From Pseudomonas laurentiana (GTDB lineage: Bacteria; Pseudomonadota; Gammaproteobacteria; Pseudomonadales; Pseudomonadaceae): a stretch of 64,000 nt of DNA. Position numbers and translations under genes: made by a program. Under the pieces are notes generated by a model. That model saw only the letters and a program-made list of their open reading frames with translations, did no database searches and was not told where the DNA came from. Below are positions 1-64,000 of the stretch, in pieces (within the stretch, counting starts at the first letter, position 1; each line of letters begins with the position of its first letter). The stretch is taken from positions 361,954-425,953 of the forward strand of contig NZ_BMQU01000001.1 of NCBI RefSeq assembly GCF_014648275.1, read 5' to 3'.

Positions 1-738
1 GTCCGCGATATCGATGCCACCCTTGAGCGCCTGACCGCGCAGAAGCGTCAGGTGGCGGGCTTCATCTGTGAGCCGGTGTACGGCAATGCGGGTGGTATCG
101 CCTTGCCCCCGGGTTACCTGCAACAGGTCTACGGCAAGGTCCGGGCCTTGGGCGGCGCCTGTATCGCCGACGAGGTTCAGGTTGGCTATGGCCGTCTTGG
201 CGAGTATTTCTGGGGCTTTGAGCAACAAGGCGTGGTGCCGGACATCATCACCATGGCCAAAGGCATGGGTAACGGCCACCCGTTGGGTGCGGTCATCACC
301 CGTCGGGAAATCGCTGAAGCGCTGGAAGCCGAGGGCTACTTCTTCTCGTCTGCGGGCGGCAGCCCGGTCAGTTGCCGAATCGGCATGGCCGTGCTCGATG
401 TCATGGGCGAAGAAGGCCTGTGGGACAACGCACGGACCGTCGGTGGGCACTTCAAGGCGCGGCTGCAGGCATTGGTCGATAAACATCCGCTTGTGGGCGC
501 CGTGCACGGCTCCGGTTTCTACCTGGGCCTGGAACTGGTGCGCGACCGCAGCACGCTGGAGCCGGCCACCGAGGAAACCGCTGCACTGTGCGAGCGCTTG
601 CGCGAACTGGGGATCTTCATGCAGCCAACCGGTGACTACCTGAACATCCTCAAGATCAAACCACCGATGTGCACCACCCGCGAAAGTGTGGACTTCTTCG
701 TCGATAGTGTGGCGAAGGTGTTGTCGGAAGACCTTTAA
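1..738 (+). CDS. Class III PLP aminotransferase, C-terminal part (5' end outside window)
   Basis: The reading frame is open from base 1, so this is the 3' part of a larger gene. Visible class III landmarks are the acidic PLP-pyridine contact in IADEVQVGYGR, followed by MAKGMGNG, whose lysine (bases 259-261) should form the Schiff base with PLP. The C-terminal small domain ends in an NILKIKPPMC segment typical of the family. Such enzymes move an amino group between an amine or amino acid and a keto acid, or act as phospholyases on phospho-amines; the substrate cannot be told from this fragment. In Pseudomonas related domains also occur at the end of kinase-aminotransferase fusions, which would explain a long upstream part. 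The next gene starts 240 bases later behind its own regulatory region, so co-transcription with aguBA is not required. Confidence 0.85.
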   Translation, partial: VRDIDATLERLTAQKRQVAGFICEPVYGNAGGIALPPGYLQQVYGKVRALGGACIADEVQVGYGRLGEYFWGFEQQGVVPDIITMAKGMGNGHPLGAVITRREIAEALEAEGYFFSSAGGSPVSCRIGMAVLDVMGEEGLWDNARTVGGHFKARLQALVDKHPLVGAVHGSGFYLGLELVRDRSTLEPATEETAALCERLRELGIFMQPTGDYLNILKIKPPMCTTRESVDFFVDSVAKVLSEDL

Positions 739-764
739 ACCCCCATTGGGCTGCTCCGCAGCCC

Positions 765-824
765 ATCGCAGGCAAGCCTCCCGCAGAGAATGCAGTGTCC
801 TGCGGGAGCAGGCTTGCCTGCGAT
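765..824. repeat. REP-like inverted repeat
   Basis: Two arms of about 22 bases (765-786 and 800-824) pair as an inverted repeat built on the GCAGGCAAGCCT core shared by REP elements elsewhere in this window. It lies just after the aminotransferase gene and can fold as a hairpin. A smaller GGGCTGC/GCAGCCC stem lies directly before it. Confidence 0.75.
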
Positions 825-854
825 ATGACCAACAGGGACAACACTGATTTAAAT

Positions 855-929
855 CGATTGTTATCGGTTTAAAAGGCATAAGTCATCCGTTTATTTTGGT
901 TTTACGCCTTCCAAAGCCGATTTTTATCG
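855..929. promoter_or_regulatory. Paired CGAT-N4-ATCG inverted repeats upstream of aguBA
   Basis: Two inverted repeats share the core CGAT-N4-ATCG, at 855-866 (extended arms TAAATCGAT/ATCGGTTTA, 850-871) and 918-929 (extended arms AGCCGAT/ATCGGCT, 915-932). Their centres are 63 bases apart, six helical turns, and they lie within 125 bases upstream of aguB. Symmetry, repetition and phasing suggest binding of a dimeric repressor. In P. aeruginosa aguBA is repressed by the TetR-type AguR, relieved by agmatine or N-carbamoylputrescine, so an AguR-like protein is the natural candidate. No aguR gene is visible in this window. Confidence 0.55.
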
Positions 930-977
930 GCTATAAAGTCCTCATTACTTGCCCAGCAACCCTTCGAGGACGTTTTC

Positions 978-1856
978 ATGAGCCGCATCGTTACCGTCGC
1001 CGCCACCCAGATGGCCTGCTCCTGGGACCGCGACGCCAACATCGCCACTGCTGAGAAACTGGTACGCGAAGCCGCCGCCAAAGGTGCGCAGATCATCCTG
1101 ATCCAGGAACTGTTCGAGACCCCGTACTTCTGCCAGAAGCCCAACGCCGACTACCTGCAACTGGCGACGACGGTTGAAACCAATGCCGCCATCCTCCATT
1201 TCCAGAAGCTGGCCAAGGAACTGCAAGTGGTACTGCCGATCAGCTTCTACGAGCTGGCCGGGCGGGCGCGTTTCAATAGCATCGCGATCATCGATGCCGA
1301 CGGCCGCAACCTGGGCATCTACCGCAAGAGCCACATCCCGGATGGCCCGGGGTACCACGAAAAGTACTACTTCAACCCGGGCGATACCGGCTTCAAGGTC
1401 TGGAACACCCGCTACGCCAAGATCGGTGTCGGCATCTGCTGGGACCAGTGGTTCCCGGAGTGCGCACGCAGCATGGCCCTGCAAGGTGCGGAAATTCTGT
1501 TCTACCCCACCGCCATTGGTAGCGAACCGCATGACGCCAGCATCACCTCGCGTGATCACTGGCAGCGCGTGCAGCAAGGCCATGCCGGTGCCAACCTGAT
1601 GCCGCTGGTCGCCAGCAACCGTATCGGCAAGGAAGAGCAGGACGGCTACGACATCACCTTCTATGGCTCGTCGTTCATCGCCAACGCGTTTGGTGAAAAG
1701 GTTGAAGAACTGAATGAAACCGAAGAGGGCGTGCTGGTGCATACTTTCGACCTGGACACGCTGGAGCATGTGCGCAGCGCCTGGGGCACCTTCCGTGACC
1801 GTCGACCGAACCTGTACGGTACGCTGAAGACCCTCGACGGTTCGCTGGAATCCTGA
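978..1856 (+). CDS. aguB: N-carbamoylputrescine amidase
   Basis: This 292-residue protein belongs to the carbon-nitrogen hydrolase (nitrilase) superfamily and should hydrolyse N-carbamoylputrescine to putrescine, CO2 and ammonia. The catalytic triad is visible as Glu44 (LIQELFETPY), Lys117 (IYRKSHIPDG) and Cys154 (GVGICWDQWFPE). Full family length and the conserved HEKYYFNPGDTGF segment separate it from shorter nitrilase relatives. It is followed after 57 bases by aguA, which makes its substrate, so the two form the agmatine-to-putrescine operon known from P. aeruginosa. The ATG is preceded by CGAGGACG at about -12. A DavA-type amidase is a related alternative, but linkage to agmatine deiminase decides the call. 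Confidence 0.93.
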   Translation: MSRIVTVAATQMACSWDRDANIATAEKLVREAAAKGAQIILIQELFETPYFCQKPNADYLQLATTVETNAAILHFQKLAKELQVVLPISFYELAGRARFNSIAIIDADGRNLGIYRKSHIPDGPGYHEKYYFNPGDTGFKVWNTRYAKIGVGICWDQWFPECARSMALQGAEILFYPTAIGSEPHDASITSRDHWQRVQQGHAGANLMPLVASNRIGKEEQDGYDITFYGSSFIANAFGEKVEELNETEEGVLVHTFDLDTLEHVRSAWGTFRDRRPNLYGTLKTLDGSLES

Positions 1857-1913
1857 CCACTTATTTACCGCGCCGCAGGCCCGGCCTGCGGCAGATCTTG
1901 CAAAGGTTCAACT

Positions 1914-3023
1914 ATGACAACCCTGACCACTACCCCACGCGCCGATGGCTTTCACATGCCTGCCGAATGGGCGCCACAATCGCAGGTCTGGATGGTGTGG
2001 CCGGAGCGCCCGGACAACTGGCGCCTGGGCGGCAAGCCGGCGCAGGCGGCGCATGTCGCCGTCGCCAAGGCCATTGCCCGTTTCGAGCCGGTGACCGTCG
2101 CCGTGTCGGCCGCCCAGTACGAACATGCCTGTGCCCGCCTGCTGGACACCCCGAACATCCGCGTGGTGGAAATCAGCAATGACGATGCCTGGGTGCGCGA
2201 CACCGGCCCGACCTTCGTGATCAATGACGCGGGAGACGTCCGTGGCGTCGACTGGGGTTTCAACGCCTGGGGTGGTTTCGAGGGTGGCCTGTACGCACCG
2301 TGGAACCGTGATGAACAAGTGGCTGGCAAGATCCTGCAGATCGAGCGTTGCCCGCGCTACCAGACCGAGGGCTTCGTGCTGGAAGGTGGTTCGATTCACG
2401 TCGACGGTGAAGGCACCCTGATCACCACGGAAGAATGCCTGCTCAATCACAACCGCAACCCACACCTGAACCGTGAGCAGATTGAGGCGATCCTGCGTGA
2501 TCACCTGGCGGTGGAGACCATCGTCTGGCTGCCCGATGGCCTGTATAACGACGAAACCGATGGGCATGTGGACAACTTTTGCTGTTACGTGCGCCCTGGT
2601 GAAGTGTTACTGGCCTGGACCGATGATTCCAACGACCCCAACTTTGCACGTTGCCGTGCCGCGCTTGAGGTGCTGGAGCGTCAGCGCGATGCCAAAGGTC
2701 GCACCTTTGTGGTGCATAAAATGCCGATTCCCGGGCCGCTCTACGCAACCGAGGAAGAGTGCGCGGGTGTCGATCCGGTCGCGGGTAGCCAGGAGCGCAA
2801 CCCGTCGGTTCGCCTCGCGGGTTCTTATGTCAACTTCCTGATCGTCAATGGCGCGATCATCGCGCCAAGCTTCGATGACCCGGCAGATGCCGAGGCTAGA
2901 GCGATTTTGCAGGCGTTGTTCGCGGATCGTGAAGTGGTCATGGTCCCTGGGCGCGAGCTGTTGCTCGGTGGTGGCAACATCCATTGCCTGACCCAACAGC
3001 AGCCGGCACCCGTCAAACGCTGA
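1914..3023 (+). CDS. aguA: Agmatine deiminase
   Basis: This 369-residue protein of the peptidyl-arginine-deiminase fold converts agmatine to N-carbamoylputrescine and ammonia. Visible active-site blocks are [10 protein letters not shown], the DGHVDNFC segment with the catalytic histidine, and the C-terminal [12 protein letters not shown] with the nucleophile Cys358. Length and motifs fit bacterial agmatine deiminases throughout. It follows aguB in the same orientation and ends at a strong intrinsic terminator only 12 bases after its stop, so aguBA is a compact two-gene operon. The product feeds putrescine into polyamine pools or catabolism. Confidence 0.95.
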
Positions 3024-3034
3024 ACCATTTAAGT

Positions 3035-3066
3035 AAAAAGCCCGTCGCATGACGGGCTTTTTTTTT
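3035..3066 (+). terminator. Intrinsic terminator of aguBA
   Basis: A perfect stem AAAAGCCCGTC with loop GCAT and partner GACGGGCTTTT runs straight into a T-tract of about ten bases, a textbook Rho-independent terminator. Confidence 0.92.
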
Positions 3067-3208
3067 GCGCCTCATTCGACGACTGGAGCCCGAACTGGCA
3101 CAGCTCTTGTATTTGTTTTGCATTGTATTTCAAGCAGATAGAGCACGTAGTTCTGTCACAAAGTTAACGTAGGTTAGCGGCTCACGACCCTGGGGAGTAC
3201 GTGTCGAT

Positions 3209-3412
3209 ATGAATGTAGTCAGTGAGCCAGTTTCAAGCCTGTCCATCGTTAATAACGAATCGATCAAGGCGCTGGCACAGTGGTTGAAGAACAATGCAAA
3301 TAATCGAGTCAGGAAGACCGATCCGCGACGTCGGTTGTTGGTTGAGCGGTACCCGGTGGGTTTGATCAGTGAAGCAGAGCTCGATGCGCTGCTCGGGGTC
3401 TGGCACCACTAA
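3209..3412 (+). CDS. Small hypothetical protein (67 aa)
   Basis: I do not recognise this family. The ORF encodes 67 mostly hydrophilic residues with a basic centre (RVRKTDPRRRLLVERYP) and an acidic, leucine-rich end (SEAELDALLGVW). No signal peptide or membrane segment is seen. A GGGAG sequence lies about 11 bases before the ATG, and a clear hairpin follows eight bases after the stop. It therefore looks like a self-contained monocistronic unit between aguA and the porin gene. Codon choice is somewhat less GC-biased than in the neighbours. The overlapping opposite-strand ORF (3233-3430) has no comparable signals. Confidence 0.6.
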   Translation: MNVVSEPVSSLSIVNNESIKALAQWLKNNANNRVRKTDPRRRLLVERYPVGLISEAELDALLGVWHH

Positions 3413-3420
3413 CTGAACCA

Positions 3421-3448
3421 TCGTCGGCAAGGTCCGTCTTGCCGACGA
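3421..3448. terminator. Hairpin terminator after the 67-aa ORF
   Basis: Perfect 11-bp arms TCGTCGGCAAG and CTTGCCGACGA surround a GTCCGT loop; a short T-rich run (CTTTTCTCCT) follows on the + strand. It lies 8 bases after the stop codon. Confidence 0.75.
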
Positions 3449-3552
3449 TGCTTTTCTCCTGTCCTGCCCTTCGTGTCACCCCCGCAGTACTGCGCGCCCT
3501 GCCATTCTCTAGCCTGCACGATCGACCGTTGATCCGTGCTGTTCACGAATTT

Positions 3553-3581
3553 TTGACACACCGAACGGCTGGCACTAGCAT
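3553..3581 (+). promoter_or_regulatory. Sigma-70-type promoter upstream of porin gene
   Basis: A consensus -35 box TTGACA (3553-3558) is followed after exactly 17 bases by TAGCAT (3576-3581) as a -10 box. A transcript should start near 3588, giving a leader of about 163 bases before the porin ATG at 3751. That leader contains the terminator-like hairpin at 3628-3659. Confidence 0.6.
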
Positions 3582-3627
3582 TCGGCCCTCGCCTGTAGGC
3601 CCATTCACCCTGTACCCAGAATAAATG

Positions 3628-3659
3628 GCCCGCTGTGCATTTGCGCAGAGGGCTTTTTT
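3628..3659 (+). terminator. Terminator-like hairpin inside the porin leader
   Basis: Arms of 11 bases (3628-3638 and 3643-3653) pair with one mismatch around an ATTT loop and are followed by TTTTTT. It lies about 40 bases after the predicted transcription start and about 90 bases before the porin start codon. It should therefore stop part of the transcription and release a short RNA, or act as an attenuator. Confidence 0.65.
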
Positions 3660-3750
3660 GTTTTCAGACCCGCGAGCGTCAACCCACGCAGGGGCGTGGT
3701 TCCCGGTGCCGGTCGCAGCGCGTCTTCGTTTTTGTAATAAGGAAAATAAT

Positions 3751-5031
3751 ATGTTGAAAACCAGGATCAGCCTGATCGCTTTGGGTTTGTTGTCCGCGAC
3801 TCAGGCCATGGCCAATGACCAGGCCAATGCCAACGGTTTCGTAGAAGACAGCAGCATGAATGTGCTGCTGCGTAACGCCTACATGAATCGCGACAAAAAG
3901 CATGGCAAGAATGACCAGATCCAATGGGGCCAAGGCGTTATTACCAACTTCTCCTCCGGCTTCACCCAAGGCACCGTAGGGGTCGGCGTTGATGCTTTCG
4001 GCCTGTACGCTGTGCGCCTAGACGGCGGCACTGGCCACAACGAAGGCGCCGGTATCGACTTCTTCAAGCGTGGCGACAGTGAAAACGCCCAGCACGACAT
4101 CGCTCGTGGTGGTGCAGCGGTCAAGTTCCGCGTCTCCAACACCGTACTGAAGTACGGCGACCAGATGCCGACACTGCCCGTGCTGCAGTACGACGATTCG
4201 CGCCTGCTGCCAGAAAGCTTCACCGGTACCCTGGTCACCTCCAAGGAGATCGAAGGCCTGGAGCTGAACGCGGGTCGTTTCACTCAGGAAGCACGCAAGA
4301 GCGCCGAACAGCGTGACAGCGGCCTGAAGTCGATCAACGTCTTCGGTGGTAGCTACAAGTTCACCAACAACCTGTCGGCTTCCCTGTACGGCTCTGACGT
4401 CGAAGACGTCATGAAGAAGCAGTACCTGGGTATCAATTACGTGATGCCGATCGCCGCCGAGCGCTCCCTGACCCTGGACTTCAACGGCTACAAGTCGAAG
4501 ATGGACCGCCAGTACGTCGAAAGGGAAGGCCTGAACGGTCGTGACAACACCATCTGGAGCCTGGCGGCAACCTACGCCTTCGGCCCTCACTCGATCACCT
4601 TGGCGCACCAGCGCAGCACTGGTGACACCGGCTACAACTATGGCGGTTACCAGAACGACCACGGCGTGGGTGACGGTGGTTCGACCATCTACCTGGCCAA
4701 CTCCTACTGGTCCGACTTCAACGCCGAAGACGAGCGCTCCTGGCAGTTGGGCTACGGTCTGGACTTCGGTGCCTTTGGCGTACCGGGCCTGACCTACAAA
4801 GTGGCCTACGTGCGTGGTGACAACATCAACACCCACGGCCTGGGTGAAGGCACCGAGCGCGAAATCTTCAACCAGTTCAAGTACGTCGTACAGGCCGGCC
4901 CTGCCAAGGACCTGTCGGTCAAGCTGCGCAGCTCGTTCCTGCGCACCTCGAACAACCTGAACACTATCAAATACAACGACGACGGCAACGAAGTCCGCGT
5001 ATTCGTCGAGTACCCGATCAGCGTCTTCTGA
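3751..5031 (+). CDS. OprD-family outer-membrane porin
   Basis: The start chosen is the ATG at 3751, preceded by AAGGAAAA, because it gives an immediate signal peptide (MLKTRISLIALGLLSATQAMA); upstream in-frame codons are leader sequence. The mature protein begins with DQANANGFVEDSSMNVLLRN and continues with NRDKK and SGFTQGTVGVGVDAFG, hallmarks of the OprD/OprE/OprQ porins. The last residue is Phe (YPISVF), the barrel-assembly signal. It should form an 18-strand monomeric channel for small organic acids, amino acids or similar solutes. In P. aeruginosa oprE also sits next to aguAB, which favours an OprE-like role, but the exact subfamily is uncertain, so no symbol is given. The gene is monocistronic between its promoter and the hairpin at 5044. 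Confidence 0.9.
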   Translation: MLKTRISLIALGLLSATQAMANDQANANGFVEDSSMNVLLRNAYMNRDKKHGKNDQIQWGQGVITNFSSGFTQGTVGVGVDAFGLYAVRLDGGTGHNEGAGIDFFKRGDSENAQHDIARGGAAVKFRVSNTVLKYGDQMPTLPVLQYDDSRLLPESFTGTLVTSKEIEGLELNAGRFTQEARKSAEQRDSGLKSINVFGGSYKFTNNLSASLYGSDVEDVMKKQYLGINYVMPIAAERSLTLDFNGYKSKMDRQYVEREGLNGRDNTIWSLAATYAFGPHSITLAHQRSTGDTGYNYGGYQNDHGVGDGGSTIYLANSYWSDFNAEDERSWQLGYGLDFGAFGVPGLTYKVAYVRGDNINTHGLGEGTEREIFNQFKYVVQAGPAKDLSVKLRSSFLRTSNNLNTIKYNDDGNEVRVFVEYPISVF

Positions 5032-5043
5032 TTGGCGTCTCCC

Positions 5044-5071
5044 ACAACCCCGGCCTAGGCCGGGGTTGTTT
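5044..5071. terminator. Bidirectional terminator between convergent genes
   Basis: A 12-bp perfect palindromic stem ACAACCCCGGCC/GGCCGGGGTTGT is followed by TTT on the + strand. It lies 12 bases after the porin stop and overlaps the last codons and stop of the convergent glutamate-synthase-like gene. Confidence 0.75.
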
Positions 5072-6719
5072 CTCTACGGTTCCTGGCCGCCCGGATCTCC
5101 ACCACCTCGCCGGTGTCTGCGGCGAAGCTGTCACTGCGAGCCATCCGCCACATCCGCGCATAAAAATCGCTTTCAATCGAGCCGCTGAGCAATTCGCCAG
5201 GCTTGAGGAATACGTGCAACTGCGAAAACAGGCGTACCTCGCTGGGGCTGATGCGTCGCGCCAGATGCTTGGGCTTGAGCTCTTCAGGGTGCTCCAGGCC
5301 TGCGGCAGCGAGCATTTCGGCCAGTGCGTGCAGCGTGTTGCGGTGGAAGCTGTACACCCGCTCGGCTTTTTCCGGTACCACCAACGCCCGCTGGCGTAGC
5401 GGGTCTTGGGTGGCAACCCCGGTCGGGCACTTGTTGGTGTGGCAGCTTTGCGACTGAATGCAGCCGATGGCGAACATGAAACCGCGCGCCGAGTTGACCC
5501 AGTCGGCACCAATGGCCAACACACTGGCAATGTCGAAGGCACTGACAATCTTGCCGGCCGCACCGATGCGAATCTTGTCGCGCAGGTTCAGGCCCACCAG
5601 CGTGTTGTGCACGAACATCAGCCCTTCACGCATCGGTACGCCAATGTTGTCGCTGAACTCCCGTGGTGCGGCGCCGGTGCCGCCTTCCTTGCCGTCGACG
5701 ACAATGAAGTCCGGGAGAATGCCGGTGGCCAGCATCGCCTTGGCGATACCCATGAACTCCCAGGGATGGCCCAGGCAGAACTTGAAGCCCACCGGTTTAC
5801 CGCCGGACAGTTCGCGCAGTTGGCCAATGAACTGCAGCAACTCCACCGGGCTGCGGAACGCGGTGTGAGCGGCGGGGGACACGCAGTCTTCGCCCTCGTT
5901 CACGCCGCGCGTTTCGGCGATTTCGGCACTGACCTTGTGCCCTGGCAGAATGCCGCCATGGCCCGGCTTCGCACCTTGGCTGAGCTTGACCTCGATCATC
6001 TTCACCTGAGCCGAGCCGGCCTGTTCGGCGAAGCGCTGAGGGTCGAAGTGGCCATCGGCGGTGCGGCAACCGAAGTAGCCGCTGCCGATTTCCCAGATCA
6101 GGTCACCACCGTGTTCACGGTGATAGGGGCTGATACTGCCCTCGCCGGTGTCATGGGCAAAGCGGCCGAGCCTGGCGCCCTTGTTCAACGCGCCGATGGC
6201 ATTGGCACTCAAGGCACCAAAGCTCATCGCGGAAATATTGAAGATCGAGGCCGAGTACGGTTGGCGGCACTGCGGCCCGCCAATGGCCACGCGGAACGAC
6301 GAAGGGTTGGGGGTTTCCACCGGCAGCATCGAGTGGCTGATGAACTCGAAACCCGGCTTGTACACATCGTTCAGCGTGCCGAAGGCCTTCTCGGCACTCT
6401 CGTTCTTGGCCCGTGCGTATACCAGCGAGCGCTGGGCTCGGGAGAACGGCAGCTTGTCGTCGTCGCCTTCAAGCAGGTACTGGCGAATTTCCGGGCGAAT
6501 GGTTTCGATCAGGTAACGGATATTGCCCAGGATCGGGTAATTGCGTCGCACCGCGTGATGGCTCTGGCGCAGGTCATTGAGGCCGACCAGGCTGAGCAGG
6601 GCGGTGATCAGCGTCAGGGGCCAGAGGCCCGCGTGGGCAGAGAGGAACGGCAGGCTTGCGACAGTGAAAAGCAGACAGCCTGCCAGGCAGGCATAACGGC
6701 TGTAGAGCGACGGTTTCAT
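5055..6719 (-). CDS. FMN-binding glutamate synthase family protein, membrane-anchored
   Basis: This 554-residue protein corresponds to the FMN/Fe-S synthase domain of glutamate synthase large subunits, standing alone without the glutaminase domain. Two hydrophobic segments at about residues 8-28 and 32-48 suggest membrane anchoring. The core has the GQAKPGHGG-like block (SQGAKPGHGGILPGHKV), the DGKEGGTGAAP phosphate/FMN block and a C-x5-C-x4-C cluster (CIQSQSCHTNKC) followed by PTGVATQDP, matching the 3Fe-4S ligands of GltB. Stand-alone proteins of this type are common in Pseudomonas; the physiological reaction is not established and ammonia-dependent glutamate synthesis is only an inference. 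It is convergent with the porin gene and has no partner GltD nearby. Confidence 0.85.
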   Translation of the reverse strand: MKPSLYSRYACLAGCLLFTVASLPFLSAHAGLWPLTLITALLSLVGLNDLRQSHHAVRRNYPILGNIRYLIETIRPEIRQYLLEGDDDKLPFSRAQRSLVYARAKNESAEKAFGTLNDVYKPGFEFISHSMLPVETPNPSSFRVAIGGPQCRQPYSASIFNISAMSFGALSANAIGALNKGARLGRFAHDTGEGSISPYHREHGGDLIWEIGSGYFGCRTADGHFDPQRFAEQAGSAQVKMIEVKLSQGAKPGHGGILPGHKVSAEIAETRGVNEGEDCVSPAAHTAFRSPVELLQFIGQLRELSGGKPVGFKFCLGHPWEFMGIAKAMLATGILPDFIVVDGKEGGTGAAPREFSDNIGVPMREGLMFVHNTLVGLNLRDKIRIGAAGKIVSAFDIASVLAIGADWVNSARGFMFAIGCIQSQSCHTNKCPTGVATQDPLRQRALVVPEKAERVYSFHRNTLHALAEMLAAAGLEHPEELKPKHLARRISPSEVRLFSQLHVFLKPGELLSGSIESDFYARMWRMARSDSFAADTGEVVEIRAARNRRETTPA

Positions 6720-6868
6720 GGATCTTCCGCTGATGAGTACGTCTTGCCTAGGATAGGGAAAGCGCTTCGGGAGAAAACCTGCGATTTCGGTAAAACACTT
6801 TTATGGGGTATGGGCTTGCAAGCGGCCAGCGGTCATGGGCCTTGACGCAGGCAAGCCGGTTTACCCAC

Positions 6869-8023
6869 TTACTGGACCGGGGCGATGGCAAAGCCCAAAC
6901 GGTTTTCCTCAAGGTAGACCAGCGCCTCCTGGCCAAGCAGCTCGACAGGCCGTGCCGAGACCGCTTCATGCTCAGGGACGATTTTTGACAACACCTTGTT
7001 GACCAGATCCACCCGCCAGACACACGCCATTGCACCGCTGTTGTCGAAGTACAGCACGGCACGGTTCTCGCTCCAGGCCGGGTTCACCAGGCTCCAGTCG
7101 GTGGCGTCGGTGGCCATCACGCGCTCGGTCTTGTGGCCGCCAACACGCTCGTCATACGACAGGGTCAGGGTGCTGTTGTTGCTGTTGATGTCGTCGAGGA
7201 TGCGGGCCTTGGCGAACTGCGCGGTGCTGGACGGCACCTGAAACGTCTGCGCAGTCGGCTGCGGTGCCGCACCAGACCCCAAGGTATAGGCCATGGCCTG
7301 TTGCAGGCCTTTGCCTTCGCGCTGGCGATAATAGAACACCCCGTCGACCACCCCGGCGTAGCGCTCGCCCTGGTCGTAGAAGCCGGTCTTTTCCCAGCCC
7401 TGGAAGGCAACGTGGTCAGCAATCGTATGCCAGCCCGGGCGGGTATCGGTGTACTCGTAGAGGGTGCCGTAGGTCTGGTGGTTGAAGCGTTCGCTGAGGT
7501 ACATGTTGTCACGGTCATTGCTGTTGCTGACGTAGAGAATGACATGCAGCACACCGTCGACCACGGCGGCGTCGACAATGTGCTTGAAGACATGCGCAGG
7601 CGCCTGCGGTAGCTCGGCCAGCACGTAGCGCTCCCACGGCTCATCGTCTATTTGCATATACACCTGCCCTTCGGGCAGCGGTGACAGCGCATGAACATCG
7701 ACCTTGGGCAGCGGCGGCGCTGGGGTCAGCCGCTTGATCTGCTGGTCGTAGGCAGTTTCCAGGCAAGCGATCGTCTGGCACGCGTTGCGCACCTCGTACA
7801 GCCAGCTGGCCCCCAGACTCCGGAAAACCTGATGCTTTTTCAGCGGGCGGAACAGGGCATTCAACTGCTCGTCCTTGGCCGACAGCGACGGCGTCGTGCA
7901 GATGGCCTGCTCCTGCAGGGTGACCGCCTTGCGGCAGTCAAACCCCGCCGCGCTGGCGCGTTGTTGCAGGGCGAAGGTAAGCAGCCCCGCGAGGACTGCG
8001 CCAAGGCATAGGAAGCGTTTCAT
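6869..8023 (-). CDS. Secreted protein with N-terminal LprI-like domain
   Basis: The ATG at 8023 is preferred over the upstream in-frame start because it opens a signal peptide (MKRFLCLGAVLAGLLTFALQ, cleavage near RASA-AGF). The first ~90 mature residues show the LprI/DUF1311 pattern: FDCRKAVTLQEQAIC, SAKDEQLNALF and a second cysteine pair (NACQTIACLE). This family includes periplasmic lysozyme inhibitors. The remaining ~280 residues are predicted to be beta-rich (YTDTRPGWHTIADHV, GVFYYRQREGKG) and I do not recognise them. The protein is 384 residues long, probably periplasmic. It is followed by a ~150-base gap before the glutamate-synthase-like gene and is probably transcribed on its own. Confidence 0.75.
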   Translation of the reverse strand: MKRFLCLGAVLAGLLTFALQQRASAAGFDCRKAVTLQEQAICTTPSLSAKDEQLNALFRPLKKHQVFRSLGASWLYEVRNACQTIACLETAYDQQIKRLTPAPPLPKVDVHALSPLPEGQVYMQIDDEPWERYVLAELPQAPAHVFKHIVDAAVVDGVLHVILYVSNSNDRDNMYLSERFNHQTYGTLYEYTDTRPGWHTIADHVAFQGWEKTGFYDQGERYAGVVDGVFYYRQREGKGLQQAMAYTLGSGAAPQPTAQTFQVPSSTAQFAKARILDDINSNNSTLTLSYDERVGGHKTERVMATDATDWSLVNPAWSENRAVLYFDNSGAMACVWRVDLVNKVLSKIVPEHEAVSARPVELLGQEALVYLEENRLGFAIAPVQ

Positions 8024-8109
8024 TGCACATCCGTGTGGGTTTGAAGAACCCCGCATGGTACGTCAGCCCGTGGCCCAGGTGAACCCGGCCACGGCCACCC
8101 ACCTGGACG

Positions 8110-9450
8110 CTAGAAGAACGTCGCCACGGTCAGTTGCAGGTAGGTGTTGGTGTCGTTGCTGCCTAACTGCAAGCCGCCTTCGCTGGCACTGTGCTCAGGT
8201 TTGTACAGGCCCACCAGCGGGCTGATGATCAGGTGCTCGTTGACCGTCCACTCCAGGTACAGGTCCAGCTCCTGGCCGCTGAGGTTGCCAAGATCGCGGT
8301 CGAGGGTATCGAAGTCGAAGAACAGCGCGCCCACCGCCAGATTGTCCCGTGGCGTCGCTTTCAGGCCGACATGATGCACGGCGGTATTGCTGTTGAACGG
8401 CCCGGCATAGTTGGCGGCCACTTCCCCTTGATACCAGGTGCCGTAGCCGCGGCTGAAACCGTAGAACAGTGGGTCGAACGCCTCGGAGAAGCGGCTGTAG
8501 CGGTAGGTGGCCGTAGGTTTCCACGGCACATCGGCAAAGGTCCAGGCCCCTTCCAGGTACCAGGCGTTCTCGCGCCCGCTGTCTCGGTCCTGGGTGGCGT
8601 ATTCAAACGCCAGGTTAAGGTTTTCAACCCCCAGCCCGCCGCTGCCGCGCACGCTGACGGTGTCCATGTCCTTGCGTTCAAGCTGGGCGGCGGTGGCGAA
8701 ACGCTCGTTGACGTCCAACCCGTGAATCCAGGTCAGCCCCAACGTACCGGCGGCGCCCACATGCTCCAGGGTGGCCGCCGCCAGTTCGGTTTCGGCCTGG
8801 GCACGGTTGTCTGATTTCAGCCATACCAGATCACTGCGCCAGCCTTGCGCGCCGCCCAGGTGCACAACCGCTGTCTGGTCGAAGGCCTTGCGCCCGGCCA
8901 GGTAGTAGGCGCCACCGCGGTCGAAGTCGGCACCAAGGTCGGCATCACCGAGGTTCACCGAATCGCCATTGAGCAGGAAGCCATCGCCCAGCTTGACCAG
9001 TTGGCGGCCGGCGGAAATGTCCACCCCGTCCTCACCAAACAGCGGCAGCAGCGCCCCGGAGCGCCAGCCCAGATAAGCGTCTTCTACCGCCGTGCGACGT
9101 TCGCTGCCGAGGGTGAAGCCAGCGGCATCACCGTCGCCCCAGGTGCCCGAGCTCACCAGATTGAACTTGCCGTACAGGCTGCCTGCGTCAGCCAGCGTCT
9201 GGCTGCCACTCAGGCCGTACTTGATGTAGCCCTCGCGCCAGGCTGAACTGCCCGCACTGCGGTTGCCTGCCGTGGCATAGCTTTCCTCGCTGTGCATGAT
9301 GCCGAACACGGCTTCCAGGTCGGCGTTCAGGACGCTGCCGCCCTGGTTGTACAGCTCGTAGGCTGCCGCTGGCAGGCTGGCAAATACACCGCTGGCCGCC
9401 AGTGCCAGGGCAAGGCGCGTTCGCAGGGGCGTGGACGTTCGCGTGATCAT
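8110..9450 (-). CDS. Outer-membrane beta-barrel protein
   Basis: Start set at 9450, where AGGAG stands ten bases before the ATG and a signal peptide follows (TRLALALAASGVFASLPAAA). The 446-residue product is rich in alternating aromatic/hydrophobic strands (FEYATQDRD, YLEGAWTF, TATYRYSRF, LYLEWTVNEHLI) and ends in Phe (LTVATFF), as outer-membrane barrels do. The overall look resembles alginate-export-type or hypothetical porin-like barrels of Pseudomonas. Substrate unknown. It precedes the LprI-domain gene in the same orientation with an 86-base gap, so the two cell-envelope genes may be co-transcribed. Confidence 0.75.
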   Translation of the reverse strand: MITRTSTPLRTRLALALAASGVFASLPAAAYELYNQGGSVLNADLEAVFGIMHSEESYATAGNRSAGSSAWREGYIKYGLSGSQTLADAGSLYGKFNLVSSGTWGDGDAAGFTLGSERRTAVEDAYLGWRSGALLPLFGEDGVDISAGRQLVKLGDGFLLNGDSVNLGDADLGADFDRGGAYYLAGRKAFDQTAVVHLGGAQGWRSDLVWLKSDNRAQAETELAAATLEHVGAAGTLGLTWIHGLDVNERFATAAQLERKDMDTVSVRGSGGLGVENLNLAFEYATQDRDSGRENAWYLEGAWTFADVPWKPTATYRYSRFSEAFDPLFYGFSRGYGTWYQGEVAANYAGPFNSNTAVHHVGLKATPRDNLAVGALFFDFDTLDRDLGNLSGQELDLYLEWTVNEHLIISPLVGLYKPEHSASEGGLQLGSNDTNTYLQLTVATFF

Positions 9451-9788
9451 CGGGGGGCTGCTCCTATGGTTTTTGTTGTGCAGGCCCGTGCGCAACCGCC
9501 ATGCCAACCTTCGCCGAGCGCTGTAAGGCCCTGGAAAACAAGGTGTTTTGCATCAGCGTTCAGCCCCCTGAGCAGTGTCTCGGCGTCTTGCCGATGCGAC
9601 AGTCGTTGTCTCAGGCTGTAACAGTTGGCCGTGCACGTACCGTCGCCCTGGCGGGTCGCTACCCCCGTAAACGCGGGTCATCGGGCTGTTTTCAACGCGT
9701 TTCGGCAGGTGGCACGCAATGTGTATTGGCTCTAACAAATACGCCTGCGCAGGCGTGCCAGTCGCCCCCGGCGTAAGGATCACGTGCG
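9451..9788. other. Intergenic region between divergent barrel and chemoreceptor genes
   Basis: This 338-base divergent region should hold the promoters of both genes. It contains small inverted repeats (ACCCCCGTAAACGCGGGT and GCCTGCGCAGGC) but no gene. I could not identify a convincing sigma-28 or sigma-54 promoter for the chemoreceptor by eye. Confidence 0.5.
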
Positions 9789-11930
9789 ATGCTGCTGAAC
9801 CGTCTTTCCATCCAGTGGAAAATTACCCTGCTCACCGGCCTGTGCCTGTTGAGCATTGTCGCGGTGCTGATCGGCATCTCGCTCTACCGCATGAGTGCGA
9901 GCACCGAGCTGGTCAAGGCCAGCAGCGCGCAGATGCTCGAAGCCTCGGCCCGCGAGCGCATGGAAGGCGAGGGCAGGGTGCAGGCACTGACCCTCCAGCG
10001 CTTTTTCCTCGCGGCCTATCAGGACGGCGTAAACCTCAGCCGCCAGGTGTTGCAGCAACAACGGCAACTGCAGAAGGCCCAGCTTGCCCCCGAGGCCCTG
10101 CGCGAGTCGCTGCACCAGCAGGTGAAAGAGGCCCTGCTGGCGAACCCGCAGTTGCTCAGCCTGTACCTGGTATTCGAGCCCAATGCCCTGGATGGCAACG
10201 ATGCCCGTTTCAGCGGGCAGGGCGCCCTGGGCAGCAACGAGCAGGGGCGTTTCTCCAGCTACTGGGCGCAGCGTAACGGCGAACTGAGCACCTTGACGGT
10301 CAGCGAAGCGCTGGTCGCCGACAGCACCACCATGCTCGACGGCACGCCGTTCAACACCTGGTTCAACTGCCCCAAGCAGACCCTTAAACCCTGCCTGCTC
10401 AACCCCTATTTCGACGACGCTTCCGGGCAGAAGACCCTGATCACCTCGCTGACCTTCCCGGTGATCGACAACGGCAAACTGCTGGCGGTGCTGGGCATGG
10501 ACATCAGCCTGGCCAACCTGCAGCAACTGGTCGACGCCAGCAGCCAGCGGCTGTACCAGGGCAAGGGCGCGGTCAGTATCGTCAGCGCGGGTGGCTTGCT
10601 TGCCGGGCATAGCCCGGATGCGACCCGACTCGGCCAGATGCTGAGCCAGGCCTACCCGGAACAGGGCAGCGAGCTGCTGGCCCTGCAACGCCAGGGGCAG
10701 GCTCACGAGCTGCAACAGGCCGGTCGCTTGCAGGTGCTGGCGCCACTGCAACCCATACCGGATGCGCAGCCGTGGTCTGTCCTGCTTGATGTGCCGATGG
10801 ACGCCTTGCTGGCCCCGGCGCGAACGCTGCAGCAGGACCTCGACCGCCGCAGCGCCGAAGGCACCTGGCTGGAGCTGCTGTTCGGCCTGCTGGCAGCCGT
10901 GGCCGGGCTGTTACTGGTATGGCTGACTGCACGCGGCGTCACCCGGCCGATCCTGGGTGTTGCGGCCATGCTGCGCGACATCGCCAGCGGCGAGGGCGAC
11001 CTGACCCAGCGCCTCGCCTACGACAAACGCGACGAGTTGGGCGAACTGGCCGGTTGGTTCAACCGCTTCCTCGACAAACTGCGGCCGATCATCGCCGACG
11101 TGAAAAGCTCGGTGCAGGACGCACGCGGCACCGCCGACCAGTCCGCCGCCATCGCCAGCCAGACCAGCGCCGGTATGCAACAGCAGTACCGCGAAGTCGA
11201 CCAGGTGGCCACCGCGTCCCACGAAATGAGCGCCACGGCCCATGATGTTGCCCGCAGCGCCGCCCAGGCGGCAGACGCCGCACGTGGCGCCGACCAAGCC
11301 ACATGCGAAGGCCTTGGCGTGATCAACCAGACCACCCGCGCCATCGATGACCTGGCCCGCGACATGACCCGCGCCATGAGCCAGGTTGAAGGCCTGTCTG
11401 CCAGCAGTGAACAGATCGGTTCGGTGCTTGAAGTGATTCGCGGCATCGCCGAACAAACCAACCTGCTGGCACTCAACGCCGCCATCGAAGCCGCCCGAGC
11501 CGGTGAGGCGGGCCGTGGCTTTGCCGTGGTCGCCGACGAAGTACGCAACCTGGCCAGACGCACCCAGGAGTCGGTCGAAGAAATCCGTCAGGTGATCGAA
11601 GGCCTGCAAACCGGTACCCGAGACGTTGTCGCCTCAATGCACAGCAGCCACCAACAGGCGCAGGGCAGCGTTGCCCAGGTCGAACAGGCCGTTGCCGCAC
11701 TGCGGCGTATTGGCGAGGCCGTCACGGTCATCAGCGACATGAACCTGCAGATCGCCAGCGCAGCCGAAGAACAAAGCTCGGTCGCCGAAGAGATCAACCG
11801 CAACGTCGCCACCATCCGTGACGTGACCGAGTCACTGTCCGGGCGGGCCGATGAGTCGGCTCAGGTCAGCCAGGCACTGAACCGCCTGGCCAACCAGCAG
11901 CAAAGCCTGATGGAGCACTTCCGGGTATAG
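9789..11930 (+). CDS. Methyl-accepting chemotaxis protein, dCache-type sensor
   Basis: The 713-residue protein has TM1 at about residues 13-34, a large periplasmic domain of about 330 residues, TM2 at about 360-380 ([17 protein letters not shown]), a HAMP domain ([10 protein letters not shown]) and a cytoplasmic signalling domain. The hairpin tip ([19 protein letters not shown]) lies near residues 550-575. Periplasmic size and features ([20 protein letters not shown]) fit a double Cache module. Such receptors feed CheA/CheW in the polar array. The ligand is not deducible; an intraloop CPKQTLKPC pair could form a periplasmic disulfide. AAGGAT precedes the ATG. It is monocistronic and lacks a C-terminal CheR-binding pentapeptide. 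Confidence 0.9.
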
Positions 11931-12060
11931 GGGGCGCCGCGGCTCAATACCCATGGCGTACTCTCGACTTTGCTGCTATCAAGACACCAGCGTGCACGCT
12001 AACTAAACTTCCCTGAGCCGTTAACCGCGGAATTGCAGGTCTTTAGCTGCTGGGGTCTTA

Positions 12061-13839
<1,779 letters not shown>

Positions 13840-13911
13840 GTCTTGCCCACAAAATGAAACAGCTCGGCGCTACTGAAGGCGGGTGGTTTTGCGCGAGTAT
13901 TGCGGGGCTAT

Positions 13912-13986
13912 GGCCGCTGTGCGCATGAGGGCGGTGGCCCTGCCGGGCGCCTACTGTCCCGGTCGACCAACCTGCGCACGGCGGCC
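13912..13986 (+). ncRNA. Structured RNA-like element, copy 1
   Basis: The 75-base segment can fold as a three-way junction. The closing stem pairs 13912-13924 with 13974-13986 (12 of 13 Watson-Crick, one wobble). One internal hairpin is AGGGC/GCCCT (13928-13932 with 13937-13941) and another is CCGGG/CCCGG (13943-13947 with 13958-13962). A second copy lies 228 bases downstream with compensatory differences. No ORF follows this copy directly. Whether it acts as RNA (leader, riboswitch-like, sRNA) is inference. Confidence 0.45.
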
Positions 13987-14139
13987 ACCCTTCGATCTTC
14001 GCCTTGCCTCATTGCACCTTGGGCGTTAGGCTTCTTACTCGCTGAAAATCAGCGAACGGGCTTGGTCGCCCGTGCCAACGAAAGTTACAGCTCCTTGTCT
14101 TCGAATGCAGACGTCTCGGCGTCCGTATCGTTGTGCTAT

Positions 14140-14216
14140 GGCGGCTGTGCGCGGGAGGGCTTTGGCCCTGCCGGGTTTGCCTTTCGTCCCGGTCGACCAA
14201 CCTGCGTACAGCTGCC
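14140..14216 (+). ncRNA. Structured RNA-like element, copy 2 (DUF3077 leader)
   Basis: Same architecture as copy 1: the closing stem pairs 14140-14152 with 14204-14216 (11 Watson-Crick pairs plus two G-U), with AGGGC/GCCCT and CCGGG/CCCGG hairpins inside. A C-G pair of copy 1 is a G-U pair here, so both arms changed while pairing was kept. It ends 57 bases before the DUF3077 start codon and would lie in its 5' leader. Confidence 0.5.
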
Positions 14217-14272
14217 ACCCAATTTCGTTTGGTCGCGAGTTGGGGCAGCGTCACTACGGAAGGAGTTTCACT

Positions 14273-14584
14273 ATGACAAAGATTGTTCCCGATCCCCCGC
14301 AATCCCTTCTTGGCAAAACCGCGACCACCGCATTTGGTTGCTGCGATGCCGGCCATGCACCCTTGTTCACCGTATGTTCTGGCATCGATGCCGAAGACGC
14401 GCTGGTCCACGTCTCCCTGTTGCTCCAGGGCATCTACGACACGGCCCAACAGGCCTGTGAACACATCGACGACATCCCCAAAAAAGGCCTGCTATGGTCC
14501 ACCCTGCACTCCGCAGAAATGGCCAAAGGGCTGGTTGATGCGGTGCTCGATGGCATTGAAACCCAAGCCTTGAACCGCCGGTAA
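14273..14584 (+). CDS. DUF3077-type small protein
   Basis: The start at 14273 (AAGGAG eight bases upstream) gives 103 residues: MTKIVPDPPQSLLGK, then SGIDAEDALVHVSLLLQGIY and a helical C-terminus (SAEMAKGLVDAVLDGIE). This is the layout of the Pseudomonas-specific DUF3077 family, small cytoplasmic helical proteins of unknown function usually present in several copies per genome. A longer in-frame reading from 14072 would translate the structured leader and is rejected. A perfect 15-bp hairpin follows the stop. The two Cys near residues 23-24 (FGCCDAGH) are unusual for so short a protein. Confidence 0.75.
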   Translation: MTKIVPDPPQSLLGKTATTAFGCCDAGHAPLFTVCSGIDAEDALVHVSLLLQGIYDTAQQACEHIDDIPKKGLLWSTLHSAEMAKGLVDAVLDGIETQALNRR

Positions 14585-14592
14585 CCGACGGC

Positions 14593-14632
14593 GTTGTCGG
14601 CGCTTGAGTCGCCCGTATCAAGCGCCGACAAC
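14593..14632 (+). terminator. Long hairpin after the DUF3077 gene
   Basis: A perfect 15-bp stem (14593-14607 with 14618-14632) around a 10-base loop begins 9 bases after the stop. There is no T-tract, so it may be a 3'-end stabiliser rather than a classical terminator. Confidence 0.5.
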
Positions 14633-14699
14633 CGATAGCCGTACTTCAGAAACCGAAGCCTGCACAAGGCGATGTGGGGCTGCTCTTGCCAGCTAAACA

Positions 14700-14786
14700 T
14701 GTGGGAGCGGGTCTTGCCCGCGATGTAGGCACCGCGCACTCGTTGACACTCCACTGACGCCATCGCAGGCAAGCCTGCATCCCACA
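14700..14786. repeat. REP-like inverted repeat pair
   Basis: Two opposite REP-type arms (14700-14725 and 14761-14786) with the GGGAGCGGGTCTTGCCCGC core and its GCAGGCAAGCCTGC counterpart. It marks the last typical Pseudomonas intergenic sequence before the AT-rich island. Confidence 0.75.
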
Positions 14787-14814
14787 GGGAATGCGTGAGG
14801 TTGCGGCATTTTGT

Positions 14815-14866
14815 AGAAACAAAGAAGGTCCACTTTTAGGTGAAATTTCTTTGGTAGTGCGTATGG
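14815..14866. repeat. Left copy of 52-bp direct repeat flanking the island
   Basis: This segment matches 18443-18494, the terminator region just 3' of tRNA-Thr up to its CCA end, at 44 of 52 positions without gaps. The last 22 bases (TTTCTTTGGTA.TGCGTATGG) match best. It marks the left edge of the AT-rich accessory segment and looks like an old duplication of the tRNA-Thr 3' flank, as expected for an att-type junction. Confidence 0.6.
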
Positions 14867-15138
14867 GGCTGCGCCAGACGTACGGTTTTTAGGTGTTGAA
14901 TCCCTGTTTTCGTGGAGCTGGAATTTAGTGGATTTTTGGACGTGCCTCATACTGTGACTATAAATAAATCAGCTAATTATGGCTTTTGGTGGAATCGAAC
15001 CCAGATCTTCCATAGGATCCAGCGAAGAAATTTCCGAGGTGGAATCGCAGAGGAGTGCAATTTGCGCTGGCGGCAATATTCTTGATGATGGCAATATGGG
15101 TATCAATGTCAGTAAATGAGATGGAGCTTTGGTCTTAA
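14867..15138. other. AT-rich intergenic segment with tRNA 3'-end-like fragment
   Basis: No gene is supported. At 14978-15002 the segment shows TATGG followed by TTTTGG and GGAATCGAACCC, the reverse complement of a tRNA T-loop and CCA end. Twelve bases are identical to the corresponding part of tRNA-Thr at 18492-18567. The stem pairing is broken, so it is a fragment at most, possibly an older att remnant. Confidence 0.4.
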
Positions 15139-16026
15139 ATGATTGGTGATAAACTTCAGATCGCGTTTCGAAAAAATTCGAAAGGCGCACGCGGGGAGAT
15201 TTCGCTATTCCGCGCCTTCATAAAATCGTTTAATGCGCTTGGCAGTGAAGCACTTGCTAAAGAATATCATGGGAACCGCTACCAGGTAACCTTCGATGAA
15301 GGTCGAGGTGCTGGCCGTCCAATGCCTCGATGTGAACTGTGCGACGTTATGATCGTAAGTTATCCAAAGGGAAAGCCTTGGGACGCACGAGTTACGTTCA
15401 ATCAAGTAAAAGTATCTGGCTCTGCATTTGGTTGTGGTTGGTCGCCTACCTTACATCGCTCATATCGTTTTCGTGCAAATCTTGAACAATGGGATTTACT
15501 ATCAAACAGGCCATCCATTAATCCGGCGACAACTATATTCACCCCGCCAGCAGGGCTTTTGAGAGATGCTTTGCTGCCATCAGTTGGGTCATTTGGGGTG
15601 TTCTATCCGTCGACTGTGGGGTTTGAGTTCGCCTACTTCGTTGCTAATGGCTTGAATCCACTGAACAACAGCCCAGGCCGTTCAGGGACACTTGAGTGGA
15701 ACTCACCGATGCGTAAGGTCCGGACGATAGGCGGGTATGATGAAGTATTAGGAACATGCTGCCTAAAATATTTTGGAGCAGGGATTGAGAGCGGATATGT
15801 TGGGACGCCATTAGCACAATTATTTAATGGCACGCCAGGGGGGCAACAGAGTCGAGCTTGGATCAGGAAAATTCTGGTATCCCTTCAAAGTGAGAATCCG
15901 GAATCAATGCTTCCAAGGGAGTTGTTACAGGGATTAGAGCTTCAATTCGAGCTGGGTGATGAAAATCGAAATATGGCCGGAGCCGGATACTCAGTTCCTC
16001 GCGCCGTTCTACTAATTAGGACGTAA
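15139..16026 (+). CDS. Hypothetical island protein with PD-(D/E)XK-like pattern
   Basis: I do not recognise a named family for this 295-residue protein. Residues 18-91 resemble a PD-(D/E)XK nuclease core: a helix with Glu20 (GARGEISLFRAFIK), a strand ending in Asp69 (CELCDVMIV) and a second strand with Gln89-x-Lys91 (ARVTFNQVK). Such cores occur in restriction and defence nucleases. The C-terminal ~200 residues show no motif I can name. No signal peptide or membrane helix is seen. Codon use is AT-rich, unlike the chromosome around it. The ribosome-binding site is weak (GGAG about 13 bases before the ATG). It converges on the caspase-like gene with a 107-base gap and may be part of the same cargo module. 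Confidence 0.6.
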   Translation: MIGDKLQIAFRKNSKGARGEISLFRAFIKSFNALGSEALAKEYHGNRYQVTFDEGRGAGRPMPRCELCDVMIVSYPKGKPWDARVTFNQVKVSGSAFGCGWSPTLHRSYRFRANLEQWDLLSNRPSINPATTIFTPPAGLLRDALLPSVGSFGVFYPSTVGFEFAYFVANGLNPLNNSPGRSGTLEWNSPMRKVRTIGGYDEVLGTCCLKYFGAGIESGYVGTPLAQLFNGTPGGQQSRAWIRKILVSLQSENPESMLPRELLQGLELQFELGDENRNMAGAGYSVPRAVLLIRT

Positions 16027-16133
16027 GTTTCCGGTAGTGGCTATATTGGGAATGAGAGCGGCTATCTTACCATTCTCGCGATGCTCCAACTTTCAGTTCT
16101 AGGCGCCCCATGCTGCTAAATAATATGGGCGGA

Positions 16134-17027
16134 CTATATGGCCTCTATTCTCTGTGAGGGGATGGCATTCAAAATCCAGCATTCTTGATGGACGTACAGC
16201 AACGAAGCACTCATTGAGTAATTTTTGTGCGCCGCCTGGAGCGCTAAATCAGTCGAAGGGTTCTGATTTGCATCGAAAGCTTGCTTGGCGGCAACAAATT
16301 TTGCTTGAAGATCTGATGAGCCAATCAATGCGTTTGTTTTCATGTTTTTGTTGGCGCCGTTAGAGCAGACTCCGGCAAATTTGTACGAGTCCATAATGGT
16401 GAATTTCCCATCCCCGTCTATATCTACAGGTGACGACAACCATTTGAATGAGAAAAGTAAAAATATATTGGCATGCCAAGATACGGGGCCGGATAAAAAA
16501 GCCTCTGTTGTATGAAGACTAAGGCTTTCATGAAGGTTTGTGGCGCCGATAAATATAATTTCAGGATCTGCCTCGCCGTCATCTTTTTTCTTACTGCCAG
16601 CGCCGATATAATTGAATACGCCAGCGTAGCATTGTCCGAGGTATACCACGGCATGCTTCAAGTTAGGTGAAGACTTTAGGCAGTTCAGAAGGGCGTGAGG
16701 GGTTACCGGTGGAGCAGCGTCTATACCAAGTGGGCCGCCATGTCCAGTTACAAACATCACGATATTTTCATGCTTATTAACTGTTTGATCTGCGAAGAAA
16801 TCTTTAGATTCTTTAAGGTTTAACTGAGATGCAGTTCCGCTTTTAAGGAAATTTTCGATTGAGGCGCGGTCTGAGCCATCAACATAGATTTCGATGTCGG
16901 AGATACTAACGCCAGCCTTTTCTAAGCAAAGAATACCAAAAGCAAGATCTGTAATGTGGCGGGTTTCTGGCTCATTTGCTGCGGATAAAAACAAGACCCA
17001 TTTGGTGTTGCCGCCTATCAAACTCAT
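16134..17027 (-). CDS. Caspase/legumain-like (clan CD) cysteine protease
   Basis: This 297-residue protein has the clan CD catalytic dyad: His96 in MFVTGHGGPLG and Cys133 in VVYLGQCYAGVF, each at the end of a hydrophobic strand and 37 residues apart, as in peptidase families C13/C14. A DxDxDG loop (DIDGDGKFTIMDSY, residues 202-215) may bind calcium or be the conserved post-catalytic loop seen in bacterial C13-like proteins. There is no signal peptide, so it should act in the cytoplasm. Bacterial caspase-like proteases often serve as suicide effectors in anti-phage systems; that role here is inference. AAGGA lies about ten bases before the ATG. It is 31 bases downstream of a 93-residue gene in the same orientation. 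AT-rich codon use indicates acquisition by transfer. Confidence 0.75.
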   Translation of the reverse strand: MSLIGGNTKWVLFLSAANEPETRHITDLAFGILCLEKAGVSISDIEIYVDGSDRASIENFLKSGTASQLNLKESKDFFADQTVNKHENIVMFVTGHGGPLGIDAAPPVTPHALLNCLKSSPNLKHAVVYLGQCYAGVFNYIGAGSKKKDDGEADPEIIFIGATNLHESLSLHTTEAFLSGPVSWHANIFLLFSFKWLSSPVDIDGDGKFTIMDSYKFAGVCSNGANKNMKTNALIGSSDLQAKFVAAKQAFDANQNPSTDLALQAAHKNYSMSASLLYVHQECWILNAIPSQRIEAI

Positions 17028-17058
17028 TAATTAAAAATCCTTGTTTATCATCCGATGA

Positions 17059-17340
17059 TTAGAATAGGCGGGTGTTGCTAAGTGAAATAGGTCTATGGAT
17101 ATCGGAAAAATAAAAAATCTCATCTATCTCGATTTTTTCAGACGATGGTTCTACTTGGTATAGTAATTTGCCTCTGTCGTCCAGTTTGTATATCTTTGAG
17201 TCGGTTTTGAGATAAAAAGATGCTGTACTAGAGGTTGAATCTTCTGACTTGAATAGCAGCCACTCTCCCATGTTGACACACTCTTTGACAGAGTCGTCAA
17301 TGTCTGGGAGCCTGCTAGACAATATATCATGAAGTTTCAT
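17059..17340 (-). CDS. Small hypothetical protein, partner of the caspase-like gene
   Basis: I do not recognise this 93-residue acidic protein (MKLHDILSSRLPDIDDSV, then predicted beta-rich SFYLKTDSKIYKLDDRGK and IEIDEIFYFSDIHRPI). It is the first gene of a two-gene unit: GAGGG precedes its ATG, and the protease gene starts 31 bases after its stop. It has no signal peptide or membrane segment. Position and size fit a regulator, inhibitor, adaptor or substrate of the protease; none of these can be chosen from sequence alone. Confidence 0.65.
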   Translation of the reverse strand: MKLHDILSSRLPDIDDSVKECVNMGEWLLFKSEDSTSSTASFYLKTDSKIYKLDDRGKLLYQVEPSSEKIEIDEIFYFSDIHRPISLSNTRLF

Positions 17341-17877
17341 TTCAACCCTCGCCTGATTCTATAGAAGCATTCCGCAAAAATGCTTATGTAATGTCGCCGT
17401 ATGCTAGTACAGGCATGCTTTTTTTGCACCCGGCTGAAACAATTTTTCATCCTGCTAGCCCTGAATCTTTTTCGGCCAACACACCTCCTCCATCCGTAGG
17501 AGCCCCACGTTCGAGGCTCCGCAGCCCTCCACGATCTCAGAGGTCGAGCTGCATCGGTTTACTAGACCGTCAGTAAGCTACGGTCGCAGCATTACAGCCC
17601 ATGCGATGAATGGCAGTCTAGAGGGGGAGAGCTCACACCCCATGACCCTTATCTCCCCACGTCATCCCGCCAAGAATGCTGAGTGTTATCAGGGATCAAG
17701 GCCCCTGCGACCTGTGGGGAATGTCCACTACGCGGGACTGGCGGCTCCTTACGACCGGGAGCAAGGGCCTCTCATGATCTGGCCTCCTGAGCACCGTTGT
17801 CGGTTGGCGGGTGGAGGCTGCACTGGCTGACGAGACCAGCGCCGCGAGATCCTGAGCCGGGTGGAGGCAGTGATGCG

Positions 17878-18018
17878 ATGACCGGGGCATGCCTGACTGT
17901 CAGTCAGGTGCAGGCCATTCTTTGGGCTGCGGCACCATCATCTGCATCGCTGTTGCTGGTGGCTTTGGTGTTTGTCACGCCGGTTGTCACGAGGGGAGTT
18001 GCCGTACCGTTCATATAA
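17878..18018 (+). CDS. Possible small membrane protein (46 aa)
   Basis: GGAGG lies ten bases before the ATG at 17878. The predicted product (MTGACLTVSQVQAILWAAAP, then a run of hydrophobic residues LLLVALVFVTPVV) has one membrane segment. It faintly resembles small membrane proteins of filamentous phages, which would fit an integrated element at a tRNA, but I cannot establish homology. Very short length keeps confidence low. Confidence 0.3.
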   Translation: MTGACLTVSQVQAILWAAAPSSASLLLVALVFVTPVVTRGVAVPFI

Positions 18019-18089
18019 GAGAAGGGGTCGCGACCACTCTTGAAGTGGCCGAGCAACCTGCTGGATGCCAATCGCTTATGGGGATAACC

Positions 18090-18139
18090 GCCACGGCCTG
18101 ACAGTTCACTGAACAGGCTGCTGTTTGGGTGGCTTTTTT
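18090..18139 (+). terminator. Terminator-like structure within the island
   Basis: GCCAC (18090-18094) can pair with GTGGC (18129-18133), enclosing an inner CCTG/CAGG stem, and six T residues follow. It could end a transcript reading through the 46-aa ORF. Confidence 0.45.
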
Positions 18140-18180
18140 ATTGTGGTGGGGCCTGAGTCGTGGGGTGGGTTGAGATTGTT

Positions 18181-18204
18181 ATCGCAGGCAAGCCTGCTCC
18201 CACA
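18181..18204. repeat. Single REP-like arm
   Basis: One unpaired copy of the ATCGCAGGCAAGCCTGCTCC core seen in the paired REP elements of this window. Confidence 0.6.
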
Positions 18205-18442
18205 GGGGCTGCATTTGTTGTAGGCGCAGCTGTCTTGATCAGGGGGCTGCCTTGCGTCTTGAGTGGTCTACGAGCGAGTCAGTGTGCATCGTTCTGTGGC
18301 AGGTAGGGTGACGGTAGGCGGATACGCGTTGGGTTCCATCAGGTGGAACGGAAGGTCGAGCTGGTCGAGCTGCTTCGGGCGCGAGGGGGAACGGGGACTT
18401 TGGCGGATGGCTGTTTGAACGGATTTGGCTCGGATAACCGCC

Positions 18443-18491
18443 AGAAACAAAAAAGGCCCACCTTTCGGTGAGCCTTCTTTGGTACTGCGTA

Positions 18492-18494
<3 letters not shown>
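18443..18494. repeat. Right copy of 52-bp direct repeat (tRNA-Thr 3' flank)
   Basis: This copy covers the tRNA-Thr terminator and the three bases encoding the tRNA CCA end. It matches 14815-14866 at 44 of 52 positions. It is the intact side, since both tRNA and terminator are functional-looking here. Confidence 0.6.
18449..18480 (-). terminator. Terminator of tRNA-Thr
   Basis: On the minus strand, GGCTCACC and GGTGGGCC pair around a short loop and are followed by TTTTTTGTTT, 12 bases beyond the tRNA 3' end. Confidence 0.8.
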
Positions 18495-18567
<73 letters not shown>

Positions 18568-18917
18568 TTAGGGGCGCTATTATAGCCATCGGTTTGGTTA
18601 TGTAAACCACTTCTGTAGCACTTATTGCGTAGGTTTTTTCTTTTCATTCTCTGCCGCCCGGTTTTGCCCTGCAATGGCGGGGTTTTTTGGCGCTTTCGGC
18701 GTGTGATCTGGCGGCGCTGAAAGCCTTATTCACAATCGCTATGTCACGCTGCTGCCGGGTTCCTGTCCTTTAAAACAGTCGTTTGTGTTTGCGCAAATAG
18801 CTGTTTTTTCTCGCTTAAAACCCATGGCTAAAAAATGATCAGGCGCTGTTTCGCCTTGGATCCAGGGCTTTCAAGGGGTTTTCAAAAAAGTCATCAACAG
18901 AGTTATCCACAGGCTGT
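18568..18917. other. Intergenic region upstream of tRNA-Thr
   Basis: This 350-base region should carry the tRNA-Thr promoter on the minus strand and the 3' end of the ABC-transporter operon. It has several T-rich runs and one perfect DnaA-box sequence TTATCCACA at 18903-18911. No gene is supported. Confidence 0.5.
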
Positions 18918-20183
18918 TCACTGGGCTGGGGTGCGTTCGGCCAGTAGCATCAGGTTGCGTGGGGTGAGGGTGTAGTCGCAGAACTGCCCGAGCTGTACCC
19001 GGTAGCCTTGGGCTTGCAGGTAGAGGGCGCGGTCGAGCACCAGCCACAGTTCCAGCGGGCGGCGGAACAGGTTGCGCAGCAGTTCCAGGTTGCGCACTTC
19101 GGCCAGCCTCGTTTGGCCTGCAGCTTCCAGGGTATCCCAGTCGGGGTTGCCGTGCAGGGGCAGGCCTTTGAGGGCGGCGAGGTCGCGGCAGTAGTCGGCG
19201 AAGGGTTTGTCTAGCCAGCTGCTGGGCAGTGACGGGGTGGGCAGGTAGGCGTCGATACCGCGTTGTTGGCGTTGCAGCAAGTCGAAGCCGAGGCGGCGGG
19301 CCATGGACAGGTCGCGTTGGCGGCGTACCCGGGCGCCAGCGGTGACGGTTTCGCTCAGTGGCAGGCCCAGGTCGTCGAGGCTCAGTTGCAGCGCCGAGGC
19401 CTGGGCTGCGTTCGACAGCGGTTGGTAGACCGGGCCTTGGGTGCGGTTGTAGCAGCACGGGGCGATGGCCAGTTGGTTGCAACCACGGGCGCTGGCCAGT
19501 TGCATCAAGCGCACGTGCAGGTCGCCGCAGGCGTGCAGGGCCACGGGGGTGTGCTGTGGGCTGAGTTGCTGGTCGGTGTTGTCGGCCAGCACATCCTGCA
19601 GGCGGTGTTCGGCGTTCAGGCTGTGGTGTTGGCTAAGTGCTTGGCCGGCCTGCACCAGGGCTGGGTCGTATTCCAGGCAGGTCAGGTGCTGGTCGTTGTG
19701 CAGCAGGCGGCGGCCCAGGTGGCCTTTGCCTGCGCACCAGTCGAGCCAGTGGTGCGGGGTGTGGGTGAAGCCCAGGTGGCTGGCGAAGGCTTCGATCTGT
19801 TGCCATTTGCGCCCCGGTACGTCGACGTTCAGCCGCGACGGGGCCGGGGCGATGGCGATGGCGGGCAGTTCGCCGACCGCCGCCAGTTGTGCGGCCTGTG
19901 CCGCCAGCTGTGGATAAGGCGCTGGTGCGTCGAGTGTTTCCGGGTGGTTGTGGGCGGCTTCGGCGTCGCTCAGTGTGCGTTGGCGCAGCCACTGGGCCAG
20001 GGCAGGGTGCTCGGTTTCCCACGGCAGTTGGCGTTCGGTGAACGGGCGCGGGCGCCAGAGTGCCTGGTGTTGCCGCAGGAAGTGGTCGAGGGCCTGGAAG
20101 CGGCTGAGCAGGTCCGCGTCAGCCAGGGCAGCAGCGGGGCCGGAGGCGGCCCCGCTTGCCGGTTTAGCGGCCTTGGCAGGCAT
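18918..20183 (-). CDS. Class I SAM-dependent methyltransferase
   Basis: The 421-residue protein has a central Rossmann-type methyltransferase domain. Motif I is WLDWCAGKGHLGRRLL (about residue 165), followed by LTCLEYDPALVQAG with the acidic ribose-binding residue, and later VALHACGDLHVRLMQLA and NQLAIAPCCYN. This pattern fits the Methyltransf_32-type family of unknown substrate. The gene overlaps the upstream permease gene by 20 bases, so it is the last cistron of the ABC-transporter operon. Its N-terminus (MPAKAAKPASGAASG) is low-complexity and the exact start is less sure. No transport role is apparent. Confidence 0.85.
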   Translation of the reverse strand: MPAKAAKPASGAASGPAAALADADLLSRFQALDHFLRQHQALWRPRPFTERQLPWETEHPALAQWLRQRTLSDAEAAHNHPETLDAPAPYPQLAAQAAQLAAVGELPAIAIAPAPSRLNVDVPGRKWQQIEAFASHLGFTHTPHHWLDWCAGKGHLGRRLLHNDQHLTCLEYDPALVQAGQALSQHHSLNAEHRLQDVLADNTDQQLSPQHTPVALHACGDLHVRLMQLASARGCNQLAIAPCCYNRTQGPVYQPLSNAAQASALQLSLDDLGLPLSETVTAGARVRRQRDLSMARRLGFDLLQRQQRGIDAYLPTPSLPSSWLDKPFADYCRDLAALKGLPLHGNPDWDTLEAAGQTRLAEVRNLELLRNLFRRPLELWLVLDRALYLQAQGYRVQLGQFCDYTLTPRNLMLLAERTPAQ

Positions 20184-20853
20184 CGACTCGCAGCCAGCGT
20201 TCGAGCAGCTTGAAGCCGTTTACCAGCAGGAAGGAGATCAGCAGGTAGAACAGCCCGGCAGCGAAGAAGATCTCTACCGGCAGGTAGGTGCGGGCGATGA
20301 TGGTACGCGCCATGCCGGTCAGTTCCAGCAGGGTGACGGTACTGGCCAGGGCACTGGCCTTGAGCATCAGGATCACTTCGTTGCTGTAGGCCGGCAGGCC
20401 GATCCGTGCGGCACGCGGCAGCATGATGTAGAACAGCGCCTTGGCCTTGGACATGCCTAGCGCCCGGGCGGCTTCGATCTCGCCTCGAGGGATGGCCTGC
20501 AGCGCACCGCGCAGGATCTCGGCGATGTAGGCGGCGGTGTGCAGGGTCATGGTCAGCACCGTACACCAGAACGGGTCACGCAGGTATGGCCACAGGGCGC
20601 TGCTGCGCACGGCGTCGAACTGGGCCAGGCCGTAGTAGACCAGGAACAGTTGCACCAGCAGCGGGGTGCCACGGAAGAAGAAGATGTAGCTGAAGGGCAC
20701 GGCACGGACATACCAGTGCCGCGACGAGCGGGCGATGCCCAGCGGGATGGCCAGGATCAGCCCGGCGATCACCGCGATGGCGACCAGTTCCAGGGTGAGT
20801 GTGGCGCCTTGGGCCAGGCGTGGCAGCCACTTGATGATGACTTCCCAGTTCAT
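20164..20853 (-). CDS. Basic amino-acid ABC transporter permease (HisM-like)
   Basis: Start set at 20853 (MNWEVIIKWLPRLAQGATLT); longer in-frame readings run through the preceding gene. The 229-residue protein has the polar amino-acid permease fold with about five membrane helices. The EAA loop GAL-x-AIPRGEIEAARALGMSKA, which contacts the ATPase, lies near residues 120-145. Its ATG overlaps the stop of the preceding permease gene by four bases (ATGA), so the two are translationally coupled. It should pair with the other permease as a heterodimer. Confidence 0.92.
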   Translation of the reverse strand: MNWEVIIKWLPRLAQGATLTLELVAIAVIAGLILAIPLGIARSSRHWYVRAVPFSYIFFFRGTPLLVQLFLVYYGLAQFDAVRSSALWPYLRDPFWCTVLTMTLHTAAYIAEILRGALQAIPRGEIEAARALGMSKAKALFYIMLPRAARIGLPAYSNEVILMLKASALASTVTLLELTGMARTIIARTYLPVEIFFAAGLFYLLISFLLVNGFKLLERWLRVDACQGR

Positions 20854-21545
20854 TGGTTGGCCCTCGCGAAGCCGCGTGCGGCGCGTTTTTCCATGAAGTG
20901 CATGCCGGTCATGGCGATGATGGTCAGGCCCAGGTAGATGAAGGCGGCAACCATATAGAAGGTGAACGGCTGTTTGCTGACCGTCACGGCGATCTGCGAG
21001 TGACGCATGATTTCTTCCAGGCCGATCACCGAGACCAGCGCGGTGTCTTTCATCAGGATCATGAACAGGTTGCCCAGGCCGGGCAGGGCGATGCGCCACA
21101 TTTGCGGCAGGATCAGCTTGGAGAAGATCCGGCCTTTGGACAGGCCCAGGGCCAGGCCCGCTTCACGGTGGCCCTTGGGAATGGCCAGGATCGCACCACG
21201 GAAGACTTCCGTGGCATAGGCGCCGAAGCACAGGCCGAGGGCGATGACGCCCGCGGCGAAGGCGTTGAGCTCCAGGCCAGGCATGTTCAGGGCTTCGCCC
21301 AGCCGGTTCATCAGGCTGACGGTGCCGAAGTAGATCAACAGTACCCACAGCAGTTCAGGTACGCCACGTACCAGGGTGGAGTAGAAACCACCGAGCCATT
21401 GCAGGGGTTTGTATGGCGAGGTTTTGGCCAGGGCGCCGAGCAGGCCCAGGACCAGCCCCAGTGCCAGGGCACACAACGCCAGTTTGACGGTCATCAAGGT
21501 ACCGGCAGCAAGTGCCGGGCCGAATCCGTAGAGGTCGATATTCAT
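20850..21545 (-). CDS. Basic amino-acid ABC transporter permease (HisQ-like)
   Basis: The 231-residue protein begins MNIDLYGFGPALAAGTLMTV and has the HisM/HisQ-family helices and the EAA loop (AILAIPKGHREAGLALGLSK, then GRIFSKLILPQ). It is the first of two permease genes and follows the binding-protein gene by 56 bases. Together with its partner, ATPase and binding protein it forms an importer of the lysine/arginine/ornithine/histidine class; exact specificity cannot be read from sequence. Confidence 0.92.
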   Translation of the reverse strand: MNIDLYGFGPALAAGTLMTVKLALCALALGLVLGLLGALAKTSPYKPLQWLGGFYSTLVRGVPELLWVLLIYFGTVSLMNRLGEALNMPGLELNAFAAGVIALGLCFGAYATEVFRGAILAIPKGHREAGLALGLSKGRIFSKLILPQMWRIALPGLGNLFMILMKDTALVSVIGLEEIMRHSQIAVTVSKQPFTFYMVAAFIYLGLTIIAMTGMHFMEKRAARGFARANQ

Positions 21546-21601
21546 GGGCAGGTTTGTTCAAGGGACGGGCACCGCCGCAAGGGCGGTGCCGGTCGGGGGG
21601 A

Positions 21602-22354
21602 TCAGTAGATACTGAACGGGAAGTACTTGTCGTTGATCTTCTTGTACGTGCCGTCGGCGATGATTTCTTTCAGCGCAGCGTTCAGCTTCTCGCGCAGTGG
21701 GTCGCCTTTACGCACGGCGATACCGACTTCGTCACTCTCGACCACGGGGTCGCCCTTGAACTCGTAGTTCTTGCCGGCGTCGGTTTTCAGCCAGTCATAG
21801 TTGACGTACTTGTCGGCGAGGATCGCGTCGACCCGGCCGGAAGTCAGGTCCAGGTAGGCGTTTTCCTGGGTGTCGTAGAGTTTGATGTCGATGTCGCTGC
21901 CGTAGTTGTCTTCCAGCCAGGTGCCCGCGAGGGTGGCGCGCTGGGTGCCGATCACCTTGCCTTTGAGCGAGGCCTTGTCGGTCTTGAAGTCGACGTTTTT
22001 CGGCGCGATGAACTGCAGTTTGTTCGAGTAGTAGCGGTCGGTGAAGTCAACGGCCTGCTTGCGCTCGTCGGTGATCGACAGCGAGGAGATCAGGAAGTCG
22101 AACTTCTTGGCGTTCAGGGCCGGGATGATGCCGTCCCAGTCCGAGGTGACGACGTCGCATTCGACTTTCATCTTGGCGCACAGGGCGTCGCCGATGTCTT
22201 TGTCGAAGCCGACGACCTGGCCGCTGGCATCCTTGTTGTTGAACGGCGGGTAGGCCGCCTCGATGCCCATCTTCAGTTTTTCGGCAGCCATGGCATTGGC
22301 CGAAAACACCAGCGTGGCGGCAGCGGCCAGGAGGAATTTCTTATAGCTCTGCAT
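21602..22354 (-). CDS. Periplasmic amino-acid-binding protein (HisJ/ArgT-like)
   Basis: Start set at 22354 because a signal peptide follows (MQSYKKFLLAAAATLVFSAN, cleavage at AMA-AEK). The 250-residue protein has the family-3 solute-binding signatures: KLKMGIEAAYPPFNNKDASG, GFDKDIGDALCAKM, WDGIIPALNAKKFD and SSLSITDERKQAVDFTDRY. The C-terminus DGTYKKINDKYFPFSIY is typical of the LAO/histidine binding group. It captures the substrate in the periplasm for the permease pair encoded next. It lies 13 bases after the ATPase stop codon. Confidence 0.93.
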   Translation of the reverse strand: MQSYKKFLLAAAATLVFSANAMAAEKLKMGIEAAYPPFNNKDASGQVVGFDKDIGDALCAKMKVECDVVTSDWDGIIPALNAKKFDFLISSLSITDERKQAVDFTDRYYSNKLQFIAPKNVDFKTDKASLKGKVIGTQRATLAGTWLEDNYGSDIDIKLYDTQENAYLDLTSGRVDAILADKYVNYDWLKTDAGKNYEFKGDPVVESDEVGIAVRKGDPLREKLNAALKEIIADGTYKKINDKYFPFSIY

Positions 22355-22367
22355 GCGTGTTGCTCCG

Positions 22368-23141
22368 TTAGCGGTTGCTGGACATGAATTGTTTGCAGCG
22401 CGCCGAGTTCGGGTTTTCAAAAACCTGCTGCGGCGATCCTTGCTCTTCGATCAGGCCTTGGTGCAGGAAGATCACTTCGCTGGACACCTGGCGGGCAAAG
22501 CCCATTTCGTGGGTAACCAGTAGCATGGTTCGACCTTCTTCGGCCAGCGCACGGATCACGTTGAGCACTTCCTGGACCATTTCCGGGTCCAGTGCCGAGG
22601 TGGGCTCGTCAAACAGGATGACCTTGGGTTGCATGGCCAGGGTCCGGGCGATGGCGGCCCGCTGTTGTTGCCCGCCAGACAGTTCGGCAGGGTAGGCGTG
22701 GCGCTTGTGGTGAATGCCGACCTTGTCCAGCAGCGCTTCGGCGGCTTCGGTGGCTTCGGCCTTGCTCTGGCCCAGGACGCGACGAGGTGCCTCGATGATG
22801 TTGTCGAGGATGGTCATGTGCGGCCAGAGGTTGAAGTTCTGGAAGACGAAGCCGATCTCGCTGCGCATGCGATTGATCTGCTTGTTGTCAGCGGCGACCA
22901 GCTCGCCGTTTTTTGCCGCCTTCAGGCGCAGCTCTTCACCGGCGACAAGGATTTGGCCTTGGTGCGGGTTTTCCAGCAGGTTGATGCAGCGCAGCAGGGT
23001 GGACTTGCCTGAACCCGAAGACCCCAGAATCGAGATCACGTCGCCGTCGCGTGCGGTCAGCGAAATACCCTTGAGTATCTCCACGCTACCGTAGCGTTTG
23101 TGCAGGTTGCGGATTTCAAGCGCGGGCGTGGCCTGGGCCAT
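22368..23141 (-). CDS. Amino-acid ABC transporter ATPase (HisP-like)
   Basis: The 257-residue ATP-binding subunit has Walker [10 protein letters not shown] (residues 40-48), the Q-loop ([14 protein letters not shown]), the signature [15 protein letters not shown], Walker [13 protein letters not shown] and the H-loop VTHEMGFAR. It is the first gene of the operon ATPase-binding protein-permease-permease-methyltransferase, reading left. It should energise uptake of basic amino acids. Confidence 0.95.
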
Positions 23142-23741
23142 GTGCGGTCCTCATGAGTTCTGATGCGCTCCTGCTGTTGTAGGCCTTCCTGGCGTGGCGC
23201 CACGCTAGCATAGCGTTCTGACGGCCGCCAACAGCGTCGGGCGGGGCAAACGGCTGGGGTGAGGGCAGGTGTCGCATCGTTGCAGCGGACTGTCGCGCCA
23301 ATGTCCGCCTGCTCCCATTTCCAGGGCCGGAGCCTTGATGAAAAAAGGCGCGATGGTGCCAGTTTTGGTCGGTACTTGGAAGCCGTATTTAGTCCTGTGC
23401 CCTTCGGACTGTCTTCGGGTTGCACTTTTGGGTTGCACTTTAATTGCGCAAAAAATGTGCACAGGTGTTACCTCTGGCCGGTTTCGGTGCACCTGCCTGC
23501 ATGTGTAACTGAGTATTTCGGTAATCTGAGGTGCAATGCCATCAAATGGTGGCCTTTTGGCCAGCTTCTGACCGAAAGGCCCGCAAGGCTCGTTGTAGAG
23601 GGTTGCACTGAGTACGCAATGGCAACTGACAGTTTTTGGCGCAGTTCTTGCTCCAGGCACCGGTAACAGGACGTAGCAGTCTTTCTTTACGAAGGGTGTG
23701 ATTCAGGATTAGAGCGCCCATTCCTCGCTATAGGTAGTTTT
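23142..23741. other. 600-base divergent regulatory region
   Basis: This region separates the ABC operon from gabP and carries no supportable gene. It contains repeated TTGCAC motifs (23417-23441 tandem, 23601-23609, and inverted at 23530-23537), GTGCAC palindromes near 23456 and 23489, and a T-rich segment. It is unusually long for a Pseudomonas divergent promoter region and probably holds several regulator sites. Confidence 0.5.
23417..23441. promoter_or_regulatory. Tandem GGGTTGCACTTT repeats
   Basis: The 12-mer GGGTTGCACTTT occurs twice with a 13-base period (23417-23428 and 23430-23441); a third partial copy (GGTTGCACT) is at 23601. Position between two amine/amino-acid transport units suggests an operator, but the regulator is unknown. 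Confidence 0.4.
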
Positions 23742-25136
23742 ATGAGCGGTACGCACAATTCCAACGACCTCGCTCAGGGGCTCAAGCAACGGCATGTCAC
23801 CATGCTGTCCATCGCGGGTGTAATCGGTGCCGGTTTGTTCGTCGGTTCAGGCCATGCTATCGCCGAAGCCGGCCCTGCCGTGCTGCTGGCCTACGCCGCT
23901 GCCGGTACGCTGGTGGTACTGGTAATGCGCATGTTGGCCGAAATGGCCGTGGCTTCTCCGGACACCGGTTCGTTCTCCACCTACGCCGACAAGGCCATTG
24001 GTCATTGGGCTGGCTTCACCATCGGCTGGTTGTACTGGTGGTTCTGGGTGTTGGTGATCCCGCTGGAGGCCAACGCCGCCGCGACCATCTTGCATGCCTG
24101 GTTTCCGAATGTCGCGATCTGGGCCTTTACCCTGATCATTACCCTGTTGCTGACGGCAACCAACCTGTTCAGCGTGAAGAACTACGGTGAGTTCGAGTTC
24201 TGGTTCGCCTTGATGAAGGTGGTGGCGATCATCGGCTTCATCATTCTCGGGCTGGCGGCGATCTTCGGTTTCATGCCGAACAGCCAGGTCAGTGGTGTCA
24301 GCCACCTGTTCGATACCCAGGGCTTCATGCCTAACGGGATGGGGGCGGTGCTGGCGGCCATGCTGACCACCATGTTCTCGTTCATGGGTACTGAGATCGT
24401 CACCATTGCGGCGGCCGAATCGAAAGACCCATGCAAGCAGATCACCAAGGCGACCAACTCGGTCATCTGGCGGATCTGCCTGTTCTACCTCGTGTCGATC
24501 TTTATCGTCGTGGCGCTGGTGCCGTGGAACCATGGCCCGCTGGCAGAAGTCGGTTCCTACCAGACCGTGCTGAACCTGATCGGTGTGCCGAATGCCAAGG
24601 TGATCGTCGACATCGTCGTGTTGATCGCGGTAACCAGCTGCCTGAACTCGGCGCTGTACACCTCCTCGCGCATGCTGTTCTCCCTGAGCAAGCGTGGTGA
24701 TGCACCGGCAATTGCCCAGCGCACCAACGGCAGTGGTACGCCGCACTGGGCGGTGCTGTTGTCGACGGCTGCCGCTTTCCTGGCCGTGTTCGCCAACTAT
24801 GTCGCGCCGGCGGCGGTGTTCGAGTTCCTGCTGGCCAGCTCTGGCGCCATTGCCTTGCTGGTGTACCTGGTGATCGCCATCTCGCAACTGCGTATGCGTC
24901 GTCAGCGCATGGCCCGTGGTGAGAGGATCGCCTTCAAGATGTGGCTGTTCCCGGGCCTGACCTGGGCGACCATCCTGTTCATCGTGGGCATCCTGACCGT
25001 CATGCTGATCCGTCCGGACCATCGGGTAGAGATCATCGCGACTGGCCTGCTGACCATCGCCGTGGTTGCTGCTGGCCTGCTGACGGCGCGCAAGCACAAG
25101 GCCCTGGCCGCTGGGCGTGCCGTGCTGAACAACTGA
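23742..25136 (+). CDS. gabP: 4-aminobutyrate (GABA) permease
   Basis: The 464-residue protein has 12 predicted membrane helices of the amino acid-polyamine-organocation superfamily. The N-terminal signature is LKQRHVTMLSIAGVIGAGLF and the conserved loop GEFEFWFALMKVVAIIGFI is present. The overall sequence reads like E. coli GabP, including FMGTEIVTIAAAESKDPCKQ and SRMLFSLSKRGDAPA. It should import GABA, and possibly other omega-amino acids arising from polyamine breakdown, by proton symport. It is monocistronic, read rightward away from the amino-acid ABC operon, and closed by a strong terminator. Confidence 0.88.
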   Translation: MSGTHNSNDLAQGLKQRHVTMLSIAGVIGAGLFVGSGHAIAEAGPAVLLAYAAAGTLVVLVMRMLAEMAVASPDTGSFSTYADKAIGHWAGFTIGWLYWWFWVLVIPLEANAAATILHAWFPNVAIWAFTLIITLLLTATNLFSVKNYGEFEFWFALMKVVAIIGFIILGLAAIFGFMPNSQVSGVSHLFDTQGFMPNGMGAVLAAMLTTMFSFMGTEIVTIAAAESKDPCKQITKATNSVIWRICLFYLVSIFIVVALVPWNHGPLAEVGSYQTVLNLIGVPNAKVIVDIVVLIAVTSCLNSALYTSSRMLFSLSKRGDAPAIAQRTNGSGTPHWAVLLSTAAAFLAVFANYVAPAAVFEFLLASSGAIALLVYLVIAISQLRMRRQRMARGERIAFKMWLFPGLTWATILFIVGILTVMLIRPDHRVEIIATGLLTIAVVAAGLLTARKHKALAAGRAVLNN

Positions 25137-25150
25137 TATAAGGCTGTTGA

Positions 25151-25190
25151 ACAAAAAGGCCGCTACCCGAAAGGGAGCGGCCTTTTTGTT
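25151..25190. terminator. Terminator of gabP
   Basis: AACAAAAAGGCCGCT pairs with AGCGGCCTTTTTGTT around a short ACCCGAAAGGG hairpin. T-runs on both strands make it potentially bidirectional, though only gabP ends here from the left. Confidence 0.9.
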
Positions 25191-25227
25191 ACTGTGGGCG
25201 CAGAGCTTGCTGACACCCCGCTAATCC

Positions 25228-25296
25228 CATCGCAGGCAAGCCTCCCACAGGGCTGCATTGTTTCCGCACTTGTGGGAGCGGGTCTTGCCCGCGATG
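25228..25296. repeat. REP-like inverted repeat pair
   Basis: Arms at 25228-25250 and 25271-25296 carry the GCAGGCAAGCCT and GGGAGCGGGTCTTGCCCGC cores in opposite orientation. Confidence 0.75.
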
Positions 25297-25347
25297 CAGG
25301 CGCCGCGCATTGAAGCGATCACAGCCCAGAGGGCTGCACGGTTTCTG

Positions 25348-25791
25348 TTAGGCCGGGCGTTTCTGTACTTTCGAGACGGCTTCCGAGGCGGCGACATAGG
25401 CTTCCTGGAATTCGTCGCTTTCCAGCCAGGCCATTGCGGTGGCTTCGTCGGCGTCGTCGAGCCATTTGCGGTAGGCGCAGAAGACCATGACGATGTAGTC
25501 GGTCGATTGCTCTTCCTTGTGCCCCTTGAGCACCAGGGCCAGCAATGGGTCGACGAGGAATACCGCGATCATCGCCTGCAGGCCGTTGTCTTGCGCCTGG
25601 GCCTGTTTCATTTTCTCGAACAGGGCGTTGTAGCTGCCCGAGTTCATGGCCTTGTTGAACACCTGCTCAACGCCCACGCTGGAGGCGTCAGACGAGCTCT
25701 TGACTGCCTGCCCACTGCGCACCATTCGGTTTTCCCGGGCCTTGTTGGCGGCGCGTTTGGCGCGTTTCTGTTGTTTGCTGCTGGAGGCCAT
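25348..25791 (-). CDS. Conserved hypothetical protein (147 aa)
   Basis: I recognise this only as a hypothetical protein type of Pseudomonas. The first ~30 residues are strongly basic (KQQKRAKRAANKARENRM), suggesting nucleic-acid or ribosome contact. The rest is helical and acidic (STDYIVMVFCAYRKWLDD, MAWLESDEFQEAYVAAS). No signal peptide. It lies about 100 bases downstream of ppk2 in the same orientation and may be read with it. GC content and codon use match the core genome, so it is probably a real gene. Confidence 0.7.
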   Translation of the reverse strand: MASSSKQQKRAKRAANKARENRMVRSGQAVKSSSDASSVGVEQVFNKAMNSGSYNALFEKMKQAQAQDNGLQAMIAVFLVDPLLALVLKGHKEEQSTDYIVMVFCAYRKWLDDADEATAMAWLESDEFQEAYVAASEAVSKVQKRPA

Positions 25792-25892
25792 CGATGAAAT
25801 CCTTGAAATGAGCTGATGCGTCCGGCTATTGAAACGCAGTTGGTAAGGAAACCCAAGCTGCGTCTGGTGCGTTGTAGTCGGCGGCAGGTGGC

Positions 25893-26984
25893 TCAGGCAG
25901 GCAGTGAGAGTGGCTGAGTGCTCGTCTCAAGCCGGTGCTCGGTGCCTGTTCTTTCGTCTTCCTCGATGACCCGTGACGCACGGTCGACCAGCAGTGGGTC
26001 TGGCTGGTGGGCCACTTTCAGGTTCTTGCCCGGGTAGTCGAGCGAATGCAGGAAGTGGCGAATGCAGTTGAGGCGCGCGCGCTTCTTGTCATCCGACTTG
26101 ATCACGGTCCAGGGGGCGTCGGCGGTGTCGGTGTGGAAGAACATGGCTTCCTTGGCCGCGGTGTAGTCGTCCCAGCGGTCCAGCGACTTGATGTCGATGG
26201 GCGAGAGCTTCCAGTGCTTGAGCGGGTCGTCACGGCGCGAGATGAAGCGACGCAGTTGCTCTTCACGGTCCACCGAGAACCAGTACTTGAACAACAGGAT
26301 GCCGCTGTTGCAGAGCATGCGCTCAAGGTCTGGCGCCTGGCGCATGAATTCCAGGTACTGCAACGGGGTGCAGAATTCCATCACCCGCTCGACGCCGGCG
26401 CGGTTGTACCAGGAGCGGTCGAAGAAGACCATTTCACCCGCCGTGGGCAGGTGCTGGATGTAGCGCTGGAAGTACCACTGGCCCTTTTCCTGTTCGGAAG
26501 GCTTCTCCAGGGCGACGATTCGCGCGCCACGCGGGTTCAGGTGCTCCATGAAGCGTTTGATGGTGCCGCCTTTGCCTGCCGCGTCACGGCCTTCAAAAAG
26601 CACGACGATCCGTTGCCCGGTTTCCTTGACCCAGTTTTGCACCTTGAGCAGTTCGATCTGCAACTCGTGCTTGGCCTTTTCGTATTCGGGGCGGCGCATG
26701 CGGTTGCGGTACGGGTAGCGGGCCGGAAGCTTCGCCGAGGAGCTGTCTTCGTTGGAGCCACGTGGTGCGGAAATCACCTGCAGGGCAATCGGTTGCTGGC
26801 TGGCGGTGCTGATTTCGGCTTCAAGGGCTTTGACTGCTGCCGGTTTGCTGGTGCTGCGTGCCCGGCGTGTGTGCGGTGTGGCGGCTTTGCGCGGGGCGCT
26901 TTTGCTGGTGGTGACCGCTGCGGTTGGCGTGGTGCTTTCAGGCAAGGCGTTGGGAAGGGAGTGGGCGGTGGATTCTTCGCTCAT
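25893..26984 (-). CDS. ppk2: Polyphosphate kinase 2 (PPK2 family, single domain)
   Basis: The 363-residue protein carries one PPK2 domain. Walker A is GRDAAGKGG (residues 132-140), Walker B VFFDRSWYNRAGVE contains Asp189-Arg190, and the lid region follows near ISRRDDPLKHWKLSP. PPK2 enzymes use polyphosphate to phosphorylate nucleoside mono- or diphosphates, or run in reverse. Sequence type resembles class I (NDP-phosphorylating) enzymes, which is inference. The first ~90 residues are an Ala/Ser/Thr/Lys-rich low-complexity extension (TPHTRRARSTSKPAAVK), longer than in many homologues and probably unstructured. Confidence 0.92.
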   Translation of the reverse strand: MSEESTAHSLPNALPESTTPTAAVTTSKSAPRKAATPHTRRARSTSKPAAVKALEAEISTASQQPIALQVISAPRGSNEDSSSAKLPARYPYRNRMRRPEYEKAKHELQIELLKVQNWVKETGQRIVVLFEGRDAAGKGGTIKRFMEHLNPRGARIVALEKPSEQEKGQWYFQRYIQHLPTAGEMVFFDRSWYNRAGVERVMEFCTPLQYLEFMRQAPDLERMLCNSGILLFKYWFSVDREEQLRRFISRRDDPLKHWKLSPIDIKSLDRWDDYTAAKEAMFFHTDTADAPWTVIKSDDKKRARLNCIRHFLHSLDYPGKNLKVAHQPDPLLVDRASRVIEEDERTGTEHRLETSTQPLSLPA

Positions 26985-27100
26985 GGGAGACCTGTGTTCT
27001 CTCTCGGATGTCTAAAGGCATTTTAGGGATCCAAAAGTGATGGCACATTGACTCTAATCAACATTGTGTCGCTTCGCCGCGAGGTGACTAAACCCCAGAA

Positions 27101-27127
27101 AACAAAAAACCCGCACTAGGCGGGTTT
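27101..27127 (-). terminator. Terminator of tRNA-Phe
   Basis: On the minus strand AACCCGC and GCGGGTT pair around a five-base loop and a TTTTTTG run follows, about 45 bases beyond the tRNA 3' end. Confidence 0.85.
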
Positions 27128-27169
27128 CTTGATGTTTCAGAGGATGCTGGCACCATCTGAACTGAATGA

Positions 27170-27245
27170 TGGTGCCCAGAGACGGAATCGAACCGCCGAC
27201 ACGGGGATTTTCAATCCCCTGCTCTACCGACTGAGCTATCTGGGC
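27170..27245 (-). tRNA. tRNA-Phe (anticodon GAA)
   Basis: The reverse strand forms a 76-base cloverleaf: acceptor GCCCAGA/TCTGGGC, anticodon stem GGGGA/TCCCC around TTGAAAA with anticodon GAA, T-arm with GGTTCGATTCC, and an encoded CCA. Followed by its own terminator. Confidence 0.97.
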
Positions 27246-27336
27246 AACGGGGCGCATTAAAAGGCTTTTTCGGACTTAGGTCAAGCAAGTTTTGAAAAAT
27301 TTTTTAATTAATACCGTCGCTTACGGTTTTACGGGG

Positions 27337-27609
27337 TTATTCGGCAGGTGGAACGTAGCCTTCGGCCTTGGCGTAATCCTCGCCGGAGAAGAACTTGTCC
27401 ATCTCGCCCTGCAGGTATTTGCGGTCTTCGGCGTTCATCATGTTCAGGCGCTTCTCGTTGATCAGCATGGTCTGGTGTTTCTGCCAGTCGGCCCAGGCTT
27501 TCTGCGAGATGTGGTTGAAGATGTCTTCACCTTTGGCGCCCGGGTAAGGTTGGCGCTCCAGGCCTGGCAGTTCTTCTTTGTACTTGCGGCACATTACGGT
27601 ACGGGTCAT
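27337..27609 (-). CDS. yggX: Fe(II)-trafficking/oxidative damage protection protein YggX
   Basis: The 90-residue protein shows the YggX pattern throughout: [20 protein letters not shown], the [20 protein letters not shown] block and [19 protein letters not shown]. The single cysteine near the start (CRKYKEEL) is the conserved residue implicated in iron handling. YggX protects Fe-S proteins from oxidation, which suits its position directly after mutY, an Fe-S enzyme for oxidative DNA damage. Its start overlaps the mutY stop by four bases, so the two are coupled. Confidence 0.96.
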
Positions 27610-28673
27610 GACGACTCTCCTGAATTCAAGGCATCGGCTGCGCGTTTGAGCAGCTTTTTCACCGGGGCGGCAAGGCCCAGGCGCGGCGGGGTGGCGAGGT
27701 TATACCAGAGCCAGTCGGCCTCGGCCACGTGCTCGCCCTGATGGCCGACGTGTACCAGCCAGGGTTCGATGGCCAACTGGAAATGGCTGAAGGTGTGGGT
27801 CAGGCCGCTCAGTGCCTGACGGCGCTCCAGGGTCAACTGATGCTGTTCGGCGAGGTCTTCAAGGTCGGCCAGGGTATCGAGCTCCGGCAGGCTCCAGAGC
27901 CCGCCCCAGAGGCCGCTGGACGGTCGGCGATAAAGCAGGATCGCGCCTTCACGGTTGGCCAGCAGGGGCATCAGCGTACTGCGTTGTGGCAGGGTTTTAC
28001 GCGGCTTGGGCAGCGGGTAGCGGGTTTCCTGGCCGAGCAGGTGTGCTTCGCAGCCGCGTTTGAGCGGGCAGAGCAGGCAACTGGGCTTGCTGCGGGTACA
28101 CAGGGTGGCGCCCAGGTCCATCATGGCCTGGGTGTAGTGGTTCACCCGGTTGTGCGGGGTAAAACGCTCGGCGGTGGCCCACAGTGCCTTGGCCACCTTT
28201 GGCTCGCCGGGGTAACCCTCCTGGGCACTGTAGCGGGCCAGTACCCGTTTCACGTTGCCGTCGAGGATCGGTGCGCGCAGGCCCATGCTGATGCTGGCAA
28301 TGGCACCGGCAGTGGACAGACCGATACCCGGCAGGTCGGTGAGCTTCTCCACGTCGCGGGGGAACTCGCCGGCGTACTGCTCGACAACGATCTTCGCGGT
28401 CTTCTGCAGGTTGCGGGCGCGGGTGTAATAGCCCAGGCCCGTCCACAGGTGCAGCACTTCGTCTTCCTCTGCTGCGGCCAGCGCCTCAACGGTCGGCAGG
28501 GCTTCCATGAAGCGCCCGAAGTAGTTGAGCACGGTGCTCACCTGGGTCTGCTGCAGCATGATTTCCGACACCCACACCCGATACGGGGTGATGCCCTGTT
28601 GCCAGGGCAGGTCGTGGCGGCCGTGTTGGTCATACCACTCCAGTACGGCACTGGAGAACTGCTCGGGACTCAT
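27606..28673 (-). CDS. mutY: Adenine DNA glycosylase MutY
   Basis: The 355-residue protein removes adenine mispaired with 8-oxoguanine. Visible are [14 protein letters not shown] with the catalytic Glu, the helix-hairpin-helix [17 protein letters not shown] followed by [11 protein letters not shown] with the catalytic Asp, and the 4Fe-4S ligand pattern C-x6-C-x2-C-x5-C ([17 protein letters not shown]). A C-terminal NUDIX-like 8-oxoG recognition domain begins near residue 230 ([19 protein letters not shown]). It is the middle gene of asmA-mutY-yggX, overlapping both neighbours by four bases, a widespread pseudomonad arrangement. Confidence 0.97.
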
Positions 28674-30907
28674 TGCTTGAACAGCCCCTTGAGTGCGTCT
28701 TTCAATTCTGGAGATACCTTATCGCCTAATTTTTCGTTGATCTTTTCGCCGAGTTTGTCGCCGGCCAGCTTCGCTGCCACCTTGCCCAGGCCGTCCTTGT
28801 CGACGCGGCAGGCCTTGGCGCCGAGCTCCAGTGGGCCACGGCAATGCAGGGGCCACTCAAGGCCGACGTAGCGTGCACTGACCTGGCAGGCCGGGTCGGG
28901 CATGTCGCGCTTGTCACCTTCGATGATCACACCGACGCGGTAGTCCATGCCCAGTACCCGCAGGTCGAGGTCGCCGGCACCGTTGACGGTCAGGCCGGGA
29001 ATTCGCACTTTCAGGTCTGGGTTGCTGGCCACGCCATTGCGCAATACCAGGCTGCCCTTGAGTTCTTCGAACGGGGTGTCCTTGCCGCGCGGCTCGCCAC
29101 TCAGTGCCTTGCGGTTGAGCAGGGCGATGCCTTGGCAGAGTTGCTGTTCAAGGTTGGCGTTGACCAGCACGCCGTTGTTGATGGCGAAGCTGGCGTTGCC
29201 GTTGAGGGTGTCGATCAGCGCTTTCTGGCTGTTGCCGCTGGCGGTCAGGTCGCTCGTGAGGTCGAGCAGGCCCTTGAGCGGCGGGGTGTCGTCTTCGCCC
29301 TTGATGAAGTGTTCCACCGGTACCCGGTTGATCTGCGTGCTCAAGCCGATCTGCGGGATCGCCGGGCGCACGTCGAGCTTGCCTTTGCTCTCGAAGTCGC
29401 CGTTGTACAGGCCGCCACGCAGGGTTTCCAGGGTGAGCAGGCCGCCCTGGCCGCTGGCTTTGAGGCTGGCGTCTTCGATCGGCAGTTTTTTCAGGGTCAG
29501 CACTCCGAAGTTCAGGTCGGCTTGCAGGTCGAGTTGGCGCAGGCGTTCCACGGGCAGCAGCGTGTCACTGCTCCAGGCCACTTGGGTCGGTGCGTCCGGC
29601 AGCGGCGTGGTGCCGCCACCCGCGAGTGCGCCGGCTTCCTTGCCTTTGACGTCGGCCTTGCGTGCGGCGCTGGCACTGGCGGTGCTTTCGCTTTTAGCCG
29701 GCAGGTAGCGGTCAGCATCGAACTTGTCGGCCTTGAGCTGCAGGCGCAGGGCCTGTTTGGCGAAGTCGTCGATGGCGACCCGGCCGCTGAAGGTGCTGTC
29801 GTCGAGTTTTACCGTCAGGTCTTCCAGCGCCAGGCTGGTGCTGCTGCCTTGCAGGCGGCTGGCCAGTTCGAATTTGCTCAGGGTGGTGGCGTCGGCCATC
29901 GCTGGCAGGGGGTAGCCGATGCTGTCGAGGAAGGTCCGCAGGTTGAGCTGGGCGATGGACAGGCCGCCGGTGAGTTTCGGTGTCTTGTCCAGATCGCGCA
30001 GGTCCAGTTCGCCGAGGGCGCGCAGTTGGTTGGCGGAGACCTTCAGGCTGTTCCATTCGGCCACATTGGCGGCCAGGTCAACCAGCAGCTGGCCCTGGGC
30101 GGCAAAGGTCATGGTCTTGCCCTGCAGCGGCTCGCCGGAGGCTTCACCGCTGAGTTTCATGTCTTCGAGCTGGTAGCGCTTCAGGGCGCGGTCGAAGCGC
30201 AGTTCGCCGTTCAGTTCGGTGCGGGCGCGTACGACCGGTTGGCCGACGCTGAGAAATGCGGTGAGCTTCAGAGGGATGTTGACCCCTTCATGCACCGGCC
30301 CAGTGCTTAGCTGGATGCTTTCGGCATTGAAGGTCTGGCCGTTGCGCGCATCGCTGTACTGCACGCGGGCGTTGTTGACGGTGAGGCTGTCGATGTCCAG
30401 CTTGACCGGGCGTTCGTTGGCAGGGGCCGGTGGGCTGGTTTCGCCGGGTGCCGGCGTGGCTGTGGTCGCCGGCGCAGTGGTCGTGGCTGGGGCGCTGCCT
30501 GGCAATGGCTTGCCGAAGTCTTCCCAGTTGCCATGGCCGTTTTCGTCACGGGCCAGGGTCAGGTTCAACCCTTCGACCCGGACATCGCTCATTTGCACTT
30601 CGCGGCGCAGCAAGGGCAGCACGCGCACGGAAAGGCCAAGCATCTTCAGGTCGGCGAACGGGGTTTTCGGGGCATTCAGGGTCGCGATGCTGGCGTCGTG
30701 CAGTTCCAGGCCCAGCCAGGGGAACAGGCTCCAGCCGATGTCGCCGTTGAGGGTCAGCTCAATGTTGGCCTTGTCGCGAGCCAGCTGGCGAATCTCGTCT
30801 TTGTAGTCGTTGGGATCGAAGAGGTGGGTCAGGGCGAAGCCCAAAGCCACAATGATCAGCAACAACCCGAGAAGTACCAGCCCCAGGATTTTGCCGAACG
30901 CTTTCAT
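28670..30907 (-). CDS. asmA: AsmA family protein
   Basis: The 745-residue protein begins with one membrane anchor (ILGLVLLGLLLIIVALGFAL) followed by the AsmA signature FDPNDYKDEIRQLARDKANI and DIGWSLFPWLGLELHDASI. The rest is predicted as long beta-rich repeats, with a Pro/Ala/Thr linker near residues 135-165 (ATTTAPATTATPAPGETSPP), and a C-terminal AsmA domain (GNASFAINNGVLVNANLEQQ). AsmA-like proteins bridge the periplasm and are linked to phospholipid transport and outer-membrane biogenesis. Its stop overlaps the mutY start by four bases, making it the head of the operon. Confidence 0.92.
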   Translation of the reverse strand: MKAFGKILGLVLLGLLLIIVALGFALTHLFDPNDYKDEIRQLARDKANIELTLNGDIGWSLFPWLGLELHDASIATLNAPKTPFADLKMLGLSVRVLPLLRREVQMSDVRVEGLNLTLARDENGHGNWEDFGKPLPGSAPATTTAPATTATPAPGETSPPAPANERPVKLDIDSLTVNNARVQYSDARNGQTFNAESIQLSTGPVHEGVNIPLKLTAFLSVGQPVVRARTELNGELRFDRALKRYQLEDMKLSGEASGEPLQGKTMTFAAQGQLLVDLAANVAEWNSLKVSANQLRALGELDLRDLDKTPKLTGGLSIAQLNLRTFLDSIGYPLPAMADATTLSKFELASRLQGSSTSLALEDLTVKLDDSTFSGRVAIDDFAKQALRLQLKADKFDADRYLPAKSESTASASAARKADVKGKEAGALAGGGTTPLPDAPTQVAWSSDTLLPVERLRQLDLQADLNFGVLTLKKLPIEDASLKASGQGGLLTLETLRGGLYNGDFESKGKLDVRPAIPQIGLSTQINRVPVEHFIKGEDDTPPLKGLLDLTSDLTASGNSQKALIDTLNGNASFAINNGVLVNANLEQQLCQGIALLNRKALSGEPRGKDTPFEELKGSLVLRNGVASNPDLKVRIPGLTVNGAGDLDLRVLGMDYRVGVIIEGDKRDMPDPACQVSARYVGLEWPLHCRGPLELGAKACRVDKDGLGKVAAKLAGDKLGEKINEKLGDKVSPELKDALKGLFKQ

Positions 30908-30998
30908 GGGCGAGTCCTTGTAGTCCGATTTTTAGAAAATTCAGCCGCAGAGTATAGCGCTGCGAGTTTGGTTGCCGGTTTAAGTGCTCGCGCCGGCA

Positions 30999-31406
30999 TT
31001 ACGCGGTTGGGGACAGCTCCAGCGCCAGGTGCAGTTGGCTTGCCAGTGCCTGCATGGCCGCGCACTCGGTCGTGGCCTGCAGGCGCAGAGGTTGCCCGGC
31101 TTCGTGGGCCATTCGCTGTGCTTCGCTGACCAGTCGCAGGCCCACACCGCGTCGACGCGTCACACTGCGCACGCACAGGTGCGACAGGCGCCAGGTGTGA
31201 TCCTGAGTGGTAAGGCGGGCAGCGCCTAGCAGGCGATCGTTGAACCGCGCAGCAATCAGGCTGCCGTCGGCCAAGGCTGCGGCCAGCCAGGCTTCGGCGG
31301 CTTCGCCAGGGGCGAACAGCTCGGCAGGTGCATCGGCGTAGATCTTCGCCAGGTCCAGTCGGTCTTGATGGCTTGGTGTACGCACGGCTTCGACAACGAC
31401 AGGCAT
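30999..31406 (-). CDS. GNAT-type acetyl-CoA-sensor protein (PanZ/PanM-like)
   Basis: The 135-residue protein is a compact GNAT fold: substrate strand FNDRLLGAARLTTQDHTW, and the acetyl-CoA loop VRSVTRRRGVGLRLVSEAQ in the Q/R-x-x-G-x-G/A position. Size and the start motif (DLAKIYADAPAELF) resemble PanM/PanZ, which promotes maturation of aspartate decarboxylase PanD and senses acetyl-CoA. No panD is adjacent, so this is by family resemblance only; a different small acetyltransferase remains possible. It lies 91 bases upstream of asmA in the same orientation. Confidence 0.75.
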   Translation of the reverse strand: MPVVVEAVRTPSHQDRLDLAKIYADAPAELFAPGEAAEAWLAAALADGSLIAARFNDRLLGAARLTTQDHTWRLSHLCVRSVTRRRGVGLRLVSEAQRMAHEAGQPLRLQATTECAAMQALASQLHLALELSPTA

Positions 31407-31629
31407 GTAGGTTCCTCGTTACAGGTCAGGTAGCTAGAAAAGGACGATATCAGATTGCTTTCAGTGAGCCCGGCAAATGGTACCCTTTCGCGGTTTTCAG
31501 GTACCTGTGTAGCGTTTTGCCGCATTTTACTGATTGCCTGCCGCTGGAACGTTCGCTGTCCGCGTGCGCCAAGGTCGAGGGTGGATGTGGGGCCTGCGAA
31601 CCGTCCAGATCGATAAGGGAAAACAATAA

Positions 31630-33288
31630 ATGAGCAGCATTACGGCAGGTGCGATTGTTCCTGCACCGAGCTTTTTGTCCAAGGAGCGCATCATCGCCCA
31701 GCCGGGCTTCAACCGCTGGCTGGTGCCGCCGGCAGCCTTGGCGATCCACCTGTGTATCGGCATGGCCTACGGCTTTTCGGTGTTCTGGTTGCCGCTGTCC
31801 AAGGCCATCGGTATCAGTGCGCCGGTTGCCTGCTCGGCAGACATGAGCTTTCTGACCCAGGCGTTTTCCTCGAGCTGTGACTGGCCGATCTCCATGCTGG
31901 GCTGGATCTACACGCTGTTTTTCATTTTTCTCGGCTGTTCGGCCGCGATCTGGGGTGGTTGGCTTGAGCATGCCGGCCCTCGCAAGGCCGGCGTGGTATC
32001 AGCGCTGTGCTGGTGCGGCGGCCTGCTGATTTCGGCGTTGGGTGTGTACACCCATCAACTGTGGCTGATGTGGCTGGGGTCCGGGGTGATTGGCGGTATT
32101 GGCCTGGGCCTGGGGTATATCTCGCCGGTGTCGACGCTGATCAAGTGGTTCCCGGACAAACGTGGCATGGCCACCGGTATGGCGATCATGGGCTTTGGTG
32201 GCGGGGCCATGGTCGGTGCGCCGCTTGCAGCGGCACTGATGAACCACTTCGCCAGTCCTGAGGGTGTTGGCGTCTGGCAGAGCTTTGTGGTGATGGCGGC
32301 GATTTACTTCGTCTTCATGATCGGCGGCGCGCTGGCCTACCGCGTACCGCCCTCCGGCTGGAAGCCTGAAGGCTGGGTCGCACCGCAGAAAAAAGCCAGC
32401 AATACGATGATTACCCATCGCCATGTGCATGTCAGCGTGGCCTGGAAAACCCCGCAGTTTGCCTTGGTCTGGCTGGTGCTGTGCCTGAACGTGTCGGCCG
32501 GTATCGGTATCCTCGGCATGGCCTCGCCGCTGCTGCAGGAGGTGTTTGCCGGGAAGTTGCTGGGGAACGACCTGCGTTTCAGCGAGCTGAATGCTGTGCA
32601 GTTGAATCAGATCGCTGCGATTGCCGCTGGTTTTACCGGCTTGCTCAGCCTGTTCAATATTGGCGGGCGGTTCTTCTGGGCCTCGTTCTCTGACTACATT
32701 GGCCGCAAGAACACCTATTTTGCCTTTTTCGCGCTGGGCTTCGCCCTGTATGCGCTGGTGCCGAACATGGGGCACCTGGGCAACGTGGTCCTGTTCGTGG
32801 CGGCGTTCTGCATCATCCTCTCCATGTACGGCGGTGGCTTTGCCACAGTACCGGCCTACCTGGCCGACCTGTTCGGCACGCACATGGTCGGTGCAATCCA
32901 TGGTCGCCTGCTGACGGCCTGGGCGGCGGCGGGGGTGCTGGGGCCCGTGCTGGTCAACTACCTGCGTGAGTACCAGTTGAGCATTGGGGTCGAGCGGGCG
33001 GCTGCCTATGACATCACCTTGTACATCCTGGCCGGCTTGCTGGTGCTGGGCTTTATCTGCAATGCCCTGGTGCGCCCGGTGGCCGATAAGCACTTCATGA
33101 CCGACGAACAACTGGCCGCCGAGGAAAAACGTTCGCAGGCCAACACCATCACCAGTGCCAAGGAGCTGGAATGGCACGCTTCTGCGGCGAGCATGCCGCT
33201 GGTGCTGGCGGCCTGGCTGGTGGTGGGCGTTCCGCTGGCCTGGGGCGTCTGGGCGACGCTGCAGAAGACTGCGGCGCTGTTCCATTAA
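31630..33288 (+). CDS. MFS transporter of the oxalate/formate antiporter (OFA) type
   Basis: The 552-residue membrane protein has 12 predicted helices. OFA traits include IHLCIGMAYGFSVFWLPLSK, MLGWIYTLFFIFLGCSAAIW, GIGLGLGYISPVSTLIKWFP followed by DKRGMATGMAIMGFGGG, and RFFWASFSDYIGRKNTYFAF. The family exchanges or imports small carboxylates such as oxalate/formate or pyruvate; the substrate is unknown. A long loop between helices 2 and 3 (APVACSADMSFLTQAFSSSC) carries two cysteines. GATAAGGGA precedes the ATG. It is monocistronic, upstream of the his cluster. Confidence 0.88.
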   Translation: MSSITAGAIVPAPSFLSKERIIAQPGFNRWLVPPAALAIHLCIGMAYGFSVFWLPLSKAIGISAPVACSADMSFLTQAFSSSCDWPISMLGWIYTLFFIFLGCSAAIWGGWLEHAGPRKAGVVSALCWCGGLLISALGVYTHQLWLMWLGSGVIGGIGLGLGYISPVSTLIKWFPDKRGMATGMAIMGFGGGAMVGAPLAAALMNHFASPEGVGVWQSFVVMAAIYFVFMIGGALAYRVPPSGWKPEGWVAPQKKASNTMITHRHVHVSVAWKTPQFALVWLVLCLNVSAGIGILGMASPLLQEVFAGKLLGNDLRFSELNAVQLNQIAAIAAGFTGLLSLFNIGGRFFWASFSDYIGRKNTYFAFFALGFALYALVPNMGHLGNVVLFVAAFCIILSMYGGGFATVPAYLADLFGTHMVGAIHGRLLTAWAAAGVLGPVLVNYLREYQLSIGVERAAAYDITLYILAGLLVLGFICNALVRPVADKHFMTDEQLAAEEKRSQANTITSAKELEWHASAASMPLVLAAWLVVGVPLAWGVWATLQKTAALFH

Positions 33289-33474
33289 GCCGTTTGCCGG
33301 CAGGGCAGGCACCTACGGGCATGTACAATGACTGTCAGGCGTCAGCCTTGTTGGCGATCAGGCCCCGCGCAGGCAGGCAGAAATTCCCTGCCATGCGTCA
33401 TGTTCGTTTCAAGCCGAGCGTATCTGGGCCTATAATGGTCGCCTTTTTCGCCCAATGATTTCGCGGAGCAGGTG

Positions 33475-34068
33475 ATGGTCGAACGTAAGGCTTCCGTCGA
33501 GCGCAATACTCTGGAAACCCAGATCAAGGCCTCGATCAACCTGGATGGCAGTGGCAAGGCCCGATTCGATATCGGTGTCCCCTTCTTGGAACATATGCTC
33601 GACCAGATCGCCCGACATGGGCTGATCGACCTGGACATCGAGTGCAAGGGCGACCTGCATATCGACGACCACCATACGGTCGAGGACGTCGGTATCACCC
33701 TGGGCCAGGCGTTCAGCCAGGCAATCGGCGACAAGAAAGGCATTCGTCGTTACGGCCACGCCTACGTGCCGCTCGATGAAGCCCTGTCGCGTGTGGTCAT
33801 CGACTTCTCGGGTCGTCCAGGCCTGCAGATGCACGTGCCGTACACCCGTGCTTCGGTCGGTGGCTTCGATGTCGACCTGTTCCAGGAGTTCTTCCAGGGC
33901 TTCGTCAACCACGCCAACGTCACGCTGCACATCGACAACCTGCGTGGGCACAACACCCACCACCAGATCGAGACAGTGTTCAAGGCCTTCGGCCGTGCCC
34001 TGCGCATGGCGGTAGAGCTGGACGAGCGCATGGCTGGCCAGATGCCTTCCACCAAGGGTTGCTTGTAA
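33475..34068 (+). CDS. hisB: Imidazoleglycerol-phosphate dehydratase
   Basis: The monofunctional 197-residue HisB catalyses the sixth step of histidine biosynthesis. Two metal-binding histidine motifs are visible: [10 protein letters not shown] and [17 protein letters not shown]. The ATG at 33475 is preferred over the overlapping GTG at 33472 because GGAG is spaced six bases from it. It heads the cluster hisB-hisH-DUF2164-hisA-hisF; the stop and hisH start overlap as TAATG. Confidence 0.97.
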
Positions 34069-34706
34069 TGCAGACCGTTGCCGTTATCGACTATGGCATG
34101 GGCAACCTGCACTCGGTGGCCAAGGCCCTGGAGCACGTTGGCGCTGGCAAGGTACTGATCACCAGCGACGCTGCGGTCATCCGCGAGGCTGACCGTGTGG
34201 TGTTTCCCGGCGTAGGCGCAATTCGCGACTGCATGGCCGAGATCCGCCGCCTGGGCTTCGACACCCTGGTGCAGGAAGTCAGCCAGGACCGTCCTTTCCT
34301 CGGCATCTGCGTGGGCATGCAAGCCCTGCTGGAGCACAGCGAAGAGAACGACGGCGTCGACTGCATTGGCATGTTCCAGGGCAATGTGCGCTTTTTCGGC
34401 AAGGACCTGCACGAAGACGGCGAACACCTGAAAGTGCCGCACATGGGTTGGAACGAAGTCGAGCAGACGATCGACCACCCGCTGTGGCACAACATTCCGG
34501 ACCTGGCGCGCTTCTACTTTGTCCACAGCTACTACGTCACGGCTGGCAAGGCCGTGCAGGTGGTTGGCCGTGGCCACTACGGTGTCGATTTCGCCGCAGC
34601 GCTGGCCGACGGTTCACGTTTCGCCGTGCAGTTCCACCCGGAGAAAAGCCATACCCATGGCCTGCAGCTGCTGCAGAACTTCGCGGCCTGGGACGGGCGC
34701 TGGTAA
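34068..34706 (+). CDS. hisH: Imidazole glycerol phosphate synthase, glutaminase subunit
   Basis: The 212-residue class I glutamine amidotransferase supplies ammonia to HisF. The catalytic triad is Cys81 ([12 protein letters not shown]) with His190 and Glu192 (VQFHPEKSH). The first residues ([17 protein letters not shown]) are typical. It overlaps hisB and the following DUF2164 gene by single-base TAATG junctions. Confidence 0.97.
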
Positions 34707-34966
34707 TGAGCAAGGCCAGGAGCAAGGCCCCGATCCTGACGCTGGCGCCCGAACAGGAGCGCGAAGCGTTGGACGTACTCAAGCGCTTTCTCGAAGACCG
34801 TTTCGAGCTGCAATTGGGTTCCTTCGAGGTGGCCGAGGTCCTGGACCTGTTCAGCAAAGAGATTGCGCCACACTACTACAACAGGGCGATTGCCGATGTT
34901 CAGCTGCACCTCAAGGAGCGGTTCGAGAGCATCGAAAGCGACCTGTGGGCGCTCGAGAAGAACTGA
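34706..34966 (+). CDS. DUF2164 family protein
   Basis: The 86-residue protein (APILTLAPEQEREALDVL, HYYNRAIADVQLHLKERF) matches DUF2164, a small helical family of unknown function. It begins inside the hisH stop (TAATG) and ends 42 bases before hisA, so it is embedded in the histidine operon, an arrangement typical of Pseudomonas. Conservation of position suggests a link to HisH/HisF assembly or regulation, but nothing in the sequence proves it. Confidence 0.88.
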   Translation: MSKARSKAPILTLAPEQEREALDVLKRFLEDRFELQLGSFEVAEVLDLFSKEIAPHYYNRAIADVQLHLKERFESIESDLWALEKN

Positions 34967-35008
34967 CTTCCCGAGCATCGCTGTTTACCGATTAGACAGG
35001 TTTTCCAG

Positions 35009-35746
35009 ATGCTGATTATTCCCGCTATCGATCTCAAGGACGGTGCTTGCGTACGTCTGCGCCAAGGCCGCATGGAAGATTCCACGGTGTTTTCCGATGA
35101 CCCGGTGAGCATGGCCGCCAAATGGGTTGAAGGTGGCTGCCGGCGCCTGCATCTGGTCGATCTGAATGGTGCCTTCGAAGGCCAGCCGGTCAACGGCGAA
35201 GTGGTCACCGCGATCGCCAAGCGCTACCCGAACCTGCCGATCCAGATCGGCGGCGGCATTCGTTCGCTGGAAACCATCGAGCACTACGTCAAGGCGGGCG
35301 TGAGCTACGTGATCATCGGCACCAAGGCCGTCAAAGAGCCTGAGTTCGTGGCCGAAGCCTGCCGCGCCTTCCCAGGCAAGGTCATCGTTGGCCTGGACGC
35401 CAAGGACGGCTTCGTCGCCACCGACGGCTGGGCTGAAGTCAGCTCGGTGCAGGTCATCGACCTGGCCAAGCGTTTCGAAGCCGACGGCGTCTCGGCCATC
35501 GTCTACACCGACATCGCCAAAGACGGCATGATGCAGGGCTGTAACGTACCGTTCACCGCCGCCCTGGCCGCGGCCACCAAGATCCCGGTGATCGCTTCCG
35601 GTGGCATCCACAACCTGGGTGACATCAAGGCCCTGCTCGATGCCAAGGCTCCGGGGATCATCGGCGCCATCACGGGCCGGGCGATCTATGAAGGCACCCT
35701 GGATGTCGCCGAGGCACAAGCCTTCTGCGACAGCTACCAAGGCTGA
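35009..35746 (+). CDS. hisA: Phosphoribosylformimino-5-aminoimidazole carboxamide ribotide isomerase
   Basis: The 245-residue TIM barrel catalyses the Amadori-type isomerisation before HisF. The two-fold repeated half-barrel motifs are visible: [15 protein letters not shown] with catalytic Asp8 and [18 protein letters not shown] with the C-terminal phosphate site; the second catalytic Asp lies in [13 protein letters not shown]. It is followed after 10 bases by hisF. Confidence 0.97.
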
Positions 35747-35756
35747 GGAGAACGCC

Positions 35757-36527
35757 ATGGCGCTGGCCAAACGCATTATCCCTTGCCTGGACGTCGATAA
35801 CGGTCGTGTGGTCAAGGGCGTCAAGTTCGAGAACATTCGCGATGCCGGTGACCCGGTGGAAATCGCTCGGCGCTACGATGAGCAAGGCGCCGACGAGATC
35901 ACGTTCCTCGACATCACGGCCAGCGTCGATGGCCGTGACACCACCCTGCACACGGTTGAACGCATGGCCAGCCAGGTGTTCATCCCGCTGACCGTTGGCG
36001 GTGGCGTGCGCACGGTGCAGGATATCCGCAACCTGCTCAATGCCGGTGCCGACAAGGTGTCGATCAACACGGCGGCGGTGTTCAACCCTGAGTTCGTTGG
36101 CGAAGCGGCCGCGCATTTCGGTTCGCAGTGCATCGTCGTCGCCATCGACGCCAAGAAGGTTTCGGCACCGGGCGAGGCCCCGCGCTGGGAAATCTTCACC
36201 CACGGCGGGCGTAAGCCTACCGGGTTGGATGCGGTGGAGTGGGCGAAGAAGATGGAAGGCCTGGGTGCCGGTGAGATTCTCCTGACCAGCATGGACCAGG
36301 ACGGCATGAAGAGCGGTTTTGACCTGGGTGTTACCCGGGCCATCAGCGATGCCTTGGGTATTCCGGTGATCGCCTCGGGCGGTGTCGGTAACCTGCAGCA
36401 CCTGGCGGACGGCATTCTTGAAGGTCACGCCAGCGCCGTACTGGCCGCGAGTATCTTCCACTTCGGTGAGTACACCGTGCCGGAAGCGAAGGCCTATATG
36501 GCCCAGCGCGGTATCGTCGTTCGCTGA
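35757..36527 (+). CDS. hisF: Imidazole glycerol phosphate synthase, cyclase subunit
   Basis: The start at 35757 ([20 protein letters not shown]) has GAGGAG nine bases upstream and gives 256 residues. Catalytic Asp11 lies in CLDVDNGR and the second Asp in [13 protein letters not shown]. HisF closes the imidazole ring with ammonia from HisH, yielding IGP and AICAR. It is the last his gene of this cluster; a REP hairpin separates it from the convergent cbcXWV operon. Confidence 0.97.
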
Positions 36528-36538
36528 CAGTCCTCTTT

Positions 36539-36582
36539 CGCGGGCAAGCCCGCTCCCACAGGTGGGAGCGGGCTTGACCGCG
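36539..36582. repeat. REP-like hairpin between convergent hisF and cbcV
   Basis: Two 21-base arms (36539-36559 and 36562-36582) pair almost perfectly with only two bases between them. It sits exactly between two convergent operons and may serve as a shared 3' end. Confidence 0.8.
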
Positions 36583-36589
36583 ATAGCGT

Positions 36590-37768
36590 TTACCCCAGGG
36601 TTTTGCCCAGCAGGGCGTGATACAGCTCGCTGTCGCCCAGGATACCCACCACGCGGTTGCCTTCCTGCAGGACCAGTTTGTTGCCGGTCTGGTAACGAAT
36701 CTGCAGCGCTTCGCGCATGCCGATGCCAGCACTGACCAGGGTCGGCCGGCGACCCAAACCTTCCACCGCCTGACCTGGCATCCAGTTTTGCAAGTCCAGC
36801 CCGTTCACGCCCTGGCGCGCGCCTTTGATGGTGTTGCCTTCGGCCAGGTCCAGCCACGAGTCGACACTTGGGTCTATGCAGACCGAGCCGTTGATCCGCT
36901 TGCACTTGTCCAGGGTACGCATCAGGCTGCGGCCGCAGAGGACGTTGAGCGGGTTGGTGTGGGCGACGAAGGTGCGCACGTAGTCGTCCGCCGGGTTGAG
37001 GACGATCTCCTCGGGCTTGCTGTACTGAATGATCCGGCCGTCTTTCATGATGGCGATGCGGCTGCCCAGTTTCAGGGCTTCATCCAGGTCGTGGCTGACG
37101 AACACGATGGTCTTGCTCAGCTTGCGTTGCAGTTCCAGCAATTCGTCCTGCAGGCCTTGGCGGATCAGTGGGTCGAGGGCCGAGAAGGGTTCATCCATCA
37201 GCAGGATGTCGGCGTCCATGGCCAGCGCGCGGGCCAGGCCTACACGCTGCTGCATGCCACCGGAGAGCTCGTCGGGCTTCTTGTTGCGCCACTGGGTCAG
37301 GCCGACCAGCTCCAGTTTTTCGTCCACCAGCCGACGTCGTTCATCGGCAGGGCGGCCCTGCATTTCCAGGCCGAAGCTGATGTTTTCGCGCACGGTCAGC
37401 CAAGGCATCAGGGCGAACTTCTGGAACACCATGGCGATGCGCTTGGTGCGCATCATCTTCAGTTCAGCCGGGGTGCAGGAGGCGATGTTGATCTGCGAGC
37501 CTTCGTGTTCGACGAACAGCTTGCCACGGCTGACCGTGTTCAGGCCGTTGATGCAGCGCAGCAAGCTCGACTTGCCTGAGCCGGACAGGCCCATCAGCAC
37601 GCAGATCTCGCCTTTGTTGATCTCCAGGCTGGCTTTTTCCACACCGACCACCAGGCCGGTCTTCTTCAGGATCTGTTCGCGCGTGAAGCCTTGGTCCAGC
37701 AGGCTCAGGGCCTCACGCGGTGATTTGGAGAAGATAACGTCTACCTCGTCGAAGCGAATGATACTCAT
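36590..37768 (-). CDS. cbcV: Choline ABC transporter ATPase CbcV
   Basis: The 392-residue ATPase belongs to the ProV/OpuAA group. Walker A is GLSGSGKSS (residues 60-68), the signature is LSGGMQQRVGLARAL, Walker B ADILLMDEPFSALD and the H-loop FVSHDLDEALKL. The ~110-residue C-terminal part is a CBS-like regulatory region, as in betaine and carnitine transporters. It follows cbcW with a four-base overlap. With CbcW and CbcX it forms an importer used in Pseudomonas for choline, and with alternative binding proteins for betaine and carnitine. Confidence 0.93.
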   Translation of the reverse strand: MSIIRFDEVDVIFSKSPREALSLLDQGFTREQILKKTGLVVGVEKASLEINKGEICVLMGLSGSGKSSLLRCINGLNTVSRGKLFVEHEGSQINIASCTPAELKMMRTKRIAMVFQKFALMPWLTVRENISFGLEMQGRPADERRRLVDEKLELVGLTQWRNKKPDELSGGMQQRVGLARALAMDADILLMDEPFSALDPLIRQGLQDELLELQRKLSKTIVFVSHDLDEALKLGSRIAIMKDGRIIQYSKPEEIVLNPADDYVRTFVAHTNPLNVLCGRSLMRTLDKCKRINGSVCIDPSVDSWLDLAEGNTIKGARQGVNGLDLQNWMPGQAVEGLGRRPTLVSAGIGMREALQIRYQTGNKLVLQEGNRVVGILGDSELYHALLGKTLG

Positions 37769-38610
37769 GCTTCACCCCTTACCGGTACTTCGGGTTGTTT
37801 GCAGATACGGTCGAGCATGATCGCCAGCAGTACAATCGCCAGGCCTGCTTCGAAGCCCAGGGAGATATCGGCAGTGTTCAGTGCGTTGACCACGGGTTTG
37901 CCCAGGCCATCGGCCCCCACCAGCGCCGCAATCACCACCATTGACAACGACAGCATGATGCATTGGGTGATGCCGGCAGCGATGCTTGGCATGGCGTGGG
38001 GCAGTTCGATACGCGAGAGCAATTGGCGACGTGAGCAGCCGAAGGCCTTGCCGGCATCAAGCAGCTCCTGAGGCACGTCGCAGATGCCCAGGTAGGTAAG
38101 GCGGATCGGCGCGGCGATGGCGAACACCACCGTCGAGATCAGCCCGGGTACCACACCCAGCCCGAAGAGGGTCAGGGTAGGGATCAGGTAAACGAAGGTC
38201 GGCACGGTCTGCATCAGGTCGAGCACCGGCCGCATCATGGTGTAGAACATCGGCTTGTGCGCTGCAACGATGCCCAGCGGTACACCAATGACCACACAGA
38301 CCAGGGTGGCGAACAGCACCTGGGCCAGGGTTTCCATGGTTTCCTGCCAGTATCCCAGGTTCAGGATCAGCAGGAACGACAGGGCGACGAACGCTGTCAG
38401 TGCCCATTTGCGCTGGATCAGGTGAGCGATCAAGGCAAACAGACCGATCAGAACGAAGGGGTTGAACCAGGTCAGGGCGCCGGTAACGCCATGAATCATG
38501 AGTTCCAGTGCGGAGGCGAAAGCATCGAAGAAGTTGGCGCCGTGTTGCGTCAACCACTCGACGAATGCCGAGATGTACTGGCCCAAAGGGAGTTTATGAT
38601 CGATCAGCAT
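37765..38610 (-). CDS. cbcW: Choline ABC transporter permease CbcW
   Basis: The 281-residue membrane protein has about six helices and the quaternary-amine permease layout: LWYW-like start replaced by QYISAFVEWLTQHGANFFDA, then VLFATLVCVVIGVPLGIVA. The EAA-type loop lies near residues 190-215 (GICDVPQELLDAGKAFGCSR). It is co-translated with cbcV (ATGA overlap). It should form the homodimeric inner-membrane channel of the CbcXWV importer. Confidence 0.92.
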   Translation of the reverse strand: MLIDHKLPLGQYISAFVEWLTQHGANFFDAFASALELMIHGVTGALTWFNPFVLIGLFALIAHLIQRKWALTAFVALSFLLILNLGYWQETMETLAQVLFATLVCVVIGVPLGIVAAHKPMFYTMMRPVLDLMQTVPTFVYLIPTLTLFGLGVVPGLISTVVFAIAAPIRLTYLGICDVPQELLDAGKAFGCSRRQLLSRIELPHAMPSIAAGITQCIMLSLSMVVIAALVGADGLGKPVVNALNTADISLGFEAGLAIVLLAIMLDRICKQPEVPVRGEA

Positions 38611-38679
38611 GATAGCGAGCGTCCACCTGCAAAGAATTGAAGACAGCCTGCGGCGGGGGAAGCCCGCCGCAGGTGGTGC

Positions 38680-39627
38680 TTACTGCGTCAGTTTGGCCTT
38701 GGCGGCTTCCAGGCCGGGTTTGCCGTCAACGGTGGTGACGCCGACCAGCCATGTGTTGAGCGCCTGTGGGTTTTTCTTCAGCCAGGCTTTGGCTGCGGCA
38801 TCGGGTTTCATCTTGTCGTCCAGGACGTTACCCATCAGGGTGCTTTCCATGTCCAGGGTGAAGTACAGGTTTTTCAGCAGTTGGCCGACGTTGCTGCACT
38901 CCTGAACGTAGCCCTTGCGGGTGTTGGTCAGGACGGTTGCCTTGCCGAAATCAGGGCCGAAGAAATCATCCCCACCGCTCAGGTATTGCATCTTGAAGCG
39001 CTTGTTCATGGGGTGCGGTTCCCAGCCAAGGAACACCACATCGGTGCCGCGACGCTGGGCGCGATCCACTTGCGAGAGCATCCCGGCCTCGCTCGACTCG
39101 ACCACCTTGAAGCCGGCGTCTTTCAGGCCGAAGGCGTTCTTGTCGATCATGCTCTGGATGGTCCGGTTACCGTCGTTGCCAGGCTCGATGCCGTAGATCT
39201 TGCCGTCCAGTTCCTTCTTGAACTTGACGATGTCGGCAAAGTCTTTCAGGCCTTTGTCATACAGCGCCTGAGGCACGGCCAGGGTGTACTTGGCGTTCTC
39301 CAGGTTGGCCCGAACGGTTTCCACGGTGCCGGCATCGCGGTACGGCTTGATGTCGTTTTCCATGGTCGGCATCCAGTTGCCGAGGAACACGTCCATGTTC
39401 TTGCCGTCGGCCAGCGACTTGTAGGTCACCGGCACCGAAATCATGGTGGTGCGGGTCTTGTAGCCCAGTGATTCGAGTATGACGCTGGTGACCGCGGTGG
39501 TCACGGTGATGTCTGTCCAGCCGACATCGGAGAAGTTGACGGTATGACAAGCTTCGGGCTCTGCAGCCTGGGCCAGCACCGGCAGACTCAGCAGGGCGGC
39601 CAACAACAGCGAGGGTGAACCTTTCAT
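38680..39627 (-). CDS. cbcX: Periplasmic choline-binding protein CbcX
   Basis: The 315-residue protein has a signal peptide (MKGSPSLLLAALLSLPVLAQ, cleavage at AQA-AEP) and the OpuAC-like choline-binding fold. Aromatic cage candidates are the Trp in NFSDVGWTDITV, the Trp in FLGNWMPTMEND and the Trp in VVFLGWEPHPMN. The cysteine pair CHTVNF and YVQECSN probably forms a disulfide. It is the first gene of cbcXWV and delivers choline to the permease. It is divergent from sdaB; candidate regulator sites lie between them. Confidence 0.93.
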   Translation of the reverse strand: MKGSPSLLLAALLSLPVLAQAAEPEACHTVNFSDVGWTDITVTTAVTSVILESLGYKTRTTMISVPVTYKSLADGKNMDVFLGNWMPTMENDIKPYRDAGTVETVRANLENAKYTLAVPQALYDKGLKDFADIVKFKKELDGKIYGIEPGNDGNRTIQSMIDKNAFGLKDAGFKVVESSEAGMLSQVDRAQRRGTDVVFLGWEPHPMNKRFKMQYLSGGDDFFGPDFGKATVLTNTRKGYVQECSNVGQLLKNLYFTLDMESTLMGNVLDDKMKPDAAAKAWLKKNPQALNTWLVGVTTVDGKPGLEAAKAKLTQ

Positions 39628-40082
39628 GAGTGGACTCCTAGGTGTTTTCTTGTCGGATGTCCCGCAGGACCGCCGCGCGTTGAGTAGGTGTTCTGCTCGG
39701 GTGGGCCGGACGGTCGGGCGACAGCGGGACGGGTGCCGTGCAATCGAGTCGGATTGATCATCTAACAGCCAAAATCAAACGCCTACAGGGTGCGTCGTAT
39801 CCAGTACAGGCAGGGTCGCTTCCAGTGCGGGTGAGGTCGTTTACAGTGTTTTTCCTCCCCACAACGGCCCCTTCTAGCGATCTGCACCGTACAAAAACGG
39901 CGTAATCCAGCGGCCAACGGCGTGCGGCGTTGCTGGACAAGAGTGGGTCGGTTGCAGACGTCAGAGCTGCCAACAAAAGCCTGATGATGCGCGCATTCCG
40001 GCGGATTGCAGCTTCAGCGTAGCAGCTCCGCCACCCGCGGCTTGTGGCGGCGGGCGTGTGCTCATTCAGGAGGTTCGCGGCC
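39628..40082. other. Divergent control region cbcX/sdaB
   Basis: This 455-base region has no gene. It contains the three 21-bp direct repeats listed separately, several palindromic GC-rich stretches and TTCAGGAGG before the sdaB ATG. Confidence 0.55.
39794..39856. promoter_or_regulatory. Three tandem 21-bp repeats, candidate GbdR operator
   Basis: GTCG-N3-(T/C)-CAGT-type units start at 39794, 39815 and 39836, exactly 21 bases apart, with the shared pattern GTCGNWTMCAGTRY. Direct repeats spaced by two helical turns are the usual target of AraC-family activators. GbdR, encoded nearby, is known to activate cbcXWV and serine/betaine catabolic genes in Pseudomonas, so it is the likely binder. Confidence 0.5.
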
Positions 40083-41459
40083 ATGGCCATCAGTGTGTTT
40101 GACCTGTTCAAAATCGGTGTCGGGCCGTCCAGTTCCCACACCGTAGGACCCATGCGAGCGGCCGCGCTGTTCGTTCAAGGCCTGCGTGAGCGTGATGAGC
40201 TGACGCGCGTGCGGCGTATTGAAGTGCGCCTGTACGGCTCACTGTCGGCTACCGGTATCGGCCATGGCAGCGACAATGCCGTGATCATGGGCCTGATGGG
40301 CGAATGGCCCGATGCGATCGATCCTTCTCAGATCGGCCTGCGCATCGCGGTATTACGCGAAACAGACACCTTGCTGCTGGATGGTCGGCTGCCCGTCGAG
40401 TTCGTCTGGGCCCGTGATATGCGCCTGCTGGATGAGAACCTGCCCTATCACCCCAACGCCATGACCCTGATCGCTGAGGGTGCTGAAGGCGAGCTGCACC
40501 GCGACACCTATTACTCGGTGGGCGGTGGCTTTGTGGTCGATGCTGCCCAGGCTGCCAGTGGCGTGTTAGACGCCGACACCACCGTGCTGCCCTACGATTT
40601 CAACAGTGCGGCGGAGCTGCTGGAGCTGTGCAAGCAAAACGACCTGCGCGTGTCGCAATTGATGCTGGAAAACGAAAAAGTCTGGCGCAGCGAAGAGGAG
40701 ATTCGGGCCGGCTTGATGAAGCTCTGGCGGGCCATGCAGGACTGTGTGGAAAACGGCCTGAAATACGAAGGCATATTGCCGGGTGGGCTGAATGTGAAGC
40801 GCCGTGCCGCCAAGTTGCACCGTAGCCTGCAGGAGCTGAACAAGCCCAATGTGATTGGCTCGACCCTCAGCGCCATGGAGTGGGTCAACCTCTATGCCCT
40901 GGCGGTGAACGAAGAGAATGCTGCCGGCGGGCGCATGGTCACCGCACCCACCAACGGTGCGGCGGGCATCATCCCCGCGGTGCTGCATTACTACATGCGT
41001 TTCAGTGAAGAAGTCAGCGAAGCCTGTGTGGTCGACTTCTTTCTGGGCGCGGCGGCGGTGGGCATCCTGTGCAAGAAAAACGCTTCGATCTCGGGCGCCG
41101 AAGTGGGCTGCCAGGGCGAGGTCGGTTCAGCCTGCGCCATGGCGGCTGCCGGGTTGGCGGAAGTGCTCGGGGCGACGCCGGCGCAGTTGGAGAACGCTGC
41201 CGAGATTGGCCTGGAGCATAACCTCGGGCTGACGTGTGACCCGGTGGGTGGCCTGGTGCAGGTGCCTTGCATCGAGCGCAACGCGATTGCGGCGGTCAAG
41301 GCGATCAATGCGGCGCAGATGGCCCTGCGTGGCGACGGTGAGCATTTCATCTCCCTTGATCGGGTGATCCGCACCATGCGTGATACGGGTGCCGACATGC
41401 ACGACAAGTACAAGGAAACCTCGCGCGGCGGCCTCGCGGTCAGCGCTATCGAGTGCTGA
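40083..41459 (+). CDS. sdaB: L-serine ammonia-lyase, iron-sulfur type
   Basis: The start at 40083 (AGGAGG upstream; [20 protein letters not shown]) gives 458 residues, the usual single-chain length. It deaminates L-serine to pyruvate using a 4Fe-4S cluster. Ligand cysteines are visible in [21 protein letters not shown] and the C-terminal residue Cys458 (VSAIEC), which in characterised homologues folds into the active site as a tail-in-mouth ligand. Here it disposes of serine made from betaine-derived glycine. The P. aeruginosa copy next to gbdR is named sdaB, hence the symbol. Confidence 0.93.
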
Positions 41460-41853
41460 GAGCGGCTGCGCCGTTTTCGCCCATGCCGGTGTCGGCGCGC
41501 TGCTTTTTGGCGCAGCGTCGACACCGAAGCCTGTCTTCTCCCGTTTCGGATGTCACTGCGCCTGGGGTGACACATCACTGATGTCGTTTCTAGGCCCCCT
41601 CCACACAAGTGCTACCGTACTGCTCACTTTTCCTACAGAGAAGCGCTAGTCCGGTACTTTGCGTTTATAAACACCTTGCCGAACAAAGGCCGTATAGACG
41701 CATTGCGACGTCGTTTTCAGGTTTTATTGAATAGGTATTCAATTTTGGGCATGGCATTTGCGTTGTGTTGTGCAAAGCCCTGCACTCGAGACGGGGCCCT
41801 GACAATAATCCGTGCCTGAGGCGCAACACTGCATTGTGTGAGGAGAGACCGCG
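41460..41853. other. Intergenic region upstream of gbdR
   Basis: This 394-base stretch holds no gene. After sdaB there is a hairpin formed by GTGTCGGCGCGCTGC and its partner (about 41491-41523). The rest is less GC-rich, with TATTGAATAGGTATTCAATT (41726-41745), a near-perfect palindrome that could be an operator for gbdR. Confidence 0.55.
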
Positions 41854-42957
41854 ATGACGCCGTACAACTCCGGGGCCCAACCCCAAACCCGCACACCACA
41901 ATCCATCGGCTTTCTGCTGCTGGACAATTTCACGCTGATCTCCCTGGCTTCTGCCGTGGAGCCACTGCGCATGGCCAACCAGCTGTCTGGCCGTGAACTG
42001 TATCGGTGGACTACCTTGAGCGTGGATGGCGGGCAAGTGTGGGCCAGCGACGGCTTGCAGATCACTCCTGATGCCTCAATGCACAAGGCGCCTGTGATGG
42101 ACACCGTGATTGTATGCGGTGGTATTGGCATTCAACGTACGGTTACCCGTGAGCATGTTACCTGGCTGCAAAGCCAGGCGCGGCAGTCGCGCCGCCTGGG
42201 TGCGGTGTGCACCGGCAGTTGGGCGCTGGCCTGTGCCGGCCTGCTCGATGGCTTCGATTGCAGTGTGCACTGGGAATGCCTGGCAGCCATGCAGGAAGCC
42301 TTCCCGCGCGTCAGCATGAGCACCCGGCTGTTTACCCTGGACCGTAACCGCTTCACCAGTTCAGGCGGCACTGCGCCGCTGGACATGATGCTGCACCTGA
42401 TCAGCCGTGATCATGGCCGTGAGCTGTCGGCGGCGATCTCGGAAATGTTCGTCTACGAGCGTATTCGTAACGAGCAGGACCATCAGCGTGTGCCACTCAA
42501 GCACATGCTTGGCACCAACCAGCCGAAGCTGCAGGAAATTGTCGCGCTGATGGAAGCCAACCTGGAGGAGCCGATCGACCTCGACGAACTGGCGGTGTAT
42601 GTCGCAGTCTCGCGTCGACAGCTGGAGCGTCTGTTCCAGAAGTACCTGCATTGTTCGCCGTCGCGTTACTACCTGAAGCTGCGGTTGATCCGTGCCCGGC
42701 AATTGCTCAAGCAGACGCCGATGTCGATCATCGAAGTGGCGTCGGTGTGTGGCTTCGTTTCCACCCCGCACTTCTCCAAGTGCTACCGCGAGTACTTCGG
42801 TATTCCGCCACGTGATGAGCGTGTTGGCTCCAACACCGCGCAGCAGGTGGCGATGATGCCGATTCCACAGGCACTGGTCCTGTCGCCACTGGCCGGACCG
42901 ATGTCGGCACTCAGCCAGGCGCGCAACGAATCAACCTTCGCCAGCGTACGTCTGTAA
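41854..42957 (+). CDS. gbdR: Glycine betaine-responsive AraC-family regulator GbdR
   Basis: The 367-residue protein joins an N-terminal DJ-1/PfpI-like amidotransferase domain (QSIGFLLLDNFTLISLASAV, VTWLQSQARQSRRLGAVCTG) to a C-terminal AraC/XylS HTH domain at about residues 220-320 (IDLDELAVYVAVSRRQLERL, RQLLKQTPMSIIEVASVCGF). GbdR binds glycine betaine or dimethylglycine and activates cbcXWV, gbcA, gbcB, dgc and related genes in Pseudomonas. Its location between sdaB and the dgc operon supports the call. GAGGAG precedes the ATG. Confidence 0.93.
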   Translation: MTPYNSGAQPQTRTPQSIGFLLLDNFTLISLASAVEPLRMANQLSGRELYRWTTLSVDGGQVWASDGLQITPDASMHKAPVMDTVIVCGGIGIQRTVTREHVTWLQSQARQSRRLGAVCTGSWALACAGLLDGFDCSVHWECLAAMQEAFPRVSMSTRLFTLDRNRFTSSGGTAPLDMMLHLISRDHGRELSAAISEMFVYERIRNEQDHQRVPLKHMLGTNQPKLQEIVALMEANLEEPIDLDELAVYVAVSRRQLERLFQKYLHCSPSRYYLKLRLIRARQLLKQTPMSIIEVASVCGFVSTPHFSKCYREYFGIPPRDERVGSNTAQQVAMMPIPQALVLSPLAGPMSALSQARNESTFASVRL

Positions 42958-42973
42958 CCGAAGGTACCCCAGG

Positions 42974-43027
42974 CCTTTTCGCGGGCAAGCCCGCTCCCAT
43001 GCGAGAGTGGGTTTGCCCGCGAAAAGG
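42974..43027. repeat. REP-like hairpin between convergent genes
   Basis: Arms with cores CGCGGGCAAGCCCGCTCCCA and its complement lie head to head between gbdR and the 86-aa gene read from the other side; a likely shared 3' structure. Confidence 0.75.
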
Positions 43028-43029
43028 TA

Positions 43030-43290
43030 TCAGCTGCGGTTGCTGTTGAACTGCGCCAGCGCTGGCAGCAGTTGTTTTTCGATGGCTTGGCGCACGGCTG
43101 GGAGAATGGTCGCGCTGCTGGTGTACATCTGCTCGACCATGCCGCGCAGCGCCTTGGCCCGAGGCTCACTCAAGCCCCGCACCGCACACTCGCACGCTTG
43201 CTCGGCAGTTGCCCCGGCAGGCATTTCAAAACCCAGTGCGCGCAGTTGGCCCAGCAGGTCGTCCTGATCAATCAAATCCGCATGCATCAT
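43030..43290 (-). CDS. Small hypothetical protein (86 aa)
   Basis: The start at 43290 is chosen because AAGGA lies nine bases upstream. The product (MMHADLIDQDDLLGQLRALG, then QACECAVRGLSEPRAKALRG) is acidic at the N-terminus and helical. It is conserved in position near gbdR in related pseudomonads as far as I recall, but I know no function. The paired CEC cysteines are the only striking feature. Confidence 0.65.
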   Translation of the reverse strand: MMHADLIDQDDLLGQLRALGFEMPAGATAEQACECAVRGLSEPRAKALRGMVEQMYTSSATILPAVRQAIEKQLLPALAQFNSNRS

Positions 43291-43501
43291 GGCTGTTGTC
43301 CTTGTCGACGGGAGGGATCGTAGGTCGATTCTGGTGTTCGCCAATGAGCGCGGCAAGGGCGGCGTGTCGCAATGGCCACCATACCTATGAACAGGTCGTT
43401 TTCGGCTAAATCGAAGGGCAGGGGAGGCGGCACACTGGGGCCAGGTTTCAGTATGGACGGTTTGGTCACCCTCCAGATGTAGTGTGTCATTGCTCGTTTT
43501 G

Positions 43502-43537
43502 ACCCCGGCTTGTCACGGCTTGCCGGGGTTTTTTTTG
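43502..43537 (+). terminator. Strong + strand terminator without an assigned gene
   Basis: ACCCCGGC and GCCGGGGT pair around a 12-base loop and are followed by eight T residues on the + strand. The flanking genes are both on the minus strand, where no T-tract follows, so the structure should end a + strand transcript that is not annotated. Confidence 0.7.
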
Positions 43538-43576
43538 CCTAGAAGTTTGTGGCGGTGTGCGCAGGCCTCGCCCGCG

Positions 43577-43999
43577 TTAGCGACCGGCCTTGAGCAGTAC
43601 CGCACAGGCGCATTTGTAGGCTTCATGCTGGTACTTGTTCAGCGAGCCGGGCAGCTCCAGGGCGTGTTTCTTGCTCTGGGCGCTGACCGTCTGGGGTGAC
43701 AGCAACTGCACCTCGCAGGCGTCCAGCAACTGCAGGATGCCTTCGATCTTGAAGGTGGTCGGGCCGCCCGCGAATTCACCTTTCTTGCTACGCTTCTTGA
43801 TCGCCAGGTGGGTGATGCCGTGGTCGGCAACGAATTGTCTGGCCTGGCTGGCGAAGGCTTTGACGTTGGCCGCTTCGTCGTCATCCTCCAGGGCGATCTT
43901 CTTGGTCGCCAGAGGCTGGTGCGCCGGTTGGCCCGCTTCAAGCGTGGCCACCGCGAGCAGGGCTTCACTGCCCTTGATTTCGATTCCGCAAACCTTCAT
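43577..43999 (-). CDS. DUF3010 family protein
   Basis: The 140-residue protein (MKVCGIEIKGSEALLAVATL, HLAIKKRSKKGEFAGGPTTF, PGSLNKYQHEAYKCACAVLL) matches DUF3010, a family with an RNase-H-like look of unknown role. No signal peptide. It lies 18 bases downstream of the LprI-like gene stop/start region in the same direction, so the two may be read together. Confidence 0.8.
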   Translation of the reverse strand: MKVCGIEIKGSEALLAVATLEAGQPAHQPLATKKIALEDDDEAANVKAFASQARQFVADHGITHLAIKKRSKKGEFAGGPTTFKIEGILQLLDACEVQLLSPQTVSAQSKKHALELPGSLNKYQHEAYKCACAVLLKAGR

Positions 44000-44017
44000 T
44001 CGTACCTCAGGGTGGTG

Positions 44018-44419
44018 TTATTGCAGGCCCAGTGACTGCAGGTACTCCGAGCGATCATCGCTGCGTTGGGCCAGGCAGGTATTCTGCGCCGTCTCGAAGT
44101 CCTTGCTGCCGGGTTTCTCGGCGAAGGTTTCCACGGCGCAATCGGCGTCGCGGGCCTTGCTCCAGAGTTGCTCGGCGTTTTTCAGCCGGGCGCTCAGTTC
44201 AGTGATCTGCGCCGGTTGGCCGGCGTACTGCTCCTTGATGCGGTCGAGCAGGTCGGTAAAGGCTGCATTCAGCTCGCGCTCGGCGGTCTGGCGGTTGTAG
44301 GCCGCGCAGTCATAGCTTTGTTGCCGGTTTTCGACATTGTCACAGGGTGTGCTTTCTTCTTCCGCCGCGTAGGCGCCGAAGCTCAGGGCCGCCAGGGCCA
44401 GCCATACCATTGCTTTCAT
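44018..44419 (-). CDS. LprI-like periplasmic protein
   Basis: The 133-residue protein starts with a signal peptide (MKAMVWLALAALSFGAYA) and then shows the LprI/DUF1311 layout: CDNVENRQQSYDCAAYNRQT, ELNAAFTDLLDRIKEQYAG, LKNAEQLWSKARDADCAVE and a final Cys-containing helix. Four cysteines should form two disulfides. The family includes lysozyme inhibitors. It is a second, shorter LprI-domain protein besides the one at 6869-8023. Confidence 0.82.
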   Translation of the reverse strand: MKAMVWLALAALSFGAYAAEEESTPCDNVENRQQSYDCAAYNRQTAERELNAAFTDLLDRIKEQYAGQPAQITELSARLKNAEQLWSKARDADCAVETFAEKPGSKDFETAQNTCLAQRSDDRSEYLQSLGLQ

Positions 44420-44672
44420 CTACGACATCCCCCAAGCCGGTGTCTGGAACATAAGTGCCGATTCTCGCTCAGCGGCGAGACAAATAACAGCGCCGCAGGC
44501 GCCTATATAGAGGCACTGGGACAGGGCCGGATGCGGCGCTTTGTCGCCCTTTGACGCTTTCGGCAATACCCCTGTCGTTTTTGCACCGAGGCCCTTCCGG
44601 CCCCAGGCATATGCTGGCTCCAAAGCGCCGGCAGACGATTCGGCGCAGGCATCGAGAAAAGGGGACCGCCTG

Positions 44673-45650
44673 ATGAGCCCAGCCGAATTACACGCAGACA
44701 GCATCGTTATCGACGGGCTGATCATCGCCAAATGGAACCGTGAGCTGTTCGAGGACATGCGCAAAGGTGGCCTGACCGCCGCCAACTGCACCGTGTCGGT
44801 GTGGGAGGGGTTCCAGGCGACCGTCAACAATATTGCTGCCAGCCAGAAACTGATCCGCGAAAACAGCGACCTGGTGATTCCGGTGAAAACCACCGCCGAC
44901 ATTCGTCGGGCCAAGGAGCAGGGTAAGACCGGGATCATCTTCGGCTTCCAGAACGCCCATGCCTTTGAAGACCAGCTGGGCTATGTCGAGGTGTTCAAGC
45001 AGCTCGGCGTGGGCGTGGTGCAGATGTGCTACAACACCCAGAACCTGGTGGGCACCGGCTGCTACGAGCGTGACGGCGGGCTGTCGGGCTTCGGCCGCGA
45101 AGTGGTGGCCGAGATGAACCGCGTCGGCATCATGTGCGACCTCTCTCACGTGGGTTCCAAGACCAGTGAGGAAGTCATCCTCGAATCGAAAAAGCCGGTG
45201 TGCTACTCCCACTGCTTGCCGTCTGGCCTGAAGCAGCACCCACGCAACAAGTCCGACGAAGAGCTGAAGTTCATCGCTGACCATGGCGGCTTTGTCGGCG
45301 TGACCATGTTCGCACCGTTCCTGGCCAAAGGCATCGACTCGACCATCGACGATTACGCCGAGGCCATCGAGTACACCATGAACATCGTCGGTGAAGACGC
45401 GATCGGTATCGGTACCGATTTCACCCAGGGGCACGGCCAGGAGTTCTTCGAGTGGTTGACCCACGACAAGGGCTACGCCCGTCGCCTGACCAACTTCGGC
45501 AAGATCGTCAACCCGCTGGGCATTCGTACCGTGGGCGAGTTCCCCAACCTCACGGAAACACTGCTCAAGCGCGGCCACAGCGAGCGCGTGGTACGCAAGA
45601 TCATGGGTGAAAACTGGGTCAACGTGCTGCGCGACGTGTGGGGCGAGTAA
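44673..45650 (+). CDS. Membrane-dipeptidase (renal dipeptidase) family protein of the dgc cluster
   Basis: The ATG at 44673 gives 325 residues; upstream in-frame codons lack family similarity. Motifs include SIVIDGLIIAKWNRELFEDM, IIFGFQNAHAFEDQLG, MCDLSHVGSKTSEEVILESK and CYSHCLPSGLKQHPRN, with His and Asp metal ligands of the family. The N-terminal HxD metal motif reads VIDGLI, lacking the usual His, so activity may differ from true dipeptidases. It is the first gene of the dimethylglycine demethylation cluster in Pseudomonas; its role there is unknown. Confidence 0.88.
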   Translation: MSPAELHADSIVIDGLIIAKWNRELFEDMRKGGLTAANCTVSVWEGFQATVNNIAASQKLIRENSDLVIPVKTTADIRRAKEQGKTGIIFGFQNAHAFEDQLGYVEVFKQLGVGVVQMCYNTQNLVGTGCYERDGGLSGFGREVVAEMNRVGIMCDLSHVGSKTSEEVILESKKPVCYSHCLPSGLKQHPRNKSDEELKFIADHGGFVGVTMFAPFLAKGIDSTIDDYAEAIEYTMNIVGEDAIGIGTDFTQGHGQEFFEWLTHDKGYARRLTNFGKIVNPLGIRTVGEFPNLTETLLKRGHSERVVRKIMGENWVNVLRDVWGE

Positions 45651-45726
45651 GCCTCAAAACCAAGTCTCTCTGACCCCTGCCGACTGAGCAGGGGCTGCCA
45701 ACCAAATTTTCTGGAGTTGAGTTTCC

Positions 45727-46257
45727 ATGGCCAAGATCGCCCCGCAATTGCCTATCGAAGTCGACAGCGAGACCGGTGTCTGGACCTCCGATGCCCTGCC
45801 GATGCTGTACGTGCCACGGCATTTCTTCGTAAACAACCACATGGGCATCGAGGAAGTGCTGGGCGCTGACGCCTATGCCGAGATCCTCTACAAGGCCGGC
45901 TACAAATCCGCCTGGCACTGGTGTGAAAAGGAAGCCGAGTGCCACGGCCTGGAAGGCGTCGCGGTGTTCGAACACTACATGAAGCGCCTGTCCCAGCGTG
46001 GCTGGGGCCTGTTCAAGATCCAGGACATCGACCTGGAAAAAGGCACTGCCAGCGTGAAGCTGGAGCACTCTGCCTTCGTTTATGTGTACGGCAAGGTCGG
46101 GCGCAAGGTCGACTACATGTTCACTGGCTGGTTTGCCGGTGCCATGGACCAGATCCTGGCAGCGCGTGGCAGTTCGATCCGTACCGTGGCCGAACAGGTC
46201 TACGGTGGTTCGGAAGAAGGCCACGACGACGGCCTGTTCATCGTCAAGCCGCTGTAA
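45727..46257 (+). CDS. DUF5943-type protein of the dgc operon
   Basis: The 176-residue protein (PMLYVPRHFFVNNHMGIEEV, YKSAWHWCEKEAECHGLEG, DYMFTGWFAGAMDQILAARG) resembles 4-vinyl-reductase/V4R-fold small-molecule-binding domains and is annotated elsewhere as DUF5943. It lies between the dipeptidase-like gene and dgcA (16 bases before dgcA) in one transcription unit. It could be a ligand-binding accessory or formaldehyde/folate-related factor for demethylation; this is inference. Confidence 0.82.
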   Translation: MAKIAPQLPIEVDSETGVWTSDALPMLYVPRHFFVNNHMGIEEVLGADAYAEILYKAGYKSAWHWCEKEAECHGLEGVAVFEHYMKRLSQRGWGLFKIQDIDLEKGTASVKLEHSAFVYVYGKVGRKVDYMFTGWFAGAMDQILAARGSSIRTVAEQVYGGSEEGHDDGLFIVKPL

Positions 46258-46272
46258 GTCGAGGATTCCGCC

Positions 46273-48333
46273 ATGGCTTTCGAAGCAATGTTCCAGCCGA
46301 TCCAGATCGGCAAACTGACCATCCGTAACCGCGTACTCAGCACCGCGCATGCCGAGGTTTATGCCACCGACGGCGGCATGACCACCGAGCGCTATGTGAA
46401 GTACTACGAAGAGAAAGCCAAGGGCGGTATCGGCCTGGCCATTTGTGGTGGTTCCTCGGTGGTAGCCATCGACAGCCCGCAGGGCTGGTGGAAATCGGTC
46501 AACCTGGCTACTGACCGGATCATCCCGCACTTCCAGAACCTGGCGGATGCCATGCACAAGCATGGCGCCAAGATCATGATTCAGATTACCCACATGGGCC
46601 GTCGCTCGCGTTGGGACGGCGAACACTGGCCAACCCTGATGTCGCCGTCGGGTATCCGTGAGCCGGTACACCGTGCGACCTGCAAAACCATCGAGCCGGA
46701 AGAAATCTGGCGGGTGATCGGCAACTATGCCCAGGCTGCGCGTCGGGCCAAAGAAGGCGGCCTGGACGGCGTCGAGCTGTCGGCGGTGCACCAGCACATG
46801 ATCGACCAGTTCTGGAGCCCACGGGTCAACAAGCGTACCGACGAATGGGGCGGTACCTTTGAGAAGCGCATGCGTTTCGGCCTGGAAGTGCTCAAGGCCG
46901 TGCGGGCTGAAGTCGGCCCGGACTTCTGCGTCGGCATGCGTATTTGCGGGGATGAATTCCACCCCGATGGCCTCAGCCATGAAGACATGAAGGAAATCGC
47001 CAAGTACTACGATGCCACCGGCATGGTCGATTTCTTCGGTGTGATCGGTTCCGGGTGTGACACCCACAACACCCTGGCCAACGTGATTCCAAACATGAGC
47101 TATCCGCCGGAGCCGTTCCTGCACCTGGCGGCCGGCATCAAGGAAGTGGTCAAGGTTCCGGTGCTGCACGCGCAGAACATCAAGGACCCGAATCAGGCCA
47201 CGCGGATTCTGGAAGGCGGCTATGTCGACATGGTCGGCATGACCCGTGCGCACATCGCCGACCCGCACCTGATCGCCAAGATCAAGATGGGCCAGGTCGA
47301 TCAGATCAAACAATGTGTTGGTGCCAACTACTGCATCGACCGTCAGTACCAAGGCCTGGATGTACTGTGCATCCAAAACGCCGCGACTTCCCGTGAGTAC
47401 ATGGGGGTGCCGCACATCATCGAGAAGTCCACCGGGCCGAAACGCAAGGTGGTGGTGGTCGGTGCCGGCCCTGCCGGGATGGAGGCCGCTCGCGTGGCTG
47501 CAGAGCGTGGCCATGACGTCACCCTGTTCGAGAAAAAGGACGCCATTGGCGGGCAGATCACGACCGCTTCCAAGGCACCGCAACGTGACCAGATCGCCGG
47601 TATCACCCGCTGGTACCAACTGGAGCTGGCGCGGTTGAAGGTTGACCTGCGCCTGGGCACCGCCGCCGATGCGGCGACCATCCTCGACCTGCGCCCCGAT
47701 GTGGTCGTGCTGGCCGTGGGCGGGCACCCGTTCCTGGAGCAGAACGAACACTGGGGCGCTGCCGAAGGGCTGGTGGTCAGCAGTTGGGACGTGCTCGACG
47801 GCAAGGTTGCGCCGGGCAAGAACGTGCTGGTGTACGACACCATCTGTGAGTTCACCGGGATGTCGGTCGCGGACTTCATCGCTGACAAGGGCAGCCAGGT
47901 CGAGATCGTCACCGACGACATCAAGCCGGGTGTGGCCATTGGCGGCACCTCGTTCCCGACCTACTACCGCAGCATGTACCCGAAAGAAGTGATCATGACC
48001 GGCGACCTCATGCTGGAAAAGGTCTACCGCGAGGGTGACAAGCTGGTGGCAGTGCTGGAGAACGAATACACCGGCGCCAAGGAAGAGCGGGTGGTCGACC
48101 AGGTGGTGATCGAGAACGGCGTGCGTCCGGACGAAGCGATCTACTACGCGCTCAAGGAAGGCTCGCGCAACAAGGGTCAGATCGACATCGAAGCCCTGTT
48201 TGCGATCCAGCCGCAGCCGATTCTCAGCCAGCCGGGCGAAGGTTACCTGCTTTACCGCATCGGTGACTGTGTTGCTCAGCGCAACACGCACGCAGCGATC
48301 TACGACGCCTTGCGCCTGTGCAAGGACTTCTGA
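46273..48333 (+). CDS. dgcA: Dimethylglycine demethylase subunit DgcA
   Basis: The 686-residue protein combines an N-terminal old-yellow-enzyme-like FMN barrel (residues ~1-350) with a C-terminal FAD/NAD-type domain starting at KVVVVGAGPAGMEAARVAAE. It is of the trimethylamine dehydrogenase/2,4-dienoyl-CoA reductase type. DgcA oxidatively demethylates dimethylglycine to sarcosine. The Fe-S loop reads CVGANYC-x11-C, so the second of the usual four cysteines is Ala (see findings). Electrons probably go to DgcB and the ETF pair encoded next. Confidence 0.95.
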   Translation: MAFEAMFQPIQIGKLTIRNRVLSTAHAEVYATDGGMTTERYVKYYEEKAKGGIGLAICGGSSVVAIDSPQGWWKSVNLATDRIIPHFQNLADAMHKHGAKIMIQITHMGRRSRWDGEHWPTLMSPSGIREPVHRATCKTIEPEEIWRVIGNYAQAARRAKEGGLDGVELSAVHQHMIDQFWSPRVNKRTDEWGGTFEKRMRFGLEVLKAVRAEVGPDFCVGMRICGDEFHPDGLSHEDMKEIAKYYDATGMVDFFGVIGSGCDTHNTLANVIPNMSYPPEPFLHLAAGIKEVVKVPVLHAQNIKDPNQATRILEGGYVDMVGMTRAHIADPHLIAKIKMGQVDQIKQCVGANYCIDRQYQGLDVLCIQNAATSREYMGVPHIIEKSTGPKRKVVVVGAGPAGMEAARVAAERGHDVTLFEKKDAIGGQITTASKAPQRDQIAGITRWYQLELARLKVDLRLGTAADAATILDLRPDVVVLAVGGHPFLEQNEHWGAAEGLVVSSWDVLDGKVAPGKNVLVYDTICEFTGMSVADFIADKGSQVEIVTDDIKPGVAIGGTSFPTYYRSMYPKEVIMTGDLMLEKVYREGDKLVAVLENEYTGAKEERVVDQVVIENGVRPDEAIYYALKEGSRNKGQIDIEALFAIQPQPILSQPGEGYLLYRIGDCVAQRNTHAAIYDALRLCKDF

Positions 48334-48358
48334 TCGCTCAGTCGTCACACATTGGCCC

Positions 48359-48446
48359 CTGTGGGAGCGGGCACGCCTGCGAAAGCGCCAGTACGAACAA
48401 CACCGTTGTCTGATCTGACGTATTCGCGGGCACGCCCGCTCCCACA
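48359..48446. repeat. REP-like inverted repeat inside the dgc operon
   Basis: Arms at 48359-48384 and 48423-48446 (core GGGAGCGGGCACGCCTGCG and complement) occupy the 173-base gap between dgcA and dgcB. It can form a large hairpin in the operon mRNA. Confidence 0.75.
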
Positions 48447-48506
48447 AGGCCGGTGCAGGATTCCAAGGGCCTGAACCCCTTGCAACCGCTGTTGTGGGAG
48501 CCTCCC

Positions 48507-50456
48507 ATGTTGAACACCCTTCTACCCATCCTGCTGTTCGCTGCCCTTGGTCTGGCGGCGCTCGGCGCCTTGCGCCGGGTGCGCATGTGGCGGCGTGGCC
48601 GCCCGTCCAAGGTCGATCTGCTCGGCGGGTTGCTGGCCATGCCGCGCCGCTACATGGTCGACCTGCACCACGTGGTTGCGCGTGACAAGTACATGGCCAA
48701 TACCCACGTAGCGACTGCTGGCGGCTTTGTGCTGGCGGCGGTACTGGCGATTCTGGTGCACGGTTTCGGCCTGCATAGCCGCATTCTCGGCTACGCCTTG
48801 CTGCTGGCCACGGTGCTGATGTTTGGCGGTGCGTTGTTCGTCTACAAGCGTCGGCGGAACCCGCCTGCACGGTTGTCCAAAGGCCCGTGGATGCGCCTGC
48901 CGAAAAGCCTGCTGGTGTTCGCTGCAAGCTTTTTCCTCGCCACGCTGCCGGTGGCCGGCATTCTGCCGGAAGGCTTTGGCGGCTGGTTGCTGGTGGCCCT
49001 GCTGGGCGTGGGTGTGCTCTGGGGTGTGTCCGAGCTGTTCTTCGGCATGACTTGGGGCGGGCCAATGAAGCACGCCTTCGCCGGTGCCCTGCACCTGGCC
49101 TGGCACCGCCGTGCCGAGCGTTTCGGCGGCGGTCGCTCCACCGGGCTCAAACCGCTGGACCTGGAAGACCGCAACGCGCCATTGGGCGTAGAAAAGCCCA
49201 AGGATTTCACCTGGAACCAACTGTTGGGTTTCGATGCCTGCGTGCAGTGCGGCAAGTGTGAAGCGGCCTGCCCGGCGTTTGCTGCCGGCCAACCGTTGAA
49301 CCCGAAGAAGCTGATTCAGGACATGGTCGTCGGCCTGGCCGGTGGCACCGATGCGAAGTTCGCGGGCAGCCCCTATCCGGGCAAGCCGATTGGCGAGCAC
49401 GGCGGCAACCCGCATCAACCGATCGTCAATGGCCTGGTCGATGCTGAAACCCTCTGGTCGTGCACCACTTGCCGCGCCTGCGTGGAAGAGTGCCCGATGA
49501 TGATCGAGCACGTCGATGCCATCGTCGACATGCGCCGGCACCTGACACTGGAAAAAGGCGCGACCCCTAACAAGGGCGCCGAAGTACTGGATAACCTGAT
49601 CGCCACCGACAACCCTGGCGGTTTTGCGCCGGGCGGGCGGATGAACTGGGCAGCCGACCTGAACCTTGAGGTTATGGCCGAGAAGAAAACGGCCGACGTG
49701 CTGTTCTGGGTCGGTGACGGCGCCTTCGATATGCGCAACCAGCGCACCTTGCGTGCGTTCGTCAAAGTGCTCAAGGCAGCCCGTGTGGACTTCGCCGTGC
49801 TGGGCCTGGAAGAGCGCGACAGCGGTGACGTGGCCCGTCGCCTGGGCGACGAGGCGACTTTCCAGGCACTGGCCAAGCGCAACATCCAGACCCTGGGCAA
49901 ATACCGCTTCAAACGTATCGTCACCTGCGATCCGCATAGCTTCCACGTGCTGAAGAACGAATACGCGGCCTTTGGCGGTGAGTACCTGGTGCAGCATCAC
50001 AGCACCTACATTGCCGAGCTGATGGGTGCTGGCGTGCTCAACCTCGGTCAGCACAAGGGCAGCAGCGTCACGTACCACGACCCGTGCTACCTGGGCCGTT
50101 ACAACGGCGAGTACGAGGCACCGCGTGAGGTCTTGCGTGCGCTGGGTATTGAGGTCAAGGAAATGCAGCGCTCGGGCTTCCGTTCCCGTTGCTGTGGCGG
50201 TGGCGGTGGTGCGCCGATCACCGACATTCCGGGCAAGCAGCGTATTCCTGACATGCGTATGGAAGACATCCGCGAAACCGGCGCCGAGCTGGTGGCGGTA
50301 GGTTGTCCACAATGCACGGCCATGCTCGAAGGGGTGGTTGAGCCACGTCCATTGATCAAGGACCTGGCAGAGCTGGTCGCCGATGCCTTGCTTGAAGATG
50401 AGGCGCCTGTGAATAAGTCGGCAGCGGCCAAACGTAGCGCTGCGGAGGTGCATTGA
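48507..50456 (+). CDS. dgcB: Dimethylglycine demethylase subunit DgcB, Fe-S membrane protein
   Basis: Start at 48507, six bases after GGGAG. The 649-residue protein has five or so N-terminal membrane helices (LLPILLFAALGLAALGAL, LLATVLMFGGALFVY). It then has two 4Fe-4S motifs (CVQCGKCEAACP and CTTCRACVEECP) and heterodisulfide-reductase-type CCG domains (YHDPCYLGRYNG, RSRCCGGGGGAP). It likely passes electrons from DgcA/ETF to the quinone pool. Its TGA overlaps the next ATG by one base. Confidence 0.94.
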   Translation: MLNTLLPILLFAALGLAALGALRRVRMWRRGRPSKVDLLGGLLAMPRRYMVDLHHVVARDKYMANTHVATAGGFVLAAVLAILVHGFGLHSRILGYALLLATVLMFGGALFVYKRRRNPPARLSKGPWMRLPKSLLVFAASFFLATLPVAGILPEGFGGWLLVALLGVGVLWGVSELFFGMTWGGPMKHAFAGALHLAWHRRAERFGGGRSTGLKPLDLEDRNAPLGVEKPKDFTWNQLLGFDACVQCGKCEAACPAFAAGQPLNPKKLIQDMVVGLAGGTDAKFAGSPYPGKPIGEHGGNPHQPIVNGLVDAETLWSCTTCRACVEECPMMIEHVDAIVDMRRHLTLEKGATPNKGAEVLDNLIATDNPGGFAPGGRMNWAADLNLEVMAEKKTADVLFWVGDGAFDMRNQRTLRAFVKVLKAARVDFAVLGLEERDSGDVARRLGDEATFQALAKRNIQTLGKYRFKRIVTCDPHSFHVLKNEYAAFGGEYLVQHHSTYIAELMGAGVLNLGQHKGSSVTYHDPCYLGRYNGEYEAPREVLRALGIEVKEMQRSGFRSRCCGGGGGAPITDIPGKQRIPDMRMEDIRETGAELVAVGCPQCTAMLEGVVEPRPLIKDLAELVADALLEDEAPVNKSAAAKRSAAEVH

Positions 50457-51676
50457 TGAGCGACATTATCCGCCGCGACCCTCGCGCTGAGTGGATCGCC
50501 CGCAACCGCCTGCACCCGTTGCATGCGGCCATGCAGACACAACAGACGACGTGGATGGGCCCGAATGGGCTGATCCGCAAGAACCCCCATGCGGTTGGCT
50601 TCATTGGCCCTAACGGGATCAAGCGAATTGACCGCAGTGGCGCCCAGCAGGGCAGCAGCAACAAGCGCAGTGCCGCGGTCGAGGTGCAGCTGCCGCTGCA
50701 TCAACTGGCCGCGCCTGCCTTCTACATTGCCGTGGTACCGGACATGGTCGGTGGTCGCCTGAGCAGCCACGACCGTGACCTGCTGGGGCTGGCCCGTAGC
50801 CTGGCCGGCAGTGACGGTGCGGTAATGGCGGTGCTGTATGGCGAACACAAGGAAAGCAAATTCGACACGGCCGGCGTTGACCGCCTGTTGGTGATCGAAG
50901 GCGAAGCCTTTGACGGTTATGCACCGGAGCAGCGTGTGCAGGGCCTGCGTGCTGTGGATAACCAGTTCAACCCACGCCATTGGCTGCTGCCTGACAGCCG
51001 CACCGGTGGCGCTGAGTTGGGGCGGCGCTTTGCAGCCGCGTTGGGCGAGCGCCCGGCAACCCGCGTCTGGCAAGTCAAGGATGGCCTGTGCAGCGGCCGT
51101 GCGGGGGCGGGTCAGCAAGACCTGATTCGTGACCTGCCTCGGCTGATTCTGGCCTCCGCCGAATGCGCCGAGCCGGTCAGTGAAACCCGTCATGAAGCGT
51201 TGCCGGTAACGTTATCCACAGCCGTGGTACGCAGCCTGGCACGCATCGAAGACCTTGGCCCGGTGGCCGTCGACCCGGCGGCGATTGCCATGGCCGAGGC
51301 CGAGTTCATCGTCTCCGGCGGTAATGGGGTCAAGGATTGGGACCTGTTCCACCGCGCCACCGTTGCGCTGGGCGCCACTGAAGGTGCTTCGCGTGTGGCG
51401 GTGGACGACGGTTTCATGCCGCGTAACCGTCAGGTCGGCGCGACCGGTACCTGGGTCACGGCGCGGGTTTACCTGGCTGTGGGTATCTCGGGGGCGATCC
51501 AGCACCTGCAGGGTATTGGTGCCTGCGACAAGGTGGTGGCGGTCAACCTGGACCCAGGTTGCGACATGATCAAACGAGCTGATCTTTCAGTGATTGGCGA
51601 CAGCGCAGCGATCCTCAAGGCGCTGATTGCCGCTGTGGATAACTACCGCAACGAAGCCAAGCGCGATGCCGCGTAG
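50456..51676 (+). CDS. Electron transfer flavoprotein alpha subunit of the dgc operon
   Basis: The 406-residue protein is an ETF-alpha. The C-terminal FAD-binding block is SRVAVDDGFMPRNRQVGATG, then YLAVGISGAIQHLQGI and VAVNLDPGCDMIKRADLSVI. An N-terminal extension of about 80 residues (SDIIRRDPRAEWIARNRLHP) precedes the ETF fold and is longer than in housekeeping EtfA. Its gene begins within the dgcB stop and carries three perfect DnaA-box sequences. It should take electrons from dimethylglycine/sarcosine oxidation together with the beta subunit. Confidence 0.93.
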   Translation: MSDIIRRDPRAEWIARNRLHPLHAAMQTQQTTWMGPNGLIRKNPHAVGFIGPNGIKRIDRSGAQQGSSNKRSAAVEVQLPLHQLAAPAFYIAVVPDMVGGRLSSHDRDLLGLARSLAGSDGAVMAVLYGEHKESKFDTAGVDRLLVIEGEAFDGYAPEQRVQGLRAVDNQFNPRHWLLPDSRTGGAELGRRFAAALGERPATRVWQVKDGLCSGRAGAGQQDLIRDLPRLILASAECAEPVSETRHEALPVTLSTAVVRSLARIEDLGPVAVDPAAIAMAEAEFIVSGGNGVKDWDLFHRATVALGATEGASRVAVDDGFMPRNRQVGATGTWVTARVYLAVGISGAIQHLQGIGACDKVVAVNLDPGCDMIKRADLSVIGDSAAILKALIAAVDNYRNEAKRDAA

Positions 51677-51690
51677 AGCAGGGGATAGCT

Positions 51691-52461
51691 ATGAACACTA
51701 AGGTCATCAGCCTGGTTTCGATTGGCGCCCACCCGACCTCGGGTCGGGCTCGGCGTGCGGAACAGGATGCCCGTGCAGTCGAATTGGGCTTGCAACTGGC
51801 TGGGGATAACTTGCAGGTGCTGCATGCTGGCGACCCACAGGAGCCGGCACTGCGCAGCTACCTGGGCATGGGGCTGGCGCAACTGGACGTACTCGAACAA
51901 CCGGCCGGCAGCGATGCGCTGGGTGTCTTGGGTGACTACCTGCGTGATGCCGGCGCACAACTGGTACTGACCGGTAGCCAGGCAGAAACCGGCGAAGGCT
52001 CGGGTATGCTGCCATTCCTCCTGGCTGAGCGCCTGGGCTGGCCACTGGTGGTGGGGCTGGCGGAGGTGGAATCTATCCACAACGGTGTTGCCCAGGTGCT
52101 GCAGGCCCTGCCGCGTGGCCAACGGCGTCGGCTCAAGGTGCGCCTGCCGATGTTGGCCACTGTGGATAACGCCGCGCCCAAACCACGCCAGAGCGCGTTT
52201 GGCCCGGCGCGGCGCGGGGTATTGGCGGCACGTCATGTGGCGATCGTAGAAGACGCGTTACTCACAGGCGCTGAACTGCAGCCGGCCAAGCCGCGTCCCA
52301 AGCGCTTGAAAGTGATCAAGGCCAAGAGTGGTGCCGACCGCATGAAAGCCGCTACCGCCAAGGCCAGTGGCGGCGGTGGCCAGGTACTCAAGGACCTCAC
52401 CCCGGAAGCGGGTGCCGAGGCTATTCTGAAGCTGTTGATCGAGGAAGGCGTGTTGCGCTGA
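51691..52461 (+). CDS. Electron transfer flavoprotein beta subunit of the dgc operon
   Basis: The 256-residue protein has ETF-beta features: KVISLVSIGAHPTSGRARRA at the nucleotide-binding start, LTGSQAETGEGSGMLPFLLA and LPMLATVDNAAPKPRQSAF. The C-terminal ~60 residues are Lys/Ala-rich (KPRPKRLKVIKAKSG). It follows the alpha subunit by 14 bases and is the last gene of the operon. A perfect DnaA box (52161-52169) lies in its coding sequence, and the repeat region follows its stop. Confidence 0.92.
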   Translation: MNTKVISLVSIGAHPTSGRARRAEQDARAVELGLQLAGDNLQVLHAGDPQEPALRSYLGMGLAQLDVLEQPAGSDALGVLGDYLRDAGAQLVLTGSQAETGEGSGMLPFLLAERLGWPLVVGLAEVESIHNGVAQVLQALPRGQRRRLKVRLPMLATVDNAAPKPRQSAFGPARRGVLAARHVAIVEDALLTGAELQPAKPRPKRLKVIKAKSGADRMKAATAKASGGGGQVLKDLTPEAGAEAILKLLIEEGVLR

Positions 52462-52464
52462 CAG

Positions 52465-53040
52465 TTGCTCACAAAGTCTGTTGGCGGTTCTGTGGATAAA
52501 GTGTTTGCCTATGACTACAGGCCACGTATTACGTGGCCTGTAGTCGTTTGATCAGATTTTAACCAAGTGTTCCTGGGGTTTTCCCAACCGCTACCCCTGT
52601 GGATGAAGCGCTTTTCGAGCGCATATTGCCCACAATCCTTGTTGGCGCTTCTGTGGATAATCTGTTCGCCCATGGCTGCAGGCCACGGAATACAAGGCGT
52701 CTAAGCATTCGATCAAAAAACGTACAAAAGCACTGAAAAGCACCGGCCATGACCGTGAAAACATCGATAAATCGGGGCTTTACGGGTTTATCCACATGGC
52801 ATTTTCAGCCTTGCACAGTTGCACACAAAGTCTGTTGGCTGCTCTGTGGGTAAGGTGTTCGCCTTCTTCTGCAGGCCACGTCTTTAGAGGCTTTCAGAGG
52901 TTTGATCAAAAAACAATCAGGTAGAGCATATCCAGTAGACGGACCCGCTACTCAGTTTTCCACAGGGGTTGCCCACATTAACTGTGGGTTGGGCTGTGGA
53001 TAAAGTGTTCGCGAAGCGTCACAGGCCCCGTGTTTGTTGG
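52465..53040. repeat. Four degenerate repeat units (150-190 bp) with DnaA boxes
   Basis: This lies in the 765-base gene-free gap between the ETF beta gene and gbcA. Units begin at 52465, 52626, 52819 and 52969 with TTGCNCACA. About 25 bases later comes TGTGGATAA (TGTGGGTAA in unit 3), then GTGTTYGCC-like sequence, CAGGCCACG, and in units 1-3 a GATCA followed by T- or A-rich sequence. Spacings are 161, 193 and 150 bases. No ORF is supported here. Confidence 0.6.
52513..52545. terminator. Long perfect hairpin after the ETF beta gene
   Basis: A perfect 15-bp stem GACTACAGGCCACGT/ACGTGGCCTGTAGTC with a three-base loop lies 52 bases after the ETF beta stop. The + strand continues GTTTGATCAGATTTT. 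It may end the dgc-etf operon; it is built from the repeat-unit sequence CAGGCCACG. Confidence 0.5.
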
Positions 53041-53157
53041 GGTACGTGCTGTCTGGTTAAATTTTGTACAGGTTGTACAGGCAGGAGGGCATTGCGAAGT
53101 AGAGGATGCACAGAGGCTTTAGGGCGTGAACGTGTCGGCGACAGGGTTGGCGCCTGG

Positions 53158-53211
53158 ATCGCCAGCAAGGCTGGCTCCTACCGAGGTGTAGGAGCCGTGC
53201 TTGCCGGCGAT
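53158..53211. repeat. REP-like hairpin downstream of gbcA
   Basis: Arms at 53158-53180 and 53189-53211 (core GCCAGCAAGGCTGGCTCCTA and complement) form a hairpin 16 bases beyond the gbcA stop codon. Confidence 0.75.
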
Positions 53212-53226
53212 TGGGGAGGGCGACGC

Positions 53227-54519
53227 TTACTGTGCGGCTACACCCTTGAGGTAAGGCGCTGGTGCGGCCCCCAGGTTGTTCAGCATGCGCTCGCTGTACC
53301 AGTCGATGAAGTTGACCACGCCAAACTCGTAGGTCTTGGAGTACGGACCTGGCTGGTAGGCGGTGGAGTTGATGCCACGCTGGTTTTCTTCGGCCAGGCG
53401 ACGGTCCTGGTCGTTGGTGGCATCCCACACTTCACGCATGCGCTGCGGATCGTAGTCGACGCCTTCGACCGCGTCCTTGTGGACCAGCCACTTGGTGGTG
53501 ACCATGGTTTCCTGTGCACTGATCGGCCATACCGTGAAGACGATCATGTGGTCGCCCATGCAGTGGTTCCAGGAGTGCGGCAGGTGCAGGATGCGCATCG
53601 AGCCCAGGTCTGGGTTTTTGATACGGCCCATCAGCTTTTTACAGCCTTGTTGGCCGTCCATGGTCATCGACACGGTGCCTTTGAGCAGCGGCATGCGCAC
53701 GATACGGTTACGCAGGCCGAAGCTGGCGTGGGCGTACGGGATCTTCTCGGCGTCCCAGGCAGCGGCCGAGGCGGCAACGTGGTCCTTGAAGGCCTGGTCG
53801 GCACGTGGGTCGGTAACGTCGTCCCACTCCAGCAGGGTCTTCAGCAGCTCAGGGTGCGAACCGTTGCAGTGGTAGCACTCGCGGTTGTTTTCCAGCACCA
53901 GCTTCCAGTTGGCCTTTTCCATCAAGGTGGTTTGCACCGCCACCTTGGTGTTCTCCATGTCGTAAGGCTCCATGTAATGGGCCAGGGTGGAGAGGAAGTC
54001 GTCGATGGCCGGTGGATGCTCCGCCAGGCTGACGAAGATGTAGCCGCCAGCGGTTTTCACATGTACTGGCTTCAGGCCGTACTGTTTCATGTCGAAGTCG
54101 GCGCCCATTTCGGTGCCGGCGAACAGCAGGCGACCATCCAGTTCGTACGTCCACTGGTGGTAGGGGCAAACCAGCTTGGCCACTTTGCCTTTATCGCTGG
54201 TGCACAGGCGCGAGCCGCGGTGACGGCAGACGTTATGGAAGGCATGCACCTGACCTTCGGCACCCCGCACCACCATGATCGGGTTCTTGCCGATTTCCAG
54301 GGTGAGGAAGTTACCCTTGGCCGGGATTTCACACGTCATGCCGGCGATCAGCCATTCCTTATGGAAGATCTCCTGCATGTCGATCTGGAACAGGCGCTCA
54401 TCGTTGTAGAACGGTTGGGGCAGCGAGAAGGTCCGCTCGCGGTTCTGCAGCATGTCGGCAGTTGCCTTGCGTGCAGGTTCCAGTGGATCGCCCAGGCTCA
54501 GGGTTGCGGTGACGTCCAT
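53227..54519 (-). CDS. gbcA: Glycine betaine monooxygenase, Rieske oxygenase subunit GbcA
   Basis: The start at 54519 (MDVTATLSLGDPLEPARKAT) is chosen because it matches the known start of GbcA and has GAGG upstream. The 430-residue protein has the Rieske 2Fe-2S motif CRHRG-x17-20-CPYHQW and the mononuclear iron motif ENNRECYHCNGSHPEL. GbcA hydroxylates an N-methyl group of glycine betaine, yielding dimethylglycine and formaldehyde. Its reductase GbcB is encoded divergently 283 bases away. Confidence 0.96.
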   Translation of the reverse strand: MDVTATLSLGDPLEPARKATADMLQNRERTFSLPQPFYNDERLFQIDMQEIFHKEWLIAGMTCEIPAKGNFLTLEIGKNPIMVVRGAEGQVHAFHNVCRHRGSRLCTSDKGKVAKLVCPYHQWTYELDGRLLFAGTEMGADFDMKQYGLKPVHVKTAGGYIFVSLAEHPPAIDDFLSTLAHYMEPYDMENTKVAVQTTLMEKANWKLVLENNRECYHCNGSHPELLKTLLEWDDVTDPRADQAFKDHVAASAAAWDAEKIPYAHASFGLRNRIVRMPLLKGTVSMTMDGQQGCKKLMGRIKNPDLGSMRILHLPHSWNHCMGDHMIVFTVWPISAQETMVTTKWLVHKDAVEGVDYDPQRMREVWDATNDQDRRLAEENQRGINSTAYQPGPYSKTYEFGVVNFIDWYSERMLNNLGAAPAPYLKGVAAQ

Positions 54520-54703
54520 CGTGTAGGTCCTCATGGCCAAGCGTGTGGCCGGTGGAAGTGGCTAATCGTTGTTATGGCGACGCAAGGCAAAAACAGCAGG
54601 ATTGTTTGAGATGGAGTGTGCGTTCGCTGCCGCCATGAACCATATCCATGGACGACATGGTCGAATCCGTTTCCGACGCGCTAGCCCTTGTCGGTGGGGG
54701 CTG

Positions 54704-54743
54704 GTCGCGATAAGCACGTCAATGTCGCGAATAGGAATGTGCG
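54704..54743. promoter_or_regulatory. GTCGCGA direct repeat between gbcA and gbcB
   Basis: GTCGCGATAAGCACG and GTCGCGAATAGGAATG start at 54704 and 54724, a 20-base period, about 80 bases before gbcB. The GTCG head resembles the repeats upstream of cbcX, and direct repeats fit an AraC-family activator such as GbdR. Confidence 0.45.
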
Positions 54744-54802
54744 CCAGTTGCAGCTTGAGCAGAATCACTACCATCAGGCCACAGTCGGCCGTGGAGATGA
54801 GC

Positions 54803-55903
54803 ATGTCCAATCCCTTTCTCAATCCAGTGACTACCCAGACCTGGACCAATGGCCGCCATATCGTCCGTTGCGTCAAGGTGATCCAGGAAACCTGGGATGT
54901 GCGCACCTTTTGCTTTATGGCCGACCAGCCGATCATGTTCTTCTTCAAGCCTGGGCAGTTCGTCACCCTGGAGCTGGAAATCGAAGGGCAGCCGATCATG
55001 CGCTCCTACACCATTTCCAGTTCGCCTTCGGTGCCCTACAGCTTTTCCGTGACCATCAAGCGGGTGCCGGGCGGCAAGGTGTCGAACTGGTTGCACGACA
55101 CCCTGCACGAAGGTCAGGAGCTGGCGGTGCATGGGCCGGTCGGCTTGTTCAACGCCATCGATTTCCCCAGCCCCAAGGTGCTCTACCTCAGCGGTGGCGT
55201 GGGCATCACCCCGGTCATGTCGATGGCCCGTTGGTTCTACGACACCAACGGTAATGTCGACATGGTGTTTGTCCACAGTGCCCGTTCGCCGAAAGACATC
55301 ATCTACCACCGCGAGCTGGAGCAGATGGCCTCGCGGATCGATAACTTCAGCCTGCATATCATTTGCGAGAAGCATGGCCTGGGCGAACCCTGGGCCGGTT
55401 ACCGGGGTTACTTGAACCACAAACTGCTGGAGCTGATCGCCCCGGACTTTATGGAACGGGAGATCTTCTGCTGCGGCCCGACCCCGTATATGAATGCGGT
55501 CAAGCGCTTGCTCGAAGCCAGCGGCTACGACATGCGGCGTTACCATGAGGAGTCGTTTGGTGCGACCCCGGCCGAGGTCAAGGCGGATGCGGTAGAGCAC
55601 GCCGAGCAGGCCGCCGAAGCCGCCGAGGTGGACAACGCCGACCTGCATCAGGTGGAGTTCACCGCCACGGGCAAGAGCATTCGTGTTGCGCCTGGCGAGA
55701 CGGTCCATGCGGCGGCAGCCAAGCTTGGCCTGATGATCCCCAAAGCCTGCGGTATGGGCATCTGCGGTACCTGCAAGGTGCTCAAGCTGGGCGGCGAAGT
55801 GGAGATGGAGCACAACGGTGGTATCACCGATGATGACGTGGCCGAGGGTTACATCTTGTCGTGCTGCAGTGTGCCGAAGGGGGATGTACGTATCGAGTAT
55901 TAA
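54803..55903 (+). CDS. gbcB: Glycine betaine monooxygenase reductase subunit GbcB
   Basis: The start at 54803 (GGAG six bases upstream; MSNPFLNPVTTQTWTNGRHI) gives 366 residues, the usual length. Domains in order: an FAD-binding ferredoxin-reductase domain (RSYTISSSP), an NAD-binding domain (YLSGGVGITPVMSMARWF, CCGPTPYM) and a C-terminal plant-type 2Fe-2S ferredoxin (CGMGICGTCKVL, SCCSV). It transfers electrons from NADH to GbcA. Confidence 0.96.
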   Translation: MSNPFLNPVTTQTWTNGRHIVRCVKVIQETWDVRTFCFMADQPIMFFFKPGQFVTLELEIEGQPIMRSYTISSSPSVPYSFSVTIKRVPGGKVSNWLHDTLHEGQELAVHGPVGLFNAIDFPSPKVLYLSGGVGITPVMSMARWFYDTNGNVDMVFVHSARSPKDIIYHRELEQMASRIDNFSLHIICEKHGLGEPWAGYRGYLNHKLLELIAPDFMEREIFCCGPTPYMNAVKRLLEASGYDMRRYHEESFGATPAEVKADAVEHAEQAAEAAEVDNADLHQVEFTATGKSIRVAPGETVHAAAAKLGLMIPKACGMGICGTCKVLKLGGEVEMEHNGGITDDDVAEGYILSCCSVPKGDVRIEY

Positions 55904-56086
55904 AGGGCTGCCCTGTTTGAATGTTGTTCAGACAGGTCACTTGTTGTATGCATGAAGTCAACTATCAGTTTTGACAGTCTAGTTGTGTGGACGCTGATCT
56001 CGAATAAGTATTTCTTTGATGTGGTGGGCGTGTGATTTAGTTCAGCAGGCTGTTGTTGAATGATCACTGTTGAGGAGTCGCCCACC

Positions 56087-57982
56087 ATGTCTGCCATTCC
56101 CTCGCGTACCCGTAAAGCACAATCAAAACGCCTTCAGGCAAACGAAGTACGGGCCTTGATACCTGATTTTCCCTTCGACTACGGTGCGTTCCTGGCTCAG
56201 GCCAACAAGCAGCCACTGGGCAGTGTCGACCCGAGTCACTATGGCAAGCAGGTGCTGGTGGTGGGGGCTGGCATCGCAGGCCTGACAGCGGCCTACGAGG
56301 CGATGCGCATGGGCTTGCACCCCGTTGTGGTCGACGCCAATGGTCGTGTGGGTGGGCGGCTCTACTCGAAAGTGGTGGGGGCGGAAAACAGCCAGAGTAG
56401 TGTGATCTGTGAGTTGGGCGCCATGCGTTTTCCGCTGTCAGGAAAGGCGCTTTATCATTATTTCGAAAAAGTGGGCATGGCCGATAACAGTACCGATTTC
56501 CCCAACCCGGGTACTGCGGCTGCACTCAGTACAGTGGTCGATTATCATGGGGAGAAGGATTATTACGAAGAGGGGACAGGCGACTTCCCAAGGCCAGACA
56601 AGTTTACGGAAATAGAGAACAACTTCTTTGATGTCTTTCTGCAACAACACCCCATTCGCTTTACCGAAATGGAACGGGCGATGTCTGTCGGTACTGTGGA
56701 TCAGGCGCTGATTAAAACGATCTGGAATACCATTTTGCAGGTGCATGACTGGGATAACCTCAGCTTTCATGCCGCCATGGTCGAGGAAGCCGAATGGAGC
56801 GCCGAGGCGATCAACCTGTTTGGCCAAATTGGTTTCGGTACCGGCGGATGGAACACCGACTACCCCAACAGTTTTCTGGAAGTATTGCGGGTGCTGTACA
56901 CCGGGCTCGATACCAATCATCGGCTCATGTATGACGGTGCTTCCGCGTTACCGACACGACTATGGAACAGCTCGCCAAGCACCTTTGGTGATGCGATGGC
57001 GCATTGGCCAGCAGGCACTACGGTTGAGGGGCGGTCGAAAGCCATCTTCGCAAACCCGTTGCGTCAGGAAGTCCGGCACATCATTCGCCAGGCGGATGAT
57101 CAGTTTCTGGTTCATTTCCATGACCTGGATACCGGTGAGGAACAGGTCCTGCAGTTTTCCAGCGTCGTCTATACCCCCCATGTGCGTATTCTCGATAAAT
57201 TGCGCTACATGGGTGGGCCGCAGCTGTTCACGGAGATGAACGCGTTGCTGAGCAAAGCCCAGTGGGAAGCGGTGATGTATACCCACTACATGCAGTCGGC
57301 GAAGATCTTTGCCGGTACCCGGGAAGCGTTCTGGAAGACGCGCGGCGAAGACGGCAAACAGTTGATGAGCATCACGTTGTCCGACCGGCTGACCCGTGGC
57401 ACCTATCTGGTGGACTATGGCCAGAGCACCGGGACTTACAAGGGCAGCGGGATGTTCCTCTCATACACCTGGAACGACGACAGCCTGAAGTTTCTGGGTG
57501 ACCGCGCTGCGCCGGTGCCAGGGCATGTCGAGCTGTGTACCACACTGCTGGATGTGGTTTATCCGGGGTTGGACGTGGCGTCCCGGTTTGCCACGCAGGA
57601 CCCTTTCGTCGAGTTGAACTGGGAAGACCAGCCGCACTTTCTCGGCGCCTTCAAGATGAACCTGCCAGGGCAGTACGAGTATCAACGCCTGTTGTTCAGC
57701 CAATTCATGGAGGGGGTCGGTGGTGCCAGCCCCTATGGCTTTATCCTGGCCGGGGATGATGTGTCGTGGACCGGTGGTTGGGCGGAGGGCGCCGTGACCA
57801 CCGCCTTGAATGCGGTGGACAAGTTGGCGGTCCAGTACGGCGGGAGCAGTACCAACGGTCCGATCAGCCAATGGGAGGCGCTCAAGCCCATTGAGCTTGC
57901 CGCCGGGCCCAAGAAAATGCCGCCTCATGAGGCTGCCCCTTACCCGCGCGGCAACCTCATGAAGGAGCAGATTAAACGCTGA
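56087..57982 (+). CDS. Flavin-dependent amine/amino-acid oxidoreductase (lysine/tryptophan 2-monooxygenase type)
   Basis: The ATG at 56087 is preferred because GAGGAG stands nine bases before it. The 631-residue protein has the FAD dinucleotide fold [18 protein letters not shown] followed by [14 protein letters not shown], then the [20 protein letters not shown] block, [20 protein letters not shown] and the C-terminal [20 protein letters not shown]. These blocks closely match DavB, which turns lysine into 5-aminopentanamide, so a DavB-like amino-acid monooxygenase or oxidase is likely; the substrate is not settled. It follows gbcB after 183 bases and overlaps the convergent chemoreceptor gene by 11 bases. 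It has no adjacent amidase, which the oxidative decarboxylation route would need. Confidence 0.85.
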
Positions 57983-59597
57983 AGCGGGCGACCAGGCTAT
58001 TGAGGTCTACCGCCAGGCGCGACAGCTCGGCACTGGCTGCGCTGGTCTGGTGGGCGCCCGTGGCCGACTGCACCGACAGGTCATTGATATTGACCAGGTT
58101 GCGGTCGACTTCGCGGGCGACCTGAGCCTGCTCTTCGGCGGCGCTGGCGATCACCAGGTTGCGCTCGTTGATCTGCGCCACGGCGCCGGTGATGGTGTCC
58201 AGCGCCAAGCCGGCGCCGCGGGCGATGTTCAGAGTCGACTCGGCGCGCTCGGTGCTGTTGCGCATCGAATTGACCGCCTGCTCGGTTCCGCCCTGAATGC
58301 TGCCGACCATGCGTTCGATTTCACTGGTTGACTGTTGGGTACGGTGCGCCAGGGCACGTACTTCATCGGCCACCACGGCAAACCCGCGGCCCGCTTCACC
58401 GGCCCGCGCCGCCTCGATGGCGGCGTTCAGGGCCAACAGGTTGGTCTGGTCGGCCAGGCCGCGAATCACGTCCAGTACCTTGCCGATGTCGCGCGACTCT
58501 TCTGCCAGGTTGCCGACCAGTTCGGCAGTGCTCTGTACATCAGTGCTCATGCGTTCGATGGCGCTGACGGTTTCCATCACGAGGTCACGGCCATCACCGG
58601 CCGAGCGGGTGGCGTCTTTCGAGGCTTCCGAGGTGCTGACGGCGTTACGTGCCACTTCCTCGACTGCACTGGTCATCTCGGTGACGGCTGTGGCGGCCTG
58701 TTCGATCTCGTTATTCTGCTGCTGCAGGCCACGGGCGCTTTCCTCGGTGACGCTGTTCAGCTCTTCGGCTGCCGACGCCAGTTGGTTTGCCGAGCCGGAG
58801 ATCTGGTGCAGGGTGTCGCGCAGCGTGTTCTGCATCTTTGCCATGGCCTGCAGCAGGCGCGCCGGTTCGTCCCGGCCTTGCGTCTGGATCGGGCGAGTCA
58901 GGTTACCTTCGGCAATCTGTTCGGCAACTTGCAGCGCATCGTTGATTGGCTTGACGATGCTTCGTGTCAGCAGCAGGGCGCAGACGAAGGTCAGCACGGT
59001 TGCGACCACCAGCAGTGCAATCACCAGGGTGAAGGCCGTGGCGTATTGGTCGGCGGCTGCCTGGTTGGTGTTGCGGGTTTGGTCGGTGTTGATGCGTACC
59101 AGATTCTCCATGAGCGTGTTGATCTGCTCGGAGCTGTCCAGCAGTTCATGGTTCAGCAAGGTACGCAGTTCATCCAGTTTGCCAGACTGGGCGTGGTTCT
59201 TCATACGCGTTTCCAGTTGGCGGTACTGGCTCAGCAACTGCACGTACTGGTTGTAGGTTGCGCGTTCGTTCTGATCGGCGATCAGCGGTTCGTAGGCTTT
59301 GCGCACTTCATCGATCTGTGCGTTGCGCTTGTCCATCAGTGCCAGCGTGGCGCTTAGCTCTGCGGGCTCGCGGTTAATCAGCAAGCGATAGGAAAGGCTG
59401 CGCAAGCGCAGAGTGAGTTGGTTGAGCTCGTCCAGGCTCTTGATGCTCGGGATACTGTTTTGCTCAATGACCACGCCCGCCTGGCGGATCGTGCTCATCT
59501 GGTTGAGCGCGAAAATGCCGAGCGCCATCATGAGCGCTCCGATCAAGGCGAAACCCAGCAGTGCGCGCGGCGCGATATTCATATTGCGTAGGGACAT
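57972..59597 (-). CDS. Methyl-accepting chemotaxis protein, four-helix-bundle sensor
   Basis: The start at 59597 ([20 protein letters not shown]) gives 541 residues. TM1 is at about residues 11-31, a ~150-residue helical periplasmic domain of the 4HB type follows ([20 protein letters not shown]), TM2 is at about 188-210, then HAMP and a signalling domain with EQTNLL-type tip written [19 protein letters not shown] near residue 385. The 4HB sensor size is that of small-ligand receptors such as organic-acid sensors; the ligand is unknown. The proximity to gbc genes is conserved in P. putida-like genomes, but a betaine link is not shown. Confidence 0.9.
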
Positions 59598-59873
59598 GGT
59601 CGTTATCCGAAAAAGAAAGGGCACGCAATCCGTGCGACGCATTTTGACGTACTGTGCCTATCGGTCGGATCGGACAAGACTTGAGACACTTTGGTCGAAA
59701 GTAGCCGTTGTGAATGAAATTTCATCTGGGCAATAGTGAGGGTGGCAGGGAACCGAGCTGTCCAATGTGTGTCAATCAACATCAAAGCGGGGCCTCTGGC
59801 CCAATATCCCTGGCGAGTGCGGCGAGTTTTCTTTATCGTGTGCGCCCCCTGCAAAAACCCCCGAGAAGGCATT

Positions 59874-60104
59874 ATGTTGGAAACTTCCCTGAGTCAATTG
59901 GAACAACTGGTCAGCGACCTGGTACAGAAGAATCAGGAACTGGCTGAGCGCACCGCCAAGCTGGAAGCTGAACTGGTTCATGCCAAGGATGAAAACGACA
60001 GCCTGCAACTGAGCCTGCTGGAGCAGGAAGAGAAGCAGGGCGCAACGGCCGCGCGCATTCAGGCGCTGGTTGAGCGTGCTGGTGGTGGTGCTGTCAACGC
60101 ATGA
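59874..60104 (+). CDS. TIGR02449-type small coiled-coil protein
   Basis: The 76-residue protein (MLETSLSQLEQLVSDLVQKN, TAKLEAELVHAKDENDSLQL) is almost entirely coiled coil with heptad leucines, as in the TIGR02449 family that precedes zapA in pseudomonads. GAGAAGG precedes the ATG. Its stop overlaps the next start by four bases (ATGA). It probably works with the ZapA-like protein in septal ring assembly. Confidence 0.85.
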   Translation: MLETSLSQLEQLVSDLVQKNQELAERTAKLEAELVHAKDENDSLQLSLLEQEEKQGATAARIQALVERAGGGAVNA

Positions 60105-60403
60105 AAACGACCGCGCAGTCGATCAATGTCGTCTCGATCCTGGGCACCGATTACTCGATCAAGGCACCGGAAGGCGAAGAGCAGACCTTGCTCAAAGCGG
60201 TGCAGATGCTCAAGGCTTCGTTGGGTGACACCAAACGCAAGTACCCAGCCCTGATTGGCGACAAGCTGTTGGTGCTGGCGGCCCTGAACCTGTGCTCGCA
60301 GCAGATTGAACTGCAGCAGAAGCACCAGGAAGCCCTCGACCGTTATCAAGAGCAAGTCAACGCCACGGTCGACGTCATCGCCCGGACTATCGGTAGCAAC
60401 TGA
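60101..60403 (+). CDS. ZapA-like cell division protein (possibly a paralogue)
   Basis: The 100-residue protein has the ZapA layout: N-terminal beta segment VVSILGTDYSIKAPEGEE, helix LLKAVQMLKASLGDTKRK, then GDKLLVLAALNLCSQQIELQ and a C-terminal coiled coil. ZapA bundles FtsZ filaments. The central motif (SLGDTKRKYPALIGDKLLVL) differs from the YLDGKMREIRSSGKVIG-type motif I recall for the main pseudomonad ZapA, and the usual neighbours (UPF0149, pepP, 5-formyl-THF cyclo-ligase, 6S RNA) are absent. It may be a second copy, so zapA is not used as symbol. Confidence 0.75.
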   Translation: MKTTAQSINVVSILGTDYSIKAPEGEEQTLLKAVQMLKASLGDTKRKYPALIGDKLLVLAALNLCSQQIELQQKHQEALDRYQEQVNATVDVIARTIGSN

Positions 60404-60563
60404 TCGGCCATCCCAGACGTACTGCGCGCCGCTATGCGCCGGCCTTGCCGGCGATAGGCGCGTGGTGACCTCCAGAGCGCTTTTACAGCACCCGTCTTGA
60501 ACCCTCTTCGAACTGAGGCCGATGCCTGCAGGGAACGGTATTGTTGCGCGCGAATGGAATAAT

Positions 60564-60583
60564 TGGATACCAAAGTGTATACA
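60564..60583. promoter_or_regulatory. TGKATAC repeat upstream of mcpH
   Basis: TGGATACCA (60564-60572) and the perfect palindrome TGTATACA (60576-60583) lie 12 bases apart, about 50-65 bases before the chemoreceptor start. TGTATACA-type palindromes are typical of GntR/FadR-group regulators. The regulator is unknown. Confidence 0.4.
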
Positions 60584-60630
60584 GTTGTCTTGCCTGTTGC
60601 GGTACAGGGTCATTTGCTCGGGGGAGTTCC

Positions 60631-62568
60631 ATGCAGTTCTGGCGGCGCAGTATTCAGTGGAAGTTGATTGCAAGCATGGGCGCAGCCCTATTAGCGAGCA
60701 TTCTGGTCGTGGTCGGGATCTACACGGTGGCGGTTAACCGGCTGACGGAACGCTACCTGGTCGAGACGGCTCTGCCGGCCAGCATCGAGGCCATTCGAAA
60801 CGACATCGAGCGGATGCTCGGCCAGCCGCTGACGGCGGCAGCAGACATCGCCAGCAATACCATGCTGCGTGACTGGTTGGCCGAGGGTGAAGATGCAAGC
60901 CAGCGGGCGCACTTTACCGGGTACCTGGATGCACTGCGCCAGCGCAATAACGCGTTTACGGCCCTGTTCGCCTCCACCGTCTCCAATCATTACTACAACG
61001 AAAAGGGCCTGGACCGTACCCTCAGCCGTGATAACCCGGCTGACAGTTGGTTCTTCCGCTTCACCGACAGTGGTGATGAGCGGATGCTCAATATTGACGT
61101 CGATGGCAGCTCGGGCGAAGTGGCGTTGTTCATCGACTACCGGGTAGAGATGGACGGCAAACTGGTCGGTATCGCCGGGCTGGGCCTGCGCTTGCATGAG
61201 CTGTCCGAGTTGATTCACAACTTCAGCTTCGGGGAGCGAGGGCGGGTGTTCCTGGTGCGCGGCGATGGTCTGATCCAGGTGCATCCGCAGGCCGAGTTCA
61301 GTGGTAAGCGCCAGCTCAGTGAACAGCTGGGTGAGGCGGCGGCGAAAACCGCCTTGGCACGTCAGGAGCGAGTGGTCAGTACGCGTTTTCAGCGTGATGG
61401 CGAAACCTTCCTGGCACTCAGCCTGCCGCTGCGCGACCTGAACTGGACGTTGGTCGCAGAAGTGCCCGAGTCGCAAATTTATGCCCAAGTGCATGAGACG
61501 GTCTGGTTGACCAGCCTGATCGGCCTCGCCGTGGCACTGCTGTCACTGCTACTGGTGGTCTGGCTGGCGCGTGGGCTGGTCAAGCCGATCCGTCAGGTGA
61601 CCGCTGCACTGGTGGCCATCGGCAGTGGTGGTGGCGACCTCAGCCGTCGGCTGGATGAAGGACGCAGTGATGAGTTGGGTGATCTGGCCCGTGGCTTCAA
61701 CCGCTTTATCGACAGCCAGCGAGAGCTGATCGGCCAGGTGCTGGGTACCACTGAGCGCTTGCACCAGGCGGTGGAGCAGGTGACCCAGGTGGTGGACAAC
61801 ACCGCTGATCGTTCTGTGCGGCAGCAGGAAATGACCGAAACGGTTGCCACAGCGGTCCATGAGATGGGTTTGACCGTGCAGGATATTGCGCAAAATGCCG
61901 GCAATGCGGCTCAGGCATCACAGGCTGCCCGCAATGAAGCCGAGCATGCGCGTGAGGTGGTACAGCGCTCGATCAGCCAGATCGAAGGCATGTCGAACGA
62001 CATTGGCTCGGCCGCAGGTGCGGTTGGCGAGTTGGCTGCAGAAGTCGCCTCTATCGACGAAGTTTTAGCGGTAATCCGCAGTATTTCTGAACAGACCAAC
62101 CTGTTGGCGCTGAATGCGGCCATCGAAGCGGCGCGAGCCGGGGAAATGGGCCGAGGTTTCGCCGTGGTGGCTGATGAAGTACGCACGTTGGCCCAGCGTA
62201 CCCAGGTGTCCACGGGTGAGATCCAGCAGATGATTCAACGGCTCAAGCAGGGTACCGGCAATGCCGTGGCCTCAATGCAGGCCGGGCAGGTGGCAACCGG
62301 CGCCGGGGTGGCGTCGAGCCAGCGCACCGGGGCGTCGCTGGGGACCATTACGGATCAGGTGGAACATATCAGTGACATGAACCATCAGGTCGCCACTGCC
62401 ACGGAGCAGCAGTCAGCGGTGACCGAGGAGATCAATCGCACGGTGCAGGGGATTTCTGACCTGGCTCGGCAAACCGCTGCTGAAGTGCGCGGTTGCCGAG
62501 ACGAGTGTCAGGCCTTGCGTGAGCTGGCCGACGATCTGGCGCGGCAGATGGGCGGGTTTCGCCTGTAG
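60631..62568 (+). CDS. mcpH: Methyl-accepting chemotaxis protein McpH (dCache), purine receptor by synteny
   Basis: Start at 60631 behind GGGGAG; 645 residues. TM1 is at about 15-35, a ~250-residue periplasmic domain follows ([60 protein letters not shown]), which reads as a dCache module, then TM2 at about 290-312, HAMP ([20 protein letters not shown]) and the signalling tip [20 protein letters not shown] near residue 490. In P. putida the receptor next to ltaE is McpH, which mediates taxis to metabolisable purines; assignment here rests on that position. Confidence 0.85.
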
Positions 62569-62579
62569 CCGCTGAGGCG

Positions 62580-63620
62580 TCAGGCGCCCATGACGGTGCG
62601 GATATCTGCTGCCAATTCGCGTACCCGAGCCTCTTCGGTGTCCCAGGAGCACATGAACCGGGCGCCGCCGCTGCCGATGAAGGTATAAAAACGCCAGCCC
62701 TTGTTGCGCAATGCTTCCAGGGCGGGCTCCGACATTTGCAGGAACACGCCGTTGGCTTCCACTGGGAACATCAGTTCTACGCCGGGGATGTCGGCGACCA
62801 GCGAACTGAGCAATTGCGCGCAGTGGTTGGCATGGGCCGCGTGGCGCAGCCAGGCGCCGTCTTCCAGCAGGCCGACCCACGGCGCGGAGAGAAAGCGCAT
62901 TTTCGACGCCAGTTGCCCGGCTTGTTTGCAACGGTAGTCGAAGTCTTCGGCGAGTTTGCGGTTGAAGAACAGGATCGCCTCACCCACCGCCATGCCGTTT
63001 TTGGTCCCGCCAAAGCACAGCACATCGACACCGGCTTTCCAGGTCAGATCGGCCGGGCTGCAGCCGAGGAAGGCGCAGGCGTTGCTGAAACGGGCGCCGT
63101 CCATATGCAGGTTCAGGCCCAGCTCCTTGCAGGTCGCGCTGATTGCCTTGAGTTCATCCGGGCGATAGACACTGCCCACCTCGGTAGCCTGGGTGATGGT
63201 CACTACTCGTGGTTTTGGGTAGTGGATGTCCTGGCGCTTGAGGGCGACTTCGCGGATGGAGGCCGGGGTCAGCTTGCCGCCTTCACTGCGGGCGGTCAGC
63301 AACTTGGAGCCGTTGGAGAAAAATTCCGGCGCGCCGCATTCGTCGGTTTCGACGTGGGCGGTCTCCGAGCAGATCACGCTGTGGTAGCTCTGGCATAACG
63401 ACGACAGCGCCAGTGAGTTGGCCGCCGTGCCGTTGAAGGCAAAGAACACTTCGCAGTCGGTTTCAAACAGCTTGCGAAAGTGATCGGCCGCCCGTGCGGT
63501 CCATTGGTCGTCGCCATAGGCACGTTCGTGGCCGTGGTTGGCCTTTTCCATGGCGGCCCAGGCTTCGGGGCAGATACCGGAATAGTTGTCGCTGGCGAAT
63601 TGTTGGCTTTGATCGGTCAT
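62580..63620 (-). CDS. ltaE: Low-specificity L-threonine aldolase
   Basis: The 346-residue PLP enzyme cleaves L-threonine and allo-threonine to glycine and acetaldehyde. Lys207 in VLCFGGTKNGMAVGE is the PLP lysine, HMDGARFSNACAF holds the Asp-Gly-Ala-Arg motif, and the start QFASDNYSGICPEAW is typical of the Pseudomonas enzyme. It converges with mcpH (11-base gap) and diverges from glyA. Together with glyA it links threonine, glycine and serine pools fed by betaine breakdown. Confidence 0.95.
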   Translation of the reverse strand: MTDQSQQFASDNYSGICPEAWAAMEKANHGHERAYGDDQWTARAADHFRKLFETDCEVFFAFNGTAANSLALSSLCQSYHSVICSETAHVETDECGAPEFFSNGSKLLTARSEGGKLTPASIREVALKRQDIHYPKPRVVTITQATEVGSVYRPDELKAISATCKELGLNLHMDGARFSNACAFLGCSPADLTWKAGVDVLCFGGTKNGMAVGEAILFFNRKLAEDFDYRCKQAGQLASKMRFLSAPWVGLLEDGAWLRHAAHANHCAQLLSSLVADIPGVELMFPVEANGVFLQMSEPALEALRNKGWRFYTFIGSGGARFMCSWDTEEARVRELAADIRTVMGA

Positions 63621-63915
63621 GGTTCTGTCCTGAAAACGACGCAGACAAGCACTCTAAACCAAGATTCGGTGGAGTGTCTGCTGCTGTGTAGGCGCCGGGC
63701 CTGCCAGCGATGAGGCTGTCTGCTGTAAGGCTTTTCGCGGGATTTATCCTTCCTGTAAGACCGACTCTCGCACGGCCATGTCGTAAACGCACCTTTGCGT
63801 GGCGTCCATAGGCAACTGGGCTGCCTGCGTCGGTCATACCATCGAATCCAAAGGGCGCTGTCCATGTCATGTCGCCCACCTAATGAAAGCCCATGCCGCT
63901 GCCGGGAGAGATGCG
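63621..63915. other. Divergent control region ltaE/glyA
   Basis: This 295-base region contains a partial REP-like stretch (about 63689-63712), and GTCGTAAACGCACC near 63781 whose GTCG head recalls the candidate AraC-type sites near cbcX and gbcB. GGGAGAG precedes the glyA ATG. No gene or riboswitch could be supported. Confidence 0.45.
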
Positions 63916-64000
63916 ATGTTCAGCAAGCAAGACCAGATCCAGGGTTATGACGATGCACTGCTGGCGGCGATGAATGCCGAAGAGCAGCGTCAGGAAGATC
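63916..64000 (+). CDS. glyA: Serine hydroxymethyltransferase, N-terminal start (continues beyond window)
   Basis: Only 28 codons are present: MFSKQDQIQGYDDALLAAMN followed by AEEQRQED. This matches the start of pseudomonad GlyA of the type placed before the sarcosine oxidase genes soxBDAG. The enzyme interconverts serine and glycine with methylene-tetrahydrofolate. The out-of-frame ATG at 63911 is not used; GGGAGAG is well spaced for 63916. Confidence 0.85.
   Translation, partial: MFSKQDQIQGYDDALLAAMNAEEQRQED

Follow-up and report, generated by a model that had tools for sequence, protein, structure and literature searches.

What a protease gene and the very small gene next to it might do together, in an AT-rich stretch of a Pseudomonas laurentiana contig, is the question raised by this locus. 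The original prediction, made from the 64,000-nucleotide stretch of DNA analysed here (the window), described them as a two-gene unit of a caspase/legumain-like protease and a 93-residue partner, and suggested that the unit had been acquired and could act against phages. Both open reading frames are present on the minus strand, with the partner gene upstream of the protease gene across a gap of 31 nt, and the pair occupies 1.2 kb in total (Table 1). The evidence presented below leads us to propose that this two-gene unit is a probable, hitherto undescribed module against phages, which travels as cargo in prophages, in elements resembling phage satellites and in defence-rich spots of bacterial genomes.

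The GC fraction falls to 0.41-0.49 in the stretch that holds the pair (15001-17500), compared with 0.63-0.68 at 12001-14000 and 19001-21000, and takes values of 0.51-0.61 in between. Since 55-nt repeats bracket the AT-rich stretch, and the right copy enters the 3' end of a tRNA-Thr gene, the region has the appearance of an att-like island of ∼3.6 kb; the same tRNA-Thr was found in two of the three relatives whose right-flank region was taken. The sole further sizeable gene picked within the island encodes a 295-aa protein that gave no Pfam, PADLOC or NCBIfam match. Relatives of this protein were found in 2 IMG/VR contigs (L053, L054) and, counting the source genome of the window, in 2 of 199 genomes of the genus; no credible match to it was detected at the six genome loci L002-L007 described below. 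By eye, it contains a Cys-Glu-Leu-Cys-Asp ... Gln-Val-Lys pattern, and it could be a PD-(D/E)xK nuclease. Immediately left of the island lie two tandem C4 antisense RNAs (RF01695; 13906-13992 and 14134-14222, plus strand), an RNA type known from phages P1 and P4. Within the island, a 350-bp segment (17654-18004) shares 89% identity with another genus genome (L057, 6910-7264), where the counterpart lies 4.4 kb away from the same tRNA-Thr.

Table 1. Positions in the window of the gene pair, its putative functional sites and the surrounding island features.
Feature	Position	Strand	Basis or remark
Left copy of 55-nt att-like direct repeat	14815..14869		84% identity to 18443-18497
Convergent island gene, 295 aa, no family	15139..16026	+	ORF; cargo neighbour, not a conserved component of the pair
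Legumain-like (clan CD) cysteine protease, 297 aa	16134..17027	-	ORF, fold and PDB matches, 19-row alignment, dN/dS
EF-hand-type loop, protease residues 202-213 (D1, D3, D5, G6, D12)	16389..16424	-	invariant residues
Putative catalytic Cys133 codon	16629..16631	-	invariant 19/19; right after fourth model strand (125-130)
Putative catalytic His96 codon	16740..16742	-	invariant 19/19; right after third model strand (88-94)
Arg23-His24, aligned with legumain helix 1 Arg-His pair	16956..16961	-	invariant; HMM alignment to plant legumains
Partner protein, 93 aa, phrog_30138 family, first gene of pair	17059..17340	-	ORF, PHROG match, model
Putative protease-recognition peptide, D-x-x-(K/R)-P-x-S-(L/F)-S-N, partner residues 80-89	17074..17103	-	alignment and model
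Right copy of 55-nt att-like direct repeat	18443..18497		ends in 3' end of tRNA-Thr
tRNA-Thr	18492..18567	-	overlapped at 3' end by right repeat copy

Structure prediction for the protease returned a caspase-haemoglobinase fold (pLDDT 86, pTM 0.82), and legumains head both the Foldseek and the VIA match lists for this model. On the strength of the model, the protein is assigned to clan CD with a legumain-type fold, and its nearest solved relatives appear to be legumains and not caspases, so that of the caspase/legumain-like label initially given, the legumain half is retained. Its nearest kin are legumain (asparaginyl endopeptidase) and GPI transamidase, of peptidase family C13. The Pfam model Peptidase_C13 is matched by 7 of 19 family members (best E 4e-6), the window protein giving no match at E 10. 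Compared with legumain, the window protease is bacterial, apparently cytosolic (judged by eye), 297 aa long and without a C-terminal prodomain, and it has an EF-hand-type loop and a separately encoded partner. The His96/Cys133 dyad recognised at the outset is borne out by its invariance and its placement in the model, and the DxDxDG loop is indeed there as part of the EF-hand-type loop, in which D202, D204, G205, D206, G207 and D213 are invariant in the 19-row protease alignment. Conservation is also high at residues 281-292 (16152-16187, minus strand), which read Q-E-C-W-I-L-N-(A/S)-x-P-(A/S)-Q in nearly all members; this further segment sits at the low-confidence C-terminus of the model and might serve in autoprocessing or autoinhibition.

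The Arg23-His24 pair of the protease is presumably the same as Arg44/His45 of human legumain. In the human enzyme these two residues help to line and shape the S1 pocket, and asparagine is preferred at P1, according to the available part of the legumain report (PMC4357240). Among the legumain S1 residues Arg44, His45, Ser216 and Asp231, the Arg-His pair could be aligned, and Ser216 and Asp231 could not, and since two of the four residues were alignable, we infer rather than assert a specificity for asparagine.

To find relatives, a pattern scan of 84,980 species genomes (genome_contigs) was performed, and yielded six loci. The partner gene lies directly upstream of the protease gene in four of them (L002-L005), although at L005 it leaves frame before the tail of the protein, next to an intact protease ORF. 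At L006, the protease lacks its N-terminus and there is no partner, and at L007 (30% identity), an 85-aa ORF of doubtful kinship occupies the partner position. Of the 18 IMG/VR contigs found to encode the protease, 17 have the partner upstream, and in the 18th (L015) the contig end truncates the locus. Searching IMG/VR with the partner also gave 18 contigs, all of them with the protease; 17 are common to both searches, and the extra contig (L041) has the protease directly downstream. Matches were present in 22 of 5,426 complete E. coli genomes; in 13 the match extended over 80% or more of the pair, and in 9 it covered a short protease stretch. When seven of the former and three of the latter were inspected, partner and protease genes, annotated as hypothetical proteins, were adjacent at all 10 loci, and the protease gene was broken at four. 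The small gene comes first, on the same strand, in 19 of 19 pairs, with an inter-gene distance of 7-47 nt, and the partner and protease distance matrices of these 19 pairs co-vary (Mantel r 0.931, p 0.0001). Protease dN/dS was 0.034-0.133 (11 of 27 comparisons with finite dS), and partner dN/dS was 0.032-0.284 in 16 of 17 finite-dS comparisons (of 34), with 0.68 at a dS of 0.033 in the remaining one; these ratios derive from relatives, as every comparison involving the window's own genes was saturated. Both genes thus appear, from codon comparisons, to be under purifying selection. The 93-aa gene is therefore found at homologous loci, the pairing is strict in the IMG/VR and E. coli loci, and protease and partner are one unit. 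The original prediction has thus withstood both of the outcomes that it named as refuting it, a protease model lacking the caspase-haemoglobinase fold and absence of the small gene from every homologous locus.

The arrangement of the pair recalls that of type II toxin-antitoxin genes, in which a small gene leads and a second gene follows at such a short distance, and this raises the possibility of an addiction module, with the protease as toxin, the upstream small protein as antitoxin or inhibitor whose loss is lethal, and no dedicated sensing of phage. Broken proteases beside intact partners were observed at L026, L029, L064, L065 and L024, the damage being a frameshift, an IS1 insertion or a shortened ORF, and they are suggestive of a cost of the protease. 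In the seven inspected E. coli prophage copies, the partner ORF is intact in all and the protease is broken in four, which favours this reading, and L024 adds one more such case. However, the protease gene is three times longer than the partner gene, and because of this difference in target size, the 4:0 bias in breakage is not significant. Moreover, the damage at L005 is reversed, and the Asn-ending tail of the partner and the adjoining defence genes, both described below, would be left unexplained by pure addiction. We therefore regard this explanation as unlikely.

The partner had been described as unassignable, which holds in that no fold match was obtained in structure searches, and no match in Pfam or PADLOC, but it does belong to a family extending beyond this locus and travelling with the protease, since it matches PHROG phrog_30138 (function not annotated; E 7.4e-25). 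Its model is small and beta-rich (pLDDT 79). Residues D80, P84, S86, S88 and N89, close to the C-terminus, are identical in 19 of 19 partners, a count from which L005 was excluded because its ORF loses frame ahead of the tail. Mean conservation is 0.82 at residues 80-89 compared with 0.63 at residues 1-79, where two internal segments, 32-40 and 61-71, have values of 0.37 and 0.39, and past N89 it falls to 0.28 (90-93). The tail is not the sole conserved stretch, as a mean of ∼0.86 is reached at residues 17-31, within the folded part; its unusual trait is strong conservation where no structure is predicted, the model confidence being down at 55 over residues 81-90 and at 43 over 91-93. A segment that is conserved, probably disordered, ends in Asn, and belongs to a protein constantly paired with a legumain-type protease resembles a cleavage or pseudosubstrate site, and this lends support to the earlier suggestion that the partner is an inhibitor or a cleaved target. 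Since Asp80 is equally invariant, the P1 residue could be Asp80 rather than Asn89, or neither of the two.

The same tail could also be read as the processing site of an effector, with the partner as a pro-protein activated by clipping after Asn89, in the manner of protease-activated nuclease or gasdermin systems. A conserved tail ending in Asn and followed by a variable stretch would suit such a role, and proteolytic activation of a partner is used in a published three-gene caspase-nuclease system, according to the available part of its description (PMC12799240). But the clip would take off just the 3-10 residues, variable in length and sequence, that lie beyond N89, and the 93-aa partner contains no effector fold, Pfam or PADLOC match that we could recognise. 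The fold matches listed for its model, which would not suffice to reject a gasdermin, included none. We consider an effector role of the partner rather improbable.

The genomic surroundings of the pair were used to ask where it resides. Copies in E. coli lambdoid prophages occupy the early right region, where hokD is the next gene downstream and the late genes follow further on, and they are oriented like the lytic genes. At the one pair-free site inspected, in a related prophage (L066), the small gene on the upstream side is followed by hokD with no gene in between. In three other E. coli loci (L060, L061 and L063), two ClpP/capsid-fusion genes flank the pair, which has the opposite orientation, in an element that also has DUF1441, RepA helicase and Icd-like genes; an integrase and an HTH regulator are present in the fetched stretch of L060, and an integrase in L061. 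From this gene content, we infer a capsid-encoding satellite. One of the ClpP/capsid-fusion genes of this element is incomplete, and an adjoining HEPN-domain gene may be a second cargo. Among the other copies, head-maturation-protease genes flank the pair on either side in L010, an integrase adjoins it in L008 and L015, similar 225-aa genes (phrog_791 in L013) precede it in L013 and L014, a major tail protein gene adjoins it in L014, and a repressor-type gene is nearby in L016. Because the pair is scattered over such varied mobile-element sites, a role as accessory cargo fits.

The early right position, co-directional with the lytic genes, would also suit a role in the lytic cycle or in counter-defence, in which an early protease would benefit the phage by disabling a host or defence protein. 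However, other copies are situated by an integrase, near a repressor-type gene, antisense among head genes, within satellite-like elements or at genome loci whose scanned neighbours included no recognisable phage gene, and lytic timing would not suit all of these. In addition, a tblastn search of 50,697 phage records with two family members gave no match. We consider a phage-benefit role decidedly improbable.

The protease family was detected only in the window's own genome when samples from the genus (1 of 399), phylum (1 of 398) and class (1 of 369) were searched, these samples overlapping in part, and the partner was likewise found in that genome alone in the class sample (1 of 369). The pair is rare and mobile, and together with the AT-rich stretch and the att-like repeats ending at tRNA-Thr, this agrees with the acquisition originally proposed. 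Bacterial C13-like peptidases of varied roles exist, but strict pairing, co-divergence, rarity and mobility make it very hard to believe that the protease is a common intracellular peptidase whose neighbour is there by accident.

Defence genes identified with PADLOC adjoin four of the six genome loci. The neighbour at L002 is Drt8 (E 4.5e-129), and at L005 a TOTE/PrimPol protein; L006, with its broken protease and missing partner, has PDC-S40 and McrBC-type genes, and L007 has a type I methyltransferase, PDC-S21 and a type I restriction gene. No PADLOC defence neighbour was found at L003 or L004. When immediate neighbours were counted, skipping ORFs of less than 150 aa, 5 of 12 at the six genome loci matched at E <= 1e-50 (Drt8, TOTE/PrimPol, PDC-S40, type I methyltransferase and PDC-S21), compared with 0 of 14 control genes in the window, a cut set after the hits were known; at 1e-10, the counts were 5 of 12 and 3 of 14, the control matches arising through generic domains. 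Housekeeping-looking window genes at 22368-23141, 27606-28673 and 36590-37768 match PADLOC models at E 1e-28 to 1e-36, probably via generic domains, and for this reason the lax cut is to be distrusted. Prophage copies have a typical address for such a function, since 12 of 21 new defence systems recovered by functional selection in E. coli were in intact prophages, according to the available part of that study (PMC9519451). The context of prophages, phage-satellite-like elements and defence-gene neighbours thus strengthens a putative role in anti-phage defence.

Taken at a probability of about one half, our main reading is that the pair is mobile cargo of temperate phages and satellites that guards the lysogen against other phages by a probably abortive or growth-arresting response, with the cytosolic legumain-type protease as effector and the small protein as its dedicated control subunit. 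This reading is built on the predicted fold and the dyad, on the pairing and the purifying selection, on the tail motif, and on the mobility and genomic context of the pair, and the remaining mechanism would be as follows. Protease and partner would be made together and form a complex, as strict pairing and co-divergence suggest. The partner tail, (K/R)PxS(L/F)SN89, probably disordered when alone, would then occupy the substrate cleft with Asn89 at P1, either braking the enzyme as a pseudosubstrate or waiting there as a substrate ready to be cut. An infection signal, possibly with Ca2+ acting via the EF-hand loop, would lift the brake or permit the cut after Asn89; this is the weakest step of the mechanism. 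Finally, the freed protease or the clipped partner would halt growth of the host or the phage. More tentatively, a cytosolic bacterial legumain may work as a phage-defence effector gated by a separate small protein with an Asn-P1 peptide; the protease would sense infection when its own tethered substrate is cleaved or displaced, and Ca2+ could be a co-signal.

Defence by a clan CD protease has precedent in Canu (CanABC), in which such a protease is co-encoded with a partner in a mobile, defence-island context, CanB forms a complex with CanA, and protease and partner can act in phage defence with a required nuclease; CanA, however, resembles MALT1 with an Ig-like domain, whereas the window protease is legumain-like and has no extra domain (PMC12799240, available part). 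A Canu-type MBL-fold nuclease gene was not found next to the pair, the window's island neighbour having no Pfam match, nor among 10 scanned neighbour genes of L002-L007, and the E. coli annotation, in which many genes carry the label 'hypothetical', lists none by name. Type IV Thoeris is similar in having a caspase-like effector in bacterial immunity; there, TIR signalling reportedly activates the protease, and no TIR gene was recognised beside our pair. The Lit protease is of a type unrelated to the window protease, and we know of no Lit partner gene like the 93-aa one. Lit, from the e14 prophage, is similar as a prophage-borne protease serving as exclusion effector, but is triggered by a phage peptide and cleaves EF-Tu, as stated in the available part of the source (PMC6379469). 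In the openly licensed PMC literature, no paper was found that names the accessions, the PHROG, or legumain together with prophage, and no legumain-type prophage defence was among the matches listed.

Bacterial immunity is known to use caspase-like proteases as effectors, and a legumain-type one was not among the matches listed in that literature. The proposal made here would place the module with the protease-effector cargo of prophages and satellites, and it predicts sharply that a single invariant Asn in the 93-aa partner is the site of cleavage or of occupancy. With a compact module, intact copies in E. coli and this single-residue prediction, substrate, trigger and defence should be directly testable in a laboratory strain. 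If the more tentative reading is true, the pair would represent a class of defence with a legumain-type effector, operating without a nucleotide, TPR, CRISPR or NTPase sensor.
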